Origin: Tomitella biformata AHU 1821 | GTDB lineage: Bacteria; Actinomycetota; Actinomycetes; Mycobacteriales; Mycobacteriaceae | DNA: 64,000 nt | Direction: 5' to 3' | Assembly: GCF_000524475.1 (NCBI RefSeq) | Contig: NZ_BAVQ01000004.1 | Coordinates: forward strand, 1-64,000 | Shown: positions 1 to 64,000 of the stretch, in pieces | Layout of the letters: each line of letters starts with the position of its first letter | Position numbering within the stretch: the stretch's first letter is position 1 | The notes under the pieces: model-generated | The model's input: only the letters and a program-made list of their open reading frames with translations | Database searches by the model: none | Told to the model about the DNA's origin: nothing | Program-made: the position numbers and the translations under genes

Positions 1-458
1 ACCAGACCTCTCCCACCTTCGACCCTAGCGGGCCGTCGAGCTGGGAAAACCCAACACCAAAACGATATAAGCCGATACACGAAGCTAACCAGCGTCACAT
101 GCACGGCGTTGCGCCAGCGCTGGCCATCGCGCAGCACGTCCACCATGCCGCTGATGGAGTCGTACTCCGCGGGCTCGTACAGCGTCGGCGGCACCGGCCC
201 ACCCCAGCGCCGCAGCAGGGACAGGTTGAGGTCCGCGAACCAGCGGGCGACGACGAGCGAGAGCACCAGGATCGGCAGGCCGACGAGGATGATCAGTGTG
301 CTCACGCCGGTGGCCAGGAGCGAGATCATGACCGAGAACGATGCGAGGGCGAGCGCGAAGCCGGGCAACAGGTACGCGAGGTCGCAGCCCATCTGCGCCC
401 AGGTCACGGGCCGGAGGATCGACCAGTGGCTGCGGATGGGTGGCGATGAAGAGGTCAT
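1..458 (-). CDS. sensor-domain membrane protein, partial (C-terminus cut by window edge)
   Basis: The reverse strand is open from an ATG at 458 to the window edge, 152 codons with no stop. The N-terminal part reads RSHWSILRPVTWAQMGCDLAY, followed by a hydrophobic hairpin at about residues 28-68 and the segment PTLYEPAEYDSISGMVDVL. This resembles the 'putative sensor' membrane domain that precedes actinobacterial two-component histidine kinases and also occurs alone. No kinase domain is visible because the gene leaves the window. The last ~35 readable residues fit the family less well and use AT-rich codons (ATA, TAT, CTT), so the gene may be disrupted near position 95. The family call is moderate; the ORF itself is clear. 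Confidence 0.6.
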   Translation of the reverse strand, partial: MTSSSPPIRSHWSILRPVTWAQMGCDLAYLLPGFALALASFSVMISLLATGVSTLIILVGLPILVLSLVVARWFADLNLSLLRRWGGPVPPTLYEPAEYDSISGMVDVLRDGQRWRNAVHVTLVSFVYRLISFWCWVFPARRPARVEGGRGL

Positions 459-522
459 ATTCCTATCTTCGCCAGGAGACGGGTGGCGCACTATGGGGAC
501 AGCATCCCACTTCGAGTTCGGG

Positions 523-789
523 TTAACCCCCGTCGGCGATCCGCTGCGGCCCCTCGACCCGCGCGGACATGTCGAACACCTCCACCAGGTCGCCGTCGCG
601 CAGCTGGCGGCCGCGCTGGAACTCGGTCTCGCCGTTGACGTCGACCTGGCCCTCGGCGATCATCTGCTTCGCCTCGGCGCCGCTCTCGAGGAGGTTGGCG
701 AGCTTGAGGAATTGGCCGAGGCGGATCGATTCGTCGCGGATCTGAACGGCGGGGGCGGAATTTTCAGGGGTCGAACGGTGGGAGGTCAC
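523..789 (-). CDS. small S4-domain RNA-binding protein
   Basis: An 88-residue protein with a single S4 fold covering about residues 20-70. The typical S4 pattern is visible: IRLGQFLKLANLLESGAEAK, then IAEGQVDVNGE, then GRQLRDGDLVEV. Stand-alone S4 proteins of this size bind structured RNA, usually rRNA or tRNA, in the cytoplasm; some act in ribosome quality control. The start is a GTG at 789 and the first 15 residues are outside the domain, so a later start is possible. It sits between the sensor-domain gene and the siderophore-binding lipoprotein, all on the same strand, but 64 and 56 bp gaps do not prove an operon. Confidence 0.85.
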   Translation of the reverse strand: MTSHRSTPENSAPAVQIRDESIRLGQFLKLANLLESGAEAKQMIAEGQVDVNGETEFQRGRQLRDGDLVEVFDMSARVEGPQRIADGG

Positions 790-845
790 GGCTCCATCAT
801 CGTCCTCCCCTCTCCACCCGGCCAGCCGACTCCCCGGCGCGGAAC

Positions 846-1865
846 CTAGCCGACGAATTCCTTCAGGTCCTTGAGCACCAGCAGCGCACCTGTCGGTCCG
901 AGCCCGAGGAACCAGGTCTCGTCATCCACCCGGTGCGCGTTGCCGCTCTCGACCGCGCCGAGCCGGCCCCAGAGCGGTCCGGCGGTGACTGCGGTCTCGG
1001 CGGTGCCCTCCGGCGGCCCGTAGCTGGAGTAGAAGAGCAGATCGCCGTCGGCCTCGTTGATGGTCTCCGCGCTCACCTCGGCGGCCAGCTCGTCGATGTC
1101 CTGGATGGCCGGGCGGGGCAGTCCGACGTCGGTGAGGATCGTGCCGATAAACGACTTGTTGCCGTAGAGCCGGATCTGGTTCGGCCGGAAACGCACCATC
1201 GAGATCGTGGGCGTGCCGGTGAGCGACTCCTGCACCGACTGCACCGCGGCCTGGTACTCGTCGGTCACTGACTGCGCCTGGTCCTCCGCGCCGAGCGCGT
1301 CCGCCACCAGGAGGAAGTTCTCCTTCCAGGGGAACCCGGGCCGGATGCTGAACACGGTCGGCGCAACGCCGGAGAGCTGCTCATAGAGCCCGTCGGCCCG
1401 GAGCTTGCTGCCCAGGATGAGGTCGGGCTGGAGCGCGGCGATCGCCTCGATATTCAGCTCGGCGGAGGTGCCCACGTTGGGGATGCCCTCTAGCTGGTCC
1501 GCGAGGTAGGTCGGCTGCGCGCCGCTGGCGCCGGGGTTCGCGATGCCCACGGGGACGATCCCAAGGGAGAGGACGTCGTCCAGTTCGCCGCTGTCGAGGA
1601 CCACGACGCGGATCGGCTTGGCCTCGATGACCGTCTCGCCCTTGGCGTGCAGGATGGTGCGCGGGAACTCACCGGGCGCGGCATCGCTGCCGAACTTCGC
1701 AGTCTCCGTGTCCGCCGTCGCGAACTGCGCGCCGCCCGTGGCCACGTCCAGATTGCCGGGGCTGTGGGAATCCTGCGCGGTGCCGCTCCCGCAGCCCGTG
1801 AGCAGGAGAGATGCGACTGCGATGACTGCGGCGCCGGCGAGCGCGCGAGACCGTATACGAGACAT
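846..1865 (-). CDS. iron-siderophore ABC transporter substrate-binding lipoprotein (FecB/FhuD type)
   Basis: A 339-residue lipoprotein precursor. A basic N-terminus and hydrophobic stretch end in the lipobox LLTGC, so Cys25 would be lipidated and the protein anchored outside the membrane. The body matches class III periplasmic binding proteins: a first lobe with IRVVVLDSGELDDVLSLGIVPVG, the signature LNIEAIAALQPDLILGSK, and a second lobe with WFLGLGPTGALLVLKDL near the end. Family members bind ferric siderophores for an FecCD/FhuBC importer; no permease or ATPase is in the window. An IdeR/DtxR-like box overlaps the promoter. There is no Shine-Dalgarno sequence, and TATGCT lies just upstream of the ATG, suggesting a leaderless mRNA. 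The siderophore is unknown. Confidence 0.9.
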   Translation of the reverse strand: MSRIRSRALAGAAVIAVASLLLTGCGSGTAQDSHSPGNLDVATGGAQFATADTETAKFGSDAAPGEFPRTILHAKGETVIEAKPIRVVVLDSGELDDVLSLGIVPVGIANPGASGAQPTYLADQLEGIPNVGTSAELNIEAIAALQPDLILGSKLRADGLYEQLSGVAPTVFSIRPGFPWKENFLLVADALGAEDQAQSVTDEYQAAVQSVQESLTGTPTISMVRFRPNQIRLYGNKSFIGTILTDVGLPRPAIQDIDELAAEVSAETINEADGDLLFYSSYGPPEGTAETAVTAGPLWGRLGAVESGNAHRVDDETWFLGLGPTGALLVLKDLKEFVG

Positions 1866-1869
1866 TCAG

Positions 1870-1888
1870 TTAGCATAGCCTGGCCTAT
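1870..1888. promoter_or_regulatory. IdeR/DtxR-type iron box
   Basis: The 19 bp starting TTAGCATAGCC and ending GGCCTAT match the actinobacterial iron-box consensus (TTAGGTTAGGCTAACCTAA) at about 14 of 19 positions and keep the dyad. It lies 5 bp from the ATG of the siderophore-binding lipoprotein and overlaps its likely -10 (TATGCT on the reverse strand). Bound iron-loaded IdeR would block transcription, so expression should rise in iron starvation. Judged by eye. Confidence 0.7.
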
Positions 1889-1950
1889 TCAGCGGTCTGG
1901 TAGTGGCGACAGCTGCAGGGGACGTGCGGATCGGCCGCTACCGTCAGGGC

Positions 1951-2556
1951 ATGCAGATCCTCCTGATCCGTCATGGACTCCCCGACCGCGTCGACCCCAC
2001 CGGACATGCCGCGGCGGATCCCGACCTGACGGCCATCGGCCGCGAGCAGGCACAGCGCGCGATCGCGGCGGTCGACGGCCTGGATGTCTCGTCGATCGTG
2101 AGCAGCCCCATGGCCCGCGCGATGCAGACGGGCGAACCCCTGGCCGCGCATCTGGGCCTCGAGATCGGCACTGACCCGGACTTGGCGGAATACGACTCCG
2201 GACTGTCGGCCTATATCCCGATCCACGAGGCGAAGACGGCGGCACCTGAGACCTACCAGCGGATCCTCGCGGGCCACCTGCCGGAGTTCGTGGACGCGGC
2301 CGCGTTCTCGGCGCGAGTGCGGGTGGGGATGCGGCGCGTCATCGACACACACGAGCATCACCAGACCGTGGCGGTGTTCTGCCACGGTGGCGTCATCAAT
2401 GTGTGGCTGCAGCACCTGCTCGGCCTGGACCGGCCGCTGGTGTTCCCCATCGACTACGTCTCGATGACCCGGGTGCTGATCTCGCGCGATGGCCGCACGC
2501 GTGTCGCCTCGGTGAATGAGACCCAGCACGTGCGGGACCTGCTCGTCCGGCACTAA
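1951..2556 (+). CDS. histidine phosphatase family protein (phosphoglycerate mutase-like)
   Basis: A 201-residue protein starting MQILLIRHGLPD. The RHG motif at residues 7-9 carries the phospho-accepting histidine. The second catalytic histidine is in VAVFCHGGVINVWL. A conserved arginine follows the loop SSPMARAMQTGEPLA. These are the marks of the branch-1 histidine phosphatases, which hydrolyse phosphomonoesters; the substrate cannot be read from the sequence. The ATG at 1951 was preferred over an upstream GTG at 1903 because the family begins right at this beta strand. It is divergent from the iron-regulated lipoprotein gene, and the two share an upstream region of under 90 bp. Confidence 0.9.
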   Translation: MQILLIRHGLPDRVDPTGHAAADPDLTAIGREQAQRAIAAVDGLDVSSIVSSPMARAMQTGEPLAAHLGLEIGTDPDLAEYDSGLSAYIPIHEAKTAAPETYQRILAGHLPEFVDAAAFSARVRVGMRRVIDTHEHHQTVAVFCHGGVINVWLQHLLGLDRPLVFPIDYVSMTRVLISRDGRTRVASVNETQHVRDLLVRH

Positions 2557-2600
2557 TCCGCGACGCTCGTCGGCGGCGAAGACTCGCGCCCACCCGTGCG

Positions 2601-3509
2601 TCACGCCAGACCGATGAGCCAGCCCCGCAGCCACTGCGTCGCCGAGTTCCCCTGCGCATCAACCACATAGCGGGTGTAGTCCTGGTGTGCGCCGGACTTG
2701 AGGAAGCCATCAATCTGCCGGTAGCGCGCCTCGTTGTTGCCCTCGGTCAGCTGGCCTTGCAGCAGCTGGATGCCGCCGGCGGCCATCAGCTCGTTGAGCA
2801 GGTTCTGCCCCTCGGGGACCGCCTGCTTATCAGAGGAGCCGGGATCGGACTGCTGTGCGGCGAAGCCGAAGATCCGCGCCACGAAGTCCTCCTGGGGCGC
2901 GGCGCAGTAGAGATCGCCTGGCGCGCAGAAGGTCCGAATCTTCTCGGTCAACGCTCCGAAGCCCTCGAGTCGCGGTCCGCCGCCGCCATTGCCGGGGACG
3001 GGCGGCCCCACCAGGTGGTCATACTCGGAGCGCCGGGGGTCCGAGAGCAGTCCTACGCCGACCACCCGGTCCGCCCCCACCGCACCCTGCCCATGTCCGA
3101 TCCGCGCCGCGAGGTCGCCTGCCACATCCGCACCCTGGCTGTAACCGATGATCGCGAACTTCGAGGACGGGCATTCCGCGGCGATCGCGCCCATCATGCC
3201 GTCAGCGTGGGCGATCCCCTCCGCCTTGGAGGCGCCGTATACCTGGCTCTCCCACGGGAATGCGGTGGCGACGTAGCTGACGTAGCTGACGCCTACCCTG
3301 GCTGAGGCCATCCCGTCGGTCACTGCACCGAGTAGCCCGTTGCCCACCGGGGTGTTGCCCGGCCCGGTCTCCCAGGTGCCCGGAATCGCGATCACCTCAA
3401 GCGACTTGCAGGCCGCCGGGTCCGCGGAGGCTGTGCCACCGGCCACGAGCATGGCCGACATAGCGCCGAGCGCCGCCGAGATCACCACTGCCGAACGTCC
3501 AAGACGCAT
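2601..3509 (-). CDS. secreted cutinase-family serine esterase
   Basis: A 302-residue precursor with a Sec signal peptide (hydrophobic stretch about residues 8-27, cleavage likely after TASA). The mature protein is an alpha/beta hydrolase of the cutinase family: the nucleophile elbow is IIGYSQGADVAGD, the acid is in FCAPGDLYC, and the histidine is in KSGAHQDYTRY. The cysteines around the acid are typical of the family. Such enzymes hydrolyse ester bonds in lipids or cutin-like polymers outside the cell and are abundant in mycolic-acid bacteria (CulP/Rv3452 group). It is about 70 residues longer than a minimal cutinase, partly because of an inserted SSDKQAVPEGQNLLNEL region. Substrate not predictable. 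Confidence 0.92.
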   Translation of the reverse strand: MRLGRSAVVISAALGAMSAMLVAGGTASADPAACKSLEVIAIPGTWETGPGNTPVGNGLLGAVTDGMASARVGVSYVSYVATAFPWESQVYGASKAEGIAHADGMMGAIAAECPSSKFAIIGYSQGADVAGDLAARIGHGQGAVGADRVVGVGLLSDPRRSEYDHLVGPPVPGNGGGGPRLEGFGALTEKIRTFCAPGDLYCAAPQEDFVARIFGFAAQQSDPGSSDKQAVPEGQNLLNELMAAGGIQLLQGQLTEGNNEARYRQIDGFLKSGAHQDYTRYVVDAQGNSATQWLRGWLIGLA

Positions 3510-3720
3510 CGCGAATTCTCCCGTTTCCTTGCCGTGACCCCGCCTACGGCGTGATCCCCGAACTCGTCCGAGCCCTCCTGCAGGTGAACCAGGACATGTC
3601 GATCACAGTACGCAAACACCACCTGTTTCAGAGGGCAGTCCGCGTGAACTCCACGAGTAATTTTGGCTAATAGTCACACCAGTCACATGCATCACTCCAG
3701 CCCCGTATCGACGCGAGAGA

Positions 3721-3750
3721 TCCGCCCGCCGCGGGGTCGCGGTGGGCGGA
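3721..3750 (-). terminator. GC-rich hairpin downstream of gltD
   Basis: A 12-bp stem (11 of 12 paired) with a 6-nt loop: TCCGCCCGCCGC, GGGGTC, GCGGTGGGCGGA. It lies 28 bp beyond the gltD stop. No T-tract follows, as is common for actinobacterial terminators. Confidence 0.7.
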
Positions 3751-3777
3751 TCTAGGTGCGAATCTAGGGCGGGCTCG

Positions 3778-5253
3778 CTACCGCATCTGCATCGTGGTGG
3801 GGGTGATGGGAGACGGCAGCGCCGTGGCGCCCATCAGGTACTCATCCACCGCGGCGGCGCACGAGCGCCCCTCGGCGATCGCCCACACGATCAGCGACTG
3901 CCCGCGGCCGGCGTCACCCGCCACGAACACCCCGGCATCCGCGTTAGCGCCAACTCGCGCAGCCCAATCCGTTCCACGTGAAACATTGCCGCGGTCGGTG
4001 ATGTCGGCTCCCAGTCCGTCGAGCAGGCCCTCGCGCTCCGGGCCGACAAAGCCCATCGCCAGCAGCACCAGGTCGCACTCCAGCACGAAGTCCGAGCCCT
4101 CGACCTTCTCGAAGCGCCCCGCCGCCATCCGCACCTCATGCGCGCGCAGCCCGGTGACCTTGCCGCCGGAGCCGATGAAGTCCGAGGTGTTGACCGCGAA
4201 CACGCGCTCGCCGCCCTCCTCGTGCGCGGAGGACACGCGATACATCAGCGGGTAGGTCGGCCACGGCGTCGAGCCGGCGCGCTCGACCGGTGGGCGCGCC
4301 ATGATCTCGAACTGGTGCACAATCTCCGCGCCCTGACGCAGCGCGGTGCCGAGGCAGTCCGCGCCGGTGTCACCGCCGCCGATGATGACGACCTTCTTGC
4401 CCGACGCCGTGATGGCAGGCTCGTCAATATCGCCCTCCTGCACGCGGTTGGACATCGGCAGGTACTCCATCGCCTGGTGGATGCCGTCGAGCTCGCGGCC
4501 CGGCACCGGCAGGTCGCGCCCGATGGTGGAGCCAAGCGCGAGCACCACCGCGTCGAACCTGGTGCGCAGCTCCTCCACCGGCAGGTCGCCGGGGCCGTCG
4601 CCGCCCACATTGACGCCCACCTCGAAGCGAGTGCCCTCCGCCGACATCTGAGCCAGGCGACGATCGATGAACTTCTTCTCCATCTTGAACTCCGGGATGC
4701 CGTAGCGCAGCAGGCCGCCGATGCGGTCGGCGCGCTCGAACACCGTCACGTCATGGCCGGCGCGCGTGAGCTGTTGCGCGGCAGCGAGTCCCGCGGGGCC
4801 GGAGCCGATGACGGCCACCCTCTTGCCAGTGCTCACCGTCGGCAGGACGGGGCTGACCCAGCCCTCGCTGAAGGCGCGCTCGATGATGTCCCGTTCGATC
4901 TGCTTGATCGTGACGGGGTTTTGGTTGATGCCCAGCACACAGGCGGACTCACACGGGGCGGGGCACAGCCGCCCGGTGAAGTCCGGGAAGTTGTTCGTCG
5001 CGTGCAGGCGCTCGATGGCCTCCTCCCAGTGCCCGCGCTCCACCAGGTCGTTCCACTCCGGGATCAGGTTCCCCAGTGGACAGCCGTTGTGGCAGAACGG
5101 GACTCCGCAGTCCATGCAGCGGCTGGCCTGGGTCTGCAGGTCCTTTGGCGGGAAATCCTGGTAGACCTCGTTCCAGTCGAGTAGGCGCAGCGGCACAGGC
5201 CGGCGGGCGGGAAGCGCTCGATCGTGCTTCAGGAAACCTCGGATATCACCCAT
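3778..5253 (-). CDS. gltD: glutamate synthase small (beta) subunit
   Basis: A 491-residue FAD/iron-sulfur subunit of NADPH-dependent glutamate synthase. With GltB it turns glutamine and 2-oxoglutarate into two glutamates; this subunit takes electrons from NAD(P)H and passes them through its iron-sulfur centres. The N-terminal ferredoxin-like part has [17 protein letters not shown] and a second cluster with [12 protein letters not shown]. The FAD site is [17 protein letters not shown], the NAD(P)H site [13 protein letters not shown], and the C-terminal FAD contact is [18 protein letters not shown]. The ATG at 5253 ([12 protein letters not shown]) is the family start; a longer upstream reading is inside gltB. 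It overlaps the gltB stop by 8 bp, implying translational coupling. Confidence 0.97.
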
Positions 5254-8200
5254 TTGCCACCACCATGATTGCGTCGTCCACGTCAGATCCATCTTTCTTC
5301 GCCTGCTCGATGGCAAGCAGCACCCTGCGGTAATCCCGCGGCATCACCTTGGTGAAGCCGCCCAGACGTGCGGCCCAGTTCGCCAGGATGTTCTCGGCCA
5401 CAGCCGAATCCGTCGCCACGTGGTGACGGATCACGGCGGCACGGAGCCACTCCTCGTCTGCGGAGCCAGCCGCCACAGCCTCCATGTCGACCATCCCCGT
5501 GTTGAGGTTGCCGGGCAGGCGCCCCTCGGGGTCGTAGACATACGCGATGCCCCCGGACATGCCGGCGCCGAAGTTGCGCCCGGTCGGGCCGAGCACCACG
5601 ACACGGCCGCCCGTCATGTACTCGCAGCCGTGGTCGCCCACGCCCTCCACGACGGCCGTCGCCCCCGAGTTGCGGACCGCGAAGCGCTCGCCCACCAGTC
5701 CGCGGATCAGCGCCTCCCCGCTCGTCGCCCCATAGAGCAGGACGTTGCCGGCGATCACGTTCTCCTCGGCCGTGAACTGCGCCGAGCCCGACGGCCGCAG
5801 CGTGATGCGCCCGCCCGAGAGTCCCTTGCCCACATAGTCATTCGCGTCACCGACTAGCCGCAGCGTGACACCGCGCGGGATGAACGCCCCGAAGCTGTTG
5901 CCCGCCGAGCCGGTGCACGTGATGTCGATGCTGTCCTCGGCCATGCCCCCCGCGCCGTGCACCTTGGTCAGCTCGTGGCCAAGCATGGTGCCGACGGTGC
6001 GGTTCACGTTGCCGACCGCCGTCTCGATCCGCACGGTCCCGCCGGTGTCGATGGCCTGACGCGCGTGGCCGATCAGCTGATTGTCGAGCGCCTTCTCCAG
6101 CCCGTGCTCCTGGGTCTGGGTGCAGTACAGCGCCTGGTCCGGGTACTGCGGGGACGTCACGGCGGTGAGCATCCCGGTGAGGTCCAGCGTCGACGCCTTG
6201 TAGTGCTCGATGGCATCCGCCGAGTCCAGCATCCCCACCTGGCCGACAGCCTCCTCCAGCGTGCGGAAGCCCAGCTCGGCGAGCAGCTCGCGCACCTCCT
6301 CCGCGATGTATTCGAAGAAGTTCACGACGAATTCCGGTTTCCCGCTGAACCTCTCGCGCAGCAGCGGGTTCTGCGTGGCGATGCCCACGGGGCAGGTGTC
6401 GAGGTGGCACACGCGCATCATGATGCAGCCCGAGACCACCAGCGGTGCGGTGGCGAAGCCGAACTCCTCCGCGCCGAGCAGCGCCGCGATGATGACGTCG
6501 CGGCCGGTCTTGAGCTGACCGTCGCACTGGACCACGATGCGGTCACGCAGGCCGTTGAGCAGCAGTGTCTGCTGCGTCTCGGCCAGTCCGAGCTCCCACG
6601 GCCCGCCCGCGTGCTTGAGCGAGGTGAGCGGGGCCGCCCCGGTGCCGCCGTCGTGGCCGGAGACCAGCACCACGTCCGCGTGCGCCTTGGACACGCCCGC
6701 GGCGACGGTCCCGACGCCGAGCTGCGAGACGAGCTTGACGTGGACTCGCGCCTGCGGGTTGGCGTTCTTCAGGTCGTGGATCAGCTGCGCCAGGTCCTCG
6801 ATGGAGTAGATGTCGTGGTGCGGCGGCGGGGAGATCAGCCCGACGCCGGGCGTCGAGTGCCGCACCTCCGCGATCCACGGGTACACCTTGTTGCCGGGCA
6901 GCTGGCCGCCCTCGCCGGGCTTCGCGCCCTGCGCCATCTTGATCTGGATGTCGGTGCAATTGGTCAGGTAGTGCGAGGTCACGCCGAAGCGGCCCGACGC
7001 GACCTGCTTGATCGCCGAGATCCTCTTGTCCCCGTTGGCATCCGGCGTGAAGCGCTCCGGATTCTCGCCGCCCTCGCCGGAGTTCGAGCGCGCGCCGAGG
7101 CGGTTCATCGCGATGGCCAGGGTCTCGTGCGCCTCCGCGGAGATGGAGCCGTAGCTCATCGCGCCCGTGGAGAAGCGGCTGATGATCGAGGCCGCGGTCT
7201 CCACCTCTTCTAGGGGGATGGGCTGGCGCACATCGGTTTTGAACTTCAGCAGCCCGCGCAGGGTGGCGAGGCGCTCGGATTGGTCGTTGACGAGCTGGGT
7301 GTACTCCTTGAAGACCTGGTACTGGCCGGTGCGCGTCGCATGCTGGAGCTTGAACACCGTGTCTGGGTTGAACAGGTGGTACTCGCCCTCGCGGCGCCAC
7401 TGGTACTCGCCGCCGACCTCGAGTTCGCGGTGCGCGCGCTCCGCGGGCCGGTCCAGGAATGCCAGGCGGTGCCGCGCCGCGACGTCCGCCGCGATCTGGC
7501 TCAGGCCGATGCCGCCGGCTCGGGAGTTGAGCCCGGTGAAGTACTCGTCCACCAGCGGCTGGGCGAGGCCGATCACGTCGAACAGCTGCGCGCCGGTATA
7601 GGAGGCGATGGTGGAGATGCCCATCTTGGACATCACCTTGAGCACGCCCTTTCCCGCCGCGTACACGTAGTTGGCGACGGCCTTCTCCAGCGTGACCTCC
7701 TCCAAGTCGCCGCGGTTGACCAGCTCGTCGATCGCCTCGAACGCCATGTACGGGTTGATCGCCGATGCGCCAAAGCCCACCAGCAGCGCCATGTGGTGCA
7801 CCTCGCGGGCATCGCCCGACTCCACGACGAGGCCCACCTGGGTGCGGGTGCGCTCCCGGATGAGGTGCCTGTGCACCGCAGCCGTCAGCAGCAGCGATGG
7901 AATCGGCGCGAGGGTGTCGTCAGACTCACGGTCCGAGAGCACAACGATGCGGCTGCCTTCGGCGATGGCCTCGGAGACCTCGCGGCGGACCCGTTCGAGC
8001 GCGCGGCGCAGGCCCGAGGCGCCCTCCGCGACGGGGTAGAGCCCTCGCACGATGGCCGAGCCAAAATCGGGGAACTCGTCCTCGTCGTTGACGTGGATGA
8101 GCTTGTTGAGGTCGTCGTTGTCGAGGATCGGGCTCTCGAGCACGATGCGGCGCGAGGAGTACGGCGTCGGATGCAGCAGGTCGCCCTCCGGGCCGATGGC

Positions 8201-9820
8201 CGTCGCCAGGCTGGTGACCAACTCCTCGCGGATCGCGTCGAGCGGCGGATTGGTCACCTGCGCGAACAGCTGCGCGAAGTAATCGAAGAGCATGCGCGGG
8301 CGCGTCGAGAGCACCGCGATGGGCGTGTCGGTGCCCATCGACCCGAGCGCCTCCCCGCCGGTCGCCGCCATTGGCCGGATCAGCAGCGAGATCTCCTCCT
8401 CGGTGTAGCCGAAGACCTGGTGGCGCAACACGACTCGCTCGTGGGGCATGTAGGTGTAGGGGCGTGAGGGGAGGTCTCCGAGATGCGCCACATTGCGCTC
8501 GATCCACTGGCCGTACGGCTCCTGCGCGGCGAGGTCGGCCTTGATCTCGTCGTCGCTGACGATGCGGCCCTGCGCGGTGTCCACCAGGAACATGCGGCCG
8601 GGCTGCAGACGCAGCTTCTGCACCACGGTCGCCGGGTCGATGTCGAGCACGCCCACCTCGGACGCCATCACGACCAGGCCGTCCTCGGTGACCCAGGCGC
8701 GGCCCGGGCGCAGGCCGTTGCGGTCGAGGACCGCGCCCACGACCGTGCCGTCGGTGAACGCCACCGACGCCGGGCCGTCCCAGGGCTCCATCAGCGCGGA
8801 GTGGTACTCGTAGAATGCCTTTCGGTCCGCGTCCATGGTCTCGTGGTGCTGCCACGCCTCGGGGATCATCATCAGCACGGCGTGCGGGAGACTGCGGCCG
8901 CCCAGGTGCAACAGCTCGAGGACCTCGTCGAAGCGCGCGGTGTCGGAGCCGCCAGCGGTGCAGGTCGGGAAGATGTCGGTGGTGCCGTGGCTGCCCCCGA
9001 AGATGGCGGTGTCGATGAGTGCCTCGCGCGCCCGCATCCAATTCTCGTTGCCGGTGACGGTGTTGATCTCCCCGTTGTGCGCGACCATCCGGAACGGGTG
9101 TGCCAGCGGCCACGAGGGGAAGGTGTTCGTGGAGAAGCGCGAGTGCACCAGGCCCAGCGCGCTCTCCATCCGCTCGTCCTGCAGGTCGAGGTAGAAATCG
9201 CGCAGCTGCGGCGTGGTGAGCATGCCCTTGTAGACGATGGTGCGGGCGGACAAGCTCGGGAAGTACGCGCCCACGTCCGGTCCGCTACCCAGCTCGCCGA
9301 GCTCGTGCTCGACGCGCTTGCGCACCACATAGGCGCGGCGGTCCAAGGCGATGCCGGACAGGCCCGCGCCGGCGATGAACAGCTGCTGGAAGCTGGGCAT
9401 CGCGCCACGGGCCATCGCGCCCAGGCTCGACGCGTCCACGGGGACCTCGCGCCAGCCGAGCACCGTGAGGCCCTCGGCGCGGACGATGCCCTCAATGCGG
9501 GTGACCAGCAGGTCCGAGTCCTCGTCCGTGCGCGGCAGGAACGCGATGCCGGTGGCGTACTCCCCAGCCGGGGGCAGCTCGAAGCCCGCTACCGCGCGCA
9601 GGAACTTATCCGGCACCTGTAGCAGGATGCCGGCGCCGTCGCCGCTGGTGGCCTCCGCGCCCGCGGCCCCGCGGTGCTCGAGGTTGACCAGCGCGGTGAT
9701 CGCCTTGTCGACGATGTCGCGGCTGGCCCGTCCGTGCATGTCCACGACGAACGCGACGCCGCACGCGTCGTGCTCGTTGGCCGGATCGTAGAGGCCGGTG
9801 GGGCCCGGTCGAAGATTCAT
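5246..9820 (-). CDS. gltB: glutamate synthase large (alpha) subunit
   Basis: A 1524-residue full-length GOGAT large subunit. After a short propeptide, the glutaminase nucleophile is Cys20 in HDACGVAFV, which must be exposed by cleavage. The class II glutamine amidotransferase domain runs to about residue 400. The central and FMN-binding synthase domains follow ([25 protein letters not shown]), with the 3Fe-4S cysteines in [15 protein letters not shown]. The C-terminal beta-helix domain has the repeated glycine-rich pattern ([38 protein letters not shown]). It releases ammonia from glutamine and tunnels it to 2-oxoglutarate in the cytoplasm. First gene of a gltBD operon; this strain can therefore assimilate nitrogen by the GS-GOGAT route. 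Confidence 0.98.
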
Positions 9821-10238
9821 CTGCTGTCACTCTCATCGCTGGCTGCAACCAGCCGACGCTTCGAAGAAGTATCGACTGGAAACCGCGCGATCGGGACCGG
9901 TTGCCCGGCACCCGATCCATGGAACTGGATGGTTTGCGGGTCGGCAGCAGTGGTGAGCATTGAGCCCACCGAAAGAGAAGTCACTGCGAAGAGTTGCACA
10001 CTCGGATTCGCACGCGCCCTACCTACTGGCATGACGCGCACACTGACCACCGACCCCACTGGGCGACGTTGACCAGTGTGCATAGCGACGCGCACAAGGC
10101 GCGGAATCGCTGAGGGAAGTTTAGCAGCGTTTTCCCGTGTCCGCGCAAATCGGGAGGGCGACGGATTCGTCACACCCGGTCAGCGAGCCTGCCCGGCCGG
10201 ATCGAGCAGCGCGCGACCCTCCAGCGTGAGGACCTGGG
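9821..10238. other. gltB upstream region, no gene supported
   Basis: About 420 bp between gltB and the TetR gene. ORFs here have no family pattern and unusual composition. I saw no clear GlnR-type GTNAC-N6-GTNAC site, which would have been expected if gltBD were under nitrogen control. It presumably holds the gltBD promoter and 5' leader. Confidence 0.5.
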
Positions 10239-10886
10239 TCAGCGCCCGAGGCCGCTCGACTGGTCGAGAGCTGGATGTCCAGCGAGTTGCCAGTTGCGGA
10301 CGACGACGTCTGCCAGCTCCTGGAGTTCCTCGCGGCCAACCCCGCCCGCGGCTTGCACAGCGATGCCGAATGTCACGGTGGTGACGTAGCGGGCCAATAG
10401 CCGCGGATCGGCCTCCGGAGGCAGGTCGCCGTCGACGACGGCTTGGCGGAACCGCTCCTGGAGGCGAGAGCAGCCGTTGTCACGCCAGGCGACGAGCAGG
10501 TCACGGACCCCACTCCCGGAATCACCCGTACTCAGGGCACCCTGGACACCCAGGCACCCGTGGGGGCCACCCGGGATGGTGGTGGCTCGAACGACACCGG
10601 TCAGGATCTCGGTGACGACGCCGAGAGCGGTCGGCTCCTGCAGTGCCCGGGCCAGATATGAGCCGGGCCCGTCGGTGTAGCGCTCCAGGGCCTTGCGGAA
10701 CAGCGCCTCCTTGTTGCCGAAGGCTGCATACATGCTGGTGGTCGAGATCCCCATCGCCTCAGTCAGCCTGGTCAGGCTGGCCCCCTCATAGCCGTGCTCC
10801 CAGAAGACCAGCATGGCGCGCTCGAGAGCTTCATCGGCGTCGAATCCTCGCGGTCGGCCGCCGAGGCCACTCTTTTCTATTTCCAC
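10239..10886 (-). CDS. TetR/AcrR family transcriptional regulator
   Basis: A 215-residue regulator with a GTG start. The N-terminal helix-turn-helix is FDADEALERAMLVFWEHGYE followed by SLTRLTEAMGISTTSMYAAF and GNKEALFRKALERY, the classical TetR layout at about residues 14-60. The C-terminal part has the AcrR-like pattern VVRATTIPGGPHGCLGVQGAL, seen in regulators that respond to small organic molecules. It is divergent from a short-chain dehydrogenase gene, and the 94-bp gap holds two palindromic sites, so it very likely represses both itself and the SDR gene. The inducer is unknown, perhaps an aldehyde or ketone handled by the SDR. Confidence 0.93.
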   Translation of the reverse strand: MEIEKSGLGGRPRGFDADEALERAMLVFWEHGYEGASLTRLTEAMGISTTSMYAAFGNKEALFRKALERYTDGPGSYLARALQEPTALGVVTEILTGVVRATTIPGGPHGCLGVQGALSTGDSGSGVRDLLVAWRDNGCSRLQERFRQAVVDGDLPPEADPRLLARYVTTVTFGIAVQAAGGVGREELQELADVVVRNWQLAGHPALDQSSGLGR

Positions 10887-10902
10887 CCCCTTATCCTACC
10901 TA

Positions 10903-10924
10903 TTCCGTATTGATCGATGCGGAA
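10903..10924. promoter_or_regulatory. probable TetR operator, imperfect copy
   Basis: A 22-bp near-palindrome beginning TTCCGTATTGATC and ending GATGCGGAA, identical in outer halves to the perfect operator 37 bp downstream. It sits 17 bp from the TetR start codon, so it would mediate autoregulation. Confidence 0.75.
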
Positions 10925-10932
10925 GTGCTACT

Positions 10933-10968
10933 CTTCGGGTTCCGCATCGATCGATGCGGAACCCGAAG
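10933..10968. promoter_or_regulatory. perfect 36-bp palindrome, probable TetR operator over the SDR ribosome site
   Basis: A perfect palindrome with arms CTTCGGGTTCCGCATCGA and its complement. Its 22-bp core (10940-10961) is the operator motif shared with the copy at 10903. Its right edge runs into the SDR Shine-Dalgarno AAGGAGG (10966-10972). As DNA it would bind a TetR dimer; in RNA it could fold and hide the ribosome site. Confidence 0.8.
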
Positions 10969-10980
10969 GAGGTTCTTCCC

Positions 10981-11730
10981 ATGGGACTGCTTGACGGCAA
11001 GACCGCTCTCGTCACTGGGGGCGCCACCGGAATTGGCCTGGCCAGTGCCGTGCGGCTGGCGGCAGAGGGCGCCCACGTGTTCATCACCGGCCGCCGCAAG
11101 ATCGAACTCGACGCGGCCGTCGAAGTGATTGGCTCAGCGGCCACCGCGGTGATCGGCGACATTTCGAACCTGGCCGACCTGGACGTGCTCTACGACGCGA
11201 TCCGCAGCCGGGGCCGGGGCCTGGACGTACTGTTCGCGAATGCCGCCGTCGCGGAGTTCGTGACACTTGAGCACGTCTCCGAGGAGCACTTCGACACCCT
11301 CTTCGGCATCAATGTTCGGGGCACGCTGTTCACCGTTCAAAAGGCGTTGCCCCTACTCAACGACGGGGCCTCGGTGATCTTGAACGGCTCCACCAACATG
11401 GACGTCGGCGCGGAGGCGTTCGGCGTGTACGCGGCAACCAAGGCCGCCTCCCGATCGTTCTCTCGGACCTGGGCCAATGAACTCAAGGGACGCGGTATCC
11501 GAGTCAACACCATCACGCCCGGCCCGACCGATACCCCTGGTTTGTCGGGGCTCGCTCCCGACGCGGATGCGGCCGCAGGCCTAAAACAGCAACTGGCTAC
11601 GCATGTGCCTCTGGGCCGGCTCGGGCGCCCGGAGGAGATCGCCGCAGCCGTGGCATTCCTCGCCTCCGAGCAGAGCAGCTTCATCACCGGCTCAAGCTTG
11701 TACGTCGACGGCGGCCTCAACCAGATTTGA
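10981..11730 (+). CDS. SDR family NAD(P)-dependent oxidoreductase
   Basis: A 249-residue classical short-chain dehydrogenase. The cofactor loop is ALVTGGATGIGLASAV, the NNAG-like motif is LFANAAVAEF, and the catalytic Ser-Tyr-Lys set is in NGSTNMDVGAE and GVYAATKAASRSF. The C-terminus has LGRLGRPEEIAAAVAFLASE and FITGSSLYVDGG, as in family members that reduce or oxidise small alcohols and ketones. The start is fixed by a strong AAGGAGG 8 bp upstream; the ORF is open further upstream but that stretch is operator DNA. It is probably cotranscribed with the next gene and controlled by the divergent TetR. Substrate unknown. Confidence 0.93.
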   Translation: MGLLDGKTALVTGGATGIGLASAVRLAAEGAHVFITGRRKIELDAAVEVIGSAATAVIGDISNLADLDVLYDAIRSRGRGLDVLFANAAVAEFVTLEHVSEEHFDTLFGINVRGTLFTVQKALPLLNDGASVILNGSTNMDVGAEAFGVYAATKAASRSFSRTWANELKGRGIRVNTITPGPTDTPGLSGLAPDADAAAGLKQQLATHVPLGRLGRPEEIAAAVAFLASEQSSFITGSSLYVDGGLNQI

Positions 11731-11804
11731 GTTCCGTGGCTGGGCTCCAGTGGCGAATGGCGGTGCCGGGCCGACGCAACCCCCACTAGAGAGGTAACGA
11801 ATCC

Positions 11805-12458
11805 ATGACAGTAATCGGCATCATCGGCGCAGGTGAGATCGGTAGCCAGATAGCACGCGCGGCAATCGCGAACGGCTACGACGTCGTTATTGCCAATTCC
11901 CGCGGGCCCGAGACTTTGCAGGGCCTCATTGACGAGTTGGGCCCGGCAGCGCGTGCCGCCACCGCCGCCGGCGCCGCTGCCAATGGTGAGTTCGCAGTCG
12001 TGGCGGTCCCCCTCAAGGTGGTCAACGACATGCCGGCAGAGGAGCTAGCAGGCAAGATCGTGCTTGACACCAACAACTACATGGCCTGGCGCGATGGCCA
12101 TTTCCCGGTCATCGACTCGGGCGAGAAGACAGTGCACGAGCTACGCCAAGCGCACCTTCCGCTATCCAAGATCGTCAAGGCCTTCAACCACATCCAAGCT
12201 CCCCGCATCACCACCGCGGGAAAGCCAGCGGGTGCCCCTGACCGTCTCGCGCTTTCAGCCTCGAGCGACTTCCCCGAAGCCGTGGAACTCGTGACGCGGC
12301 TATACGACCAGTTCGGGTTCGACACAGCCGACAACAGCCCGCTCACCGAGTCGTGGCGCAGCGGTCCCGGTCAACCCGCATGGGTGGCCCACGAGCACCA
12401 GACCCGTGCCGATTTGATCGCCAACCTCGCCAGGGCGCAACGGATTATCTTGGACTAA
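11805..12458 (+). CDS. NAD(P)-binding F420-reductase-like oxidoreductase
   Basis: A 217-residue protein with an N-terminal dinucleotide fold, IGIIGAGEIGSQIARAAIA, and the segment FAVVAVPLKVVNDMPAEEL typical of the NADP-dependent F420 oxidoreductase-like (NADP_oxidored coenzyme F420) family. Conserved LDTNNYMAWRDG and VKAFNHIQAP support this. Family members move hydride between NADP and a partner cofactor or small substrate; many actinobacterial members have no proven function. A Shine-Dalgarno (AGAGAGG) precedes the ATG. It follows the SDR gene by 74 bp on the same strand, so both may respond to the TetR regulator. Confidence 0.85.
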   Translation: MTVIGIIGAGEIGSQIARAAIANGYDVVIANSRGPETLQGLIDELGPAARAATAAGAAANGEFAVVAVPLKVVNDMPAEELAGKIVLDTNNYMAWRDGHFPVIDSGEKTVHELRQAHLPLSKIVKAFNHIQAPRITTAGKPAGAPDRLALSASSDFPEAVELVTRLYDQFGFDTADNSPLTESWRSGPGQPAWVAHEHQTRADLIANLARAQRIILD

Positions 12459-12944
12459 GCCCGCCGGGTCGCGCGCGGTCAGCCCGACAGCGCCTGCGAC
12501 GCGCGACCGACATCGCCTCGGGCGTCGGCGCTGAGCCCGAGCAGAGGTGCGGGGAGACACTGGGGCTGCACGCGCCCGGCCACTCCCGTCAGACCGGCCC
12601 GGGCCAGCGCAGCCGCAGGCTCCGGAAAAGTGCCCCCGAGCACTTGGAACCGGTCAGCCTCCGACGCCATGCGCATGCAACAGCATCTAGAGCGCGAACT
12701 GGCCACCTGCAGGTCGTGGACTCCGCGGTGATTCTGCGCCAGGTCAAACGCCTCGGTTGGATGCTCGACCACGTCGGACGCAGCACCGGCGTTTTCGTTC
12801 CGTACACCACCGATGGCCGAGTATCGCGTGGTGACGCCGACTGAACACGAAGCCAGTCGTCGGGCCCATCAGCCTGCGCTCGCCTTGTGCACGGCAGCGA
12901 TAAATACCGCACCCCAGCGCCAGGAGCCCGCGTAGCGTGGTCTC
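12459..12944. other. intergenic region with a hairpin, no gene supported
   Basis: About 490 bp between two forward genes. Near its start, GGTCGCGCG (12467-12475) can pair with CGCGCGACC (12500-12508) and may act as a terminator. Three overlapping ORFs of 97-163 codons exist on both strands; none shows a family pattern, a good ribosome site or normal composition. It may hold a decayed gene I cannot recognise. Confidence 0.45.
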
Positions 12945-14327
12945 ATGTCAACTTATGTCACCGCCAATCCGACCACCGGCAAGACCGAGAAGACGTTCGA
13001 GCAACTGGGCGACGGGGCCTGGGCCGACGTCGTGAGCCGCTCGGCCGGAGCCTTCCCTGCTTGGCGCGCCACACCAGTGGCTGAGCGCGCGAGGCTCCTC
13101 TCCGCCATCGCCGATGCCTACGACGCTCGCGCCGACGAGCTCGCCACGCTGATCGCCACCGAGATGGGCAAGCCGATCAAGGAAGCCGCCGGCGAGGTCG
13201 GGCTCGCCGCGTCTATCTACCGTTGGTATGCGGAGCACGGCGCGGAATTGCTGACGCCGGAGAGCTTGCCCCCGCAGGGCGCGGAGGAGTCGCTGGTCGA
13301 GACCGAGCCGATCGGTCCGCTTATCGGTGTCATGCCGTGGAACTACCCGTATTACCAGGTGGCGAGGTTCGTGGCCCCAAACCTGATGGTCGGCAACACC
13401 ATCATGCTCAAGCACGCATCGATCTGCGCGGCCTCGTCCGAGGTCATGGCCGAAATCGTCCACACCGCCGGCGTCTCCAAAGACGCCTATATCAATGTGT
13501 TCGCCAGCAGCGGCCAGATCGCCGAGATGATCGCCGACCCCCGGGTGCGGGGGATCTCGCTGACCGGCAGCGAGCGTGCGGGAGCGTCGGTGGCGGAGAC
13601 CGCCGGCAAGAACCTCAAGAAGGCCGTGCTCGAGCTCGGCGGCTCCGACGCGTTCATCGTCCTCGATGACAGCGACCCCAAGACCACGGCGAAGGCGGCG
13701 GCTAAAGGCCGGCTGTCGAATGCCGGGCAGGCGTGCAACTCCCCCAAGCGACTGATCGTGCCCAATTCCCAGCTTGACGAGTTCGTCTCGACCGTCGTCG
13801 AGTACTTCGCGTCCGCCCAGGTCGGCGACCCCACTGATCCGAAAACCCGAGTCGGCCCACTGTCCTCGATCGACGCGCGCGACACCGTGGTGGCGCAGGT
13901 CAAACGCGCCGTTGAGCAAGGTGCCACCCTGCACACCGGCGGTGACGCCACCGGCGGTGAGGGCGCGTTCATGCGTCCAGCAGTGCTGACCGGAGTCACC
14001 AAAGAGATGGACGCCTATTCGGAGGAGATCTTCGGGCCCGTCGCGGTGATCTATGGCGTCGACTCCCCAGACGAGGCCATCAAACTGGCCAATGACGTCG
14101 ATTTCGGGCTCAGCGGCTCGGTGTGGGGCACAGACATCACGCGGGCCCAGGAGGTGGCCGATCAGCTCGAGGTGGGCATGGCCTACGTCAACGAGCACGG
14201 CACGACCCTGCCCGGGCTTCCTTTCGGGGGTGTCAAGCGCTCCGGCTTCGGTCGCGAGCTCGGCCGCTGGGGAATGGGCGAGTTCGTCAACACGCGGTTG
14301 CGTCGCACCGCCCGGATTGCCAAGTAG
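12945..14327 (+). CDS. gabD: NAD(P)-dependent succinate-semialdehyde dehydrogenase family protein
   Basis: A 460-residue aldehyde dehydrogenase of the GabD1/Rv0234c type. It would oxidise succinate semialdehyde (or a similar short aldehyde) to the acid with NAD(P). Visible family marks are the cofactor region VMPWNYPYYQVARF and LMVGNTIMLKHAS, the turn GISLTGSERAGASVAE, the general base in LELGGSDAF, and the catalytic cysteine in GRLSNAGQACNSPKR. The C-terminal PFGGVKRSGFGRELG is intact. The first residues, MSTYVTANPTTGK, are typical of the family start. It stands alone between the F420-reductase-like gene and a binding-protein pseudogene. Exact substrate is an inference from family. Confidence 0.9.
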   Translation: MSTYVTANPTTGKTEKTFEQLGDGAWADVVSRSAGAFPAWRATPVAERARLLSAIADAYDARADELATLIATEMGKPIKEAAGEVGLAASIYRWYAEHGAELLTPESLPPQGAEESLVETEPIGPLIGVMPWNYPYYQVARFVAPNLMVGNTIMLKHASICAASSEVMAEIVHTAGVSKDAYINVFASSGQIAEMIADPRVRGISLTGSERAGASVAETAGKNLKKAVLELGGSDAFIVLDDSDPKTTAKAAAKGRLSNAGQACNSPKRLIVPNSQLDEFVSTVVEYFASAQVGDPTDPKTRVGPLSSIDARDTVVAQVKRAVEQGATLHTGGDATGGEGAFMRPAVLTGVTKEMDAYSEEIFGPVAVIYGVDSPDEAIKLANDVDFGLSGSVWGTDITRAQEVADQLEVGMAYVNEHGTTLPGLPFGGVKRSGFGRELGRWGMGEFVNTRLRRTARIAK

Positions 14328-14334
14328 CGCAGCG

Positions 14335-14800
14335 TTTCCTGAGCTGTTCGCCCACGCTCTTCGGCTGCGCCGCGATCTTGCGGCCCGCTCGCACTCATTC
14401 GAGATCTCCGCGCGGGACGCGGCCCGGGTCGAGCGGGCGCAGCTGGTGATCGCGAACGGGCTCGGCCTAGAGGGCGGCATCGCCAACACGGTGGCGGGAG
14501 CCCGCGGCGCCGCGGTCCCCGTCCTTGAGATCGCCCCGGCGGTGCGCCCCCTCTAGTACGGCCTCCGCGGATCTCATCCGGGGTGCGGCGCACGAGCAGG
14601 CCGCCGGCTATCGCGCCGAGCTCGACGCAATCGCGCCGGACCGGCGCACACTCGTGACCAACCACCACGTCTTCAGATGCCTCGCCGAGAAGTTCGGGTT
14701 CCGCGTGCTCGGTGCCGTCGTGCCCAGCGGCACTGTGCTGGCCTCGCCCAGCGCCGCGGACCTGGCCGGTCAGCAACACCGAGTCGATCGCGCGGGGCCT
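14335..14800 (+). pseudogene. decayed zinc/manganese ABC transporter substrate-binding protein (TroA/ZnuA type)
   Basis: Two fragments in different frames match one family. The first reads HSFEISARDAARVERAQLV and IANGLGLEGGIANTV and then VPVLEIAPAVRPL before a stop at about 14556. The second, shifted one frame, reads YRAELDAIAPDRRTLVTNHH, VFRCLAEKFGFRVLGAVVPS and GTVLASPSAADLA. These are consecutive motifs of the cluster A-I metal-binding proteins, including the ligand-bearing HHVF loop. The signal peptide, part of the middle and the C-terminus are missing. It lies tail to tail with the YibE/F gene. The loss probably means an intact copy elsewhere or loss of this uptake route. Confidence 0.75.
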
Positions 14801-14810
14801 GTCCTGAACC

Positions 14811-16064
14811 TCAGTGCTGGTGGCTGGGGCCCGCCGCCAGGACCGCGCTGTCCGTGCCCCGCGTGAGCAGCGCCGCGACCAGCGTGGTCAGCGGCACCGC
14901 GAGCACCACCGCGATGGCGCCGACGATCGAGCGCACCAGCTCCACCGCCACGACGTCGCTGGTGAGCACCTCCCCCAGCGAGCGCTGGGAGACGGAGAAG
15001 ATGATCAGCAGCGGCAGGCTCGCGCCGGCGTAGGCCAGCACGAGGGTGTAGACCATGGAGGCGATGTGGTCGCGGCCCACGCGCATCGCCGTCCCGAAGA
15101 GCTGGCGCACCGTCAGGTCCTTGTCGACGCCCGCCAGCTCGAACACCGTCGCGGCCTGGCTGATAGTGACGTCGTTGAGCACGCCCAGGGAGCCGATGAT
15201 GAAGCCCGCCAGCAGCAGCCCTGTTACGGACACCTCGCCCATGAACGCCTGGATGGTGGCGCTGTTGTCCTCGGCGAGCCCGGTGATCATCGTCGTCTCG
15301 ATCGCCAGCCAGGACAGGACCGCCGCGAGCACCAGTGCCGAGAGAGTGCCGAACAGCGCGGCGCTGGTCCGCAGGCTCACGCCATGCGCCAGATACAGCA
15401 CCACGAACAAGATCGCCGAACCCGCCACCAGTGCCAACGCCACCGGGGACCGGCCGTCGAGCAGGCTCGGCAGCAGGAACCCGACGATCACGGCCAGCGC
15501 GACCCCCACGCCCACCAGCGCCCGGAATCCGCGCCACGCGCCCACCGCGCACACCACTATCCCGGCGGCCAAGGCCCACAGGAGCAGCGGTGCCGAGCGC
15601 CGGAAGTCCTCAAAGTTGTAGGCGGTCTCGCCGTCGAATCCGACGGACCGGGACAGCCGAATGTCGTCGCCGACGGCCAGCTCCGGCTGGCCGGGCCCGG
15701 GGGTGATCACGAGCAGCGTCCGCTGGCCGGCATCGGGTCCGGAGCTGATGTCGACAATGGTCTGCGGGCATTCGGCGATCTGTTGGGCGGGCAGCGCGGG
15801 CTTGTCGGCGAAGACCTTGTTCGCTGATGGACTCCCGCAGGGTCCCGCCGCGACGGATAGGACCGATCCGGCCACCAGCTCCGAGCCCGCGCCCAGGGTG
15901 ATCTCGAGGTGCGCCGGGATCTGGGGCCGCTCACCGCTCGGCCACAACGCGATGAGGCCGCCGATGGTGACGACCGCCGCCAGGACCAGCAGCGCCACGA
16001 CGGCCTTGGCGAATCCGGACAGTCGACTGGTCTCGCTCGGCTTATCAAATGGATTCCGGTGCAC
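14811..16064 (-). CDS. YibE/F family multi-spanning membrane protein
   Basis: A 417-residue integral membrane protein. One transmembrane segment lies at about residues 20-43, then an extracytoplasmic domain of ~110 residues containing a cysteine pair (GPCGSPSANK, IAECPQTI), then a block of seven or so transmembrane segments from about 160 to 410. The pattern LGVLNDVTISQAATVFEL and VGRDHIASMVYTLVLAYAG is the YibE/F signature. The function of this family is not established. The C-terminus ends in a short histidine-containing tail (GPSHQH). Its neighbour at 14335-14800 is a decayed metal-binding protein, which suggests an old link to metal homeostasis, but that is inference. Confidence 0.9.
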   Translation of the reverse strand: MHRNPFDKPSETSRLSGFAKAVVALLVLAAVVTIGGLIALWPSGERPQIPAHLEITLGAGSELVAGSVLSVAAGPCGSPSANKVFADKPALPAQQIAECPQTIVDISSGPDAGQRTLLVITPGPGQPELAVGDDIRLSRSVGFDGETAYNFEDFRRSAPLLLWALAAGIVVCAVGAWRGFRALVGVGVALAVIVGFLLPSLLDGRSPVALALVAGSAILFVVLYLAHGVSLRTSAALFGTLSALVLAAVLSWLAIETTMITGLAEDNSATIQAFMGEVSVTGLLLAGFIIGSLGVLNDVTISQAATVFELAGVDKDLTVRQLFGTAMRVGRDHIASMVYTLVLAYAGASLPLLIIFSVSQRSLGEVLTSDVVAVELVRSIVGAIAVVLAVPLTTLVAALLTRGTDSAVLAAGPSHQH

Positions 16065-16270
16065 GTCGACAGATGATAGTGCTTTCGCAGGCGGCCCGGC
16101 TATGGACGATCGTCCTCGGAACGGACAACTGGCCGCAGCGAGTCGACAGCTACGGCCAGTGTGATTGCGGTGTGCGGGCGGTGCCCGTGTCCTAATGGCA
16201 ATCTAGCACCGCGTTTGCTGAACACAAACGCTCGTTCCACTCAGCGATCGACAGGCTTCGCCGCGCCCCT

Positions 16271-16328
16271 TCTGTTGTGCAGCTGTGCAGGAGATCCAGC
16301 GATTTCTCCTGCACAGCTGCACAACAGA
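16271..16328. terminator. very long perfect hairpin between yibE/F and the monooxygenase gene
   Basis: Two perfectly complementary 24-nt arms, 16271-16294 and 16305-16328, around a 10-nt loop. The left arm begins TCTGTTGTGCAGC. It lies 14 bp beyond the monooxygenase stop, so it is likely its terminator. The stem is longer than usual and has no T-tract. Confidence 0.7.
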
Positions 16329-16341
16329 TCGCCGCGCCCTC

Positions 16342-17388
16342 TCACAGCGCAGCCAGCAACTCCGCCGCGACCGCGCGGCCTGCCCGATTCGCACCGATGG
16401 TGCTGGCCGAGGGGCCATAGCCGATCAGGTGCAGCAGCGGCCGGCCCTCGACCTGAGTCGCGAGCCGGCCCGTCATCGTGATGCCACCGCCGGGCCCGCG
16501 CAGGCGCAGCGGGGCGAGGTGGTCGAGGGCGCTGCGGAATCCGGTCGCCCAGAGGATGACGTCGAACGACCGCGTCACCCCGTCCGGCCAACGCGCGCCG
16601 GCGGAGGTGAGCTCGGCGAACATCGGCAACCGATCCAATGCGCCGCGTGCCTGGGCCGCCCGGTACCGCGGGTTCCACGGCAGGCCGGTCACGGAGACCA
16701 CCGAGCCGGGCGGCAGGCCCGCGCGCACGCGCTCCTCGACGCGGGCGACGGCGGCGCGGCCGACCTCGGGCGTGAACGGCTCGTCGGTGAACCGGGGCGG
16801 GGTGCGGGTGACCCACGTGGTCGCGGCCACCTGGGAGATCTCATCTAGGTGGCCAACCGCGGAGATGCCGCCGCCGACCACCAGCACCCGCTGGCCTGCG
16901 AACTCGTCCGGCCCGCGATAGTCCCTTGTGTGCAGCTGCCGGCCGCCAAATGTGCCCGGATACCAGGGGATGAAGGGCCGCTCCCAGGTGCCGGTGGCGT
17001 TGACAATCGCACGGGCGGACAGCGCACCGTCGTCGGTCTCCACGGTGAAGCCCTCCGTCACGCAGCGCACCGTCACAGGGCGCCGCACGGCGAACCCCTC
17101 CCGACGCTCGTATTCCGCGAAGTACCGCGGGATCGCCTCCGCGGCGCGGACCGCCGACGGGTCCTCGCCGGGCTCGAGCACGTCTTGGAAGGCCATGCCT
17201 GGCAGATCGTGCACCCCATTGACCGTGCTCAAAGTCAGTGTCGGCCAACGGTGTTGCCAGGCGCCGCCGGGACAGTCGGCGCCGTCGAGCACCAGCAGCC
17301 GATCCCGATCCAAGCCGCGTTTAAGCAGGTGGTGCGCGGCGGAGAGCCCGGCCTGCCCGGCTCCGATCACCACCACATCAGGCTTCAA
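16342..17388 (-). CDS. flavin-containing monooxygenase-like NAD(P)/FAD oxidoreductase
   Basis: A 348-residue flavoprotein. FAD binds at the N-terminal VVVIGAGQAGLSAAHHLLKR; the second dinucleotide site, for NADPH, is VLVVGGGISAVGHL at about residue 168. The segment DCPGGAWQHRWPTLTLSTVN resembles flavin monooxygenases of the group that hydroxylate nitrogen or sulfur or carry out Baeyer-Villiger reactions. The late motif DVILWATGFRSALDHL is the family's ATG-containing strand. It is shorter than a full Baeyer-Villiger enzyme. The stop is 24 bp before... no further gene on this strand; upstream, cysE ends only 4 bp from its start, so it may be cotranscribed with cysK-cysE. A role in sulfur or amine chemistry is possible but unproven. 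Confidence 0.85.
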   Translation of the reverse strand: MKPDVVVIGAGQAGLSAAHHLLKRGLDRDRLLVLDGADCPGGAWQHRWPTLTLSTVNGVHDLPGMAFQDVLEPGEDPSAVRAAEAIPRYFAEYERREGFAVRRPVTVRCVTEGFTVETDDGALSARAIVNATGTWERPFIPWYPGTFGGRQLHTRDYRGPDEFAGQRVLVVGGGISAVGHLDEISQVAATTWVTRTPPRFTDEPFTPEVGRAAVARVEERVRAGLPPGSVVSVTGLPWNPRYRAAQARGALDRLPMFAELTSAGARWPDGVTRSFDVILWATGFRSALDHLAPLRLRGPGGGITMTGRLATQVEGRPLLHLIGYGPSASTIGANRAGRAVAAELLAAL

Positions 17389-17392
17389 TGGT

Positions 17393-17977
17393 CTAGATGT
17401 ACATCGCCGGGTCGATGTAGCTGGTGGGGTCCACCAGCTCCTCGTGCTGCTTCTTCGTCCGCGGGCGGGCCTGCGCCGGGATGCCGGTGAGGATCGAGTC
17501 CTCCGGCGCGTCGCGCGTGACGACGGCGTTGGCGCCGATGGCGCTGTCCGCGCCGATGACGACGGGCCCGAGGACCTTCGCCCCCGCGCCGATCGTGACC
17601 CGGTCCCCGATCGTCGGGTGCCGCTTGGTGCGCGCCAGCGAGCGCCCGCCGAGGGTGACGCCGTGGTAGATCATCACGTCGTCGCCAATCTCGGAAGTCT
17701 CACCGATCACGACGCCCATGCCGTGGTCGATGAACAGCCGTCGCCCGATTTGCGCGCCGGGATGAATCTCGATGCCGGTCGCGAAGCGGGTCAGCTGCGC
17801 GAGGACCCGGGCCGGGCCGCGCAGGCCCGGCCGGCTCCACATCTTGTGCGCCAGCCGGTGCGACCAGATGGCGTGCAGCCCCGAGTAGACAATGGCGTTC
17901 TCAAGATCGCCCCGCGAGGCGGGATCGTGGCCACGTGCGGCGGCCAGGTCCTCGCGGATCCTGTAGAGGAAGGACAC
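17393..17977 (-). CDS. cysE: serine O-acetyltransferase
   Basis: A 194-residue enzyme that acetylates L-serine with acetyl-CoA, the first step of cysteine synthesis. The alpha-helical N-terminus holds [12 protein letters not shown]. The left-handed beta-helix follows with hexapeptide repeats: [40 protein letters not shown], and [20 protein letters not shown]. His and Asp of IDHGMG are catalytic in this family. The length fits the short EpsC-type enzymes. It starts with GTG 6 bp after the cysK stop and ends in the isoleucine (AMYI) that in this family inserts into the CysK active site to form the cysteine synthase complex. Confidence 0.95.
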
Positions 17978-17982
17978 TTAGG

Positions 17983-18918
17983 TCAGTCCCGGATGTGGTC
18001 GAACAGCGGCGTCGAGAAGTACCGCTCGCCGAAGTCCGGGACGATGACGACGATCAGCTTGCCGGCGTTCTCCGGCCGCTTGGCCAGCTCCAGCGCCGCC
18101 CACACATTGGCACCCGCGGAGATGCCGCCGAGGATGCCCTCGTCGGTGCCGAGCGCGCGGGCAACGCGGATGGCGTCGTCGAACTCGACGTCCACGATCT
18201 CGTCGTAGATCTCGCGATCGAGGACCTCGGGCACGAAGTTCGCGCCCAAGCCCTGGATCTTGTGCGGGCCGGGCTTGCCGCCGGTCAGGATCGCCGAGTC
18301 GGCTGGCTCCACGCCCACGATCTGCACGCCGGGCTTGCGCGCCTTGAGGTTTCGGCCCACACCGGTCAGGGTGCCGCCGGTGCCGATGCCGGCGACGAAG
18401 ATGTCGACCTCGCCCGCAGTGTCCTCCCAGACCTCTTCACCCGTGGTGGTCTCGTGGATCGCGGGATTGGCGGGGTTGGCGAACTGCTTGGCCAGGACCG
18501 CGTTGTCGGACTGCGCCACCAACTCCTCGGCCTTATTGACCGCGCCGGACATGCCCTCCGCCGGGGGCGTAAGCACGATTTCCGCACCGTACGCGCGCAG
18601 CATCATGCGGCGCTCGATCGACATGGACTCGGGCATCGTCAGAATCACGCGGTAGCCGCGGGCCGCGCCGACCATCGCGAGCGCGATGCCGGTGTTGCCG
18701 CTGGTGCCCTCGACGATGGTGCCGCCGGGCTTGAGCGCGCCGGAGGCCTCCGCCGCGTCGATGATGGCGACGCCGATGCGGTCCTTGACGCTGCTGGCGG
18801 GGTTGTAGAACTCGAGCTTCGCGGCAACGGTGGCGCCGAGGCCCTCTGTCAGGCGGTTGAGCCGCACAATCGGGGTGCGCCCCACAAGCTCGCTGACATT
18901 GTTATAGATCCTGGCCAT
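17983..18918 (-). CDS. cysK: cysteine synthase A (O-acetylserine sulfhydrylase)
   Basis: A 311-residue PLP enzyme that makes cysteine from O-acetylserine and sulfide. The PLP lysine is in [14 protein letters not shown]; the substrate loop is [15 protein letters not shown]; the phosphate-binding glycine loop is [14 protein letters not shown]; the cofactor serine is in [13 protein letters not shown]. The ATG at 18918 is preceded by GAGAGGACC and gives the normal family start [16 protein letters not shown]; a start 5 codons upstream is less likely. First gene of a cysK-cysE operon, with 5 bp between the two. Confidence 0.97.
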
Positions 18919-19046
18919 GGCCGGTCCTCTCAAAGATCGGTGATCAGTGGTGTGCTCGTAGTTATTGTTCCATCGACGATGTCACCGTTATTCGCGCGGC
19001 ATGCCTTCGACGGTGTCAACCATCACTGGCCCGATTTCCTTCCCGA

Positions 19047-19598
19047 CTAGAACTGCACCGGCAGCGACCGGCGGTCCCTGCCCAACTCAGGCGCCAGGAA
19101 TTTGCGCGTCACGCGCTGCGCCTCGACCTTCTCCCACGTCTTCGCCAGGCCCTCGAGCCAGCGCGCCATCCCGAGCGCGACGGCCACCTCAGCACCGTCC
19201 GCGACCTCTAGTGCATCGGGCGGCGTAGGCCAACTGGGGTTGACGAGCTTGGTCTTGCGCCCGGCCATCGCCGCCTCGAACTCCTCCTGCAGGCGGTCCG
19301 TCTCCTCGCCGATCCCCGCGAGGGTCGTGTCGGGGTCCAGGAAGCCGGCGATCGGCACATCCAGCTCCTCGATGGCCGCGCGCGCCTCCGCGGTGGCGAG
19401 GACCCGGCGGCCGCGCAGCAACGTCGCGGCCTGGTCCAGTTCGTCTGACACCACCCATGCCCCAGCCATGCGGGCCAACCCGTTGTCCGGTCCCACATCG
19501 ACATGCCAGATCGCGAGCCTGCCGTCGCGCGCGTGGGCCACCGCGACGACGTCACTCAGGGCCTTCGCCAGGTGGAGGTCAGGAGTCGATGCAGTCAT
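19047..19598 (-). CDS. conserved hypothetical protein
   Basis: A 183-residue soluble protein with no signal peptide or membrane segment. I do not recognise the family. It is acidic and alanine-rich, with a patterned N-terminal half (RLAIWHVDVGPDNGLARMAG, VVSDELDQAATLLRGRRVL) and a C-terminal helix region ending in RKFLAPELGRDRRSLPVQF. Codon use is normal for the window and the ORF has no competing frame with family signal, so it is likely real. It is divergent from the maltokinase-cap-like gene, with 49 bp between starts, so the two may share a control region. Confidence 0.7.
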   Translation of the reverse strand: MTASTPDLHLAKALSDVVAVAHARDGRLAIWHVDVGPDNGLARMAGAWVVSDELDQAATLLRGRRVLATAEARAAIEELDVPIAGFLDPDTTLAGIGEETDRLQEEFEAAMAGRKTKLVNPSWPTPPDALEVADGAEVAVALGMARWLEGLAKTWEKVEAQRVTRKFLAPELGRDRRSLPVQF

Positions 19599-19647
19599 GC
19601 CGCCATATTAGTGCGGCATTCGCATACCTTTCTCGTACCCTGGATCC

Positions 19648-20262
19648 GTGGCCCTCATCTATGACGCGACCCTGAGCCTCTCCAAGCTGGAGATCCTCCA
19701 GGCCTGGGTGCCGACGCAACCCTGGTTCAACGGTGCCGAGCTCACCATCGTGGGCGCATACCGATTCGACGACCCGCAGGACGAGGTGGGCATGGAGTCC
19801 CACCTCGTGCAGTCCGAGAATCGGATCTACCACGTCCCCCTGACCTACCGCGGGGCTCCGCTCGAGGGCGCGGAGGCGTCGCTCATCACCACGATGGAGC
19901 ACTCCGTGTTGGGCCGGCGCTGGGTGTACGACGCCGTCGCCGACCCCGTCTACGCTCGCGCCTTGGCCACCTCGATCCGGACCGGTGGGCGGCAGGCGGA
20001 CCTGGAGTTCGCCACTCCCGTCCCGGACTCCGCCCGCGTGGTCACCACCCGCGTGCGGGGCAGCGGAGAGCCGGGCACGACGGTCCCACGGGTCGATACC
20101 GTCACCTGCGCCGACGATGGCCCCGTCACCGTGATCACCGCCGGGGACCAGGTTCTCGAGCTGATCCGCGCGATCGACCCCGCGCGCCCGGCCGTCGGTG
20201 TGCACCTCGCCGGCACCTGGCCCGGCCAGGACCAGCCGGCGGTGCTCGCCGCCCTGCGCTGA
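19648..20262 (+). CDS. maltokinase N-terminal cap-like domain protein
   Basis: A 204-residue protein that matches the N-terminal cap domain seen in mycobacterial maltokinase, here as a stand-alone protein. The diagnostic stretch is ALIYDATLSLSKLEILQAWV, PTQPWFNG and YRFDDPQDEVGMESHLV, followed by YHVPLTYRGAPLEGAEASL. Stand-alone members (CG0192-like) are common in Mycobacteriales and have no settled function; no kinase domain is present. The start is GTG at 19648. A strong hairpin 18 bp after the stop suggests a single-gene transcript. Confidence 0.85.
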   Translation: MALIYDATLSLSKLEILQAWVPTQPWFNGAELTIVGAYRFDDPQDEVGMESHLVQSENRIYHVPLTYRGAPLEGAEASLITTMEHSVLGRRWVYDAVADPVYARALATSIRTGGRQADLEFATPVPDSARVVTTRVRGSGEPGTTVPRVDTVTCADDGPVTVITAGDQVLELIRAIDPARPAVGVHLAGTWPGQDQPAVLAALR

Positions 20263-20280
20263 CGAACCCGCGAAAGTTAC

Positions 20281-20326
20281 GCGCATCCACGCAGATATCG
20301 GGTCGGCAGATTCTGCGTGGATGCGC
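20281..20326 (+). terminator. hairpin terminator after the cap-like gene
   Basis: Perfect 15-nt arms GCGCATCCACGCAGA (20281-20295) and its complement (20312-20326) around a 16-nt loop, 18 bp after the stop codon at 20262. The following 240 bp up to 20566 hold no supported gene and probably carry the promoter of the DUF308 gene. Confidence 0.75.
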
Positions 20327-20566
20327 CTCACTTCTCTGGACACGCGTGTCGAACCGCAGCCGTACCTGCCCCGCCAGCGACGCGGAGCCGACGAACGTCA
20401 GATCCGTGCCCAGGATGGTGCGGCGGTAGATCGGCTGCAGCCCCTCTCGGCCATCACCACCCCGGCGAATGCCACCACACTAATGGCCGCGATGCCGAGG
20501 CCAGACCACGTCCGCCCCGTTGGACTGGCAAGATGACGGCAACGCCAATCCGATTAGGGAGAGAAC

Positions 20567-21148
20567 ATGACAACAGTCGACGGCGACGTGAACCTGAGCC
20601 ACCTGCTCAAGCAGGTCTGGTCGGTGGTTTTGGTCCGCGGCATCCTCGCGATCCTGTTCGGCGTGGTGGCCGTCATCTGGCCGGGCATCACGGTGTGGGC
20701 TCTCGTCATCGTGTTCGGCGTCTACACGCTGGTCGACGGCATCATGCTGGCCACCCACGCCATTCGCGACCGCGCGGACCTCAAATCCTGGGGCGTGCTG
20801 CTGGCTGCCGGCGCCGTGTCCATCGCAGTGGGCCTGATCGCCATGTTCTGGCCGTCCATCACGACCGTCGCGCTGCTCTACGTCATCGCCTTCTATGCCA
20901 TCGTGTTTGGCGTCCTCGGCATGATGTCCGCTGCTGCCCACCGCAATTCGGCGAACTCCGGCTGGGGCTGGCCCCTCGCCGCGGCCGCCATCTCCGTCAT
21001 CTTCGGTCTAATCCTCGTGATCTTCCCCAACACCTCGATCATCAGCCTCGCCGTGCTCGCCGGCGTCTGGGCGATCATCTTTGGAATCCTGATGCTGTTC
21101 ATCGCCTTCCGCGCCCGCGCGCTCGGTCGACAGATCCAAACCCTCTAG
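20567..21148 (+). CDS. DUF308/HdeD-family membrane protein
   Basis: A 193-residue protein with six transmembrane segments arranged as three hairpins, each with the repeated pattern GxxxIxxGxxxxxxP: LVRGILAILFGVVAVIWPGI, VSIAVGLIAMFWPSITTVAL and ISVIFGLILVIFPNTSIISL. This is the HdeD/DUF308 signature, linked in enterobacteria to acid resistance; in actinobacteria the role is unknown. A GGGAGAG ribosome site is 7 bp upstream. Part of this gene (20915-21055) has a decayed copy about 2 kb downstream, at 22946-23086. Confidence 0.9.
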   Translation: MTTVDGDVNLSHLLKQVWSVVLVRGILAILFGVVAVIWPGITVWALVIVFGVYTLVDGIMLATHAIRDRADLKSWGVLLAAGAVSIAVGLIAMFWPSITTVALLYVIAFYAIVFGVLGMMSAAAHRNSANSGWGWPLAAAAISVIFGLILVIFPNTSIISLAVLAGVWAIIFGILMLFIAFRARALGRQIQTL

Positions 21149-21183
21149 GCAGTCGCGCCCTTCGCGCCGACCAGCTCGAACGA

Positions 21184-21226
21184 GGCGAAGTTGACGTGGT
21201 TTCGTCGGAAACCCGTCAACTTCGCC
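21184..21226. terminator. hairpin between convergent DUF308 and mscS genes
   Basis: Arms GGCGAAGTTGAC (21184-21195) and its complement (21215-21226), with further pairing inside the loop (GGTTTC with GAAACC). It sits between two convergent genes and can stop transcription from both. Confidence 0.7.
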
Positions 21227-21235
21227 GTTCTCGGT

Positions 21236-21299
21236 GCAGGGCAGTGGGCAGGTTGAAGGGGGCAGGGCAGCGGGCAGGGCAGCGGGCAGGTTGAAGGGG
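21236..21299. repeat. 26-bp G-rich direct repeat
   Basis: Two 26-bp copies, 21236-21261 and 21274-21299, begin GCAGGGCAG and end GGTTGAAGGGG. They differ at one base (T45/C83) and are separated by a 12-bp partial copy (21262-21273). The array abuts the mscS stop codon. Confidence 0.85.
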
Positions 21300-21304
21300 T
21301 CTGG

Positions 21305-22279
21305 TCACCCGTTCTCTTCGAGCGCCACCCCATAGGGCCGCGGCGCCTTGATGCCGTTCTCCTCGAAGGCGTTGAGGATTCGTCGGCGCAACTCCCGCTG
21401 CACGCTCCACTGCGTGTTGGGACGCACCGTCACCGTCAGCCGCACGTTCACCGCATTGACGTTGACGGAGTTGACGCCGAGCATCTGGGGAGACCCCATC
21501 ACCTTGCCGATCAGGGGTTCCTCCGCAGCGGCGGCCACCGCGGCCTCGAGCGCCACTCGGCAGGCCAGGTCCACGTCCGCGCCGTGGGCGATCGGCAGCT
21601 CCAACAGCGCGATCGCGTAGTCCTGGCTGTAGTTGCCGACGCGCAACACCTCCCCGTTGCGGCAGTACCAGAGGGTGCCGAACTCGTCGCGGACCGTCGT
21701 CACCCGCAGCCCGACTGCCTCCACCGTCCCCACCGCGTCGCCGAGGTCCACGACGTCCCCCACCCCGTACTGATCCTCGAAGAGCATGAACAGGCCCGAG
21801 AGGAAATCGCGCACCAGGTTCTGCGCGCCGAAGCCAATCGCCACGCCCACAATGCCCGCGGACGCGATGAACGGGGCCACGTTGACGCCCAGGATGAACA
21901 GGGTCTGGAAGAGCACCCACATCAGCACCACGAACGACACCGTGGACTTGAGCACCGAGCCGATAGTGTGCGCCCGCTGGCTCCGGCGCTCCCGCAACGC
22001 CTCCTCGCGGGGCGTATCGGGACTCTTTTGGCGCATCGCCTCCGCGGCCCGCAACCGCAAATTCTCCGGCGCCCGCTGACGTAGCGAGCTCATCATCGAC
22101 GGAATCCGTGAGGCCTCCCGCTTACGCCGCCGGGTCTCCGGGTTCGTTGTCCGGTCGATCGCCTTATGCAAGACGAGGCGCACGACCAACGCCAGCACGA
22201 TGTAGATGGCGATCTCCACCGGTCGGTGAATCAGCCAGTCTCGGGAGGTTTCCGTGAGTTCAAACGCAAGTACAGACAC
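21305..22279 (-). CDS. MscS-family mechanosensitive ion channel
   Basis: A 324-residue channel. One transmembrane segment is at about residues 22-42, followed by a charged linker rich in arginine (residues 45-105), then two more segments at about 112-165. The pore helix reads FIASAGIVGVAIGFGAQNLV, followed by RDFLSGLFMLFEDQYGVGDV, the hallmark of MscS. The beta domain has VGTVEAVGLRVTTVRDEFGT. It would open under membrane tension to release solutes on osmotic downshock. The short N-terminus makes it an MscS-size channel with an unusual basic linker. Alone in its transcription unit. Confidence 0.93.
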   Translation of the reverse strand: MSVLAFELTETSRDWLIHRPVEIAIYIVLALVVRLVLHKAIDRTTNPETRRRKREASRIPSMMSSLRQRAPENLRLRAAEAMRQKSPDTPREEALRERRSQRAHTIGSVLKSTVSFVVLMWVLFQTLFILGVNVAPFIASAGIVGVAIGFGAQNLVRDFLSGLFMLFEDQYGVGDVVDLGDAVGTVEAVGLRVTTVRDEFGTLWYCRNGEVLRVGNYSQDYAIALLELPIAHGADVDLACRVALEAAVAAAAEEPLIGKVMGSPQMLGVNSVNVNAVNVRLTVTVRPNTQWSVQRELRRRILNAFEENGIKAPRPYGVALEENG

Positions 22280-22479
22280 TGCAAGAGTCTACGGATCGCG
22301 TCTGTGCGAACGAGTTGGCCGAGGCTGTTTGCTCGTCACTCCCGCGATGCGGCCTCAGACATTTGCGGCGCGAGCTGGTTCGCGGCCCACACCAGGCTCA
22401 GCGGAGACGAAAAAGCCAGCGCAAAGGGGACGCCCTCGGTCTTCGGCACGACTACCGCGCTGCACGGCCGCAAGGCCAT

Positions 22480-22905
22480 TCCAGAGGCCATTCCCCGTGA
22501 ACTCGCTCATCTGGTCCGCTGTGTCTGGGATCGCCCACAGCACGTCCGCGTCCAGCTCCGGCACGCTCCCCCAGCTCAGTTCGGCCTCAGTCGCGGCAAT
22601 GGCCTCGAGGGTCAGCTCGGTGGCGGACGCCTCCACTTTCGGTGTGCCGGGCGGATACAAGTCCACCTGCCACGGGTACATGCCCGTGCCGTTCGTCGCG
22701 GAATCCGTCTGCGGCATCGACGGCACCGCGATCACCGTGTCCCCGAAGCCCCCGGTGGTAGTCACACCGCCGACCACCCGTCGTTGGGGGCCACCGGGTC
22801 ATCGGGTGCCGAGTCCGAGCAGGCGGAGAGCACGATCGACGACGCGAGAATCACGGCGGCGATGCCAATTGACCGGTTATGGGCTTGCGAATTGATAAGG
22901 CGCAT
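22480..22905 (-). pseudogene. decayed iron-siderophore binding lipoprotein
   Basis: An ATG at 22905 opens MRLINSQAHNRSIGIAAVIL and a lipobox VLSACSD, then VAPNDGWSA. Here the frame ends, and the next part continues one frame away: VIAVPSMPQTDSATNG, TGMYPWQVDLYPPGTPKVEA and ELTLEAIAATEAELSWG, then LDADVLWAI. The order lipobox, strand, YPWQ, 'LTLEAIAAxxxEL' and 'DVLWAIP' is that of FecB/FhuD proteins. The reading decays after about 22480. It is a frameshifted and truncated relative of the type seen intact at 846-1865. Confidence 0.7.
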
Positions 22906-22945
22906 GGCACGGGGTTCACTTTCCTTCGACGGCAGTGCGGCACCA

Positions 22946-23086
22946 CTCGGCATGATATCCGCCGCGGCGCACCCGAAGTCCGCGAATTCTGGCTGGGGCT
23001 GGCCCCTCACCGCGTCCGCCATCTCGGTCATCTTCGGCCTGATCCTCGTGATCTTCTCCAACACCTCGATCATCGGCCTCGCCGAG
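22946..23086 (+). pseudogene. 141-bp duplicated fragment of the DUF308 gene
   Basis: Translated, the segment reads SANSGWGWPLTASAISVIFG and LILVIFSNTSIIGLAE, almost the same as residues ~117-163 of the DUF308 protein at 20567-21148. The DNA aligns without gaps to 20915-21055 from CTCGGCATGAT to CCTCGCCG. It has no start or stop of its own and lies between two unrelated genes, so it is a non-functional partial duplication. Confidence 0.85.
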
Positions 23087-23193
23087 CAGCCTCGCCTGAG
23101 CAAGTTTCAGGAAAGGCCATGCTCGACGCCCTAGTAGGCGCTAGTCTTCGAGACTATGAGGGCCATTTTGGGTTTCTCAATATGGGGGTCGAG

Positions 23194-23856
23194 ATGCGCA
23201 GTTCCACACCCGCCACCGGCCTTGTCAAGCGCGCGCTGGTGGGCGGCACAGCGGCCGTCGCGCTCGCCGGCGTCTCCGTGCTGGGTCTGCCGGGGACCGC
23301 CTCCGCGGCGTCCGCCAACGCCCCCGAGCAGCCGATCATCACCACGACGGTCGACGGCAACACCGTGGACTTCGACATGGCTGACCCGAACGGCGGTTGG
23401 CGCCATACCACCACGACCTGCTCGCCCGCCCTGATCGACGTCGCCAAGGCCATCCCGCTGCTGCCGGACCTCGCCGCAGGCACCATCCCGCCGCTCGGCG
23501 AGATCGACCCCGCCATGTTCGCGTGGGGCCCCAGGATCGGGGCCACCCACGCGCTCGACCGGAACTTCAGCACAGAGATCACCAACGTCCCGAACGGCAT
23601 CTACCTGGCCATCGGGGCCTGCATCAACCCCCTTGCCGTCTCCGAGCCCGCTCTCGCGTTCACGCCCGTCCTCGTGGGCTCGCCGATCAACGTCGGCTCC
23701 GCCGCGCTCGGTCTCGGCAGCGGCGTGCTGACAACCCCCGGCGGGCTGGGCGCGATCCTCGGCCTGCTCGGCATCGACACCGGAAGCCTTGGCAGCAGTG
23801 ACAGCAGCGGCAGCAGCGGCAGCGCGGGCAGTTCCGGCAGCGCGACCCGGTTCTGA
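23194..23856 (+). CDS. secreted protein of unknown function with Ser/Gly-rich tail
   Basis: A 220-residue precursor. The signal peptide runs through KRALVGGTAAVALAGVSVLG with likely cleavage after GTASA. The mature part has two cysteines (TTTTCSPALIDV and IGACINPL), probably disulfide-bonded, a hydrophobic glycine-rich stretch near residues 165-195, and a repetitive tail of Gly-Ser-Ser units (GSSDSSGSSGSAGSSGS). I do not recognise a named family; similar secreted proteins with 'NGIYLAIGACINP' patterns occur in Mycobacteriales. The ATG at 23194 follows GGGGGTCGAG; an in-frame ATG at 23182 is the alternative. A very good terminator follows 12 bp after the stop. Confidence 0.75.
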   Translation: MRSSTPATGLVKRALVGGTAAVALAGVSVLGLPGTASAASANAPEQPIITTTVDGNTVDFDMADPNGGWRHTTTTCSPALIDVAKAIPLLPDLAAGTIPPLGEIDPAMFAWGPRIGATHALDRNFSTEITNVPNGIYLAIGACINPLAVSEPALAFTPVLVGSPINVGSAALGLGSGVLTTPGGLGAILGLLGIDTGSLGSSDSSGSSGSAGSSGSATRF

Positions 23857-23868
23857 CCCGTTTGAACT

Positions 23869-23906
23869 GGATACGGCCCGAAACCAACAGGTTTCGGGCC
23901 GTATCC
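23869..23906. terminator. bidirectional hairpin terminator
   Basis: Perfect 17-bp arms (23869-23885, 23890-23906) around a 4-nt loop AACA; the left arm is GGATACGGCCCGAAACC. It lies between the convergent secreted-protein and acyl-CoA dehydrogenase genes and should serve both. Confidence 0.88.
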
Positions 23907-23925
23907 ATGTCCGGGGCGGACCGGC

Positions 23926-25719
23926 TCAGAACCAGGCCGGGTCCGCGTCCAGGGTGGTGCGGTCCAGGCTGCCCAGCAGGTCTAGCTGCGGCCCGACGCG
24001 CGGCAGCTCATAACGGTAGAAGTACTGCGCCGCAACGCGTTTGCCGTCGTAGAAGTCGCCAGACTTGGGTGTCCCGTCGGGGTCGGCGCACGCCAGCGCC
24101 TGCTCCAGCCACATCCACGCGATGACGATGTGCCCCATCGCCTCGAGGTAGATCGACGAGTTCGCCAGCGCCACAGCCGGATCCCCGTCCGCCCACAGCG
24201 TCATCGTGGTCTCCACGATCCGCCCCAGTGCCGCGGCCAGCTGCTCGGCGTAGGCAGCCTCGAGCCCGCCCGCGGCCCGGCCGCGCTCGATCGTCGCGGT
24301 GATCGTCTCCGCCAGCAGCGCCAGCCCGGCACCGCCCTGCATGATCACCTTGCGCCCCAACAGGTCCAGGCCCTGAATGCCGTGCGTGCCCTCGTGGATG
24401 GGGTTGAGGCGGTTGTCGCGGTAGAACTGCTCCACGTCGAACTCGCGGGTGTATCCGTAGCCGCCGTGCACCTGGATGGCCAGGCTGTTCGCCTCCAGGC
24501 ACCATTGCGAGGGCCAGCTCTTCGCGATGGGGGTGAGCACGTCCAGCAGCAGCGTCGCGCGCGTGGGGTCCTCGCCCGTGTCCTGCTCGTCCACCAGCTT
24601 CGAGCAGTACAGGCCCAGCGCCAGCGCACCTTCCACATAGGCCTTCTGCGCCAACAGCATTCGACGGATGTCGGCATGCTCGATCAGCGCCACCGGCAGG
24701 GATGACGGATCCTTGTTGTCGAGCGCACGCCCCTGGGTGCGGGTCTTCGCGTACTCGAGGGACTGCAGATACCCCGCGTAGCCGAGGGAGATGGCGAGGA
24801 AGCCGACGCCGATGCGGGCCTCGTTCATCATGGTGAACATGTAGCTGAGCCCCTTGTTGGGCTCGCCCACCAGCTCGCCGACGGCCCCCGCGCGCCCGCC
24901 CGGAGAGTACGTGCCGTCACCGAAGCTCAGCAGCGTGTTGGTGGTGCCGCGGTTGCCCATCTTGTGGTTGAGCCCCACCAGCACAACGTCATTGCGCTCA
25001 CCCGTCACCGGCAGCACCTTCGGCACGATGAACAGCGAGATGCCCTTCACCCCCGCCGGGCCACCGGGGATCTTCGCGAGGACCAGGTGCACGATGTTCT
25101 CGCCCAGCTCATGCTCGCCGCCGGAGATCCACATCTTGGTGCCGGTCAGCCGATAGGAGCCGTCGGGCTGCGGCTCGGCCCGGGTGCTCACGTCGGCCAG
25201 GGAGGAGCCGGCGTCGGGCTCGGACAGGCACATGGTCCCGTAGTAGCGGCCCTCGAGCATGGGTCGCACGTAGGTGTCGACCTGCTCGGGGGTGCCGTGC
25301 GCGACGATGAGGTTCGCGTTGCCCATGCTCAGGAATGGATACGACGAGGTGGAGGCGTTCGCGGCCTGGAACCACGCCATCGCGGCGCGGGCGATCACCG
25401 TCGGCAGCTGCATCCCGCCCAGGGACTCGTCGAACTGCCCGGCGGTGAGCCCGGCCCGGCTGAACACGTCGAGCGCGTGCTTGATCTCGGGGATCAGCCG
25501 CACGGTGCCGTCGGGCAGCATCTCCGGCTCGTTCGCGTCGGAGAGCTTGTTGTGCGGCGCAAACTCCTTCATGGCGATGTCCGCGCTCAGGTCCAGCACC
25601 GCGTCGAACGTCTCGCGGGAGTGCTCGGCGAAGCGGTCCCGGGCGGTGAGTGACTCGGCGTCGAGCCACTCATAGAGCAGGAAGTCAAGGTCGCGGCGCG
25701 AGAGCGGGGGGATGGCCAT
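23926..25719 (-). CDS. acyl-CoA dehydrogenase, long FadE5-like type
   Basis: A 597-residue flavoenzyme that would introduce the trans-2 double bond in acyl-CoA during fatty acid beta-oxidation. Length and sequence fit the actinobacterial 600-residue group. Visible blocks are TMCLSEPDAGSSLADVSTRA and GTKMWISGGEHELGENIVHL (FAD/substrate contacts), NHKMGNRGTTNTLLSFGDG, IQVHGGYGYTREFDVEQFYR and DNRLNPIHEGTHGIQGLDLL, where the helix carries conserved catalytic-region residues. The C-terminal extra domain (about 470-597) is present. The ATG at 25719 is preceded by AAAGGAC; a longer upstream reading lacks family similarity. Confidence 0.93.
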   Translation of the reverse strand: MAIPPLSRRDLDFLLYEWLDAESLTARDRFAEHSRETFDAVLDLSADIAMKEFAPHNKLSDANEPEMLPDGTVRLIPEIKHALDVFSRAGLTAGQFDESLGGMQLPTVIARAAMAWFQAANASTSSYPFLSMGNANLIVAHGTPEQVDTYVRPMLEGRYYGTMCLSEPDAGSSLADVSTRAEPQPDGSYRLTGTKMWISGGEHELGENIVHLVLAKIPGGPAGVKGISLFIVPKVLPVTGERNDVVLVGLNHKMGNRGTTNTLLSFGDGTYSPGGRAGAVGELVGEPNKGLSYMFTMMNEARIGVGFLAISLGYAGYLQSLEYAKTRTQGRALDNKDPSSLPVALIEHADIRRMLLAQKAYVEGALALGLYCSKLVDEQDTGEDPTRATLLLDVLTPIAKSWPSQWCLEANSLAIQVHGGYGYTREFDVEQFYRDNRLNPIHEGTHGIQGLDLLGRKVIMQGGAGLALLAETITATIERGRAAGGLEAAYAEQLAAALGRIVETTMTLWADGDPAVALANSSIYLEAMGHIVIAWMWLEQALACADPDGTPKSGDFYDGKRVAAQYFYRYELPRVGPQLDLLGSLDRTTLDADPAWF

Positions 25720-25828
25720 GGATGTCCTTTCGCAGGCTCGCCGAGCTGCACGATCGGGCAGTGCCGCGGCGGTACGGATCAGCGTAGCGTCCGAGGTGTC
25801 CGCGTCACATCGAGCATCGAGGAGCCCC

Positions 25829-26164
25829 ATGACCCACATCCATGACACCGAGGACATGAAGTACCTCTCCGAACTGCGCGGTGCCGCGCCCAAGGAGTTC
25901 AAGGCCTGGGTCGGCTTCGACGCCATCGTCGGCCGCGAGGACGGCGCGATCCCCCACAAGCAGCGTGAGCTCATCGCGATCGCCTGCGCCACCGTCACGC
26001 AGTGCGTCTATTGCCTGACCGCCCATACCGCCGCCGCGAAGAAGGCCGGGGCCACCCGCGAGGAGGTCGCCGAGGCCGGGCTGATCGCCGCCGCGCTGCG
26101 GGCCGGGGCCGGCGGCACCCACGCGGCGCTGGCGCTGAAGATGTTCGACAACGCGCCGGAGTAG
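25829..26164 (+). CDS. carboxymuconolactone decarboxylase family protein (AhpD-like)
   Basis: A 111-residue protein with the CMD/AhpD core: IPHKQRELIAIACATVTQC followed by VYCLTAHTAAAKKAGATREE. The CxxC pair with the downstream histidine (CVYCLTAH) is the redox or proton-relay centre in AhpD-type proteins, which act in peroxide defence or as small peroxidases. It starts at ATG 25829 behind GAGGAG. It is divergent from the acyl-CoA dehydrogenase gene with 109 bp between them. The exact reaction is not predictable. Confidence 0.9.
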   Translation: MTHIHDTEDMKYLSELRGAAPKEFKAWVGFDAIVGREDGAIPHKQRELIAIACATVTQCVYCLTAHTAAAKKAGATREEVAEAGLIAAALRAGAGGTHAALALKMFDNAPE

Positions 26165-26262
26165 ACCTCACAAGACGCCTTGACCTGCGCGGATCCAGCG
26201 GCCCCTCGAACCGGCCTAGCCTGGAGCTGCACATGGTGAACCGCAGAGGAAGGCGAGTCACG

Positions 26263-26442
26263 ATGAGGTACGGACACATGGGCTACGGCGATGGCTGGGG
26301 CATGAGCCCCGGCGGCTGGGTCCTGATGATCTAGGTCTGGATCGCGCTGATTACGGTGATCGCCGTCGGCATGGTCGTGCTGTTCAAAGTGTTGATCCGG
26401 CCCGCGCACGCCCACGGCGCGCCTCCGCCCCCACCTGTCTAG
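26263..26442 (+). pseudogene. small membrane protein interrupted by an in-frame amber codon
   Basis: A 59-residue reading frame broken at codon 24 by TAG (26332-26334). Before it: MRYGHMGYGDGWGMSPGGWV. After it: VWIALITVIAVGMVVLFKVL and a proline-rich tail APPPPPV ending in TAG at 26442. Glycine/tryptophan-rich N-termini with a single membrane helix are common in small actinobacterial membrane proteins of unknown role. The frame after the amber is fully consistent with one helix, so the stop is the only lesion. The next gene starts 7 bp later, implying former cotranscription. Confidence 0.65.
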
Positions 26443-26449
26443 GAGACTC

Positions 26450-27331
26450 ATGCGTGCCGTCCAGTACTCCCGCTTCGGCGACCCGGAGGTCCTCGGGGTC
26501 GCCGAAGCCAATCAACCCCACGCCGGTGTCGGCCAAGTCCGTATCCTCGTGCGGGCCGCCGGGGTCAACCTGTTCGACTGCAAGGAGCGCTCCGGCATGT
26601 TCGGCGGCGAGGACTTCCCGCGGACACCGGGTTTGGAGGCGTCCGGCATCGTCGACGAGGTGGGCGACGGGGTGACCGAGTTCGCGATCGGCGACGCCGT
26701 TTTCGGCCTGGGCTCTGCCACCAATGCCGAGTTCGCGGTGCTGGACCACTATGCCCACAAGCCCGACGCCCTGAGCTGGCCCGCTGCCGCCGGCGTCGCC
26801 ACCACGGCCGAGGCGGCGCTGCGCTCGCTGGAGCTGCTGGGACTCGCTGCCGGGCAGACCCTGCTGATCGACGGCGCCGCGGGCGGAGTCGGCCACGCCG
26901 CCGCGCAGTTCGCCATCGCCGACGGGCTCACGGTGATCGGGACCGCCCGCGAGTCCAAGCACGACGCGCTCCGAGCCCTGGGCGCACATCCGACCACCTA
27001 CGGCCCCGGCCTGGCCGGCCGCGTCGACCGGCCCGTTGACGGGGCCCTCGACACCGCGGGCCACGGTTCTATCCGCGAGCTCGCCGAGCTGACGGGGGAC
27101 CCGGGCCGGGTGGTCACCATCGCGGACTTCTCCGGGGCGGTGCCCGGCGTCCAGCTCACCACCACACCGAGCGCGTTCCACGCGCTCGACCAAGCGTCGC
27201 GGCTGGCCGAGGCCGGGCGCTACTCGGTGGACGTCGACAGCGCCTATCCCCTGGAGTCCGCCGCCGCGGCCCATGCCCGATGCGAGGCTGGCAGACTGTC
27301 CGGCAAGGTGGTGTTCGTCGTCTCGGCGTAG
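26450..27331 (+). CDS. quinone-oxidoreductase-like zinc-free MDR protein
   Basis: A 293-residue medium-chain dehydrogenase/reductase of the quinone oxidoreductase (zeta-crystallin) branch. It begins MRAVQYSRFGDPEVLGVAEA. The NADPH site is LLIDGAAGGVGHAAAQFAIA. The zinc-ligand cysteines of alcohol dehydrogenases are absent, as in this branch. Substrates would be quinones or enones. The family is usually 305-330 residues, so this is somewhat short, with a compact catalytic domain. A ribosome site AGGAG precedes the ATG by 4 bp, right after the amber-broken small gene. Confidence 0.88.
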   Translation: MRAVQYSRFGDPEVLGVAEANQPHAGVGQVRILVRAAGVNLFDCKERSGMFGGEDFPRTPGLEASGIVDEVGDGVTEFAIGDAVFGLGSATNAEFAVLDHYAHKPDALSWPAAAGVATTAEAALRSLELLGLAAGQTLLIDGAAGGVGHAAAQFAIADGLTVIGTARESKHDALRALGAHPTTYGPGLAGRVDRPVDGALDTAGHGSIRELAELTGDPGRVVTIADFSGAVPGVQLTTTPSAFHALDQASRLAEAGRYSVDVDSAYPLESAAAAHARCEAGRLSGKVVFVVSA

Positions 27332-27349
27332 CGATGGTCCGGGGAAAGT

Positions 27350-27754
27350 TCAGTGGCCGCCCTGATACTCGGCGTCCGTGACGTGCTCGAACCACGTGGT
27401 CGTCATCGCCGGATCATCGGCGTTGTCCAGCATCGCCAGGTGCTCCATGAAGGCGTCGGGCGCAGCCCCGTGCCAATGGTCCTCGCCCGGCGGGCAGTAG
27501 ATGGTCTGCCCTGGATGCGCCTCGATTTTGCTCCCGTCGCGAGTGCCCATCCAGGCGATGCCCTGGGTGATATGCAAGGTCTGACCCCGTGCATGTGAGT
27601 GCCAGGCGGTGCGGGCCCCCGGCGCGAATCGCACCTTGGCCACAAACATTCGCTGGCCATCCTCGCGAGGAGCGGCGATGGCGTCGAGCCAGACGTCCCC
27701 GGTGAACTGCTCGGCCGAGGTTTTCGTGGTGGGCACTGGCGAGTCGAGCTGCAT
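27350..27754 (-). CDS. cupin domain protein
   Basis: A 134-residue single-domain cupin. Motif 1 is PGARTAWHSHARGQTLHITQ, with the metal-binding HSH; motif 2 is PGQTIYCPPGEDHWHGAAPD with a further histidine. The C-terminal MEHLAMLDN is typical of the small cupins found beside aldo/keto reductases. They bind a divalent metal; the reaction is unknown. It lies 23 bp downstream of the aldo/keto reductase gene on the same strand, so the two probably form an operon. Confidence 0.9.
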   Translation of the reverse strand: MQLDSPVPTTKTSAEQFTGDVWLDAIAAPREDGQRMFVAKVRFAPGARTAWHSHARGQTLHITQGIAWMGTRDGSKIEAHPGQTIYCPPGEDHWHGAAPDAFMEHLAMLDNADDPAMTTTWFEHVTDAEYQGGH

Positions 27755-27777
27755 GGCAGAGTCCTTTCGTGATCTTT

Positions 27778-28662
27778 TCAGGCTTCAGGGATCTCGATCC
27801 CGTGTTTGTCGAGAGTGATGTATTCGGGCTCGGGCCCGCCGCGGACGCCGGTGTCGAGTCCGTCGATCGCGGTGAGCTCGGCGGCGGTCAGCTCAAACCC
27901 GAAGACATCGAAGTTCTCCGCGATGCGCGACGGCGTCACCGACTTTGGGATCACCTGGCGTCCTTGCTGGAGGTGCCAGCGCAACATGACCTGAGCCGCG
28001 GACTTATTGTGCACCTTCGCAACACCGTTGATAACAGGGTCTTGAAGGGTCGATCCGTGGGCGCCTTCGCGGTAGAACGTGATGCCGCCAATCGGCGACC
28101 AGGCCTGCGAGACGATGCCGCGAGCGGCGTCGTCGGCGAGCAACTCAGACTGCCGGAAGTAGGGGTGCACCTCGATCTGGTTGACCGCCGGTACCACCGA
28201 CGTCGACTCGGCCAATCGCGCGAGATGATCAGGCATGAAGTTGCTGACCCCGATCGCGCGAACCTTGCCGTTCGCGAGCAGCGTCTCCAGCGCCCGGTAC
28301 GCATCCAGGGTGCGCGCAAAATCGCCCGGCAGAGCCTGGTGCAGGATCAGCAAATCGATCCGCTCGAGGCCAAGCTTTCCCGCGCTCTTGTCGAAAGCGT
28401 GCAGAGTGGAGTCGTAGCCGAAGTCGGTGATCCACACCTTCGTCTCGACAAAGATCTCGGAGCGGTCGATGCCGGAACGCCCGATCGCTTCGCCGACACC
28501 CCGCTCGTTGCCATAGACCGCGGCGGTGTCGATATGCCGGTATCCGGTCCGCAACGCGGTCTCGACAACGGCGACCGTCTCCTCCGGTGGCGTCTGGTAG
28601 ACGCCGAACCCGAGAGCCGGCATCTCGACGCCGTTGTTCAAAGTCAGGCTCGGAACGTTCAT
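27778..28662 (-). CDS. aldo/keto reductase
   Basis: A 294-residue NADPH-dependent reductase of the AKR superfamily, which reduces aldehydes and ketones. The TIM-barrel and tetrad are visible: Asp and Tyr in YRHIDTAAVYGNERGVGEAI, Lys in EIFVETKVWI, and His in IDLLILHQALPGDF. NADPH contacts are in QGRQVIPKSVTPSRIAENF. The ATG at 28662 (MNVPSLTLNNGVEMPALGFG) is the canonical start; a reading 72 codons longer lacks similarity. It is cotranscribed with the cupin gene and divergent from the acyl-CoA ligase gene. Confidence 0.95.
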   Translation of the reverse strand: MNVPSLTLNNGVEMPALGFGVYQTPPEETVAVVETALRTGYRHIDTAAVYGNERGVGEAIGRSGIDRSEIFVETKVWITDFGYDSTLHAFDKSAGKLGLERIDLLILHQALPGDFARTLDAYRALETLLANGKVRAIGVSNFMPDHLARLAESTSVVPAVNQIEVHPYFRQSELLADDAARGIVSQAWSPIGGITFYREGAHGSTLQDPVINGVAKVHNKSAAQVMLRWHLQQGRQVIPKSVTPSRIAENFDVFGFELTAAELTAIDGLDTGVRGGPEPEYITLDKHGIEIPEA

Positions 28663-28789
28663 GCTCTCCACCGTAGGCGCTGTGCGATCGCCCTCGGGAG
28701 CATCTGGCCAACCCGGGACCACGATATGCCCTGCCCGCCGATGGGAAACGATGTGCGCGCCCACCCCTCGTTGCCTAGGTTCAGTACCT

Positions 28790-30400
28790 ATGGCCCTGAA
28801 CCTCGCAGACCTCATCGAGCACACCATCGACGCCGTGCCGCAGCGCATCGCGCTCGAGTCCGGCGACCGCGTCGTCACCTATGCCGAGTTGGAGGAGCGG
28901 GCCAATAGGCTCGCGCACCATCTGCAGTCCGGCGGGGTGGGGCCCGGGGACAAGGTCGGCCTGTACAGCCGAAACTCCATCGAGTGCGTCGTGTCGATGC
29001 TCGCCATCCTCAAGGCCCGCGCCGTGATGGTGAACGTCAACTTCCGGTACGTCGAGAAGGAGCTGCACTACCTGTTCGACAACTCCGACATGGTGGCGCT
29101 GATCCACGAGCGCCAGTACGCGGACAAGATCGCGGCCGTCGCGCCGCTGTGCCCAAAGCTCAAGGCGTTCATCGTGATTGACGATGACAGTGGCGCCAGC
29201 CTCGACTCCTTCGGCGGCGTCGAGTACGAGAAGGCCCTCGCCGCCGCAGACCCGGCCCGGGACTTCGGGGAGCGCTCCCCCGACGACATCTTCATGATCT
29301 ACACCGGCGGCACCACCGGCATGCCCAAGGGCGTGATGTGGCGGCAGCAGGACGTGTGGCGCGTGCTCGGCGGCGGGATCTCCATCACCACCGGGGAGGA
29401 GATCACCGACGAGTTCCAGCAGTCCCGTGAGGGTGCGGCGGCCCCCCAGGTGACCCGGTTCCCCGTGCCGCCGTTCATCCACGGCGGCTCGCAGTGGGCG
29501 GTGCTCACGGGAATGCTCACCGGCGGCAAGGCCGTGGTCTACCCGGACTTCGGCGGTGCGTTCACCTGGGAGATGGTCCAAAGGCACCGCGTCACAGTCC
29601 TTTTCATCGTGGGTGACGCAATGGCCCGGCCCATGATGGATGCCCTGCTCGCGGGGGATTACGACACGTCCTCGCTCAAGTCACTCACCAGCAGCGCAGT
29701 GCAGTTCTCCCCCAGCCTCAAGGAGCAGTTCGTCGCGGCGCTGCCCGGGGTGGTCATCATCGACTCCATCGGATCCTCCGAGACCGGGTTCAGCGGCCTG
29801 TCCGTGGTGCGCGCCGGCGAGCAGTCCTCCGCGGGCCCGCGCGTGCGCATCGACGCCTCCACCCTGGTGCTCAACGAGGCCGGCCAGCCCGTCGCGCCCG
29901 GCTCCGGGGAGGTCGGCGTGCTCGCGCGCAGCGGCTACCTGCCGGTCGGCTACTACAACGACCCCGCCAAGACCGCCGAGACCTTCCGCACCATCGGCGG
30001 CGTCCGGTACTCGATCCCCGGCGACTTCGCCCGCGTGGAGGTCGACGGCACCGTGACCATGCTCGGCCGCGGCTCGGTGTCCATCAACACCGGCGGCGAG
30101 AAGGTCTTCCCCGAGGAGGTGGAGGGCGCGCTGAAGTCCCACCCCGCCGTGCTCGACGCCCTGGTGGTGGGCGTGCCCGACGCGCGCATGGGCCATGCCG
30201 TCGCTGCCGTTATCGCCCTACGTCCGGGCGTTGAGGTCACCTTCGAGGATCTTGACACCCATGTGCGCCAGCACATCTCTGGCTATAAGGTGCCGCGATC
30301 CGTCTGGCTGGCGGAGGCCATCGAGCGGTCGCCGGCGGGCAAGCCGAACTATAAGTGGGCGCTCGCCCAGACGCAGGTGCGGCCGGCGGATCTCCCCTGA
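28790..30400 (+). CDS. acyl-CoA synthetase / AMP-binding ligase (FadD family)
   Basis: A 536-residue adenylate-forming ligase that activates a carboxylic acid with ATP and then CoA. The P-loop signature is IFMIYTGGTTGMPKGVMW; the adenine-binding region includes SIGSSETGFS. The hinge/lysine C-terminal domain has GRGSVSINTGGEKVFPEEVE and SPAGKPNYKWA with the catalytic lysine. It resembles the FadD2/FadD3-like ligases of actinobacteria that activate fatty or cyclic acids. The ATG at 28790 (MALNLADLIEHTIDA) is the usual start; further upstream the frame is reverse-strand promoter region. Substrate undetermined. Confidence 0.93.
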   Translation: MALNLADLIEHTIDAVPQRIALESGDRVVTYAELEERANRLAHHLQSGGVGPGDKVGLYSRNSIECVVSMLAILKARAVMVNVNFRYVEKELHYLFDNSDMVALIHERQYADKIAAVAPLCPKLKAFIVIDDDSGASLDSFGGVEYEKALAAADPARDFGERSPDDIFMIYTGGTTGMPKGVMWRQQDVWRVLGGGISITTGEEITDEFQQSREGAAAPQVTRFPVPPFIHGGSQWAVLTGMLTGGKAVVYPDFGGAFTWEMVQRHRVTVLFIVGDAMARPMMDALLAGDYDTSSLKSLTSSAVQFSPSLKEQFVAALPGVVIIDSIGSSETGFSGLSVVRAGEQSSAGPRVRIDASTLVLNEAGQPVAPGSGEVGVLARSGYLPVGYYNDPAKTAETFRTIGGVRYSIPGDFARVEVDGTVTMLGRGSVSINTGGEKVFPEEVEGALKSHPAVLDALVVGVPDARMGHAVAAVIALRPGVEVTFEDLDTHVRQHISGYKVPRSVWLAEAIERSPAGKPNYKWALAQTQVRPADLP

Positions 30401-30419
30401 CCTGCCGGCCCGCACGAGG

Positions 30420-30690
30420 TCAGTAGCTGTAGGTCGTCGTCGTGGACACCACCGCGGCGATGATCACCACATAGAGGATGAACACAAGGACCATCATCCC
30501 CACGCCGATCCCCAGGGCGATCTTGCCCAGCTTCTTCGCCTGCGCGGAGGAGTTCACGGCGCCGGCCACATCCCCCGAGGACCACTTCGGGTGCAGGGCC
30601 GCGACCGCCCAGCCGACGTTGGAGGCCGGGGCGATTGACCGCCCGCGGGGTAGGCCGGTGCGGCGGGGGTCGATCCGTAGGCGGAAGAGT
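30420..30690 (-). pseudogene. decayed CD225/dispanin-like small membrane protein
   Basis: In one reverse frame the C-terminal part reads NVGWAVAALHPKWSSGDVAG, AVNSSAQAKKLGKIALGIGV and GMMVLVFILYVVIIAAVV, followed by STTTTYSY and a stop. The 'GDVAGAVNSSAQAKKL' helix before the second membrane span matches the dispanin (CD225) family. In the adjacent frame upstream, SYDSSAYGSTPAAPAYPAGG reads as the usual proline-rich N-terminus. The first membrane helix is missing and no start codon exists in frame. A frameshift and an internal deletion explain this. The function of bacterial dispanins is unknown. Confidence 0.6.
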
Positions 30691-30741
30691 CATAGCAGAA
30701 AGTCAGATGCGGGATCCTGCCAGAATGTTCCCCGGGCCGCG

Positions 30742-31047
30742 CTATAAGCCTGCGGCGCCCTCCATGACCTGCACGGCAATCAAGGTGACCGCGCCAATCA
30801 CCACGCAGCCAAGCAGGGGCCAGATGAACATGAACCAACGCTTGATGGCGGCCCAGATGATGCCGGCGATCACGACGAGGAATGTCACCGGCACCGACAG
30901 GATCATCGTGGTCCAGGCGATGCCGATGGTGTCCATATCGCAGCTGTCGCCAGAGCAGCTGTCGGTCACCATCGGGCTGATCAAGACCATGATGAAGGTG
31001 GAAAAGCTGACGACGATCATGCCGAGAACCAGCATCACGGTCAGCAC
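30742..31047 (-). CDS. small three-helix membrane protein of unknown function
   Basis: A 101-residue protein with transmembrane segments at about residues 1-25, 44-68 and 72-95. An extracytoplasmic loop holds two cysteines in DSCSGDSCDMD. I do not recognise the family. The GTG at 31047 is uncertain: in-frame sequence just upstream reads LKPAERYRVADIV and is then closed by a stop. Related actinobacterial proteins often have a proline-rich leader there, so this copy may be N-terminally truncated. It lies next to the decayed dispanin gene, a common pairing for small membrane proteins. Confidence 0.6.
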   Translation of the reverse strand: MLTVMLVLGMIVVSFSTFIMVLISPMVTDSCSGDSCDMDTIGIAWTTMILSVPVTFLVVIAGIIWAAIKRWFMFIWPLLGCVVIGAVTLIAVQVMEGAAGL

Positions 31048-31199
31048 AATGTCGGCGACCCGGTAGCGCTCGGCCGGCTTGAGTGGTCAACTCAGATGTG
31101 TGGCGGACACGCCAGGTTCCCCCCGTCACCGCATTGATTACAGCACCATCACCGCCAACGCGCGCCGAATGTTCCCCGCACCCGGCTTGACCAGGCCCT

Positions 31200-32396
31200 C
31201 TAGAACATCACCCCGGCGAAAGGCTCCTCGTCGACGGCGAACAGCATGTCTGCCCGGGAAAGCGCCGCGCCGTCGCGGACCTCGACCAGGCCGGCCGCCG
31301 CGAGCTGCCGCCAGCGGGCGCCGCCCAGGAACGCCGCGGCCAGCGTCGCCACGTCCACGGCCAGCTCGCCGGGCCCGTCGACGCGGGCAGTCCCGTCGGC
31401 GCTGATCGCATAGGCGCCGGCGTTCTCCGGCAGTAGCGCGTCGCGCACTTCGATGGTCACAGTGCCGGGTCCGGCGAGGGCCCGCGCGGCAATGGCGGCG
31501 GGCACGTCGAGCAGCCGCAGCCAGGTCTCGTCGGAGACGCTGCGCACCCGGGCCGCGCGGTAGTCGGTGAGCAACCACGGCAGCGGGTCGTCAAGCGGCA
31601 GCGCATTGAACACGACGGTGTCCACCAGGTCCAGGGACATCAGAAAGCGCACGAGCGCGAGGTGGGCGTCGGGGGTCGGCGCGTAGAGGTCGCCCACCAC
31701 GACGGTGCGGTCGCGGCTGCCGAACCACGCCACGGTGTCGATCGGCTGGTACCGCGCGAAGCCCGTCTCCGCGCCGGGCTCCCCGCACACCGCGACGTAG
31801 CGGGGACCCGGGCCGGGCCCCCAGGATTGCTGGTTGGCCCACCACAGCGCGCTCCGGTCGATGGTGCCGGCCCGCGTGCTCGGATTGCGGGAGGCGATGT
31901 CCGCCAACGTCTCCCACGCGGTGGCCGCGTCGAGCAGCCGCACCGGGGCGCTTTCCGCGGCCCCGGCCAGCCGGGCGCGACGCAGGTCCAGCTCGACGCT
32001 CTGCATCGAGCTCGCCATCCCGTAGCCGAAGCGCCCATAGATCCCCGCCTCGGACGCACGCAGCGTGGCAACGACCTCCCCGCGCTCGCGGGCGTCGCGC
32101 AGCTGCGTCGTCATCAGCGCGGTGAGCACGCCCCGCCGGGTGTAGGTGGGCAGGACGCCGACATGCGTGACGGCGGCGTGCGCCACGCGGGCCCCGCCCG
32201 GCAGGACGAGGCCGCTGCTGGTCGCGTCGGCGGTGCCCACCAGCTCGTCGCCGAGGAACGCACCGAGGGTGCGGCCCGGCTCGAGGAGGAGCTCCCCATC
32301 GGCGCGCGGCGCGGGCAGCCCCACCATCGCGGTGCGGAACAGTGCCGATGACTGGCGCAGCTCGGCCTCGGACTCCAGGACTCGAATGTCATGCAT
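31200..32396 (-). CDS. Eis-family GNAT N-acetyltransferase
   Basis: A 398-residue protein with the Eis layout: an N-terminal GNAT domain, a second divergent GNAT domain, and a C-terminal sterol-carrier-like domain. The acetyl-CoA loop is THVGVLPTYTRRGVLTALM. The family features YGRFGYGMASSMQSVEL and WVDW-like GPRYVAVCGE region are present. The protein ends in phenylalanine (PFAGVMF), as in Eis proteins whose terminal carboxylate takes part in catalysis. Mycobacterial Eis acetylates lysines and aminoglycosides. The ATG at 32396 gives the normal length. It lies 17 bp after scoB on the same strand, so it may be read through from the CoA-transferase genes. Native substrate unknown. Confidence 0.9.
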   Translation of the reverse strand: MHDIRVLESEAELRQSSALFRTAMVGLPAPRADGELLLEPGRTLGAFLGDELVGTADATSSGLVLPGGARVAHAAVTHVGVLPTYTRRGVLTALMTTQLRDARERGEVVATLRASEAGIYGRFGYGMASSMQSVELDLRRARLAGAAESAPVRLLDAATAWETLADIASRNPSTRAGTIDRSALWWANQQSWGPGPGPRYVAVCGEPGAETGFARYQPIDTVAWFGSRDRTVVVGDLYAPTPDAHLALVRFLMSLDLVDTVVFNALPLDDPLPWLLTDYRAARVRSVSDETWLRLLDVPAAIAARALAGPGTVTIEVRDALLPENAGAYAISADGTARVDGPGELAVDVATLAAAFLGGARWRQLAAAGLVEVRDGAALSRADMLFAVDEEPFAGVMF

Positions 32397-32413
32397 CACC
32401 GCAGAATACGCGG

Positions 32414-33076
32414 TTAGGACAGGTCGACCGTCAGATCCGCGCCGGTGGCCGCGAGGACGTCGGCCACCGTGACGCCGGGGCCGAGCTCGCGCAGCACCAG
32501 CGTGCCGTCGCCGGCGACATCGATGACGGCGAGGTCGGTGATGATCCTGTCGACCACGCCCTGGCCGGTCAGCGGCAGGGTGCAGGCCGGCAGGATCTTG
32601 GGCGCGCCGGACTTCTCGCAATGCTCCATCAGCACGATGACCCGCCGGGCGCCGTGGACCAGGTCCATCGCCCCGCCCATGCCCTTGACCATCTTGCCGG
32701 GGACCATCCAGTTGGCGAGGTCGCCGGTGGCGGAGACCTGCATGCCGCCGAGGACCGCCGTGTCGATGTGGCCGCCGCGGATCATGCCGAACGAGAGCGC
32801 CGAGTCGAAGTAGGCAGCGCCGGGGTTGACCGTCACCGTCTCTTTGCCGGCGTTGATGAGGTCCGCGTCGACCGCGTCCTCAGTGGGGTACGGGCCCGTG
32901 CCGAGGATGCCGTTCTCCGAGTGCAGCACCACGCTCACGTCGGCGCCGAGGTAGCCGGGGATCAGCGTGGGCAGGCCGATGCCGAGGTTGACGTACTCGC
33001 CGTCGACCATCTCGCGGGCGGCGCGGGCGGCCATCTCCTGGCGGGTCCAACCCTTGGCTTTCACAGATGCGGTCAT
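32414..33076 (-). CDS. scoB: acetoacetate (3-oxoacid) CoA-transferase subunit B
   Basis: A 220-residue beta subunit of a two-subunit family I CoA-transferase. It transfers CoA from succinyl-CoA to acetoacetate (or a related 3-oxoacid). The catalytic glutamate is in [16 protein letters not shown]. Other marks are [35 protein letters not shown] and [20 protein letters not shown]. It overlaps scoA by 4 bp (ATGA), so the subunits are translated together. In this cluster it would activate the acetoacetate released by HMG-CoA lyase. Confidence 0.94.
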
Positions 33077-33843
33077 GATGCGGCTCCTGCCGAGGCGGTG
33101 ACGGTCAATTTCTCGATGCGCTTGCTCTGGGGTCCGGTGTGCACCACGCGCTTCACAAAGACGCCGGGCAGGTGCACGTCGGCGGGGTCGATCTCGCCGG
33201 GCTCGACGAGGCGCTCGACCTGGGCGATGCACACCCGGCCCGCCATCGCGGCGAGCGGGTTGAAGTTCATCGCGGTCTTGTCGAACACGAGGTTGCCGTC
33301 GGTGTCGCCGATGAGGGCGTGGACCAGCGCGTAGTCGGCGTTGATCGCCTCCTCCAAGACGTACCGCTTCTCCCCGAAGGCCCGGGTCTCCTTGGGCGGG
33401 GAGGCGACGGCGATGGAGCCGTCGGCGCTGTACCGCCAGGGCATGCCGCCCTCGGAGACCGGAGTGCCGACCCCGGCGGGGGTGAAGAACGCGGGGATTC
33501 CAGCCCCGCCGGCGCGCAGGCGCTCGGCGAGCGTGCCCTGCGGCGTCAGCTCTACCTCGAGCTCGCCGGCCAGGTACTGGCGCGCGAACTCCTTGTTCTC
33601 CCCCACGTACGACGCGGTGACCCGGCTGATCCGCCGGGCGGACAAGAGGATGCCCAAGCCGTGGTCGTCTACGCCGCAGTTATTGGAGAACACCTCGAGG
33701 TCCTGCACGGACGTCGCCGCGAGCGCCTCGATCAGCGCGTCCGGGATGCCGCACAGGCCGAAGCCGCCGACCGCCAGGCTCGCGCCGTCCCCGATATCCG
33801 CGACCGCCTCGGCGGCGGAGCTGTACACCTTCGATTTCATCAT
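33073..33843 (-). CDS. scoA: acetoacetate (3-oxoacid) CoA-transferase subunit A
   Basis: A 256-residue alpha subunit. The CoA-transferase signature is [20 protein letters not shown], with [15 protein letters not shown] and [18 protein letters not shown]. The C-terminal half has [20 protein letters not shown]. It pairs with ScoB to form the heteromer. It is first in the scoA-scoB pair and divergent from the IclR gene, with a 166-bp control region between. Start at 33843 (MM) or 33840; the second is equally possible. Confidence 0.94.
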
Positions 33844-33997
33844 GCTATTCCTGACCTACGTTCGCTGGGCAGACACATTGCTTCCGTGCACGCCATTGAA
33901 CTGCATGCCTCTGACCTGGTCAAGGGTCTCGCATGAAGCGTTGGAACATTGCTCACCTGATGACCCTTTCGCACTGTCGCGTCCGCCTGGTGGACGC

Positions 33998-34003
33998 TAT
34001 GAT
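33998..34003 (+). promoter_or_regulatory. -10 element of a leaderless IclR transcript
   Basis: TATGAT followed by six bases and then the GTG start of the IclR gene. This places transcription start at or next to the start codon. No Shine-Dalgarno is present. Leaderless genes with this layout are common in Mycobacteriales. Confidence 0.55.
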
Positions 34004-34009
34004 GGGGCC

Positions 34010-34783
34010 GTGCAGACTTCAGAGCAGGGCCTCCCCATGGTCGCGAAGATGGCGGGGCTGCTGCGCGCCGTCGGCGCCGCCGAGCCCGCGGGCGCGTCGA
34101 CGACGGACCTGGCCAGGGCCGCCGGCCTCACCCGGCCGACCGCGCACCGGATCCTCACGTCGCTAGCCGCCGAGGGCCTGATCGACCGCGCGTCGGACAC
34201 CGGGCGCTGGTCCCTGGGGCCCGAGCTGTATCTACTGGGCGCGGCGGCGGGCAACCGGTACGACATCATCGACCACGCCCGCGAGGTCCTCGACGAGCTA
34301 TCTCGCGCCACGGGCGAGAGCGCGTTCCTCTCCGCGCGCCGCGGCGACGAAACGGTGTGTGTGCTGACCCAGGACGGCAGCTTCCCGCTGCGCTCGCACG
34401 TGCTCCACGAGGGCAAGCGCTTCCCCCTAGGCGTCGCCTCGGCCGGCCTGGCGATCCTCAGCCACCTGCCCGAGCGCGAAGTCGCCGACTACTTCGCCCG
34501 CGCGGACCTCGAGCCCGCGTGGGGACCGGCGCACGGCGAGGACGCGATCCGCGCCCGCATCCGCTCGACCCTGACCACCGGCTACGCCGTGAACCCCGCG
34601 CTCATCGTCGAGGGCAGCTGGGGCATGGGCGCCGCGGTGTTCGACCGGGGCGGCCGCCCGGCGTGGGCGCTGAGCCTGACGGGGGTCGAGACGCGGTTCC
34701 GGCCCGAGCGCCATGAGGAGCTGGGGAACCTGCTCCTCGAGCACGCGCACACGCTCTCGACCAGGCTCCAAGCCCGGAAATGA
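34010..34783 (+). CDS. IclR family transcriptional regulator
   Basis: A 257-residue regulator. The winged helix is STTDLARAAGLTRPTAHRIL and TSLAAEGLIDRASDTGRWSL, at about residues 30-75. The effector domain follows with VLTQDGSFPLRSHVLHEGKR, LGVASAGLAILSHLP and GYAVNPALIVEGSWGMGAAV. IclR proteins bind small acids and control catabolic genes. It starts with GTG directly after a -10 element, is divergent from scoAB and convergent with the TctA permease, so scoAB is its likely target. The effector may be a mevalonate-path or acetoacetate intermediate (inference). Confidence 0.9.
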   Translation: MQTSEQGLPMVAKMAGLLRAVGAAEPAGASTTDLARAAGLTRPTAHRILTSLAAEGLIDRASDTGRWSLGPELYLLGAAAGNRYDIIDHAREVLDELSRATGESAFLSARRGDETVCVLTQDGSFPLRSHVLHEGKRFPLGVASAGLAILSHLPEREVADYFARADLEPAWGPAHGEDAIRARIRSTLTTGYAVNPALIVEGSWGMGAAVFDRGGRPAWALSLTGVETRFRPERHEELGNLLLEHAHTLSTRLQARK

Positions 34784-34786
34784 CAA

Positions 34787-34823
34787 CGGCCGGCGCCCGC
34801 CGCGTGAGCGGCGGACACCGGCC
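34787..34823. terminator. hairpin between convergent IclR and tctA genes
   Basis: Inner stem CCGCCGC (34797-34803), loop GTGA, GCGGCGG (34808-34814), with outer GGCCGG/CCGGCC pairing. It can serve both genes. Confidence 0.65.
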
Positions 34824-34838
34824 CGTGGCCTGCGAGCC

Positions 34839-36221
34839 CTAGAACAGGGCGATCATCGCGGGTACCGTGAACAGAGCCACGTAGTAGCCCATGAACAGCA
34901 CGCCACCGTGCACCTTGAACAGCCGGCCGAGCATGCCGCCGACCAGTCCGACGGTGAGCGTGACGACGAGCCCGAGGATCCCGCCCTCCCACAGGCCGAT
35001 GACGACGACCAGGCCGGTGAAGACCGCGATGACGGCCTCATGGCTGATCTTGCGGACGACGAGGGACGCCGCGCGGTACGCGTAGTTCATCGCGAAGGGG
35101 TAGGCGATCAGCGTCGCGGTGACCACGGCCAACATGCCGAAAGCCAGGAACTCCCACTGGGTCAGGTAGGTCGAGAGGTTGTTGATGACCCCCGTCTCCT
35201 GGTTGGTCTCGAAGACCGGCGGGGCATTGAACAGCGGTGCCGCGGGGCCGGCCGCAAGGGGGCTCAGCGGCAGGCCGAACGCCACGAGCGGGATCAGGGT
35301 CTCGGCGATGTACGTCGATTCCGTGGTGCCGTTCTTCGCGCTGATCATCGTGGTCAGGCGGTGGTAGCCGTTCTTGATCCGGGCGCCGACCAGCTCACCC
35401 ATCATCACCGTCATCGCGACGGGGCTGAAGACGAAGGTGGCGCTGGAGATCGTGGCGGTGGCCGCGGTGGCGGCGGTCTGCTTGCGGTCGAGCACCTTGA
35501 GCGGGTTGGGGAAATAGCCCTTCCAGCCCTTGATGTCCGGCGCCAGGGCGACGGTCTTCGGCTCGTGGCGCTCCATCTCCTTGCGGCTTGAGGGCCCGAT
35601 GCTCAGGCACAGGTCCGCGATCAGCGGGCCCACCGCGATAGCGATGAAGTAGCTGATGCTCAGCGAGACGTCGTAGCTGGCTGTCAGGGCGCGGGCCCCG
35701 AGGATCAGCACCACGAACGGCACCAGGGCCATGACCGCGGCCCACCGGCCCGCGGACGAGTAGGCGATACCGATCGCGGCGGCCAGGAACAGCCAGGGCG
35801 CGACGTCCATGACGGTGTCCGAGAACGGCGCCAGGATCGTCGCGAACAGCACCGACACGGGGACCGCGACGGCCGCGGCCACGACGGCCCCGGAGATCGC
35901 CTTGCGCAGCGCGATGTGGGGCACGCCGAGATTGCGCATCATGTCGGCCTCGGGCAGCAGCGGGATCGCCATCGTGTCGCCCGGTATGCCCAGCAGGAAT
36001 GTGGGCACCGCGTGCGTCATATGTTTGGCGATGGCGCCGGAGAGGAAGAACGTGAACACGGCCGCGGGCGGCGCGCCCAGCAGGATCACCAGCAGAGTCA
36101 GCGGCGCGATCGTCGCCGTCTCGTCGGTGCCGGAGACCAGCCCGATGAGGGTGAAGGCGATGGCGCCGATGATGCCGAACATCACGGCCAGGAAGATGTC
36201 GTTCGCGAGCACTCCGGTCAT
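34839..36221 (-). CDS. TctA-family permease (tripartite tricarboxylate transporter large subunit)
   Basis: A 460-residue membrane protein with about 10-12 helices. The TctA motif is seen as VPTFLLGIPGDTMAIPLLPE followed by LGVPHIALRKAISGAVVAAA, and a second repeat has TESTYIAETLIPLVAFGLPL. TctA takes up carboxylates, normally with a small TctB subunit and a periplasmic binding protein TctC. No TctC is in the window. It overlaps the small membrane protein upstream by 4 bp (ATGA) and closes a run of genes that begins with HMG-CoA reductase and lyase. Mevalonate or a similar hydroxy-acid is the best guess for substrate, by context only. Confidence 0.88.
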   Translation of the reverse strand: MTGVLANDIFLAVMFGIIGAIAFTLIGLVSGTDETATIAPLTLLVILLGAPPAAVFTFFLSGAIAKHMTHAVPTFLLGIPGDTMAIPLLPEADMMRNLGVPHIALRKAISGAVVAAAVAVPVSVLFATILAPFSDTVMDVAPWLFLAAAIGIAYSSAGRWAAVMALVPFVVLILGARALTASYDVSLSISYFIAIAVGPLIADLCLSIGPSSRKEMERHEPKTVALAPDIKGWKGYFPNPLKVLDRKQTAATAATATISSATFVFSPVAMTVMMGELVGARIKNGYHRLTTMISAKNGTTESTYIAETLIPLVAFGLPLSPLAAGPAAPLFNAPPVFETNQETGVINNLSTYLTQWEFLAFGMLAVVTATLIAYPFAMNYAYRAASLVVRKISHEAVIAVFTGLVVVIGLWEGGILGLVVTLTVGLVGGMLGRLFKVHGGVLFMGYYVALFTVPAMIALF

Positions 36222-36679
36222 TTCTGGGCGTCCTCTTCTGCCTGGTCCTTGGCCTCAGCGGCCGCGAAGTGCTCGTAGAGGCCGAGCTCTTTGAGCTCGG
36301 CGCGGGCGGCCTCCGGGATGTCGGCGAGGACGCCGAGCCCGTGGCGCTGCTCGCGCATCACCTCGATGACCTCGTCGATGGCCGCGGGGTCCGGCGCCGC
36401 CAGCTCGACGATGCGGCTGGGCTTGATAAACGAGCCGCAGACCACGCCGGCGAGCAGGCAGGCGACGATGCCCACCAGCAGGCTGTACGCGTTGGCGAGC
36501 GCGGGGTCCGCGACGACGCGCTCGAACAGCGCCGTCGCCCCGAGCAGCGCGGCCGCGCCCATGACGCTGCCGATCAGGACGGAGATGCCGAGGCTCTTGC
36601 CGACCACGGTGTCGCCCCACACCTCCAGATACGGCGCCTTCTCGGGGTCTTTGCCCCTGTGGGGCCTAACTCGGGACAT
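36218..36679 (-). CDS. small membrane protein in the TctB position
   Basis: A 153-residue protein with two transmembrane helices at about 28-50 and 63-85, and a soluble C-terminal tail containing DPAAIDEVIEVMREQRHGLG and an acidic end (EDAQK). It does not look like canonical four-helix TctB. Its coupling to the TctA permease by a 4-bp overlap, and its place 18 bp downstream of HMG-CoA lyase, suggest it is the permease partner. Function inferred from position; the family is not recognised. Confidence 0.7.
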   Translation of the reverse strand: MSRVRPHRGKDPEKAPYLEVWGDTVVGKSLGISVLIGSVMGAAALLGATALFERVVADPALANAYSLLVGIVACLLAGVVCGSFIKPSRIVELAAPDPAAIDEVIEVMREQRHGLGVLADIPEAARAELKELGLYEHFAAAEAKDQAEEDAQK

Positions 36680-36697
36680 TGCTGGCCTCCAGGGGAT

Positions 36698-37681
36698 CTA
36701 GGTTTGGTGGGATGCGCTGCGGCGGGATGACAACAGCGCGGTGACGACGCGGGACGGGCTGGCATGGCCGATGCGGTCCGCCATCCAGGCGCTCGCGTCG
36801 GCGAGGGAGTTCAGGTCGATGCCGGTCTCGATGCCCAGTCCGTGCAGCATCCACACCAGGTCCTCGGTGGCGAGGTTGCCGGTGGCGCCCTTTGCGTAGG
36901 GACACCGGCCCAATCCGCCCGCGGCGCTGTCGAACTCCGTAACGCCGGCGGTGAGCGCGGCGTACACGTTGGCCAACGCCTGCCCGTAGGTGTCGTGGAA
37001 GTGCATCGCGACCTGGTCCACGTCGACGCCGCGGGCCTGGACGGCCGCCAGCAGCGCGCGCACGTGCCCCGGGGTCGCCACCCCGATGGTGTCGCCGAGC
37101 GAGAGCGAGGTGCAGCCGCCGTCGAGCAGCTCCCGGGCGAGGTCGGCGACGCGCTCCACCGGCACCGAGCCCTCCCAGGGGTCGCCGAAGCACATCGAGA
37201 TGTACCCGCGCACGGGCAGGCCCGCGGCCCGGGCGGCCGTGGCCACCTCGACGGCGGCGGAGACCGCCCCGGCGATCGTGGTGTTGAGGTTGCGCTTCGC
37301 GAACTCCTCTGTGGCGCTGACGAACACCGCGACCTCGGTGGCCCCGGCCGCGATGGCCCGGTCCAGCCCGCGCAGGTTCGGCACCAGCACGACGGCCCGG
37401 ACCTCGTCGGGCAGGGAGACCTGCGCCATGAGCTGCTCGGCGTCGGCGAGCTGCGGGATCCACCGGGGGGAGACGAAGCTCGTGAGCTCCACGGTGCCCA
37501 CGCCCGCCGCGACGAGCCGCTCGATGAACTCGACCTTGGCCGCGGTGGGGATCACCTCGGTCTCGGCCTGCAGCCCATCCCGCGGGCCCACCTCGTAGAC
37601 CCGCACCTGCGTGGGCAGGCCCGCCTGGGGAAAGCGGTGCGGGGCCGGCGACCAGGCGGCCGGCTGCTCAGGCGCTGACAC
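36698..37681 (-). CDS. mvaB: hydroxymethylglutaryl-CoA lyase
   Basis: A 327-residue enzyme that splits HMG-CoA into acetyl-CoA and acetoacetate. The catalytic loop is VYEVGPRDGLQAETEVIP (Arg-Asp pair). Metal ligands are in VAMHFHDTYGQALANVYAAL, and the flexible cysteine loop is GGLGRCPYAKGATGNLATED. Further family marks are VELTSFVSPRWIPQLADAE and YISMCFGDPWEG. GTG start at 37681, 6 bp after the reductase stop, so both are surely coexpressed. Lyase next to a class II reductase is the arrangement of the mevalonate catabolic operon (mvaAB) of Pseudomonas mevalonii. An alternative use in leucine breakdown is less likely here because no isovaleryl- or methylcrotonyl-CoA genes are nearby. Confidence 0.95.
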   Translation of the reverse strand: MSAPEQPAAWSPAPHRFPQAGLPTQVRVYEVGPRDGLQAETEVIPTAAKVEFIERLVAAGVGTVELTSFVSPRWIPQLADAEQLMAQVSLPDEVRAVVLVPNLRGLDRAIAAGATEVAVFVSATEEFAKRNLNTTIAGAVSAAVEVATAARAAGLPVRGYISMCFGDPWEGSVPVERVADLARELLDGGCTSLSLGDTIGVATPGHVRALLAAVQARGVDVDQVAMHFHDTYGQALANVYAALTAGVTEFDSAAGGLGRCPYAKGATGNLATEDLVWMLHGLGIETGIDLNSLADASAWMADRIGHASPSRVVTALLSSRRSASHQT

Positions 37682-37687
37682 GGCCGG

Positions 37688-38962
37688 TCAGTTCCCGCCG
37701 CGGAGCTCCGCGAGGACCTCCACAGCGTGCTCGACGCGAATCTTCTTGTCCGCCACCAGCCGGGCGACGACGGCGTCGATCTCGTGCTTCTCCGCGCCGG
37801 CGGTCGCCGCGATGTTGCGCGCGTGCAGGCCCATGTGGCCGCGCTGCACGCCCTCGCCGGCGAGCACGCGGACGGCCGCGAGGTTCTGCGCCAGACCGAC
37901 GGCCATGATCACGCCGGCCAGCTCCTCCGCCGTCTCGACGCCGAGCATCTTCACGGCGGCCTGCGCGACGGGGTGCACCTTGGTGGCGCCGCCGACGAGG
38001 CCCACGGGCATCGGCAGCTCGAGGGTCCCGACGATGTTGCCGTCCGCGTCCTTCTCGAAGTGCGAGAGCGAGGAGTACACGCCGTCGGCGTTGACCGCGT
38101 GGGAGTGGCAGCCCGCCTCGACCGCGCGGGTGTCGTTGCCGGTCGCGAGGACCGCGGCGCTGATGCCGTTCATGATGCCCTTGTTGTGGGTGGCGGCGCG
38201 GTAGGGATCGCACTCGGCCAGGCGCACCGCGTGGATGAGGTTGTCGACCACCTCGGGGCTGCCGATGAGCTCGGCGTCGAAGACCGCGCGCACGCGGGTC
38301 AGCCGCAGGTCCGCCTTGTTCGTCAGGATCCGCAGGACGACGCGGCCGCCCGCGATCTCGGCGACGCGGGGCGCAATGGCCTCAGCCATGGTGTTGACGG
38401 CGTTCGCGCCCATCGCGTCGCGCACGTCGACGTGGATGTGCAGCACCACATAGGTCTGCTCCGGCGCGGTGACCAGGCGGACCGAGACCTCTTGCACGCC
38501 GCCGCCGAAGCTGACCAGCATGGGGTCCTGCTCGTTGGCGAGGGCGATGAGCTCCGCGCGCGCCTCGAGCAGGCGGATGCGGGCGGCGGCCGGGTCGAGG
38601 ACGTCGACGACCTGGATCTGCGCCTGCATGATCGGCTGTGTGCTGGAGACGTGGAAGCCGCCGAGGCCGCGGGCGATGCGCGCCGCGTTGCTGGCCGCGG
38701 CCACCACGGAGGGCTCCTCGGTGGCGAGCGGGATCAGGTAGTCCTTGCCGTTGATGGTGAAGTTGGTGGCGATGCCGACGGGGATGCCGATCACGCCGAT
38801 CACGTTCTCCACCATGCGGTCGGCCTGGTCGATCGTCAGGCCCGCGCCCGGCTCGAAGGTCTGGATGTCGGCGTCCGTCAGGCCGGTCTGCCCGGCCACC
38901 TCGGCGCGACGCGCGGCCACGTCGTAGGCCCTGAAGTTCTTGATCCGGCTGTCGATCGCCAC
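37688..38962 (-). CDS. mvaA: class II (degradative) hydroxymethylglutaryl-CoA reductase
   Basis: A 424-residue soluble enzyme without membrane domain. In this family it oxidises mevalonate plus CoA to HMG-CoA with NAD(P). All catalytic residues known from the Pseudomonas mevalonii enzyme are visible: Glu83 (ATEEPSVVAAAS), Lys261 (AATHNKGIMNG), Asp277 (ATGND), and His376 (GVQRGHMGLHARN). The dimer segment RMVENVIGVIGIPVGIATNF is intact. GTG at 38962 was chosen: it has GGGAGG six bases upstream and makes the N-terminus (VAIDSRIKNFR) align end to end with the Pseudomonas enzyme. A GTG at 38998 is the longer option. Directly upstream of mvaB. Class II reductases also occur in biosynthetic settings, but no mevalonate kinase genes are here. 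Confidence 0.95.
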   Translation of the reverse strand: MAIDSRIKNFRAYDVAARRAEVAGQTGLTDADIQTFEPGAGLTIDQADRMVENVIGVIGIPVGIATNFTINGKDYLIPLATEEPSVVAAASNAARIARGLGGFHVSSTQPIMQAQIQVVDVLDPAAARIRLLEARAELIALANEQDPMLVSFGGGVQEVSVRLVTAPEQTYVVLHIHVDVRDAMGANAVNTMAEAIAPRVAEIAGGRVVLRILTNKADLRLTRVRAVFDAELIGSPEVVDNLIHAVRLAECDPYRAATHNKGIMNGISAAVLATGNDTRAVEAGCHSHAVNADGVYSSLSHFEKDADGNIVGTLELPMPVGLVGGATKVHPVAQAAVKMLGVETAEELAGVIMAVGLAQNLAAVRVLAGEGVQRGHMGLHARNIAATAGAEKHEIDAVVARLVADKKIRVEHAVEVLAELRGGN

Positions 38963-39072
38963 TGCCATCCTCCCGAAGTCGTTTATGTCCGACCTCACGG
39001 TAGATTCGCGGCGCGGTCTGGGCCACGTGCTATCAGCCCACTAATCTTCCAAATCAATGTGTCCAGGACCCA

Positions 39073-41004
39073 TCATCGAACGTTCAGGACACCGCCGCTG
39101 CGCAACTCCTCGAGCCGCACCGCCATCGAGACGCGGAAGAACTTCTCGTCGTGCCGCCAATCCTCGCCCAGCAGGACGCGAATCCGGTCCAGCCGCTGCA
39201 CCACCGTGTTCGGGTGATAGCTCAGGGCCCGCGCGGCCTTCGTCGGGCTGCCCTCGTTGCGCACCAGGGCCCGCAGGGTCGCCGTCAGGTCAGTGCCCCG
39301 CTGCCTATCGTGCGCCAGGACCGGTCCGATGATGTCGTCCACGAACTCGTGCAGCAGCGCCGGGTCATCCCCGAACAGCAGCGTGTACGGCAGGTACGCG
39401 GCGGTCGTCACGGCGCCGTCGACGGTGCCCAGCGCGACTAGCAGCCGGGCGGTACGCAGCGCGGAGTCGAACGCCCGCGGCAGCCCGTCCGGCGTGGCCG
39501 CGCGGTCCGGGGCCACCACCACGGCCTGCGGGCCGATCGCCCCCGCGATCTGCCGATGCAAGATGGTGGCCGCGTTCGACGGATCTCCGGATGGCATCAC
39601 CACCGCGACCAGGCCAGCGTGCTCGCTCGCCAGCGCGCCCGCCGGCAGCGCCTGCAGCACCGCCCGCAGCGCTGCGGGCCGCACCGGCGGCGCCGTCGAG
39701 ACCACCAGCACCGTGTCCAGCGCGCCTAAGTCCACCCCGTGGCCCCGGGTCCGGCGGGCCAGGTCGCGCCGCCGCTCCGGCGCGGCGCTGAGCAGGTCCG
39801 CCACCAATTCGCCCCGTGCGCGCCTGTCGGCGGCGTCCGCGGCGGAGTTCTGCAGCACCAGGATCGCGGCGACCTGGGCCGCGCGCTCGACGGTGCGCTC
39901 CTCCACTGGGCCAATCACCGGGCCAATCACCGGGCCCTCGGCCGTCTCTGCCTCATCAAGCAGGATCGCGCCCAGCAGCGTGTCCCCCGCCGTGATCGCG
40001 GCCACCAGCTCCACAGTCCCGGCGCCTGATCCCACCCGCGTGCAGTGGCCGGACTGGCGGCTCTGCTCGATAGCGTCGGTCACCGCCTTCGGCAGCAGCA
40101 GGTTGGCCGCCCCGTGCTCCGCCGGGGACGAGGCCAGCAGCCGCAGGTCCACATCGACGATACGCACCCGGCGCGCCAGCGCGTTGCCCAGCGTCCGGGC
40201 CACCTGTGGATAGCCACCGCCGCGCAGCACCGCGTGGATCAGGTCCTGGTGCACCACATTTGACCGGTCCCGAGCCTGGACGTGCTCGGTCAGCTCCGCC
40301 AGCGCCTGCTGTGTCTCGGCGACCGCCACCTCCGCCCGGCTCAGCGCCCGGGCGGTCTGCAGCACCACCGAGGCGTAGTTCGCGAGCGCCGAGAGCATCG
40401 AGATCTGCTCCGCCGTGAAGCGCCGCTCGCGCCGGTCCGCGGCGAACAGCACGCCGAGGACCTCCCCGTCGGCCAACATCGGCACGCCGAGAATCGCGAC
40501 GAGCCCCTCCGCCTCCGTCGCGGCGGCGACGTCGTCGTCGTGCGGCAAGTCCGTGCGCTCGCTATAGCGCTGCACCCACTGCGGGGCGCGCGATTCCGCG
40601 ATGGCGCTGACCAGTCCGGCGCCCGCGGGCACCCGCAGGCGCCGCAGCTCCGGCGAGATCGCGCCGGCGGTCTGCCGCACGTACAGGTCGTGGGTCCGCT
40701 GGTCGAATTCCGACAAGTAGGTGATGTCGGTGCCCATCATCGAGTGGGCCTTGTCGACGAGCCGCTGCAGCAGCTCGTCGACGTCGCGCACCTCGGCCAA
40801 CTCCCGGGCGCTGGTGTACAGCACCGCCAGCTCGGTCTCACGGTGGCGCAGCCGGGAAAGCTCGGCGCGGCTGGCGCGGATCTGGGCCAGCGCGGCAGCC
40901 TGTTCGTCGCGGTCCAGGCCCAGTTCCGCCAGCGCCCGCTCGTCCGCCGCGGGGTCCGCGGGCGGAGCGGTCGCGTCGAATAAGTCGATGGCGACCCTGC
41001 GCAC
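39073..41004 (-). CDS. GAF-domain PucR/CdaR family transcriptional regulator
   Basis: A 643-residue regulator. A coiled-coil-like N-terminus (LAQIRASRAELSRLRHRETE) leads into a GAF domain at about residues 60-210 (DELLQRLVDKAHSMMGTDIT, VAILGVPMLADGEVLGVLFA). A central region follows with a GGDEF-like/PucR fold. The C-terminal helix-turn-helix is LTATLRALVRNEGSPTKAAR and ALSYHPNTVVQRLDRIRVLL. The family activates catabolic genes when the GAF domain binds a ligand. GTG at 41004 overlaps the stop of the small monooxygenase by one base (TAGTG). It lies 110 bp upstream of mvaA on the same strand and is the obvious candidate regulator of the mevalonate genes. Confidence 0.9.
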   Translation of the reverse strand: MRRVAIDLFDATAPPADPAADERALAELGLDRDEQAAALAQIRASRAELSRLRHRETELAVLYTSARELAEVRDVDELLQRLVDKAHSMMGTDITYLSEFDQRTHDLYVRQTAGAISPELRRLRVPAGAGLVSAIAESRAPQWVQRYSERTDLPHDDDVAAATEAEGLVAILGVPMLADGEVLGVLFAADRRERRFTAEQISMLSALANYASVVLQTARALSRAEVAVAETQQALAELTEHVQARDRSNVVHQDLIHAVLRGGGYPQVARTLGNALARRVRIVDVDLRLLASSPAEHGAANLLLPKAVTDAIEQSRQSGHCTRVGSGAGTVELVAAITAGDTLLGAILLDEAETAEGPVIGPVIGPVEERTVERAAQVAAILVLQNSAADAADRRARGELVADLLSAAPERRRDLARRTRGHGVDLGALDTVLVVSTAPPVRPAALRAVLQALPAGALASEHAGLVAVVMPSGDPSNAATILHRQIAGAIGPQAVVVAPDRAATPDGLPRAFDSALRTARLLVALGTVDGAVTTAAYLPYTLLFGDDPALLHEFVDDIIGPVLAHDRQRGTDLTATLRALVRNEGSPTKAARALSYHPNTVVQRLDRIRVLLGEDWRHDEKFFRVSMAVRLEELRSGGVLNVR

Positions 41005-41300
41005 TAGGCGTCGACGGCGATCAGCGGATGCAGTGCCGGCGCGCCATCGAGGTGCGCACGCAACGCTGCCGCGGCGAACTTGAGGTTCAGCCCCCGCATG
41101 TGCCCGTCCAACGCCTCCTGGTCCGCCCACACCTCGATGGTGATGAACGTGCCGGGCGCCGCGGCGGACTCGTACAGCTCATATGCCACACAGCCGTTCT
41201 CGGCGCGGCTCTTCGCCGTCAGCCCGGTGAGGATCTCCCGCACTGCCTCGCCCGAGCCGTCCTTCGAGATCAGCGTCGCCACCAGCTTGATTTCTGCCAT
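41004..41300 (-). CDS. antibiotic biosynthesis monooxygenase-family (ABM) protein
   Basis: A 98-residue ferredoxin-like alpha+beta protein. It reads IKLVATLISKDGSGEAVREI, ENGCVAYELYESAAAPGTF and IEVWADQEALDGHMRGLNLK, the ABM pattern. Members are cofactor-free monooxygenases or simple small-molecule binders acting as dimers. Its stop overlaps the GTG of the PucR regulator, so the two are translationally coupled. That pairing suggests a role in making or removing the regulator's ligand, but this is speculation. Confidence 0.85.
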   Translation of the reverse strand: MAEIKLVATLISKDGSGEAVREILTGLTAKSRAENGCVAYELYESAAAPGTFITIEVWADQEALDGHMRGLNLKFAAAALRAHLDGAPALHPLIAVDA

Positions 41301-41348
41301 GAGGGCCCCTCCGTCACGCGGCCACCCGGCGCGGCCACCCGGTCGAGC

Positions 41349-42026
41349 CTACGACGCGTTGTCCAGCGCAGTTCGCAATAGCTGGGTGAGCACCTCCACC
41401 GGCTGCGCGCCGGAGACCGCGTACTTGCGGTTGGCGACGAAGAAGGGCACGCCCGTGACCCCCAGCTCCGCCGCAATCTGCTCGTCCGCCCTGACCGCGT
41501 CCGACGCAGTGTCATCGGCCAGAGCCTGCGCCACCTCGTCGGCGTCGAACCCCACGGCGGCGGCGATCTTGACCAGCGCCTGCCGGTCATCGACCGCGAC
41601 ACCCTCCACGAAGTGCGCCGTGAACAGCGCGTCGAGCACCGCCGCACCCCGCTCGGTGTCCGCGCCCGCGAGGTGCACCAGACGATGGGCGTCGAAGGTG
41701 TTGGCAGCCACGGTGGTGCCAAAGTCGATGGCCAGACCGTCGGCCTGCGCCGTGCTCGCGACGTGGCCGAACATGCCCTCGACCTGCTCCGCCGTCATAC
41801 CCTTCGCCGTCATCAGCGCGTCGAGCTCCCGCTCGCCGCCGCCTACCGCGCGGTCCGGGCTCAGCTCATAGGAGCGCCAGCGCACCTGCACTCGGTCCCG
41901 GTCGCCGGCGGGCAGCTCGGCCAGGGCCTGGGTCAGGCGGTTGCCGCCGATGTAGCACCAGGGGCAGGCGATATCGGACCAGACCTCGAGGTGGACCAGG
42001 GACGCGGCATTCGATTCAGTAGGCAC
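41349..42026 (-). CDS. DsbA-family (FrnE-like) thiol oxidoreductase
   Basis: A 225-residue thioredoxin-fold protein. The active-site motif CPWC is in VWSDIACPWCYIGGNRLTQA. The helical insertion and the cis-proline strand VTGVPFFVANRKYAVSGAQP are intact. No signal peptide is present, so it acts in the cytoplasm like other FrnE-type proteins, which exchange disulfides or handle oxidised or electrophilic compounds. The GTG at 42026 gives a normal family length; a longer ORF upstream is a shadow of the TetR region. Alone on its strand, downstream of the TetR gene by about 40 bp. Confidence 0.92.
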   Translation of the reverse strand: MPTESNAASLVHLEVWSDIACPWCYIGGNRLTQALAELPAGDRDRVQVRWRSYELSPDRAVGGGERELDALMTAKGMTAEQVEGMFGHVASTAQADGLAIDFGTTVAANTFDAHRLVHLAGADTERGAAVLDALFTAHFVEGVAVDDRQALVKIAAAVGFDADEVAQALADDTASDAVRADEQIAAELGVTGVPFFVANRKYAVSGAQPVEVLTQLLRTALDNAS

Positions 42027-42067
42027 AACCCCCTCAACGGCTGGCGGTGCCGGGGTGTTCCCCCTCA

Positions 42068-42613
42068 CTAGGGGAAGAGCTGACGTGCGATGGGACGGAA
42101 GGCCTCGGCGGCATCCGGGCCGGGCGCCAGGTTCCCGCCCAGGCACAGGGCCGCGTAGCCGTGCGCCAGCGACCAGGCCGCCTGCAGCTGGGACTCCGCG
42201 TCCGGAGCGCCGTCGAGCGCGGACCGCAAGAGCCCGAGGGCGCGTTGCGCCGCAGCGGCCAGCGCACTGTCCTCCCATCGGAGCGTCGCGCGCGCCCACA
42301 TGACCTCGAAATGCGCGGGGTGCGTCAGCGCGACGCGGACATAGCGCACGCCCAGCTCGCCCAGGATGTTCGCATCGGGATCGACGGGCGCTGCGAGCGC
42401 GTCCGCCAGCGTCTCGAAGCCCTCGGCGGCGATTGCGGTGAGCAGCCCCGTCTTATCCCGGAAATGATGTGCCGGCGCGGCGTGGGAGACCCCGGCCCGA
42501 CGGGCCAGCTCGCGCAGGCTCAGCTTGCCGATGCCGTCGACGCGGATCAGCTCGACGGCCACGGCCAAGATCGCGTGGCGCAGGTCGCCGTGGTGGTACG
42601 GGTGCGAGGTCAC
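42068..42613 (-). CDS. TetR family transcriptional regulator
   Basis: A 181-residue regulator starting MTSHPYHHGDLRHAILAVAV. The helix-turn-helix is LSLRELARRAGVSHAAPAHH followed by FRDKTGLLTAIAAEGFETLA. The C-terminal half fits the TetR_C_33-like group (RYVRVALTHPAHFEVMWARA, AWSLAHGYAALCLGGNL). It is divergent from the small DUF3291-like gene, and two inverted operator-like copies lie between them, so both genes are probably repressed by it. The downstream DsbA-like gene may be cotranscribed. Confidence 0.93.
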   Translation of the reverse strand: MTSHPYHHGDLRHAILAVAVELIRVDGIGKLSLRELARRAGVSHAAPAHHFRDKTGLLTAIAAEGFETLADALAAPVDPDANILGELGVRYVRVALTHPAHFEVMWARATLRWEDSALAAAAQRALGLLRSALDGAPDAESQLQAAWSLAHGYAALCLGGNLAPGPDAAEAFRPIARQLFP

Positions 42614-42632
42614 GGATCACAGCCTACGCCGC

Positions 42633-42685
42633 ATCTAGTCATTGACAAGATGGGCCGTGAGGCGCAATCTTGTCAATGACTAGAT
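42633..42685. promoter_or_regulatory. inverted pair of TetR operator-like sites
   Basis: Perfect 19-bp arms, ATCTAGTCATTGACAAGAT at 42633-42651 and its complement at 42667-42685. Each arm itself holds the near-palindrome TAGTCA-T-TGACAA. The pair lies between the two divergent start codons, centres 34 bp apart. Likely binding sites of the adjacent TetR protein. Confidence 0.75.
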
Positions 42686-42706
42686 CCCCTTCCGAAGGAG
42701 GCCACC

Positions 42707-43099
42707 ATGCCCGCACTGCCCTGGACCGCCGCCACCAATACCCGGCCCGCCGAGAATGCCGAGGTGCTGGTGATGGCCTCCCGTTTCCATCTGAAATCCC
42801 TGACGCAGGTGCCCGCATTCCTCCTCGCAGCCATGCGGATCCGCGCACAGATGCTCGCATCACCAGGGGCCGTCGGGGTCGCGCTCATCGCCAAACCCCT
42901 CGCCAGGACCTTCTACACATTGTCTGCCTGGACCGACCGCGCGGCGATCGACGCCGCCATCGCGATCGAGCCGCACCGGCGCACGATGACGCGTTTCCAT
43001 CCCCTCATGGAGAGCTCGGCCTTCGCGTTCTGGAATGTCGACCCCGCGGCTCTGCCGGTCGACTGGGCCGACGCGATCTGCCGGCTCGACGAGGAATGA
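42707..43099 (+). CDS. DUF3291-like / small monooxygenase-like protein
   Basis: A 130-residue protein with a strong ribosome site GAAGGAGG. It reads ALPWTAATNTRPAENAEVLV, MASRFHLKSLTQVPAFLLAA and LARTFYTLSAWTDRAAIDAA, then FAFWNVDPAALPVDW. This is the ferredoxin-like fold of small monooxygenase or spheroidene-monooxygenase-like proteins, often annotated DUF3291. No catalytic residues are known. It faces a TetR gene through paired operators and is probably its main target, in which case it takes part in a response to a small hydrophobic compound. Confidence 0.75.
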   Translation: MPALPWTAATNTRPAENAEVLVMASRFHLKSLTQVPAFLLAAMRIRAQMLASPGAVGVALIAKPLARTFYTLSAWTDRAAIDAAIAIEPHRRTMTRFHPLMESSAFAFWNVDPAALPVDWADAICRLDEE

Positions 43100-43837
43100 G
43101 CGCGCGGCCCGGCCCTCGCCGACGTCGCCCCCGTTTCGCGGTCGCGCCCCCGTTGCAGCGGGGGCGCGGGCACATGGCGGGGGCAAACTCACAGACGCCA
43201 TCCGCCGCACCACCACATCGACCACCTCGGGGTCCGCGCCCAGCGGCGCCGTCACCCCAGCCACGTCCGCCACTTCAAGCCGATCCTGAAACATGCCGCG
43301 CGCCAACAGGTACGACGCGATGAAGACGCGGCCGGCGCGGGGCCGGGCGAGCACGTCGGACAGTTGCGGCGTGCCGGCGGCGATGTAGCCAATCGCCACC
43401 GGCACGCGCACCAGATCAGCGAGCAAGCCCGCCATCTGGCGTATCTCGGCGCGGGCGCGGGGATCTGTCGACCCCGCAGCCGCCAGCACCACGGCGTCCC
43501 CCGGCCGCCAGCCGGCCGCGACCAGCCTGCTCGCAAGCACTCGCGCCAATGCCGGATCCGGCCCCAGCGCGGGGGTGACGGCCACCGGGTGCCGCGCGCC
43601 CGACGCCACCTCCCGGGGCACATCTACCCGCACGTGGAAGCCGGAGGAGAGGAATACGGGGACCAGCACCGACGCGCCTCGCAGTGAGCGCAGCACCTCG
43701 GCCGGGGAGGGCCCGCGCACGTCGATGAAGGCGGTCCGCACGTCTCCCACCTGCACGGAGACTGCGGCGGCCAGGTCAGCGATCATTGCCGTGCCGTGGC
43801 CGGATCGGGTGCCGTGCGCCACCAGGACCAGGGTCAT
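42860..43837 (-). CDS. CbiX-like sirohydrochlorin chelatase with run-on C-terminus
   Basis: A 325-residue reading frame. The first ~215 residues are CbiX-like: MTLVLVAHGTRSGHGTAMIA with the conserved histidine, then VLVPVFLSSGFHVRVDVPRE with a second metal-binding His, and VPVAIGYIAAGTPQLSDVLA. The family inserts iron (or cobalt) into sirohydrochlorin, so it would make siroheme for NirB. After about residue 218 (VVVRRMAS) the protein becomes arginine/glycine-rich and loses family pattern; it runs through a hairpin and antisense into the DUF3291-like gene. A one-base shift would end it at a TGA right there. It begins one base within the HemD-like gene stop (TGATG). Confidence 0.75.
   Translation of the reverse strand: MTLVLVAHGTRSGHGTAMIADLAAAVSVQVGDVRTAFIDVRGPSPAEVLRSLRGASVLVPVFLSSGFHVRVDVPREVASGARHPVAVTPALGPDPALARVLASRLVAAGWRPGDAVVLAAAGSTDPRARAEIRQMAGLLADLVRVPVAIGYIAAGTPQLSDVLARPRAGRVFIASYLLARGMFQDRLEVADVAGVTAPLGADPEVVDVVVRRMASVSLPPPCARAPAATGARPRNGGDVGEGRAARSFLVEPADRVGPVDRQSRGVDIPEREGRALHEGMETRHRAPVRLDRDGGVDRRAVGPGRQCVEGPGEGFGDERDPDGPW
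43143..43168. terminator. GC hairpin at the DUF3291-like / cbiX junction
   Basis: Perfect arms CGCGCCCCCG (43143-43152) and its complement (43159-43168) with a 6-nt loop. Placed 43 bp after the DUF3291-like stop; on the reverse strand it also lies where the chelatase should end. Confidence 0.7.
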
Positions 43838-44946
43838 CAGGTGGTCTCCACCGCGAGCCGGTAGCCCCGCTTGACCACCGTCTGCACCACGCCAGGGGCC
43901 TCGAGGGAGCCGCGCAGCCGGGCCACCGCGGCCTCCACGGCGTGCGAGCCCGTCGTGGCCAACGCCGCCTGCAACTCCGGGCGCGAGACCACCCGGCCCG
44001 GCTGCGCCGCCAGCACCGTCAGCAGCGACAGCGAGGCCGGGGACAGCTGACACGCCTGCCCGTCGAGCAGCACGCCGCCCGCCCGCAGCCGCAGCTCCGA
44101 GCCGCCGGCGTGGATCACGCCCGAACGTGCGGGAAGCTCCTCCGCGAGCAGCCGCGCGAGCGCTCCGAGCCGGGAGCGCTCGGGCACGGCGGCAGGCACG
44201 CCGAGGCTGGTGAGCGGAGCCGCGGTGATCGCCCCGACGCATGCGGCGAGCACTGGGCCGCGCAGGGCGGCCAGCACCGGCTCCAACATCCCGGTGGCCT
44301 GCGCGCGCCCGAGGAATGAGGCGACGGCCGGCGCGCTGGTGAAGGTCAGCGCGTCCAACGCGCCGGTGCTCACCAGGCCGATCATGTGGTCTAGGCGTGT
44401 GGGGTCGGCCGGCGGCACCCAGCGGTACACAGGAACAGCAACGACGTCCGCGCCGGCCCGCCGCAGCGCCGCGCAGATGTCGGTGGCGGGCTCCCACTCG
44501 GTGGCGGCGCCGTGCAGCTGCACCGCGATCCGCATGCCGCGCACGCCCTGGCCCAGCAGCCGCTCGAGGACCTCCGCGGAGGACTCCGAAACGGGCGACC
44601 ACTCCTCCCGCAGCCCCGCCGCCCGGATCGCGCCGACCGCCTTGGGCCCGCGCGCCAGCAGCCTCGTGCCGGCTAGCGCGGCGCGCAGGCCCTCCCCGAG
44701 TCCCTGTCCCTCTGCGGCCTCCACCCACCCCCTAAAGCCAATCCCCGTGGTGGCCACCACGATTCGCGGCGGATGCCCGATCACGTCATGGGTGGCGGCG
44801 GCCAGTTCCGCGTCGTCCTCGAGGTCGATGACCCGGATCGCGGGGGCGCACACCACGTCCGCGCCCCGCCGCACCAGCAGGTTCGCGAACTCCTCGGCGC
44901 GCCGGGCGGCGGTGACACCAATGGTGAACCCGGCCAGCTCACGCAC
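43837..44946 (-). CDS. NnaR-type regulator: uroporphyrinogen-III synthase domain fused to winged-helix DNA-binding domain
   Basis: A 369-residue two-domain protein. Residues ~1-260 are HemD-like: GFTIGVTAARRAEEFANLLV, RIVVATTGIGFRGWVEAAEG and LDALTFTSAPAVASFLGRAQ. Residues ~275-369 form an OmpR/PhoB-type winged helix: LDGQACQLSPASLSLLTVLA, GRVVSRPELQAALATTGSHA and VQTVVKRGYRLAVE. The same fusion, NnaR, is an established co-regulator of nitrate/nitrite assimilation genes in mycobacteria and Streptomyces. The GTG at 44946 has AGGTG upstream and overlaps the nirD stop by 8 bp; a GTG 7 codons earlier is possible. It could also make uroporphyrinogen III for siroheme; whether it keeps that activity is unknown. 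Confidence 0.9.
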   Translation of the reverse strand: MRELAGFTIGVTAARRAEEFANLLVRRGADVVCAPAIRVIDLEDDAELAAATHDVIGHPPRIVVATTGIGFRGWVEAAEGQGLGEGLRAALAGTRLLARGPKAVGAIRAAGLREEWSPVSESSAEVLERLLGQGVRGMRIAVQLHGAATEWEPATDICAALRRAGADVVAVPVYRWVPPADPTRLDHMIGLVSTGALDALTFTSAPAVASFLGRAQATGMLEPVLAALRGPVLAACVGAITAAPLTSLGVPAAVPERSRLGALARLLAEELPARSGVIHAGGSELRLRAGGVLLDGQACQLSPASLSLLTVLAAQPGRVVSRPELQAALATTGSHAVEAAVARLRGSLEAPGVVQTVVKRGYRLAVETT

Positions 44947-45310
44947 GCCGCACCTGCACGAGACCACCGTCCAACACCCGCACCTCGTGCACCGGCAGCC
45001 GAACCGCCGGCTGGTCCAGGCAGCGCCCGTCCAGGAGGGAGAACGCCTGCTTGAGCAGCGGAGAGATCACGACCGGTTCCCCGGCCCGATCGCCGACCAG
45101 CCCGCGGGAGATCACGGCGGCGCGGGCGAACGGGTCGATGTTGCCGACCGCACGCAGCTGCCCGTCCGGCAGCAGGAACAACGCCGCCTGCTCGCCGCCG
45201 CGCAGGAGCACGGCGACGCCCAGGCCGGGAATCAACTGACCCACGGTGCACGCGGAGGTCCAGTTCGAGCGGGTTCGTGCCAGGTTCTCATGTGCCAGTG
45301 TCATCGTCAT
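44939..45310 (-). CDS. nirD: assimilatory nitrite reductase small subunit
   Basis: A 123-residue Rieske-like subunit of NAD(P)H nitrite reductase. The fold has GLGVAVLLRGGEQAALFLLP and AVISRGLVGDRAGEPVVISP, and LLDGRCLDQPAVRLPVHEVR. As in many NirD proteins the Rieske cluster ligands are incomplete. It supports NirB in reducing nitrite to ammonium. Ribosome site AAAGGAG precedes the ATG. It lies 63 bp after nirB and overlaps the NnaR-like gene by 8 bp. Confidence 0.93.
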   Translation of the reverse strand: MTMTLAHENLARTRSNWTSACTVGQLIPGLGVAVLLRGGEQAALFLLPDGQLRAVGNIDPFARAAVISRGLVGDRAGEPVVISPLLKQAFSLLDGRCLDQPAVRLPVHEVRVLDGGLVQVRRA

Positions 45311-45373
45311 CGCGGTCTCCTTTGGTTCGTGCCTTTATTTCTACGGACGGGGCGTTTCGGGGCCGTTACACAG

Positions 45374-47875
45374 TCATTGCGATTGCGAGGATTTTCTGGG
45401 CGCCGGCATCCCCAGCAACACGGGCACCTTGCGCAGGCCCGAATCATCAAAGGCGACAGTGGGATCCGCCTCCTCCGGCGCGTTGACGAAGCTGATGAAG
45501 CGCGCGAGTTTCGCCGGGTCCTCGAGCACCCCGGCCCACTCGTCGCGGTAACCGGCGACGTGCGCGTCCATCGCCGCCTCAAGCTCCGCCCCGATGCCGA
45601 GGCTGTCCTCGCACACCACCTGCTGGAGATCCTCGAGGCCGCGCCCCTGCACCCAGCGGGAGGTCCGCTGCAGCCGGTCTGCGGTGCGCACGTAGAGCAT
45701 CAGATAGCGGTCGATGTAGCTGACCAGCGTCGCATCGTCGAGACCTCCCGCCAGCAGCGTCGCGTGCGCCGGCGTCTGGCCCCCGTTGCCGCCCACGTAG
45801 AGGTTCCAGCCCTGCTCGGTGGCGATCACGCCGACGTCCTTTCCGCGGGCCTCCGCGCACTCGCGGGCGCAGCCGGAGACGCCGAACTTGATCTTGTGGG
45901 GCGAGCGCAGCCCGCGATAGCGGGTCTCGAGGCGCACCGCCATGCCCACCGAGTCCTGCACGCCGTAGCGGCACCATGTGGACCCGACGCAGCTCTTCAC
46001 CGTGCGCAGGGACTTTCCGTAGGCCTGCCCCGACTCCATCCCGGCGTCGACCAGCCGGCGCCAGATCAGCGGCAGCTGCTCCACGCGCGCGCCGAACAGG
46101 TCGATCCGCTGCCCGCCCGTGACCTTGGTGTACAGCCCGAAATCACGCGCCACCTCGCCGATGACGATCAGCTGCTCCGGCGTGCACTCCCCGCCCGGCA
46201 TGCGCGGCACCACCGAATAGGTGCCGTTCTTCTGGATGTTGGCGAGGAAACGGTCGTTGGAGTCCTGCAGCGCCGCCTGGTCCGGTTCGAGGATGTGCGC
46301 GGAGCCAGTCGACGCGAGGATCGAGGCCACCGCGGGTTTGCAGATCTCGCAGCCAGAACCCTTGCCGTACTTGGTGATCAGCGCGGAGAAGGTGCGAGTC
46401 TCGGTGGCCTGGACGATGTCGAACAGCTCCACGCGGGACTGCGGGAAGTGCTCGCACAGCGCCTTCGACATGACCACGCCGGACTGCTCCAGGATGTCCT
46501 TGACCGTCGGCAGGCAGCCCCCACACGTCGTGCCCGCCCCGGTACAGCCCTTGATCGCGGCCAGGTCGCAGGCGCCGGCGGCGATCGCCGCGCAGATGTC
46601 CCCCTTCGTGACGGCGTTGCAGGAGCAGACCTCTGCGTCATCAGGCAGCGCCCCCGCCCCGAGCTTCTCCCCGGCCGGGGAGATCAGCGCGGCCGGGTCG
46701 CCCGGCAGCGCGCGGCCCACCAGTGGGCGCAGCGTCGGGTAGGCGGAGGCGTCGCCCACGAGAATGCCGCCCAGCAGCGTCTTCGCGTCGTCGGTGACGA
46801 CGAGCTTGGCGTAGGTGCCTTTCGCGGCGTCGGACAGCACCACGGACAGCGCGCCCGGCGTCTGGCCCTGCGCGTCGCCGAAACTGGCGACGTCGACGCC
46901 CATCAGTTTGAGCTTGGTGGACAGGTCCGCGCCGGGGAAGACGGCCTCTCCGCCGAGCAGCCGGTCCGCGACGATCTCCGCCGTCGTGTAGCCGGGCGCG
47001 ACGAGGCCGTAGCACCGTCCATCGACCGCGGCGCACTCGCCGATCGCCCACACATCGGGGTCCTCGGTGCGGCAGCTCAGGTCGGTCAGCACGCCGCCGC
47101 GCTCGCCGAGCGGCAACCCGGCAGCCCGGGCCAGCTCGTCGCGGGGGCGGATGCCGGCGGAGAACACCAGCAAGGCGGCGTCCAGGGTTGTGCCGTCGGA
47201 GAGTTCCACGCGCACACCCTTTTCCAGCGCGCTGAGCTCGGTTGTGCCGACGCCGGTGTGCACGGTCAGACCCAGGTCCGTGACGAGTTTCTTCAGCAGT
47301 GCGCCGCCGCCCTCGTCGACCTGCATCGGCAGCAGCCGCGGGTTGTGCTCCACCACATGGGCTTTGAGGCCCAATAGCATCAGCGCGTTCGCCGCCTCGA
47401 GGCCTAGGAGCCCGCCGCCGACCACGACGCCGACGGCGCCCGGGCCCGCGGCCTCGGCGGCCGCGCGGATCGCGTCGAGGTCCGCGACGGTCCGGTACAC
47501 GTGGCCAAGCTCGTGCCCGGGCAGCGGCGGGACGAACGGGGAGGAGCCGGTGGCCAGCACCAGCGCGTCGTACCCGATCTCCTCGCCGTCTGCGGTGCGC
47601 ACGACGCGGCGGGCCCGGTCGATCTCCGCGGCCCGGACGCCGGTGCGCACCGTCACCGCCTCGTCCGACGCGTAGTCGTTGCCGGCCAGCGCCAGCGCCG
47701 CCGGGTCCCACGCGCCCACATAGGAGGACAGCGCCACCCGGTCGTAGGCGCGCAGCGGCTCCTCGCAGAGGACGGTCACCGACCAGAGGCCCTGGGAGTC
47801 GTTGCGCTGCAACGTCTCCACGAACTTGTGCCCGACCATCCCGTGCCCGACCATCACCACGTGCTTGCGCTTCAT
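45374..47875 (-). CDS. nirB: assimilatory nitrite reductase large subunit
   Basis: An 833-residue enzyme that reduces nitrite to ammonium with NAD(P)H, six electrons, in the cytoplasm. The FAD part begins VVMVGHGMVGHKFVETLQ; the NADH loop is VGVVVGGGLLGLEAANALML. The BFD-type 2Fe-2S cluster cysteines are in AEVCSCNAVTKGDIC and GAGTTCGGCLPTV. The siroheme/4Fe-4S region has VGSTWCRYGVQDSVGMAV and GVSGCARECAEARGKDVGV. All parts are intact. AGGAGG lies before the ATG. First gene of the nirB-nirD-nnaR-like-cbiX-like run, with a GlnR box 70 bp upstream. Confidence 0.97.
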   Translation of the reverse strand: MKRKHVVMVGHGMVGHKFVETLQRNDSQGLWSVTVLCEEPLRAYDRVALSSYVGAWDPAALALAGNDYASDEAVTVRTGVRAAEIDRARRVVRTADGEEIGYDALVLATGSSPFVPPLPGHELGHVYRTVADLDAIRAAAEAAGPGAVGVVVGGGLLGLEAANALMLLGLKAHVVEHNPRLLPMQVDEGGGALLKKLVTDLGLTVHTGVGTTELSALEKGVRVELSDGTTLDAALLVFSAGIRPRDELARAAGLPLGERGGVLTDLSCRTEDPDVWAIGECAAVDGRCYGLVAPGYTTAEIVADRLLGGEAVFPGADLSTKLKLMGVDVASFGDAQGQTPGALSVVLSDAAKGTYAKLVVTDDAKTLLGGILVGDASAYPTLRPLVGRALPGDPAALISPAGEKLGAGALPDDAEVCSCNAVTKGDICAAIAAGACDLAAIKGCTGAGTTCGGCLPTVKDILEQSGVVMSKALCEHFPQSRVELFDIVQATETRTFSALITKYGKGSGCEICKPAVASILASTGSAHILEPDQAALQDSNDRFLANIQKNGTYSVVPRMPGGECTPEQLIVIGEVARDFGLYTKVTGGQRIDLFGARVEQLPLIWRRLVDAGMESGQAYGKSLRTVKSCVGSTWCRYGVQDSVGMAVRLETRYRGLRSPHKIKFGVSGCARECAEARGKDVGVIATEQGWNLYVGGNGGQTPAHATLLAGGLDDATLVSYIDRYLMLYVRTADRLQRTSRWVQGRGLEDLQQVVCEDSLGIGAELEAAMDAHVAGYRDEWAGVLEDPAKLARFISFVNAPEEADPTVAFDDSGLRKVPVLLGMPAPRKSSQSQ

Positions 47876-47944
47876 CTCCGGCCTCCTGTTAGTGGGGGGA
47901 GCCCTAACGGTAGGAAGCCGGTGTTGCCCCGAGGGGCGTGCGCG

Positions 47945-47960
47945 GTGACCGGGCGGTCAC
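47945..47960. promoter_or_regulatory. GlnR box upstream of nirB
   Basis: GTGAC-CGGGCG-GTCAC fits the actinobacterial GlnR consensus GTNAC-N6-GTNAC exactly. It is 70 bp from the nirB start codon. Activation under nitrogen limitation together with the NnaR-type protein is expected. Confidence 0.75.
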
Positions 47961-48293
47961 ATCTTCCTCACCGGCAAGGGGACGAGGCGGTGAGGCGGAA
48001 TGTCGCCAGTGGTTGGGTTCGTCGGCCATTTACTAGACATCAACGGCCGTCTCAGACAGTTCCGCAGGCCGACGGAAGGCTGCCGGGGATCACTGACCTG
48101 CCAGCCCTTCTCGCGGCTGGCCGAAGTGAACACCACCGTGAATGCTAGGCCCGTCTGGGGTGCACCCCAGGCTGACAGATTTGAGCAGGGGAAATATCCG
48201 TCAAGGTGAGGTCGAAAATTCTATTTGTTGACACTTGCCCGGTGGGCTCTTAGCTTTCAACCTGACAGTTTGGTCGGGTGGAGGGGGTTTGGC
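47961..48293. other. region between nirB and the resolvase, possible res site
   Basis: About 330 bp without a supported gene; composition becomes more AT-rich from 48180. Two related motifs, CTGACAGATTTGAG (from about 48172) and CTGACAGTTTGGTC (from about 48262), lie in front of the resolvase start. They could be parts of its recombination site. This marks the left side of the accessory DNA. Confidence 0.4.
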
Positions 48294-48857
48294 GTGCGGG
48301 TCGGGTACATCAGGGTCAGCACTCTCGAGCAGAACACCGCCCGGCAGCTCGACGGTGTCGACGTCGAGAAGATGTTCACGGAGAAGGCATCTGGTCGGGA
48401 CACTGCCCGCCCGGTGCTGGAGCAGATGCTCGGCTTCGTCCGCGACGGCGATGTCGTAATCACGCATTCCATGGATAGGCTTGCTCGAAATCTCGATGAT
48501 CTGCGCCGGCTGGTCAAGACGCTCACCGACAAGGGGGTGCGGGTCGAGTTCGTCAAGGAGTCGTTGACGTTCACCGGGGAAGACTCGCCGATGGCGATGA
48601 TGATGCTGTCCGTCATGGGGGCCTTCGCAGAGTTCGAGAGATCTCTGATCCTGGAGAGGCAGAAGGAGGGGATTGCGAAGGCCAAGCAGCGCGGCGTCTA
48701 CAAGGGGCGCAAGCCCGCGCTCACCCCGGAACAGGCCGGCCAGCTCGCGGCGCGGGCGAAAGCCGGCGAGTCGAAGACCGCGCTCGCGAAGGCGTATGGG
48801 GTCAGCCGCGAGACGGTGTACGCCTATCTGCGAGCGCAGTTCGCCGCGTCTCAATAA
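48294..48857 (+). CDS. serine recombinase (resolvase/invertase)
   Basis: A 187-residue small serine recombinase. The nucleophile is Ser9 in MRVGYIRVSTLEQN. Other catalytic-domain motifs are SMDRLARNLDDLRRLV and MMMLSVMGAFAEFERSLILE, with the E helix RQKEGIAKAKQRGVYKGRKP. The C-terminal helix-turn-helix is ESKTALAKAYGVSRETVYAY. It would resolve cointegrates or invert DNA between two crossover sites. The GTG at 48294 has GGAGGGGG upstream. It is the first gene of the accessory region and differs from the resolvase at 56508. Confidence 0.93.
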   Translation: MRVGYIRVSTLEQNTARQLDGVDVEKMFTEKASGRDTARPVLEQMLGFVRDGDVVITHSMDRLARNLDDLRRLVKTLTDKGVRVEFVKESLTFTGEDSPMAMMMLSVMGAFAEFERSLILERQKEGIAKAKQRGVYKGRKPALTPEQAGQLAARAKAGESKTALAKAYGVSRETVYAYLRAQFAASQ

Positions 48858-49100
48858 GGAACCACCAAGACACAGTGGGGGCCGACCGGAAGGTGATGTT
48901 CGGTCGTTTCTCCGGTATCTGCAGAAGCGCATCCCAACCGCAGACGCAACCGCTCAGACGTTGACTGTAGAAGCTGGGGTTTATCGGCAGGTCCGGAAAA
49001 AGTCACCACTGGTCAGAAGACGGCTGAGCCGGATCTTTCGCTAGATTAGAGCAGAGGGCCGATGTCCCCCTCGGCCTTTGGTGCCGCTACGATCTGACCC
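48858..49100. other. intergenic, nothing supported
   Basis: About 240 bp between the resolvase and the PASTA-like lipoprotein. Composition is mixed. No ORF with a family pattern was seen; the last part probably carries the lipoprotein promoter. Confidence 0.4.
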
Positions 49101-49922
49101 ATGCAAAAAGGTGTACTCGCTGCGGCCCTGGCAGCATCTGCAATTTTGCTCGCCGGGTGTGGGAGCGACACGACCAGCGTCCCCGATGTCACTGGGTACC
49201 GACTCGATGCAGCCCATAACGTCCTGAAAGACGCTGGTTTCAAAGAATTTGAGGATGTCGACGCGATCGAGAGCAGAAAACCCTGGGTAGACAGTAACTG
49301 GGTCGTTATCGAACAAAACCCCGAAGCCGAGGATCAAGTCGATCCCAAGACTACGATCCGGCTGGATATCGCGAAGTCGGATGACGATGGAGTTTATGAC
49401 CGACTGCCAACGGGATCACCAGTATACGAAGAACTTCGCGAACAAAAGAAGCAAGATGAAGCGCGTGATAAGCAGCAACAGGCCGAGAACAAGGAGCGAG
49501 AGAAGCAGCAGCAGGTCCAGGACAAAAATGATGTCCAAGAGTTCATCGACACGGTTGATCCAGCGGCACGTGTCGCACAGAACGTCATCGTCGAGTTGAA
49601 TAACTTAGTCACCAGGATTTCAGCCCAGGGCGGCCCTACAGCGGTAGATACATACAACATCAAGGACGCTAAGGGTGCGCTTGGAACCTACTGGGACATG
49701 CTTGAGAAGGCACCGAGAGCCATCAACGACAGTGCCGACAAAGCGCAAGAAGCGATCCGAACATTCCAGCAGGCTGCCGATACCCTGATGAGCGCTGAAG
49801 GTTTCGCTGCGTCTAGCTCTATCGCCAGATTCGAGCAGCTCTACGATTCAGCACTAATCAAATATAATTCGGGCTTGACTTCACTGTATAGCGGTACAGA
49901 TGTGCCGCCGCCAACGGTCTGA
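49101..49922 (+). CDS. lipoprotein with PASTA-like domain and coiled coil
   Basis: A 273-residue exported lipoprotein; the lipobox is ILLAGCGSD (Cys20). A PASTA-like domain follows at about residues 26-92: VPDVTGYRLDAAHNVLKDAG, VVIEQNPEAEDQVDPKTTIR. Residues ~108-145 form a highly charged coiled coil (REQKKQDEARDKQQQAENKE). The C-terminal ~120 residues are helical and not recognised. PASTA domains bind peptidoglycan or muropeptides, so the protein may sit at the cell wall. Codon use is less GC-rich than in the core genes. The gene is in the accessory region, so a role in phage or plasmid biology is possible. Confidence 0.8.
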   Translation: MQKGVLAAALAASAILLAGCGSDTTSVPDVTGYRLDAAHNVLKDAGFKEFEDVDAIESRKPWVDSNWVVIEQNPEAEDQVDPKTTIRLDIAKSDDDGVYDRLPTGSPVYEELREQKKQDEARDKQQQAENKEREKQQQVQDKNDVQEFIDTVDPAARVAQNVIVELNNLVTRISAQGGPTAVDTYNIKDAKGALGTYWDMLEKAPRAINDSADKAQEAIRTFQQAADTLMSAEGFAASSSIARFEQLYDSALIKYNSGLTSLYSGTDVPPPTV

Positions 49923-50030
49923 TCTAAGTTGGTTGTTAAGATATCAGCCGACCGTGGCGACCAGCCTCTGTCTGCAGGACATAGATATCGGCTCACCCTC
50001 GAATTGCCGGATCACGTCCACTGATCTCCC

Positions 50031-50370
50031 TCAGCAACCTCTGCCGAGGGCGAGGCCGTCAACGATCTTCATGGTCTCGACCGACACCGTCGTCACCCGC
50101 TTCGCCTCAGCCGTGAGATCTCGAGCGAGCAGGTCAGGGGCCCGCCGGCTGTCCTTCCCGCCAGGGATCGTGGTGCGATGCCGGAGGCTCCGGACGGTGC
50201 CGGACAGGCCCTCGTCTGTCATGAGTCGGTCGACGGTGCACGCGGCGACCATGGTGGCCACCCTGCCGGAGGTGGGCGACCATCCTGCGGTGCGGACATC
50301 AGTATTTCGTTGGCTTCCTTGAGATTTCAGTTTTCATTTTCGAGTTCTTTGATCCGCTGGCTACTTGTGT
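50031..50370 (-). mobile_element. IS3-family transposase remnant
   Basis: On the reverse strand, KELENEN, a stop, then NLKEANEIL match the coiled-coil end of an IS3 OrfA. Further on, ACTVDRLMTDEGLSGTVRSL and RTTIPGGKDSRRAPDLLARD match the N-terminal part of OrfB. The DDE core is absent, and both parts are frameshifted. The element is dead. It abuts the lipoprotein gene that ends at 50361. Confidence 0.75.
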
Positions 50371-50723
50371 TCAGGGCAGTAGACATCGATAGCAGATTCA
50401 ACGTGAACCTTTGCGCCGGAGGGGCCGTACGTGAATCCTGAGCCGTTCGCCCATCCTTGGATCTCCGAGTCCTTAGATCTGCCTGAGTTAAGGGAGCTGC
50501 AGATTTCACCAGCACGATGGACGGCCAGATCGGTATCTCTGACTCCTAGAGGGATGCCCTGGTCGAGCATATCTAAGTAGGCCGCGTCTTGTTCACGGAC
50601 AGAGTTGTAGGTGACTGACGTCGTTGATGCCGGTGTCGATGCAGGTTCGCTTGATCCTCCACAGCTGGCGAGCAGGAAAGTTGCCGCCAGGGCTGCCGCC
50701 ATACCGATCTGTCGAAACTTCAT
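50361..50723 (-). CDS. DUF732-like lipoprotein
   Basis: A 120-residue lipoprotein with lipobox FLLASCGGS. The mature part has DAAYLDMLDQGIPLGVRDTD, AVHRAGEICSSLNSG and VESAIDVYCPEHK, with two cysteines that fit the helical DUF732 fold of mycobacterial secreted proteins. Function unknown. Composition is AT-richer than the core genome. It is one of several small exported proteins between the recombinase genes. Confidence 0.8.
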   Translation of the reverse strand: MKFRQIGMAAALAATFLLASCGGSSEPASTPASTTSVTYNSVREQDAAYLDMLDQGIPLGVRDTDLAVHRAGEICSSLNSGRSKDSEIQGWANGSGFTYGPSGAKVHVESAIDVYCPEHK

Positions 50724-51213
50724 TTTCTTATTGCCTTCATTCAGGGTGGTGGCACAGGCCGCCCACAGAACTATCGAACACACCTCACGTTGGTCCCGTG
50801 GTGCCTGCATAGTGCCTTGTCGCTCCGACATTCGCGAACGCTCTTACCAGACGCTGGCAAAGTCTGGCAGGCCTTTGCCCCGGATGGCGACCGAGAAGTG
50901 TGGTCCACCTGCAACTTCCTCATGGCGGAACTGGTGTGGTCTCCCCGGCTCGATACCAGCGGCGAGCCGCGAGTTGACCGAGGTGGGGAAGTCTCAGCGC
51001 TGAAACCGTTTACGGTGAGACGAGTATGCGAGACGTCGAATCCTGCGGAAGCTCATGCTGCTGGTGCCGGTACTGCTTGGCTGGCGACTGTCTCGTAAAC
51101 ATTTAGGTTTTCAAGACGATCTGTCGGTCCTTGCCTGTGCGGACTAACTTGCCACCTATCCGTGCAGCAGTCCCTAATATTCTTCCATCCGACCGGTCTG
51201 GTATCCATAGAGG
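50724..51213. other. intergenic, nothing supported
   Basis: About 490 bp between divergent lipoprotein genes. Overlapping ORFs exist on the forward strand (for example 50790-51098) but show no family pattern and poor ribosome sites. Likely promoters for both genes and mobile-element debris. Confidence 0.4.
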
Positions 51214-51630
51214 ATGAATAAGACATTCGTATCTGTTCTCGGTGCCGGCGCTTTACTTCTGGCAGGGTGCGGAAGTGATGGCAAGGTTGAGGTGGCTGCA
51301 TCAACAACGACATCCGCTGCAGCGACTACGACAACCAAGGTTTTGACCAAGAATGAGAAGTTCGCTGTGCAACTGGAGGTTTACGGGATCTACCCTACTG
51401 CCGACCAGGTAGCATTGCTGATCCCGGCAGCCAACGGGAATTGTGACGCGCTTGTATCGATGACTGTCCCCGACGATCAAAAGTTCGACGAGATGACTGA
51501 GCTGTCGATGCAGCTCGCCAAGATGCAAGGAAAAACCTGGCTGCAAGAGAGGGCCGCAGCAGAAGCGTTTCTTCGCGCATCCGTCGAGGCGTACTGCCCA
51601 GAGAACCTGGCCTTGTTGCCCACGAGCTAA
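51214..51630 (+). CDS. small lipoprotein, DUF732-like
   Basis: A 138-residue lipoprotein with lipobox LLLAGCGSD. A Ser/Thr/Ala linker (STTTSAAATTTTKV) separates it from a helical domain, FAVQLEVYGIYPTADQVALL, with cysteines in NGNCDALVSM and VEAYCPENL. The C-terminal 'AYCPE' is shared with the lipoprotein at 50361-50723, so the two are probably distant members of one family. Function unknown. ATG at 51214. Confidence 0.78.
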   Translation: MNKTFVSVLGAGALLLAGCGSDGKVEVAASTTTSAAATTTTKVLTKNEKFAVQLEVYGIYPTADQVALLIPAANGNCDALVSMTVPDDQKFDEMTELSMQLAKMQGKTWLQERAAAEAFLRASVEAYCPENLALLPTS

Positions 51631-52171
51631 TCCGTCCGCAGACCAGCCATCTCAAACACTGACAGGCGCTTCAGGCCCTCTTGTCGAGGAAGGTAGCTCT
51701 GCGCTTCATCAGCGATCAACGCGAGGTTGTAGCTGCCATTGCGGCACTAGCCGGGGATAACCCGGAGCTCCTGGCGGCGTCGCTTGCAGCCCGGAAGGCT
51801 TAGGGCTGCGGGCCCAGAGATGGCCGGAACAGTGCGATGCCCCCAACTCGATCTGCTCGGCTTGGGGGCATCGTCATCCGCTGTTCACCGCACTGCGAGC
51901 ATGCTCATGGGCCGCGTTTACTCGCCGCGCTCTCGCAGTAGTTCCGCGTTTGACTCTGGGATCAGCAGCAACGGCCACACCGCGGCCCCGTGAAGCCAAT
52001 GACGCCTGCGGTGCCGGAAGGGTCATAAGCGAAGGTCGCGATCACGGTGACAAGCACCTCATTTTCAACTAAAATCGTCAAAATTTACGAAATGTCGTAC
52101 CCCACTGATATAAGTACCAAAGCGCATCTTATTTTCTACAAACTACAGCCATGAAATCCAGGAGATTCCGA
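51631..52171. other. intergenic with a hairpin; possible gene fragment
   Basis: At 51675-51803 one forward frame reads SRKVALRFISDQREVVAAIA and ends NPELLAASLAARKA; this is too short to name but looks like the C-terminus of a lost protein. A terminator-like hairpin follows at 51835-51873. From 52020 the sequence is AT-rich (AAAATCGTCAAAATTTACG) and probably carries the promoter of the next gene. Confidence 0.4.
51835..51873. terminator. 12-bp hairpin
   Basis: Perfect arms CGATGCCCCCAA (51835-51846) and its complement (51862-51873) around a 15-nt loop, 205 bp after the lipoprotein stop. Confidence 0.6.
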
Positions 52172-52744
52172 ATGACCTTCCACTCAGCCCCAGGCCACGA
52201 GGGCCAAAATCCAATCCCGTACAGCCAGCCGCACATGCCGCCAGTCAACACGCCGGGCAAAAGACCGAAATCACGTCGACGGATCATTGCCGGCGTCTCA
52301 GCCGGCTTGCTTGTCGCTTTTGCGGCGGTTGGAACTGGCGGCTACCTCATCGGGAAATCTCAGGGAGGAACGTCAAACACAACGGGCATCCTCAGCCCCC
52401 TCGCGAGCCCTGCCGCCACTTCCACTACCAAGGTTCCTTCCCGAAATATAATCACAAATGACGACTTTCGAATCGATGTCACGGTCTCCAAAAAGAAATG
52501 TTTTGGATCAGCTGGATGCAACGTTACCTACGCCATTGACCCTGTATTCTTGGGGCTGGCCAAAGACTTAGAAGGTCGAAAATTCAAGGTTGTTTACGAA
52601 GTGCTTGGAGGAGAAGACGCTGAGGTCGGGAACTTCTCCCTTAACGGAGATAACCTTCGTTATACGGAAAGCTCCAGCATCTCAACCTCATCGTCCGAGG
52701 CCACGCTAACAGCGCAAGTTATCTCCGTGTCTGAAACAAGTTAG
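52172..52744 (+). CDS. membrane-anchored extracytoplasmic protein of unknown function
   Basis: A 190-residue protein with a proline-rich cytoplasmic N-terminus, one transmembrane helix (RRIIAGVSAGLLVAFAAVGT, about residues 40-62), a Ser/Thr linker and an extracytoplasmic domain with one cysteine pair in KKKCFGSAGCNVTYAIDP. The C-terminus is serine-rich (TESSSISTSSSEATLT). I do not recognise the family. The ATG at 52172 was chosen over 52151 because AGGAG lies 7 bp before it. Lower GC than core genes. Confidence 0.7.
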   Translation: MTFHSAPGHEGQNPIPYSQPHMPPVNTPGKRPKSRRRIIAGVSAGLLVAFAAVGTGGYLIGKSQGGTSNTTGILSPLASPAATSTTKVPSRNIITNDDFRIDVTVSKKKCFGSAGCNVTYAIDPVFLGLAKDLEGRKFKVVYEVLGGEDAEVGNFSLNGDNLRYTESSSISTSSSEATLTAQVISVSETS

Positions 52745-53003
52745 CGGCCACTTTTCATGGCTTATTGGCCACCTGTGGTCAGTTTTGGTGTCCGCCCGTG
52801 GTCAGTTCCCACTGTCCATTGACAGGCTTGGCCTGCGTGCTGAGTTTGAGGTCGCAGGCGAAACGTGGTCAGAACCAGATGCCGATGGTCCCCTCGTGAT
52901 CCGCGGACAAGCGCAGAAACATGCAGCCGAGGACGGTTCGGGCCAATCACCGTCGGGGAGGGGCTCTCTGAGACAAAGACGATGTACGCCGTGATGGCGG
53001 CAC
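52745..53003. other. possible insertion-sequence end, no gene
   Basis: Near 52765-52810 the motif GTGGTCAG occurs twice (CACCTGTGGTCAGTTTTGG and GCCCGTGGTCAGTTCCC), a pattern often found at the ends of IS21-like elements. No transposase was seen. The rest has no supported gene. Confidence 0.35.
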
Positions 53004-53345
53004 TCAGCCCGCGCGGGTGCGCCTTCGGATGAGGTCGCGATCTAGTTGGGCGAAGGCTGCCATGATCGTCAAGATCGCCTCCCCATTGGCTCCTCGGTGA
53101 CGTTGCGGAAGCCGCCCCCCGGTCCTTCAGTCCCGGCGATGACCTTCAGCACATTCCGGGTGTTACGGCCGACACGGTGGAGCTTCAAAACGGCAAGCAC
53201 ATCACCCGCGGGCAGGTGATCTAGGCAGGCGTCGAGCTAGGGACGAGAGGTCTTTGCGCCGCTGACCCCACGGTCAGTGAAGATACGGTCCGGCGTCTGC
53301 CTTGCGCAGTGCGTCCTCCAGTTCTGGGAAGAACGAATCAACGCA
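53004..53345 (-). pseudogene. decayed serine recombinase
   Basis: Reverse frames together give RIFTDRGVSGAKTSRP, a stop, LDACLDHLPAGDVLAVLKLH, RVGRNTRNVLKVIAGTEG, then after a shift GEAILTIMAAFAQLDRDLIR and RRTRAG. This is the catalytic domain of a resolvase in order, broken by stops and frameshifts. The N-terminal nucleophile segment and the DNA-binding domain are gone. It is the third serine recombinase in the region. Confidence 0.85.
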
Positions 53346-53679
53346 CTCTGAATGCGGAAGAACCGGAAATGCTCAAGGGCGCCTTATGATATTGTGATTC
53401 AGTTAACTACTTCCGTTTGCAAAAATCTTCATGTTCGCATGCCTATCAGCGCCCTTATTGACGCTCAGGACGCTTCGGGATACTCAAGTCAATCTGTCGC
53501 GGTCTGGGTTCCGAATACAATACTTATACTCTGTCCTTGTAACGAAACTATCGAGACGGCTGACCACTCTGAACCAACTATAAGGGCCGGGCTCTTAGTC
53601 GCATGGCGCATGTTGGCGCAATGCGAGAAAATATCCTGTGTACTTCATCCCAATTCAGTCTTTTGAAAGGGTTCTATCC
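53346..53679. other. AT-rich region, ORF not supported
   Basis: A forward ORF of 104 codons (53352-53666) exists but has no family pattern, no ribosome site and many rare codons. The AT-rich stretch more likely contains the promoter of the next lipoprotein. Confidence 0.4.
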
Positions 53680-54126
53680 ATGACTTCGCGTCGATTTATC
53701 TCGGTCCTTGCTTCCGCTGTCGCTGTTGTTGCCCTGTCTGCATGCTCTAGCGGTGAGGATATGGCGAATTCCAAGACTGATGCCGTGACGGCAAAGCCCT
53801 CTGCTGAGGAAGCGACAACGACAGAGGAAGTGTCAAATAAAGGGAAGATGGGTTCGTATGTTCCAACAGCGGAAGAGGTAGACAGGATACGTGCGCTGGT
53901 GCTAAATGGGATTCCAGATGTTGATGATGAAACCATCAGAAAGATATCTACGGGAATGTGCCGCCAGCTTGATGAGGGTGTGCCTGCTAGTAAGATTGTG
54001 GAAGACATTGGTGCGGCAGGCCTATCTTCCAGGCAAGGTGCTGCCTGGGCGATCGCATCGATAATTACGATTTGCGACTGGAATTCCAATCCCGAGACAA
54101 TGAATTATTTGAATAGCCAGATTTAA
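53680..54126 (+). CDS. DUF732-like lipoprotein
   Basis: A 148-residue lipoprotein with lipobox VALSACSSG (Cys22). After an acidic, threonine-rich linker (SAEEATTTEEVSNKGK) a helical domain reads VDRIRALVLNGIPDVDDETI, KISTGMCRQLDEGVP and IASIITICDWNSN. The paired cysteines and helix pattern fit the DUF732 fold. GAAAGG lies 9 bp before the ATG at 53680. Its codons are clearly AT-richer than those of the surrounding chromosome, a sign of recent arrival. Function unknown. Confidence 0.8.
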   Translation: MTSRRFISVLASAVAVVALSACSSGEDMANSKTDAVTAKPSAEEATTTEEVSNKGKMGSYVPTAEEVDRIRALVLNGIPDVDDETIRKISTGMCRQLDEGVPASKIVEDIGAAGLSSRQGAAWAIASIITICDWNSNPETMNYLNSQI

Positions 54127-54486
54127 AATTAGATTAGTCCAGCTATGGCCTCCGCCTGTCAGGATTGGTGGCCCGTCATGGGCACCTCCGGGACAACGGG
54201 CTCGCGCCGCGCGCCATCACCGCGGGTGACAAAGCACAGTTGGACCAGTATTCTCAGTAATCTTTTTGGGTGAAGTGGGGTCGCGGCCAGGAGGCAGCCT
54301 GCCTCGGCTCTCCGGCCGCTGAGCCGGGGGAGCCTTGGCCTGCGGTCGAGTGTCGCTGCCACTGCGATGAGACCGCCCTGACGGGCCATCGTGCTGCAAG
54401 TCATTCTGCGAGAAGGAGAACCACGATGGGCGTTGGGACCGGTACTGGCCGAATGGTGAAGATGGGCGCGCTCGTGGGGGGCGAGT

Positions 54487-54539
54487 GCCAGGGTCGGGTG
54501 GCCCGGGGGTGAGATTTCCCCGGGCCACCCGACCCTGGC
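54487..54539. repeat. perfect 22-bp inverted repeat
   Basis: Arms 54487-54508 and 54518-54539 are perfectly complementary around a 9-nt loop (GTGAGATTT). The left arm begins GCCAGGGTCGGGTGGCCC. It lies between the broken IS1380 transposase and unassigned sequence. It could be a strong terminator, or an end structure of a lost element. Confidence 0.8.
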
Positions 54540-54569
54540 CGACAGGCCTGGACTTTTTACGGGCAATCA

Positions 54570-55060
54570 GTATGAAGCCTGATGTGCGGCGGCCCGCTGG
54601 GCGCGGATGCAGTGAAAGCGTGAGCCCGGTGTCCTTCGAGTTCCGGATCCGGTCCTCGCAACGAGCACGTTGACGGTGACGTAGCTCCAGTTCAGCGAGC
54701 TGCCCGTGCTTGGTGTTGGTGACGAATGCGGTGATCCGCAGCCCGTCGACGTCGGTGAAGCGCAGCTGCGCGACGGGATGCGGACGCTCTTTACGCACGA
54801 TCAGCCGCATCCCGTCCGGCCATCCCGACAGGTCCGCCATCCCGTGAGTTCCGCGACCCATGCGCCCTCGCGCGGCATCCGGTCCGCGTTGTAGGCCCGG
54901 GTCATCTGTTCTTCGGAATCTGGTCGATCAGCCCGGCAAGGTTGGTGGTGAGCGTGAACCGACGGAGTACGAGAGTCGGCGTCTCTCGAGGTATTCGATG
55001 AGCCCGTGGGGTGCCTCCGGCCCCGTCGGTGCGGACCATCACCTTCCGGCCGACCCATAA
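54570..55060 (-). pseudogene. IS1380-family transposase fragment
   Basis: Reverse frames give, in order, KVMVRTDGAGG, then EYLERRRLSYSVG, then EGAWVAELTG, then MADLSGWPDGMRLIVRKERP, HPVAQLRFTDVDGLRITAFV, TNTKHGQLAELELRHRQRAR and CEDRIRNSKDTGL. These are consecutive blocks of IS1380 transposases, spread over different frames. At least three frameshifts are needed and the N-terminal half is missing. Sequence on both sides (54127-54570 and 55061-55382) shows no supported gene. Confidence 0.8.
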
Positions 55061-55299
55061 GCCCACCCGAATCGGTGTCCTGTTTGTCGATCCTCCACCA
55101 GCACAGAAATTGTGAGGGCGGACGCGATCGTGGCCTGCGGCAGGAGTGTGGATTTGATCGCTATGTGGTGGTGTTCTGTGATCGCTTGATGACGTGGTCC
55201 GACGTGGTGGCTGCAGCGCTGAGCGCGAGAGAACTGCGCCGGAGCGACGAGACCACCGTGACGGGGCAAGTTATAACACTGGTCGCAACAGCGAATCGC

Positions 55300-55385
55300 G
55301 GGGGCTGCGAGCATGCTCGAGGGAGGTCGGTAAACTCCGGCGAGGCCGGTCACTTTCCGGCCTGAATCTGGGGGCTGCGAGCATG
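55300..55385. repeat. 16-bp direct repeat upstream of the DUF4839 gene
   Basis: GGGGGCTGCGAGCATG occurs at 55300-55315 and again at 55370-55385. The second copy contains the start codon of the DUF4839 gene. The 70-bp spacing suggests a local duplication; the first copy opens only a short frame. Confidence 0.8.
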
Positions 55386-56141
55386 GCAACGGACACCGAA
55401 GTCACGTACGAGACGAAGACGGTCCGCGCGATCCGCGGCATGGAGTCGCGAACGATCAAGAAGTGGGAAGGCGATGGCTGGGAGTTTGTTTCTCAGGCGC
55501 CTGGGAAGGTACAGGCGGAGATCACGTTCCGACGCCCGAAGCCCCAGTCTCGCCAGCTCCTTTGGATCGTCGGTGGCGGCGGGGTCGTGCTTGTACTCGC
55601 GATCATCATGGCCTTCGGTGTGATCGGTGAGAGGAACGCTACCTCAGCAGAATCCGCGAGTCCTGTGTCGAGTGAAACAGCGGCTGCACCGAGCGAGCAA
55701 CCGTCCCAGGAATCGACAGACGCGGCACCGACACCATCACCGGAACCTGGTGGCGTTGTGCTTACGCCTGAGAACAGTCCTGAGCTCGCGGCTGTCCTCG
55801 CGGGGACTGACACCTGCGCGCCTGGGGTCGCAGCGTTCGCTGCGGCTCATAGTGGTCAAACGATCGCGTTCCCGGGCTCCATCGGCGCGATGGGACCGCA
55901 TGGGGGCGCGAAGACCAGATATGACATCCTCGTCGGCGCGGGCGACTTCAGCGAAACGTCCTCGCCCGGGCCGGCCTTCCAGTTCCGTGATGTGAACACC
56001 ACTTACGATCTTCACTGGGTCGGCTCGGTGCCGGACACGATCGGCGTGGGGGCGAACCTGAGCGTCACGGCAAAGGTCGACCGCTACGAGGAGCGGTCGT
56101 GCCTGTTCCTCCTTGAGCCGGTTATCACCGCCGTCCGCTAG
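55383..56141 (+). CDS. DUF4839 domain membrane-anchored protein
   Basis: A 252-residue protein. The cytoplasmic N-terminus (EVTYETKTVRAIRGMESRTI) resembles the short DUF4177-like region found before such anchors. One transmembrane helix lies at about residues 60-82 (LLWIVGGGGVVLVLAIIMAF). A Ser/Pro/Glu-rich linker follows (SASPVSSETAAAPSEQPS), then the C-terminal DUF4839 domain with FPGSIGAMGPHGGAKTRYDI, LVGAGDFSETSSPGPAFQFR and ERSCLFLLEPVI. Function unknown; the domain is common in mobile DNA of actinobacteria. The ATG at 55383 is the second copy of a 16-bp repeat. Confidence 0.8.
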   Translation: MATDTEVTYETKTVRAIRGMESRTIKKWEGDGWEFVSQAPGKVQAEITFRRPKPQSRQLLWIVGGGGVVLVLAIIMAFGVIGERNATSAESASPVSSETAAAPSEQPSQESTDAAPTPSPEPGGVVLTPENSPELAAVLAGTDTCAPGVAAFAAAHSGQTIAFPGSIGAMGPHGGAKTRYDILVGAGDFSETSSPGPAFQFRDVNTTYDLHWVGSVPDTIGVGANLSVTAKVDRYEERSCLFLLEPVITAVR

Positions 56142-56153
56142 CTCTGTGTGACC

Positions 56154-56187
56154 CGGAAAACCTTCTAGCGGTGAGGTCTTTTCCGGA
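56154..56187. terminator. hairpin after the DUF4839 gene
   Basis: Arms CCGGAAAACCT and AGGTCTTTTCCGG pair with one bulge. It starts 12 bp after the DUF4839 stop. Confidence 0.6.
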
Positions 56188-56507
56188 GAGTCGTGTGTTC
56201 TTCTGCCACGGGCCGTACCCGGGCTTACCTCCCGCTGCAGAACGGCGAGTCTCACAACCTGAAGCGCTCTAGATTTTATGCCGCAGCTTTGTGACCTGCC
56301 CTGCAGCTTGGTTTTCGCGGTTATCAGTCTCGGCAGCCCCGAATGCTGGTCGGGTATGCCCTGATGATCAACCCGGACTCTTGTCCGTGTCGGGGCGTGG
56401 GCAGGGAGGTGCGGGCACTCTCGTCTCACGTGCGTCGGCAGCTACGCCGTACCCGACGCATGCACCGTTAAGGCGATGTAAATCACTCACGCGAGGTAGG
56501 GGTGGGA
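56188..56507. other. intergenic, nothing supported
   Basis: About 320 bp between the DUF4839 terminator and the end of the resolvase gene. Small overlapping ORFs show no family pattern. Confidence 0.4.
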
Positions 56508-57056
56508 TTATTTCAGGTGGCGGTAGAGGGTGGTGCGGCCGACGCCGAGGATCTCGGCGATCTCGGTTTGGCTCATGCCGTTGTCGCGCATGAGTTTTGC
56601 CTGCGTGATTTTCTTCGGTGTCATCTTCGGTGGCCGGCCGCCGACACGGCCGCGGGCGCGGGCGGCGGCGAGGCCGGCGGAGGTGCGTTCGCGAATGAGG
56701 TTGCGCTCGAACTCCGCGAGGGCGCCGAAGATGGAGAAGATGAGCTTGCCGCCGGCGGTGGTGGTGTCGATCGATTCGGTGACCGATCGGAACCCGACCC
56801 CGCGGTCCTCTAGGTCTTCGACGGTCTGGAGCAGATGCGGCAAGGACCGGCCCAGCCGATCGAGCCGCCACACCGCCAAGGTGTCCCCGGGGCGTAGATG
56901 CGAGAGCAGATCATCGAGCTGCGGCCGGGCCGTCGTCGCACCGCTCGCGGTCTCAGTCCAGATCCGAGAACACCCCGCGACGCTCAACGCGTCGCTCTGC
57001 AGATCCAGGGTCTGGTCGGCGGTCGAGACCCTCGCGTAGCCCAAAAGTTCGCTCAT
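56508..57056 (-). CDS. serine recombinase (Tn3-type resolvase)
   Basis: A 182-residue resolvase. The nucleophile serine is in ELLGYARVSTADQTLDLQ. Arginines and the active-site helix are in LAVWRLDRLGRSLPHLLQTV and LIFSIFGALAEFERNLIRER. The C-terminal helix-turn-helix is NGMSQTEIAEILGVGRTTLY. The ATG at 57056 matches the family start; a longer frame adds 16 unrelated residues. Upstream lies a region with repeats that fits its res site, and 190 bp away begins the Tn402-like transposon. It would resolve cointegrates or plasmid dimers of an older element. Confidence 0.94.
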   Translation of the reverse strand: MSELLGYARVSTADQTLDLQSDALSVAGCSRIWTETASGATTARPQLDDLLSHLRPGDTLAVWRLDRLGRSLPHLLQTVEDLEDRGVGFRSVTESIDTTTAGGKLIFSIFGALAEFERNLIRERTSAGLAAARARGRVGGRPPKMTPKKITQAKLMRDNGMSQTEIAEILGVGRTTLYRHLK

Positions 57057-57059
57057 GAG

Positions 57060-57195
57060 GCAGCAGTGTTCCATAACCCACCGACAGGGCTCATTGTGGA
57101 ACATCCGTTATGGACATGAGTTTCGGAACATGCATCGGCTCTGGTCGCCGATTCTCGACACCGGCGTTTCATATACGGAGGTTTTCGGAACATCG
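57060..57195. other. probable res site of the adjacent resolvase
   Basis: Inverted half-sites TCCATAAC (57070-57077) and GTTATGGA (57107-57114) lie 37 bp apart, and the motif GGAACAT appears three times (57098, 57125, 57187), twice as TTCGGAACAT. Location and length (about 130 bp before the resolvase gene) match a res site with subsites I-III. Subsite limits are a guess by eye. Confidence 0.55.
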
Positions 57196-57247
57196 GTAGG
57201 CGATCCCTCAACAGGACACCGACCGGGCGGGGGCGACCCGATCGAGA

Positions 57248-57272
57248 TGTCAACTTCAGAAGACGGCTGCAC
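57248..57272 (+). repeat. terminal inverted repeat of a Tn402/Tn5053-like transposon (tni end)
   Basis: A 25-bp end beginning TGTCAAC and continuing TTCAGAAGACGGCTGCAC. It agrees with the 25-bp end (IRt) of Tn402/class 1 integrons, as I recall it, except for three bases in the stretch after TGTC. It lies 131 bp before tniA and points inward, as in known elements. The five bases outside are CGAGA; a matching 5-bp duplication would be expected at the other end, outside the window. Confidence 0.85.
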
Positions 57273-57340
57273 TCTTTGCAGGCGTTTCGAGGGTGAGTGC
57301 ACGTGTCTTCTGACATTCTGATGTCAGAAGTGCGGTGCAC
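57256..57340. repeat. three 17-bp TniA-site-like repeats
   Basis: TCAGAAGACGGCTGCAC (57256-57272, forward), TCAGAAGACACGTGCAC (57297-57313, reverse) and TCAGAAGTGCGGTGCAC (57324-57340, forward). The shared pattern is TCAGAAG-N5-TGCAC. Multiple 19-bp-type repeats inside each end are typical of transposase binding in the Tn402 and Tn7 groups. Confidence 0.8.
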
Positions 57341-57378
57341 GGTCGCACGCTCGGCTCTCGGTGACAGGGAGGCTTGTG

Positions 57379-59058
57379 ATGGACCCCGACAAGCTCGACG
57401 TCGTGGAGACCGGTGTGCTGACAGCGTCGGGGGAGCGGTGGTCTCAGGCTGAGGCCCGTTTCGCTGTCCTGGCTCCCTTGCTGGAGATGCATCCGGTGCG
57501 TTCGGAAGCGGTCGACGATGCCGCGCAACGGTTGGGATTGTCCAGGCGGCAGGTCTACACGTTGGTCGGCAGGCTCAGGAACGGGACGGGGACAGTCACC
57601 GATCTTCTGACGAAGGTCTCGTCGGGAGGGCGTGGCCGCAGCCGAGTGGCGGCTGAGGTCGAGGAAGTGATCGGCGATCATCTCGCCCGCTATTTTCTTC
57701 ACCGCCAGAAGCTGAGTGTCGCTGCGCTGCATCGACGTATAGCACTGGCGTGCCACCGCGCGGGTCTGCCAGTGCCGGCCAGAAATACCGTCACCGCGCG
57801 TATCGCCGCGCTCCATCCGGCAACGGTGGCCAGGTCACGCGGAGGACCCGATGCCGCCCGCCCACGTCAGTCCGCCGGCGACAGTCCGCCGGCGGTTTCG
57901 GGGATTCTCGATCAGGTCCAGATCGACCACACCGTCGTCGATCTGATGGTCGTTGACGAGTACGAGCGGCAACCGATCGGCCGCCCCTACCTGACGATCG
58001 CCATTGATGTCTTCAGCCGTTCCGTGCTCGGGTTCGTCGTCACTCTGGAGCCGCCGTCGTCGATATCGGTCGGGTTGTGCCTGGGCCGCGTGTGCTGCGA
58101 GAAGCAGACATGGCTGGAGGCATGCGAGCTCGCGGAGCAGGTGCAGTGGCCGATGGCAGGGAAGCCGAAACAGTTGTATCTCGACAACGCCTCCGAGTTC
58201 AAAAGCGAAGCGCTGCGCCGCGGATGCGCCCAGCACGCCATCACACTCGAATACCGTCCTCCGGGCCGACCGCACTACGGCGGGATCGTCGAACGCATCA
58301 TCGGAACGGCGATGACGGCGGTGCACGAGCTGCCTGGGACCACCTTCTCGAACCCAGCGGACCGAGGAAGTTACGACTCGGACAAGCACGCGGCGTTGAC
58401 ATTGCGTGAGTTGGAGCGCTGGCTTGTCCTGGCCATAGCCTCGTATCACGCGAGCGTTCACACAGGGATTGGGAACACTCCGGCCGCCGTGTGGGCCGGC
58501 GAGGTAGCCGCAGTTGGTCACGCCCCTCGTGTGGTGCTCGGCGAAACCGCGTTCCTGGTGGACTTTCTTCCCGTCATCCGGCGACGTTTGACGCGCACGG
58601 GCTTCGTTCTCGATCACGTGCACTACTTCTCGAACGCGCTCAAACCGTGGGTTTCGCGGCGAGAGGACCTGGGGCGGTTCGTGATACGACGCGACCCACG
58701 CGATTTGAGCAGAATCTGGGTCCTCGAACCAGACGGTGCCGGCTATGTCGAGGTGCCGTACCGGACGATGTCACATCCCGCGGTGACACTGTGGGAGCAC
58801 AGAGCTGCTATCGCCCGTCTCCGCGAACAAGGTCGGTCGAACGTCGATGAGAGCGCACTGTTTTCGATGATCGAGCAGATGCGCGAGGTCACCGACCGCT
58901 CGCAGAAAGCCACCCGCAAAGCCCGGCGCAACCGTGCCCGCCGCACGCATCTCAACGGTGCCGCGTCTGCACCGATCCCGGCGATCCACCCGCCGGTGGA
59001 GCCTCGAGCGGGCGGCGGCACCGCAACGCCTGTCTTCAGCGACATCGAGGAATGGTGA
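57379..59058 (+). CDS. tniA: TniA transposase (DDE, rve/Mu-type)
   Basis: A 559-residue DDE transposase. An N-terminal helix-turn-helix (AAQRLGLSRRQVYTLVGRLR) binds the ends. The catalytic triad is Asp183 (QVQIDHTVV), Asp269 (LYLDNASEF) and Glu305 (GGIVERIIG), with exactly 35 residues between the last two. The C-terminal beta-barrel and a basic tail (KATRKARRNRARRTHLNGA) follow, the latter probably contacting TniB or DNA. It cuts and joins transposon ends in a replicative pathway. The ATG at 57379 has GGGAGG upstream; a GTG at 57361 is the longer option. Followed after 4 bp by tniB. Confidence 0.95.
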   Translation: MDPDKLDVVETGVLTASGERWSQAEARFAVLAPLLEMHPVRSEAVDDAAQRLGLSRRQVYTLVGRLRNGTGTVTDLLTKVSSGGRGRSRVAAEVEEVIGDHLARYFLHRQKLSVAALHRRIALACHRAGLPVPARNTVTARIAALHPATVARSRGGPDAARPRQSAGDSPPAVSGILDQVQIDHTVVDLMVVDEYERQPIGRPYLTIAIDVFSRSVLGFVVTLEPPSSISVGLCLGRVCCEKQTWLEACELAEQVQWPMAGKPKQLYLDNASEFKSEALRRGCAQHAITLEYRPPGRPHYGGIVERIIGTAMTAVHELPGTTFSNPADRGSYDSDKHAALTLRELERWLVLAIASYHASVHTGIGNTPAAVWAGEVAAVGHAPRVVLGETAFLVDFLPVIRRRLTRTGFVLDHVHYFSNALKPWVSRREDLGRFVIRRDPRDLSRIWVLEPDGAGYVEVPYRTMSHPAVTLWEHRAAIARLREQGRSNVDESALFSMIEQMREVTDRSQKATRKARRNRARRTHLNGAASAPIPAIHPPVEPRAGGGTATPVFSDIEEW

Positions 59059-59062
59059 GGCG

Positions 59063-60001
59063 ATGACCGCATCGACAGGAAGCAGCAACGAACCCACCGA
59101 GTCGTCCATCGAGGATTTGGGGCACCTGCGGGAGTCGGTTCGACCGCTCACCGCACTCGACGACGCGGAGCGGATCCGGTTGATCCGGTCGGAGAGGTGG
59201 ATCGGGTATCCGCAGGCCCGTACGGTCATCGACCATCTGGAGTCGTTACTGTCGTGGCCGGACCGGCAGCGTATGCCGAACTTACTGTTGCTCGGTCCGA
59301 CGAACAACGGCAAGTCGATGATCATCGAAAAGTTCCGGCGCACTCATCCGCCGATCAGCTTGTCCGACCGCGAGCAGATACCGGTGTTGTGCATGCAGAT
59401 GCCCCCGGACCCGTCACCCGGCCGGTTCTACCTCGCACTGCTCATAGCGTTGGGAACACCGACCAGGCCCCGCAATCGGGTCCACGAACTCGAACAGCAA
59501 GCATTGATGCTGCTCCGCGCCACCGGCGTGAAGATGTTGATCATCGACGAGCTCCACAATGTTCTCGCCGGCCGCGACAACGTCCGCCGCGAATTCTTGA
59601 ACGTGCTGCGGTTCCTGGGCAACGAACTACGCATTCCTCTTGTCGCTGTCGGAACCCGCGACGCCTACCTCGCCATCCGGACCGATCCCCAGCTGGAGAA
59701 CCGATTCCACCCCATGACTTTGCCGGTCTGGACCAACACTGCCGAGACCAGATCACTGCTGGCCAGCTTCACCACGAGCTTCCCCCTCCGCAAACCCTCG
59801 CACCTGACCTCACCGGAGATGACCGACTACCTCCTCACTCGCTCCGAGGGCACCATCGGTGAACTGACAACGCTGCTCACTGCCGCAGCAGTCACCGCCG
59901 TCGACAGCGGAGAGGAAGCGATCACCTCATCGGTGCTCACGCGCACTCCGTACGTCGGCCCTACCGAGCGACGTCGCCAGTTCGAACGCCACCTCGCGTG
60001 A
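59063..60001 (+). CDS. tniB: TniB AAA+ transposition ATPase
   Basis: A 312-residue ATPase. Walker A is LLLLGPTNNGKSMIIEKF (residues 78-85 core GPTNNGKS); Walker B is VKMLIIDELHNVLAG (about 157-165). A sensor region reads IPLVAVGTRDAYLAIRTDPQ. It belongs to the TniB/TnsC/IstB-like group that selects target DNA and activates the DDE transposase. It overlaps tniQ by 4 bp (GTGA). Confidence 0.95.
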   Translation: MTASTGSSNEPTESSIEDLGHLRESVRPLTALDDAERIRLIRSERWIGYPQARTVIDHLESLLSWPDRQRMPNLLLLGPTNNGKSMIIEKFRRTHPPISLSDREQIPVLCMQMPPDPSPGRFYLALLIALGTPTRPRNRVHELEQQALMLLRATGVKMLIIDELHNVLAGRDNVRREFLNVLRFLGNELRIPLVAVGTRDAYLAIRTDPQLENRFHPMTLPVWTNTAETRSLLASFTTSFPLRKPSHLTSPEMTDYLLTRSEGTIGELTTLLTAAAVTAVDSGEEAITSSVLTRTPYVGPTERRRQFERHLA

Positions 60002-61230
60002 ACGCGCGGCTCGCACCGAGGCCCGATGATGCGTATGTTCGCCCGTGGCCGCTGCATCCGCAACCACTGCCAGGTGAGGTCCTCTCGTCATGGTTGGCCC
60101 GGATATGCGAGCTGTATCCACACATCGGGCACTCTGACCTGCTTTCGGACCTCGAAATCGATTGTTCTGTCGGGGATCTCGACCGCTACACACCGGAGCC
60201 GATCCTCGCCGAGCTGGCCGGTCGCGGCGCAGTCCCGGTAGAGAGGGTGCGGATGATGACGTTGGCGGGGTGGACACCGTGGTTGCTCGACAGCACCGAC
60301 CCCGCCGACTGCGACTTCGACACCTACGTCCACCAGTTCTCGGTCCTGCTGCCGGCCGACCTCGCGAGGGAGGATCGACGACGCCGCACACCCACAAGCG
60401 ACGCATGGTTGCCGTGGGCGAGCACTCCGCGCAGTCGGGCATGCCCGGCATGTATCGACAGCCTCGAATCCACTGCTGATATCAACATGACTCTGCTGCA
60501 TCAATATCCGGTGCTGAGCAGCTGCCTCGACCACCGTTGTCGACTCGAACCCTGCTCTGCTTCCCCTGGTCATGCAATCTTCTGGGATCAGGTCCGGTTC
60601 GGTTCGGACGAACGGGTCTCGCCCGTTCCGGTTCCCTCAGCGGTCACGGACCTCGATCGGCGCACCACCGAGGCTCTGGCAACGGGATGGGTGGAACTCG
60701 GCCCAGGCCGAGTGCACGCCGCAGTGTGGTTCCGACTGCTGCGCACCATCGCCGACGAAGTGTCCACACCGCTGGTTCGCACCGGACGGTGGGCGACGAG
60801 ACTCGTTGCGATCTGGAAGGCCGCCGGTCGTTCTCGACCACTCCGGACCGCGTGGGTTCCGTTCGAGGACCTGCACTGGGACGAGCAGGCGAAAGTCCTC
60901 GAGGCCGCAGCGATCGGCATTGCGATGGTCGAAAGCGGTGAGATCGATGCCGGCGGTGCGCACGCCTCTCTGCTGAGCCCACGACCGTATGAGCCGGTCG
61001 ATCCTGGGACAGCTCCGACGCGCTCGTCTTATCCCGCACCCGAGCGCGATTTATGGGCTGACGCGCACGCTGCGGCCGAGGCTGCCATCGCGGCAGCGCG
61101 CGTCGATCCCGCATCCGCCAGTTCGTTGTACAACTTCCTGCGCTGGGGGTGCCGCACCGCAGCGGAGCTGGATGAGACGGTGCAACTGTTCCTTGACCAC
61201 GGGATCCCGCTGCAACATCCGCCGACATAG
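59998..61230 (+). CDS. tniQ: TniQ target-selection protein
   Basis: A 410-residue TniQ/TnsD-family protein. The N-terminal TniQ domain reads WPLHPQPLPGEVLSSWLARI followed by CELYPHIGHSDLL. Zinc-finger cysteines and histidine are in SRACPACIDS and SSCLDHRCRLEPC. The rest is helical and less conserved. In this transposon group TniQ guides integration to particular target sites together with TniB. It starts with GTG inside the tniB stop. The size is typical for Tn5053-group TniQ. Confidence 0.93.
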   Translation: MNARLAPRPDDAYVRPWPLHPQPLPGEVLSSWLARICELYPHIGHSDLLSDLEIDCSVGDLDRYTPEPILAELAGRGAVPVERVRMMTLAGWTPWLLDSTDPADCDFDTYVHQFSVLLPADLAREDRRRRTPTSDAWLPWASTPRSRACPACIDSLESTADINMTLLHQYPVLSSCLDHRCRLEPCSASPGHAIFWDQVRFGSDERVSPVPVPSAVTDLDRRTTEALATGWVELGPGRVHAAVWFRLLRTIADEVSTPLVRTGRWATRLVAIWKAAGRSRPLRTAWVPFEDLHWDEQAKVLEAAAIGIAMVESGEIDAGGAHASLLSPRPYEPVDPGTAPTRSSYPAPERDLWADAHAAAEAAIAAARVDPASASSLYNFLRWGCRTAAELDETVQLFLDHGIPLQHPPT

Positions 61231-61436
61231 CTATCGCCCGATGGAGCTGGATCGTCCGCGACGCACACGCGGCGACAGCCGAAAAGCCCGTTTTCGCGCC
61301 GGGGTCATAGTCACCAACGGTCTTTGTGCGGTGACCAACGAGAATTTTCCTTCCCGCACCATCATCGCGAAAAGGCCTGCTCAGCGTATTTTTCGGCTCG
61401 AGAAGTCTGTCGGAGGTGCTCGCTACAGTGCTTGTC
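61231..61436. other. possible recombination site between tniQ and the tyrosine recombinase
   Basis: About 200 bp with two similar motifs, GTCACCAACGG (from about 61311) and GTGACCAACGA (from about 61331), flanking TCTTTGTGCG. Resolution sites of transposon-borne tyrosine recombinases usually lie directly upstream of the recombinase gene, so this is the candidate. GGAGG at 61412-61416 may serve the recombinase start. Confidence 0.4.
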
Positions 61437-62603
61437 ATGGCAGAACGGCAGCTCGGTGAAGTCGGGGACGCGGATTCACTCGTCTCGGTGGGTGGTGTGG
61501 CAGTGTTCCCGGACCTACCGGTCGAGGTCGCCGCTCGGATAGAACAGTCGATCGCAGCTTCTCGTTCGGCCGGAACACGCCGTGCCTATGCCTCGGCGTG
61601 GAGTCGATTCGAGAACTGGTGCATCGTCCTCGGGCACCAGGCTTTGCCGGCGCATCCCGCAACGGTGGCGGCGTACCTCGTCGGCGCCGCCGATACGCTC
61701 ACCGTCGACGGGACGCGGGCGTATGCGCCGTCGACGTTCGACAAATGGATCGCGGCGGTCGCGGACCGCCACCGCGCTACCGGCCACGACAACCCGTGCG
61801 GGCACGAGATGGTCCGCGCCACTCTCTCGGGTATCCGGCGGGATTACGCGTCTGCGGGGGAGCGGCCCCGCAGACCCCGTGCCCCGCTCCTCACCGCTGA
61901 CATCACTACGATCGTCGACCACGCCCGACGCACTGCAGCGGGCTGGGCGTCGGAGGTCCTCGAACGCCGCGACACCGCGCTACTGCTGATGGGCTACACC
62001 GGCGCATTCCGCCGCAGCGAACTCGTAGCGCTCGAATGCCGCGATGTCCACCGCGACCGCCTCGACGGCGCGCACGTACGTATCCGCAAATCGAAGACCG
62101 ACCAGGACGGCACCGGAACCGTGAAAGCACTCCCGTTCACCGACCGCCACGAGTCATGTCCGGTCTGCGCGTGGGTGCGATGGCTGCAGATCGTCGCAGC
62201 GTTCGACACCGGCGGCAGAGTTGCTGTCATCCGAATACTTTCCCGCGCAGTGGAATTCGACTCCCATATCTGCCGCGGCACCCTTCCTGTAGTCGAGAAA
62301 CGGTCCCCTCTGTTTCGGTCCGTCCGCAAGAACGGCAACCTCTCCGACACAGCCCTGTCCGGAGCCGCGGTGCACGCGGCGATCCGCCGCCGCGCTACTC
62401 GAGCTGGATACGGCCCCGACACCGTCGCCCAGCTCGGCGGGCATTCCCTCCGTTCCGGCTTCGTCACGCAGGCCTTCCGCAACGGTGCCGACGCGCATGC
62501 GATCATGCGCCAAACCGGGCACACCACACCCGCAATGGTCGAAACATACGCTCACGAGAATGCGCCACTGGTCGGCAACGCCGTCACCGAGCTCGGCCTA
62601 TGA
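61437..62603 (+). CDS. tyrosine recombinase (phage-integrase family)
   Basis: A 388-residue enzyme. The N-terminal core-binding domain has SRSAGTRRAYASAWSRFENW. The catalytic set is complete: Arg192 (YTGAFRRSELVAL), the beta-hairpin lysine (RIRKSKTDQDG), His336-x-x-Arg339 (LGGHSLRSGFV), His362 (RQTGHTTPAM) and Tyr371 (VETYAHENA). It should cut and rejoin DNA at a specific site. Placed directly after tniQ, it likely replaces the serine resolvase TniR in breaking down cointegrates. ATG at 61437; GTG at 61428 or 61416 are alternatives. Confidence 0.92.
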   Translation: MAERQLGEVGDADSLVSVGGVAVFPDLPVEVAARIEQSIAASRSAGTRRAYASAWSRFENWCIVLGHQALPAHPATVAAYLVGAADTLTVDGTRAYAPSTFDKWIAAVADRHRATGHDNPCGHEMVRATLSGIRRDYASAGERPRRPRAPLLTADITTIVDHARRTAAGWASEVLERRDTALLLMGYTGAFRRSELVALECRDVHRDRLDGAHVRIRKSKTDQDGTGTVKALPFTDRHESCPVCAWVRWLQIVAAFDTGGRVAVIRILSRAVEFDSHICRGTLPVVEKRSPLFRSVRKNGNLSDTALSGAAVHAAIRRRATRAGYGPDTVAQLGGHSLRSGFVTQAFRNGADAHAIMRQTGHTTPAMVETYAHENAPLVGNAVTELGL

Positions 62604-62622
62604 CCAGGCACCGACCGAACCA

Positions 62623-63714
62623 GTGAGCGGCGACGGGACGACAGGGGTAGATGCTGACCACGACGACCGCCCTTGTCCGATACGTGCATCGGACATCACG
62701 AACACGTCGATACCGAGGCGGGATCGGCACACGTGGTCACTGTTCGAGGACTGGTGCACCGCCCATGGCGAACCCCCATTGGCGGCCTCTCCTGAGTCAC
62801 TTGCTCGGTTCCTGTATGCGCACCCCGCCGCGCCGACGACCCAACGCCGCCGGATCGCGGTGATCGACTCCGCTCATCATCGGCATCTATTACCTCCTCC
62901 AGGGCGCGCTGAGACCGTCCGGGCTGCGCTGGATGGGGCCCGCACGTCGCGCCTGCAGGAGGTGGCAGCCGTGATCGGCGGAATCATCGCCCGACTCCCC
63001 GAATACGGTTGGCCGTCAGCGTTGTTCGCGCGCAGAGACGCGCTGATCCTCACGCTCGCTACGACAGGTCTGCCGTACACGCAGATCGCGGCCCTGCGGG
63101 CATGCGATGTCACCGCCGATGCGGGTCTCGACGCCCTTCGCATCGAGACAGGCCGCGGCGTTCATACCCTCACCTCCCTCGCGCTGGCGGGGACGGGCAT
63201 TTCTCCGCGCACGGTGTACCAGCGCTGGTGTGAGGTGCTCGGCCATCAGGCCCGGTATCCGAGCACCCGAATGCTCGCCGACGCTTTCGATGCCGTGGAC
63301 GGCACCGGGCTCGGCGGATACGACCGGTATTTCGACCCGGCCGGTCAACATCCGCTGTCAACTGCGATCGACCGGTGGGGCCACACCCCGTTGGCTGCGA
63401 CCCCGCTGACCGCCCGCGCGGTAGCGGGCATCGTGCGAATGCACTGGGACGGAAGGGCACCCACCCACCTGCAGCCCAGTGCGCGGTCACAACAGCCGGA
63501 GCAGAGCACTGCACCGGATCCAGTACCGCGGGTCGTGCTCGACCCCGGCTACTACGAACGCGGAACGCTTGCGCGTAGACACGCCCACGGTCTTCTCGAT
63601 GACCTGGACTCCGTCCTCGCCGATGTCGAAACCCGCGCGGACAGCCTGTTGGAAGCACTCGTCGACTTTCTCGCATCGGCGACCACACACGTGCCGACCG
63701 ACACCGTCGAGTGA
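62623..63714 (+). CDS. tyrosine-recombinase-like protein lacking catalytic residues
   Basis: A 363-residue protein that resembles its upstream neighbour in fold: a SAM-like N-terminus (RDRHTWSLFEDWCTAHGEPP) and a helical core (ALFARRDALILTLATTGLPY). At the point where the catalytic arginine should follow 'TG', it has LPYTQIAALRACDV; no HxxR box and no tyrosine motif at the end could be found. The C-terminal ~70 residues are helical and acidic (LDDLDSVLADVETRADSLLE). It may act as an accessory or directionality partner of the active recombinase. GTG at 62623, 20 bp after the recombinase stop, is the best start; other starts lie in the recombinase gene. Confidence 0.7.
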   Translation: MSGDGTTGVDADHDDRPCPIRASDITNTSIPRRDRHTWSLFEDWCTAHGEPPLAASPESLARFLYAHPAAPTTQRRRIAVIDSAHHRHLLPPPGRAETVRAALDGARTSRLQEVAAVIGGIIARLPEYGWPSALFARRDALILTLATTGLPYTQIAALRACDVTADAGLDALRIETGRGVHTLTSLALAGTGISPRTVYQRWCEVLGHQARYPSTRMLADAFDAVDGTGLGGYDRYFDPAGQHPLSTAIDRWGHTPLAATPLTARAVAGIVRMHWDGRAPTHLQPSARSQQPEQSTAPDPVPRVVLDPGYYERGTLARRHAHGLLDDLDSVLADVETRADSLLEALVDFLASATTHVPTDTVE

Positions 63715-63818
63715 CTAGTGGTTGGTACTCCGGTTTGCACACACTCTTCTTCTCATGGCAGGGAGGCGGCGACGTCTCCGACATCTCCGAGACGAAGATC
63801 GATCAGGTTGCGGACGTC

Positions 63819-63837
63819 GACCCCGTTCTGCGGGGTC
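63819..63837 (-). terminator. hairpin at the end of the AraC-type gene
   Basis: GACCCCG-TTCTG-CGGGGTC, 7-bp perfect stem, just after and touching the AraC stop codon on the reverse strand. The rest of 63715-63836 shows no gene. Confidence 0.55.
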
Positions 63838-64000
63838 TACGTCGAAACCGGGTCGTCCGAGAGTCGGAGATTTCGGAAATCTTTCGGAGAGCGTCCGGTC
63901 CAGCGTTTGAAGGCGTGAGAGAAGTTGGCGAGGTCGCTGTATCCGAGTTCGGTAGCGATCTCGCTGACCGAAACCGATCGGTCGAGGAGCCGTAGCATCG
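63837..64000 (-). CDS. AraC-family transcriptional regulator, partial (C-terminal end)
   Basis: The reverse strand is open from the window edge to TAG at 63837-63839. It reads LLDRSVSVSEIATELGYSDL and ANFSHAFKRWTGRSPKDFRN, the second helix-turn-helix of an AraC regulator with its closing motif. The N-terminal part lies beyond the window. It is convergent with the recombinase-like gene. It could be cargo of the transposon or the first gene beyond it. Confidence 0.9.
   Translation of the reverse strand, partial: MLRLLDRSVSVSEIATELGYSDLANFSHAFKRWTGRSPKDFRNLRLSDDPVST

Follow-up and report, generated by a model that had tools for sequence, protein, structure and literature searches.

The 64,000-nt stretch analysed here (the window; bases 1-64000 of the 79,588-bp contig NZ_BAVQ01000004.1, hereafter C109, from a 4.7-Mb assembly in 112 contigs) contains the left end of a 17.5-kb Tn402/Tn5053-like transposon of Nocardiaceae. 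We describe this element as a Tn402-like actinobacterial res-site hunter with a tyrosine module. Res-guided insertion combined with a tyrosine recombination module is the best overall explanation of the data, and we hold it with high confidence. Judged by alignment with intact relatives, the interrupted res is that of the right-hand one of two resident serine resolvases, and the insertion point falls between its probable site I and the gene-proximal sites. The element is called Tn402-like because tniR, a defining feature of Tn5053/Tn402, is missing.

The complete element occupies C109 57248-74791 (17,544 bp). Its features in the window are the following.

57248-64000, plus strand: part of the element in the window, with ends and duplication located
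57248-57272, plus strand: left (tniA-side) 25-bp terminal inverted repeat TGTCAACTTCAGAAGACGGCTGCAC, from a whole-contig repeat scan
57243-57247, no strand: left copy of the CGAGA target-site duplication; right copy at C109 74792-74796
57248-57340, no strand: left end; subterminal repeats of the TCAGAAG type, in either orientation, from a word count over the contig
57379-59058, plus strand: tniA, DDE transposase (Pfam Mu-transpos_C; rve below its cut-off)
59063-60001, plus strand: tniB, AAA ATPase (Pfam TniB, 2.9e-75)
59998-61230, plus strand: tniQ (Pfam TniQ, 6.8e-18)
61309-61366, plus strand: conserved core in the tniQ-int interval, single-copy in the genome
61437-62603, plus strand: int, tyrosine recombinase (Pfam Phage_integrase, 7e-12)
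62623-63714, plus strand: rec, degenerate partner of Int (alignment and Int-Rec profile match; start uncertain)
63837-64000, minus strand: AraC-type regulator gene (3' part), where the cargo begins; the remaining cargo lies past the window

The original prediction had placed the start of a TniABQ element at 57248, with a terminal repeat in the expected orientation, and had anticipated a CGAGA duplication and a second end. All of these were found. A scan of the contig allowing up to 8 mismatches located the inverted right repeat beyond the window, at C109 74767-74791; it differs from the left repeat at 2 positions and is the sole other match with fewer than 8 mismatches in the 79,588 bp. CGAGA abuts both ends of the element and represents a 5-bp target-site duplication. 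The word TCAGAAG occurs seven times in the contig, three times near the left and twice near the right end, within about 100 bp and in terminal or subterminal position; the subterminal TCAGAAG-type repeats are presumably TniA binding sites. TniA is 60.5% identical to TniA on proteobacterial plasmids, one of which is annotated tniA/tniB. No TnsA gene was seen among the ORFs of the element. A search of window positions 20000-44000 against plasmids found no close plasmid backbone, and no exact terminal overlap of C109 was found.

The gene order is tniA, tniB, tniQ, int, rec and then cargo, which comprises genes for an AraC-type regulator, a 2Fe-2S ferredoxin, a P450, a ferredoxin reductase, a transglutaminase-like protein and an SDR, followed by a BtrH-type protein, a thioesterase, an MFS transporter and a TetR regulator. 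The top PDB chains for the P450 are one labelled only 'cytochrome P450' (5.9e-209), a P450 alkane hydroxylase (1.4e-203) and then CYP153A7 (1.5e-137); it is named CYP153-like because the best chains carry those labels. To judge from these genes, the cargo looks like an alkane-oxidising enzyme set. Within the cargo, an ORF at L002 11009-11674 resembles, by eye, the start of an IS3-type transposase.

The target site and the resident resolvase system in the window are as follows, with the subsites of both res assigned from symmetry and conservation.

56508-57056, minus strand: left resident serine resolvase gene, about 182 aa, outside the transposon (Pfam Resolvase, 2e-45, plus HTH_7)
57067-57193, no strand: intact res belonging to the left resolvase (blocks conserved in L006, L162, L163, L164 and L165)
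57067-57103, 57107-57131 and 57165-57193, no strand: probable subsites III, II and I of the left res, respectively
57195-57247, no strand: distal part of the res of the right resolvase, with a probable site I near 57195-57213 (gap-free alignment to L006 and L158-L161)

The resolvase gene noted beside 57248 is confirmed by Pfam. Its 5' end faces the element and the gene points away from the transposon; relatives of it occur in plasmids without the element. The right resolvase gene (C109 74886-75467; Pfam Resolvase, 8.5e-41) is divergent and starts about 95 bp outside the right end, and the two proteins share 38% amino acid identity. The remainder of the right res and its gene lie past the right end of the transposon and hence outside the window. 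A third serine resolvase gene with HTH_7 is present at 48225-48857, 8.4 kb away from the end of the element. At 56340-56400, downstream of the left resolvase, a short degenerate stretch (GAATGCTGGTCGGGTATGCCC...) resembles by eye the start of a right-type resolvase and is probably a resolvase remnant.

The joined flanks of the element were aligned with nine intact upstream regions, chosen among 80 matches listed: L006 and L162-L165 for the left type, L006 and L158-L161 for the right type. The five other plasmids of the left type keep the half-site repeats at 57060-57195, previously proposed as the res of the left resolvase, and these repeats therefore represent that resolvase's own upstream site. 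All conserved blocks of this type are to the left of the element, the last of them stopping near 57193. The right-type region starts near 57195 and continues as far as the right resolvase gene, and alignment of the joined flanks with the five element-free loci of this type needs no gap at the insertion point. In intact relatives such as L158, TGTTTGA-CGATCC-TCAAACA forms a good site I where the window has 57195-57213; the window's own copy has a degenerate left arm. The joined flanks align with the intergenic region of Rhodococcus rhodochrous BX2 (NZ_CP027559.1), where relatives of both resolvase genes are divergent and no gene is annotated between them.

These alignments revise one part of the original prediction. 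Targeting of a res is well supported by the duplication, by the second end, by the empty sites and by the survey described below, whereas the left resolvase was most probably not the target. Insertion just past the left res would agree with the fact that this res is well formed and only 54 bp from the insertion. However, we consider it very improbable that the left res was the target: in five intact loci the counterpart of 57195-57247 is the distal part of the right-type res, and three of them (L158-L160) carry a different annotated gene upstream; the 104 bp between the element and the right resolvase domain fit the 95-138 bp found at other right ends. L006 and, by sequence, L161 carry a left-type site I upstream of the right-type res; L161 lacks any annotation at that place, and because of this resemblance it is not independent of the left type. 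The sequence comparisons thus assign the insertion point to the right res, and the left res is intact.

For comparison, relatives were gathered by TniA, yielding 29 loci from genome contigs, 46 rows in 31 of 401 family genomes and 12 plasmid records. From the family genomes 44 of the 46 regions were taken, the other two rows being the window itself and the second piece of one copy; genome-contig loci and family-genome (G) loci overlap largely. Of 86 rows, 77 had a recognisable left end, and these gave 45 distinct left flanks, one with just 23 bp of flank; the nine rows without it (L019, L020, L074, L082, L085, L086, L097, L108 and L109) were excluded. Right repeats were located by pattern and one per element was hand-picked, which gave 23 ends and 21 distinct flanks; some elements extend beyond the contig or the retrieved stretch. 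The outer of two right repeats was taken in L114 and c29, both beside a resolvase, and the inner ones were omitted. Also omitted were a repeat of c37 at 36858, with no resolvase near, and the right repeats of upstream tandem neighbours, which border on the next element; all of these would add resolvase-free ends. The resolvase profile was derived from seven resolvases, and three of the seed loci are also part of the survey.

A profile search of the 443,870 bp flanking the 66 distinct ends (up to 9 kb of flank) returned 34 serine-resolvase matches, including fragments such as the two pieces of one broken gene at c9. Twenty-eight of the 34 start within 250 bp of an end, versus 3.7% expected, and in 27 of these 28 the 5' side of the resolvase faces the element. 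The binomial P of 1e-34 ignores kinship and the counts are non-independent, with many close strains of one genus among them. The strength of the survey therefore lies in the diversity of the resolvases: 27 of them fall into 16 groups at 95% and 11 at 80% amino acid identity, with a pairwise median of 47% and a minimum of 28%.

A resolvase adjoins 17 of the 21 distinct right flanks and 10 of the 45 distinct left flanks. The latter figure had first been read as showing that left ends are mostly not at res; this was revised after the right ends were found, because insertion into a res leaves the resolvase on just one side of the element. Counted by insertion site, such a resolvase stands at one or other end in 27 of the 45; three sites with both ends read have none (c12, c35 and c39), and the right end is unread or unassigned in 15. 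At right ends the resolvase domain lies 95-138 bp outside in 14 of the 21 groups and the gene is interrupted in three more (c8, c10 and c29); no resolvase was found at three right flanks (c25_G180, c35 and c39), and that of c12, read over 213 bp, has one in the opposite orientation. Distances at left ends range from 1 to 198 bp, and some of these insertions hit the 5' end of the resolvase gene, not the res.

It could be argued that insertion is random and that the intergenic DNA upstream of plasmid resolvases is merely tolerant in resolvase-rich plasmids. Many carriers are indeed plasmids, and c35 and c39, with matching end pentamers on contigs of more than 1 Mb, are not beside a resolvase. 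Against this, the matches cluster within 250 bp of an end and nearly all share one orientation, and the resolvase gene itself is interrupted in c8, c10, c29 and L033, which intergenic tolerance does not predict. Furthermore, c38 (G068), on a 1.8-Mb contig, adjoins a resolvase; at the survey sites on contigs of more than 1 Mb other than c35, c38 and c39 the right ends are unread or unassigned. As a hold-out we used two relatives outside the family (matches were obtained in five of 397 genomes of the order; the remaining three are the window, G039 and G095). In G472 (6.1-Mb contig) a resolvase lies 97 bp outside the right end; its ends were found solely by a direct inverted-repeat search, and the adjoining repeat GACGCC has a one-base ambiguity. 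Element ends were looked for in G653 and none were found. Taken as an explanation of the whole pattern, random insertion is extremely improbable.

The spacing of 95-138 bp at 14 of the 21 right flanks would also be expected if the resolvase genes belonged to the mobile unit, as cargo or an outer segment, in which case proximity would say nothing about targeting. We give this almost no weight. Matching 5-bp duplications separate the element from the resolvase at six sites, related resolvases are found without the element, and for the window the intact element-free loci contradict it. In addition, ten element pairs were compared at the right end: the interiors are 97-100% identical in all ten, and outside the end seven pairs show no match, two are 70% and 84% identical over 500-700 bp, and the last pair, c19/c21, shares a single site. 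Insertion beside resident resolvases is the reading that we retain.

End pentamers match in eight of the 21 right-flank groups, six of them beside a resolvase. The two others, c35 and c39, indicate that some insertions are not at res, since their pentamers match and yet no resolvase adjoins. The pentamers differ in 13 groups, and such ends may not derive from one simple insertion. For Tn502, direct repeats were lost through later transposon activity, and the Tn5053/Tn402 family also inserts at non-res sites, according to the available part of PMC7765201; half-exchange at the core described below would give the same mismatch as loss of direct repeats.

Beyond eight distinct left ends, at a distance of 37-41 bp, there is a 24-bp motif that was first read as the attachment site, or dif, used by a tyrosine recombinase. 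It occurs once in each of 12 out of 37 genomes of one genus, in nine cases within 45 bp of a left repeat. That reading was abandoned once a serine resolvase had been seen in the right flanks of c9 and c27 and the motif had been found to replace site I in a rough alignment of c9 and c27 with the right-type res, which is gapped and weak over the motif.

Most relatives with readable surroundings thus also adjoin serine resolvases, and the pattern suggests that resolvase-site targeting is a wider trait of TniABQ, also in Actinobacteria and across varied serine resolvases. Because the targeted resolvases share as little as 28% amino acid identity, the recognised feature is more likely a complex than a sequence. 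The 27 natural insertion sites should be useful for learning what TniB and TniQ recognise.

Res-site hunting is known from proteobacterial mercury transposons and integrons. With Tn5053/Tn402 (Tn5090), the 'res site hunters', the element shares the tniA-tniB-tniQ order, the 5-bp duplication, the 25-bp terminal inverted repeats ending in TGTCA with subterminal repeats and, here by position only, the preference for the res of resident serine resolvases. Compared with what we take to be the Tn402 end, 3 of 25 positions differ at the left end and 2 of 25 at the right end. In Tn5053/Tn402, bound resolvase is said, from the work of Minakhina in 1999 and Kamali-Moghaddam in 2000 as cited in PMC12217951, to guide TniABQ actively; by analogy, such guidance may apply to this element. 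Tn5053/Tn402 differs in having a serine tniR with a linked res after tniQ, where our element has Int, a degenerate Rec and the core, and in carrying mer or integron cargo rather than a P450 set in actinobacterial hosts. The accessible text of PMC7765201 gives the Tn5053/Tn402 layout as tniABQ-res-tniR and, like that of PMC12217951, places insertion between sites I and II of res; PMC12217951 reports this as the place that res-site hunters prefer. In104, which lies upstream of the res gene in SGI1, likewise occupies the boxI-boxII spacer of a res with 5-bp repeats, and its removal restores the SGI1 res (PMC12217951, as far as available). It belongs to a gammaproteobacterial integron cluster generally without tniABQ, and the function of its target was tested, whereas that of the present element is read from sequence. 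No description of res-site hunting in Rhodococcus or other Actinobacteria was found in the open-access literature searched, outside which subscription journals mostly fall.

On the analogy of Tn5053/Tn402, TniA, TniB and TniQ would have recognised a resolvase-occupied res complex and placed the element between sites I and II. Site I would thereby have been moved 17.5 kb from the rest of the right res, which is probably disabled because of this distance; for other insertions, separation of site I has been taken to inactivate the site (PMC12217951, available text). The neighbouring left res is untouched. Because no TnsA gene was seen, transposition was probably replicative. Resolution of the resulting cointegrate would then fall to the tyrosine recombinase Int and its partner Rec, acting at the core, and not to a serine TniR.

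The residues Arg-Lys-His/Arg-His-Tyr are invariant in all ten aligned Int sequences, and Int accordingly has, by alignment, the active residues of a tyrosine recombinase. Rec is related to Int by profile (98.6%, 224 columns); at E 0.001 it matches no Pfam family. All 12 aligned Rec sequences are without an Arg at the position of the first catalytic Arg of Int; L029 has an Arg one residue further. The predicted structure of Rec, of low confidence (mean pLDDT 62.5), gave 26 PDB matches (E<=0.001), all of Cre or its variant Tre and with TM-scores of about 0.2, which lend weak support. The reading frame at the first codons of rec (62600-62623) differs from that of relatives, and GTG at 62623 may be a usable start.

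No serine recombinase match was obtained inside the element, and tniR-res after tniQ is absent. In c38, c39 and L032 (60-62% TniA identity) a serine recombinase gene follows tniQ in the canonical tniR place, which int and rec occupy in the window element and in most closer relatives. A block within the tniQ-int region is almost constant among elements with very different neighbours. Among 53 stretches, the core (at most 5 of 27 mismatches) is present in 34 of the 34 elements with int within 1.5 kb after tniQ; two stretches (L003 and mot_G274) have the core without int there, and 17 have neither after tniQ, int being elsewhere in c18 and c40 and tniA absent from mot_G313 and mot_G234. We presume that the core is the recombination site of Int.

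Sequence identity switches at the core in four element pairs. L110 and L112 are identical up to and through the core and divergent after it; L112/c19 and c10/c33 are identical from the core on and divergent before it; and c25_G180/c37 are identical as far as the core. The switch point is bounded on both sides in L112 only (61338-61364) and on one side in the other pairs, and all fit 61338-61360. Across 465 pairs of 31 elements, identities before and after the core correlate at 0.52, and 268 pairs differ by at least 15 points; as rates of evolution before and after the core may not be equal, more weight is given to the switch points. The same Int reaction, acting between copies of the element, would swap transposition halves for cargo halves and so give the observed mosaic pattern.

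Int-Rec could instead be ordinary cargo, a captured plasmid recombinase with no role in cointegrate resolution. The pair does stand alone on plasmids (L167 and L168), and tniABQ elements without Int after tniQ exist (c13_G323, c15 and c42). Even on plasmid pKNR (L168), which has no tni genes, the core precedes the stand-alone int-rec pair by 70-100 bp with 3 mismatches; before the stand-alone int of L167 it is absent. We regard the cargo explanation as unlikely, as the pair sits directly after tniQ in the place that tniR has in c38, c39 and L032, and adjoins a conserved core where modules switch; a cointegrate-resolving role has also been inferred for resolvases in Tn7-like elements without tnsA (available text of PMC8649781). 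We therefore keep to a role of Int-Rec in resolution, and the core and its switch points make the part played by tyrosine recombinases in such elements directly testable.

Tyrosine-type resolution is also a property of Tn3-family elements with TnpI or TnpS-TnpT, in which a tyrosine recombinase and a core lie beside the transposition genes and TnpS-TnpT involves a partner protein. Their transposase and ends are, however, unrelated to those of this element. Tn7-like elements of clades 2 and 3 share the lack of a TnsA gene and a tyrosine recombinase beside the transposition genes, which is taken as the cointegrate resolvase, and tyrosine resolvases in the Tn5053-containing clade have already been noted there (PMC8649781, as far as accessible). 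The accessible text gives no recombination site or target preference for them, in contrast to the core with switch points and the res preference that sequence comparison shows for our element. A core for such a tyrosine module was not reported in the open-access literature searched, including the available parts of PMC3414803, PMC8373256, PMC12915292 and PMC6794481. TniABQ with res targeting and tyrosine resolvases in the Tn5053-containing clade are thus already known, and the element differs from Tn5053/Tn402 by its tyrosine module and its actinobacterial hosts.

Tentatively, and with slightly less than even confidence, we propose a two-part machine. TniABQ would park copies in the res of diverse serine resolvases and so disable these res, while Int-Rec would recombine copies at the core and reassort transposition and cargo halves across plasmids and chromosome, with mismatched pentamers as scars of half-exchange; Int-Rec could also replace the disabled serine system in the resolution of plasmid multimers. 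Switching at the core may explain the movement of CYP153-like gene sets between Rhodococcus replicons.

Several arrangements of copies were also observed. Elements lie head to tail, with 3-9 bases between a right and the next left repeat, in L008, L017/L018, L027, L028, L031 and L095. Strain N9T-4 (L111 and L118) carries closely similar P450 elements on two plasmids, one base apart, in closely similar resolvase genes. In pRhX5 and pLP337 (L003 and L004, 12100-17100), the same TniABQ left half and core are followed by a TnsA-type Tn7-like set that replaces int-rec and that is possibly like Tn7706, to judge from the description in the available part of PMC12915292.
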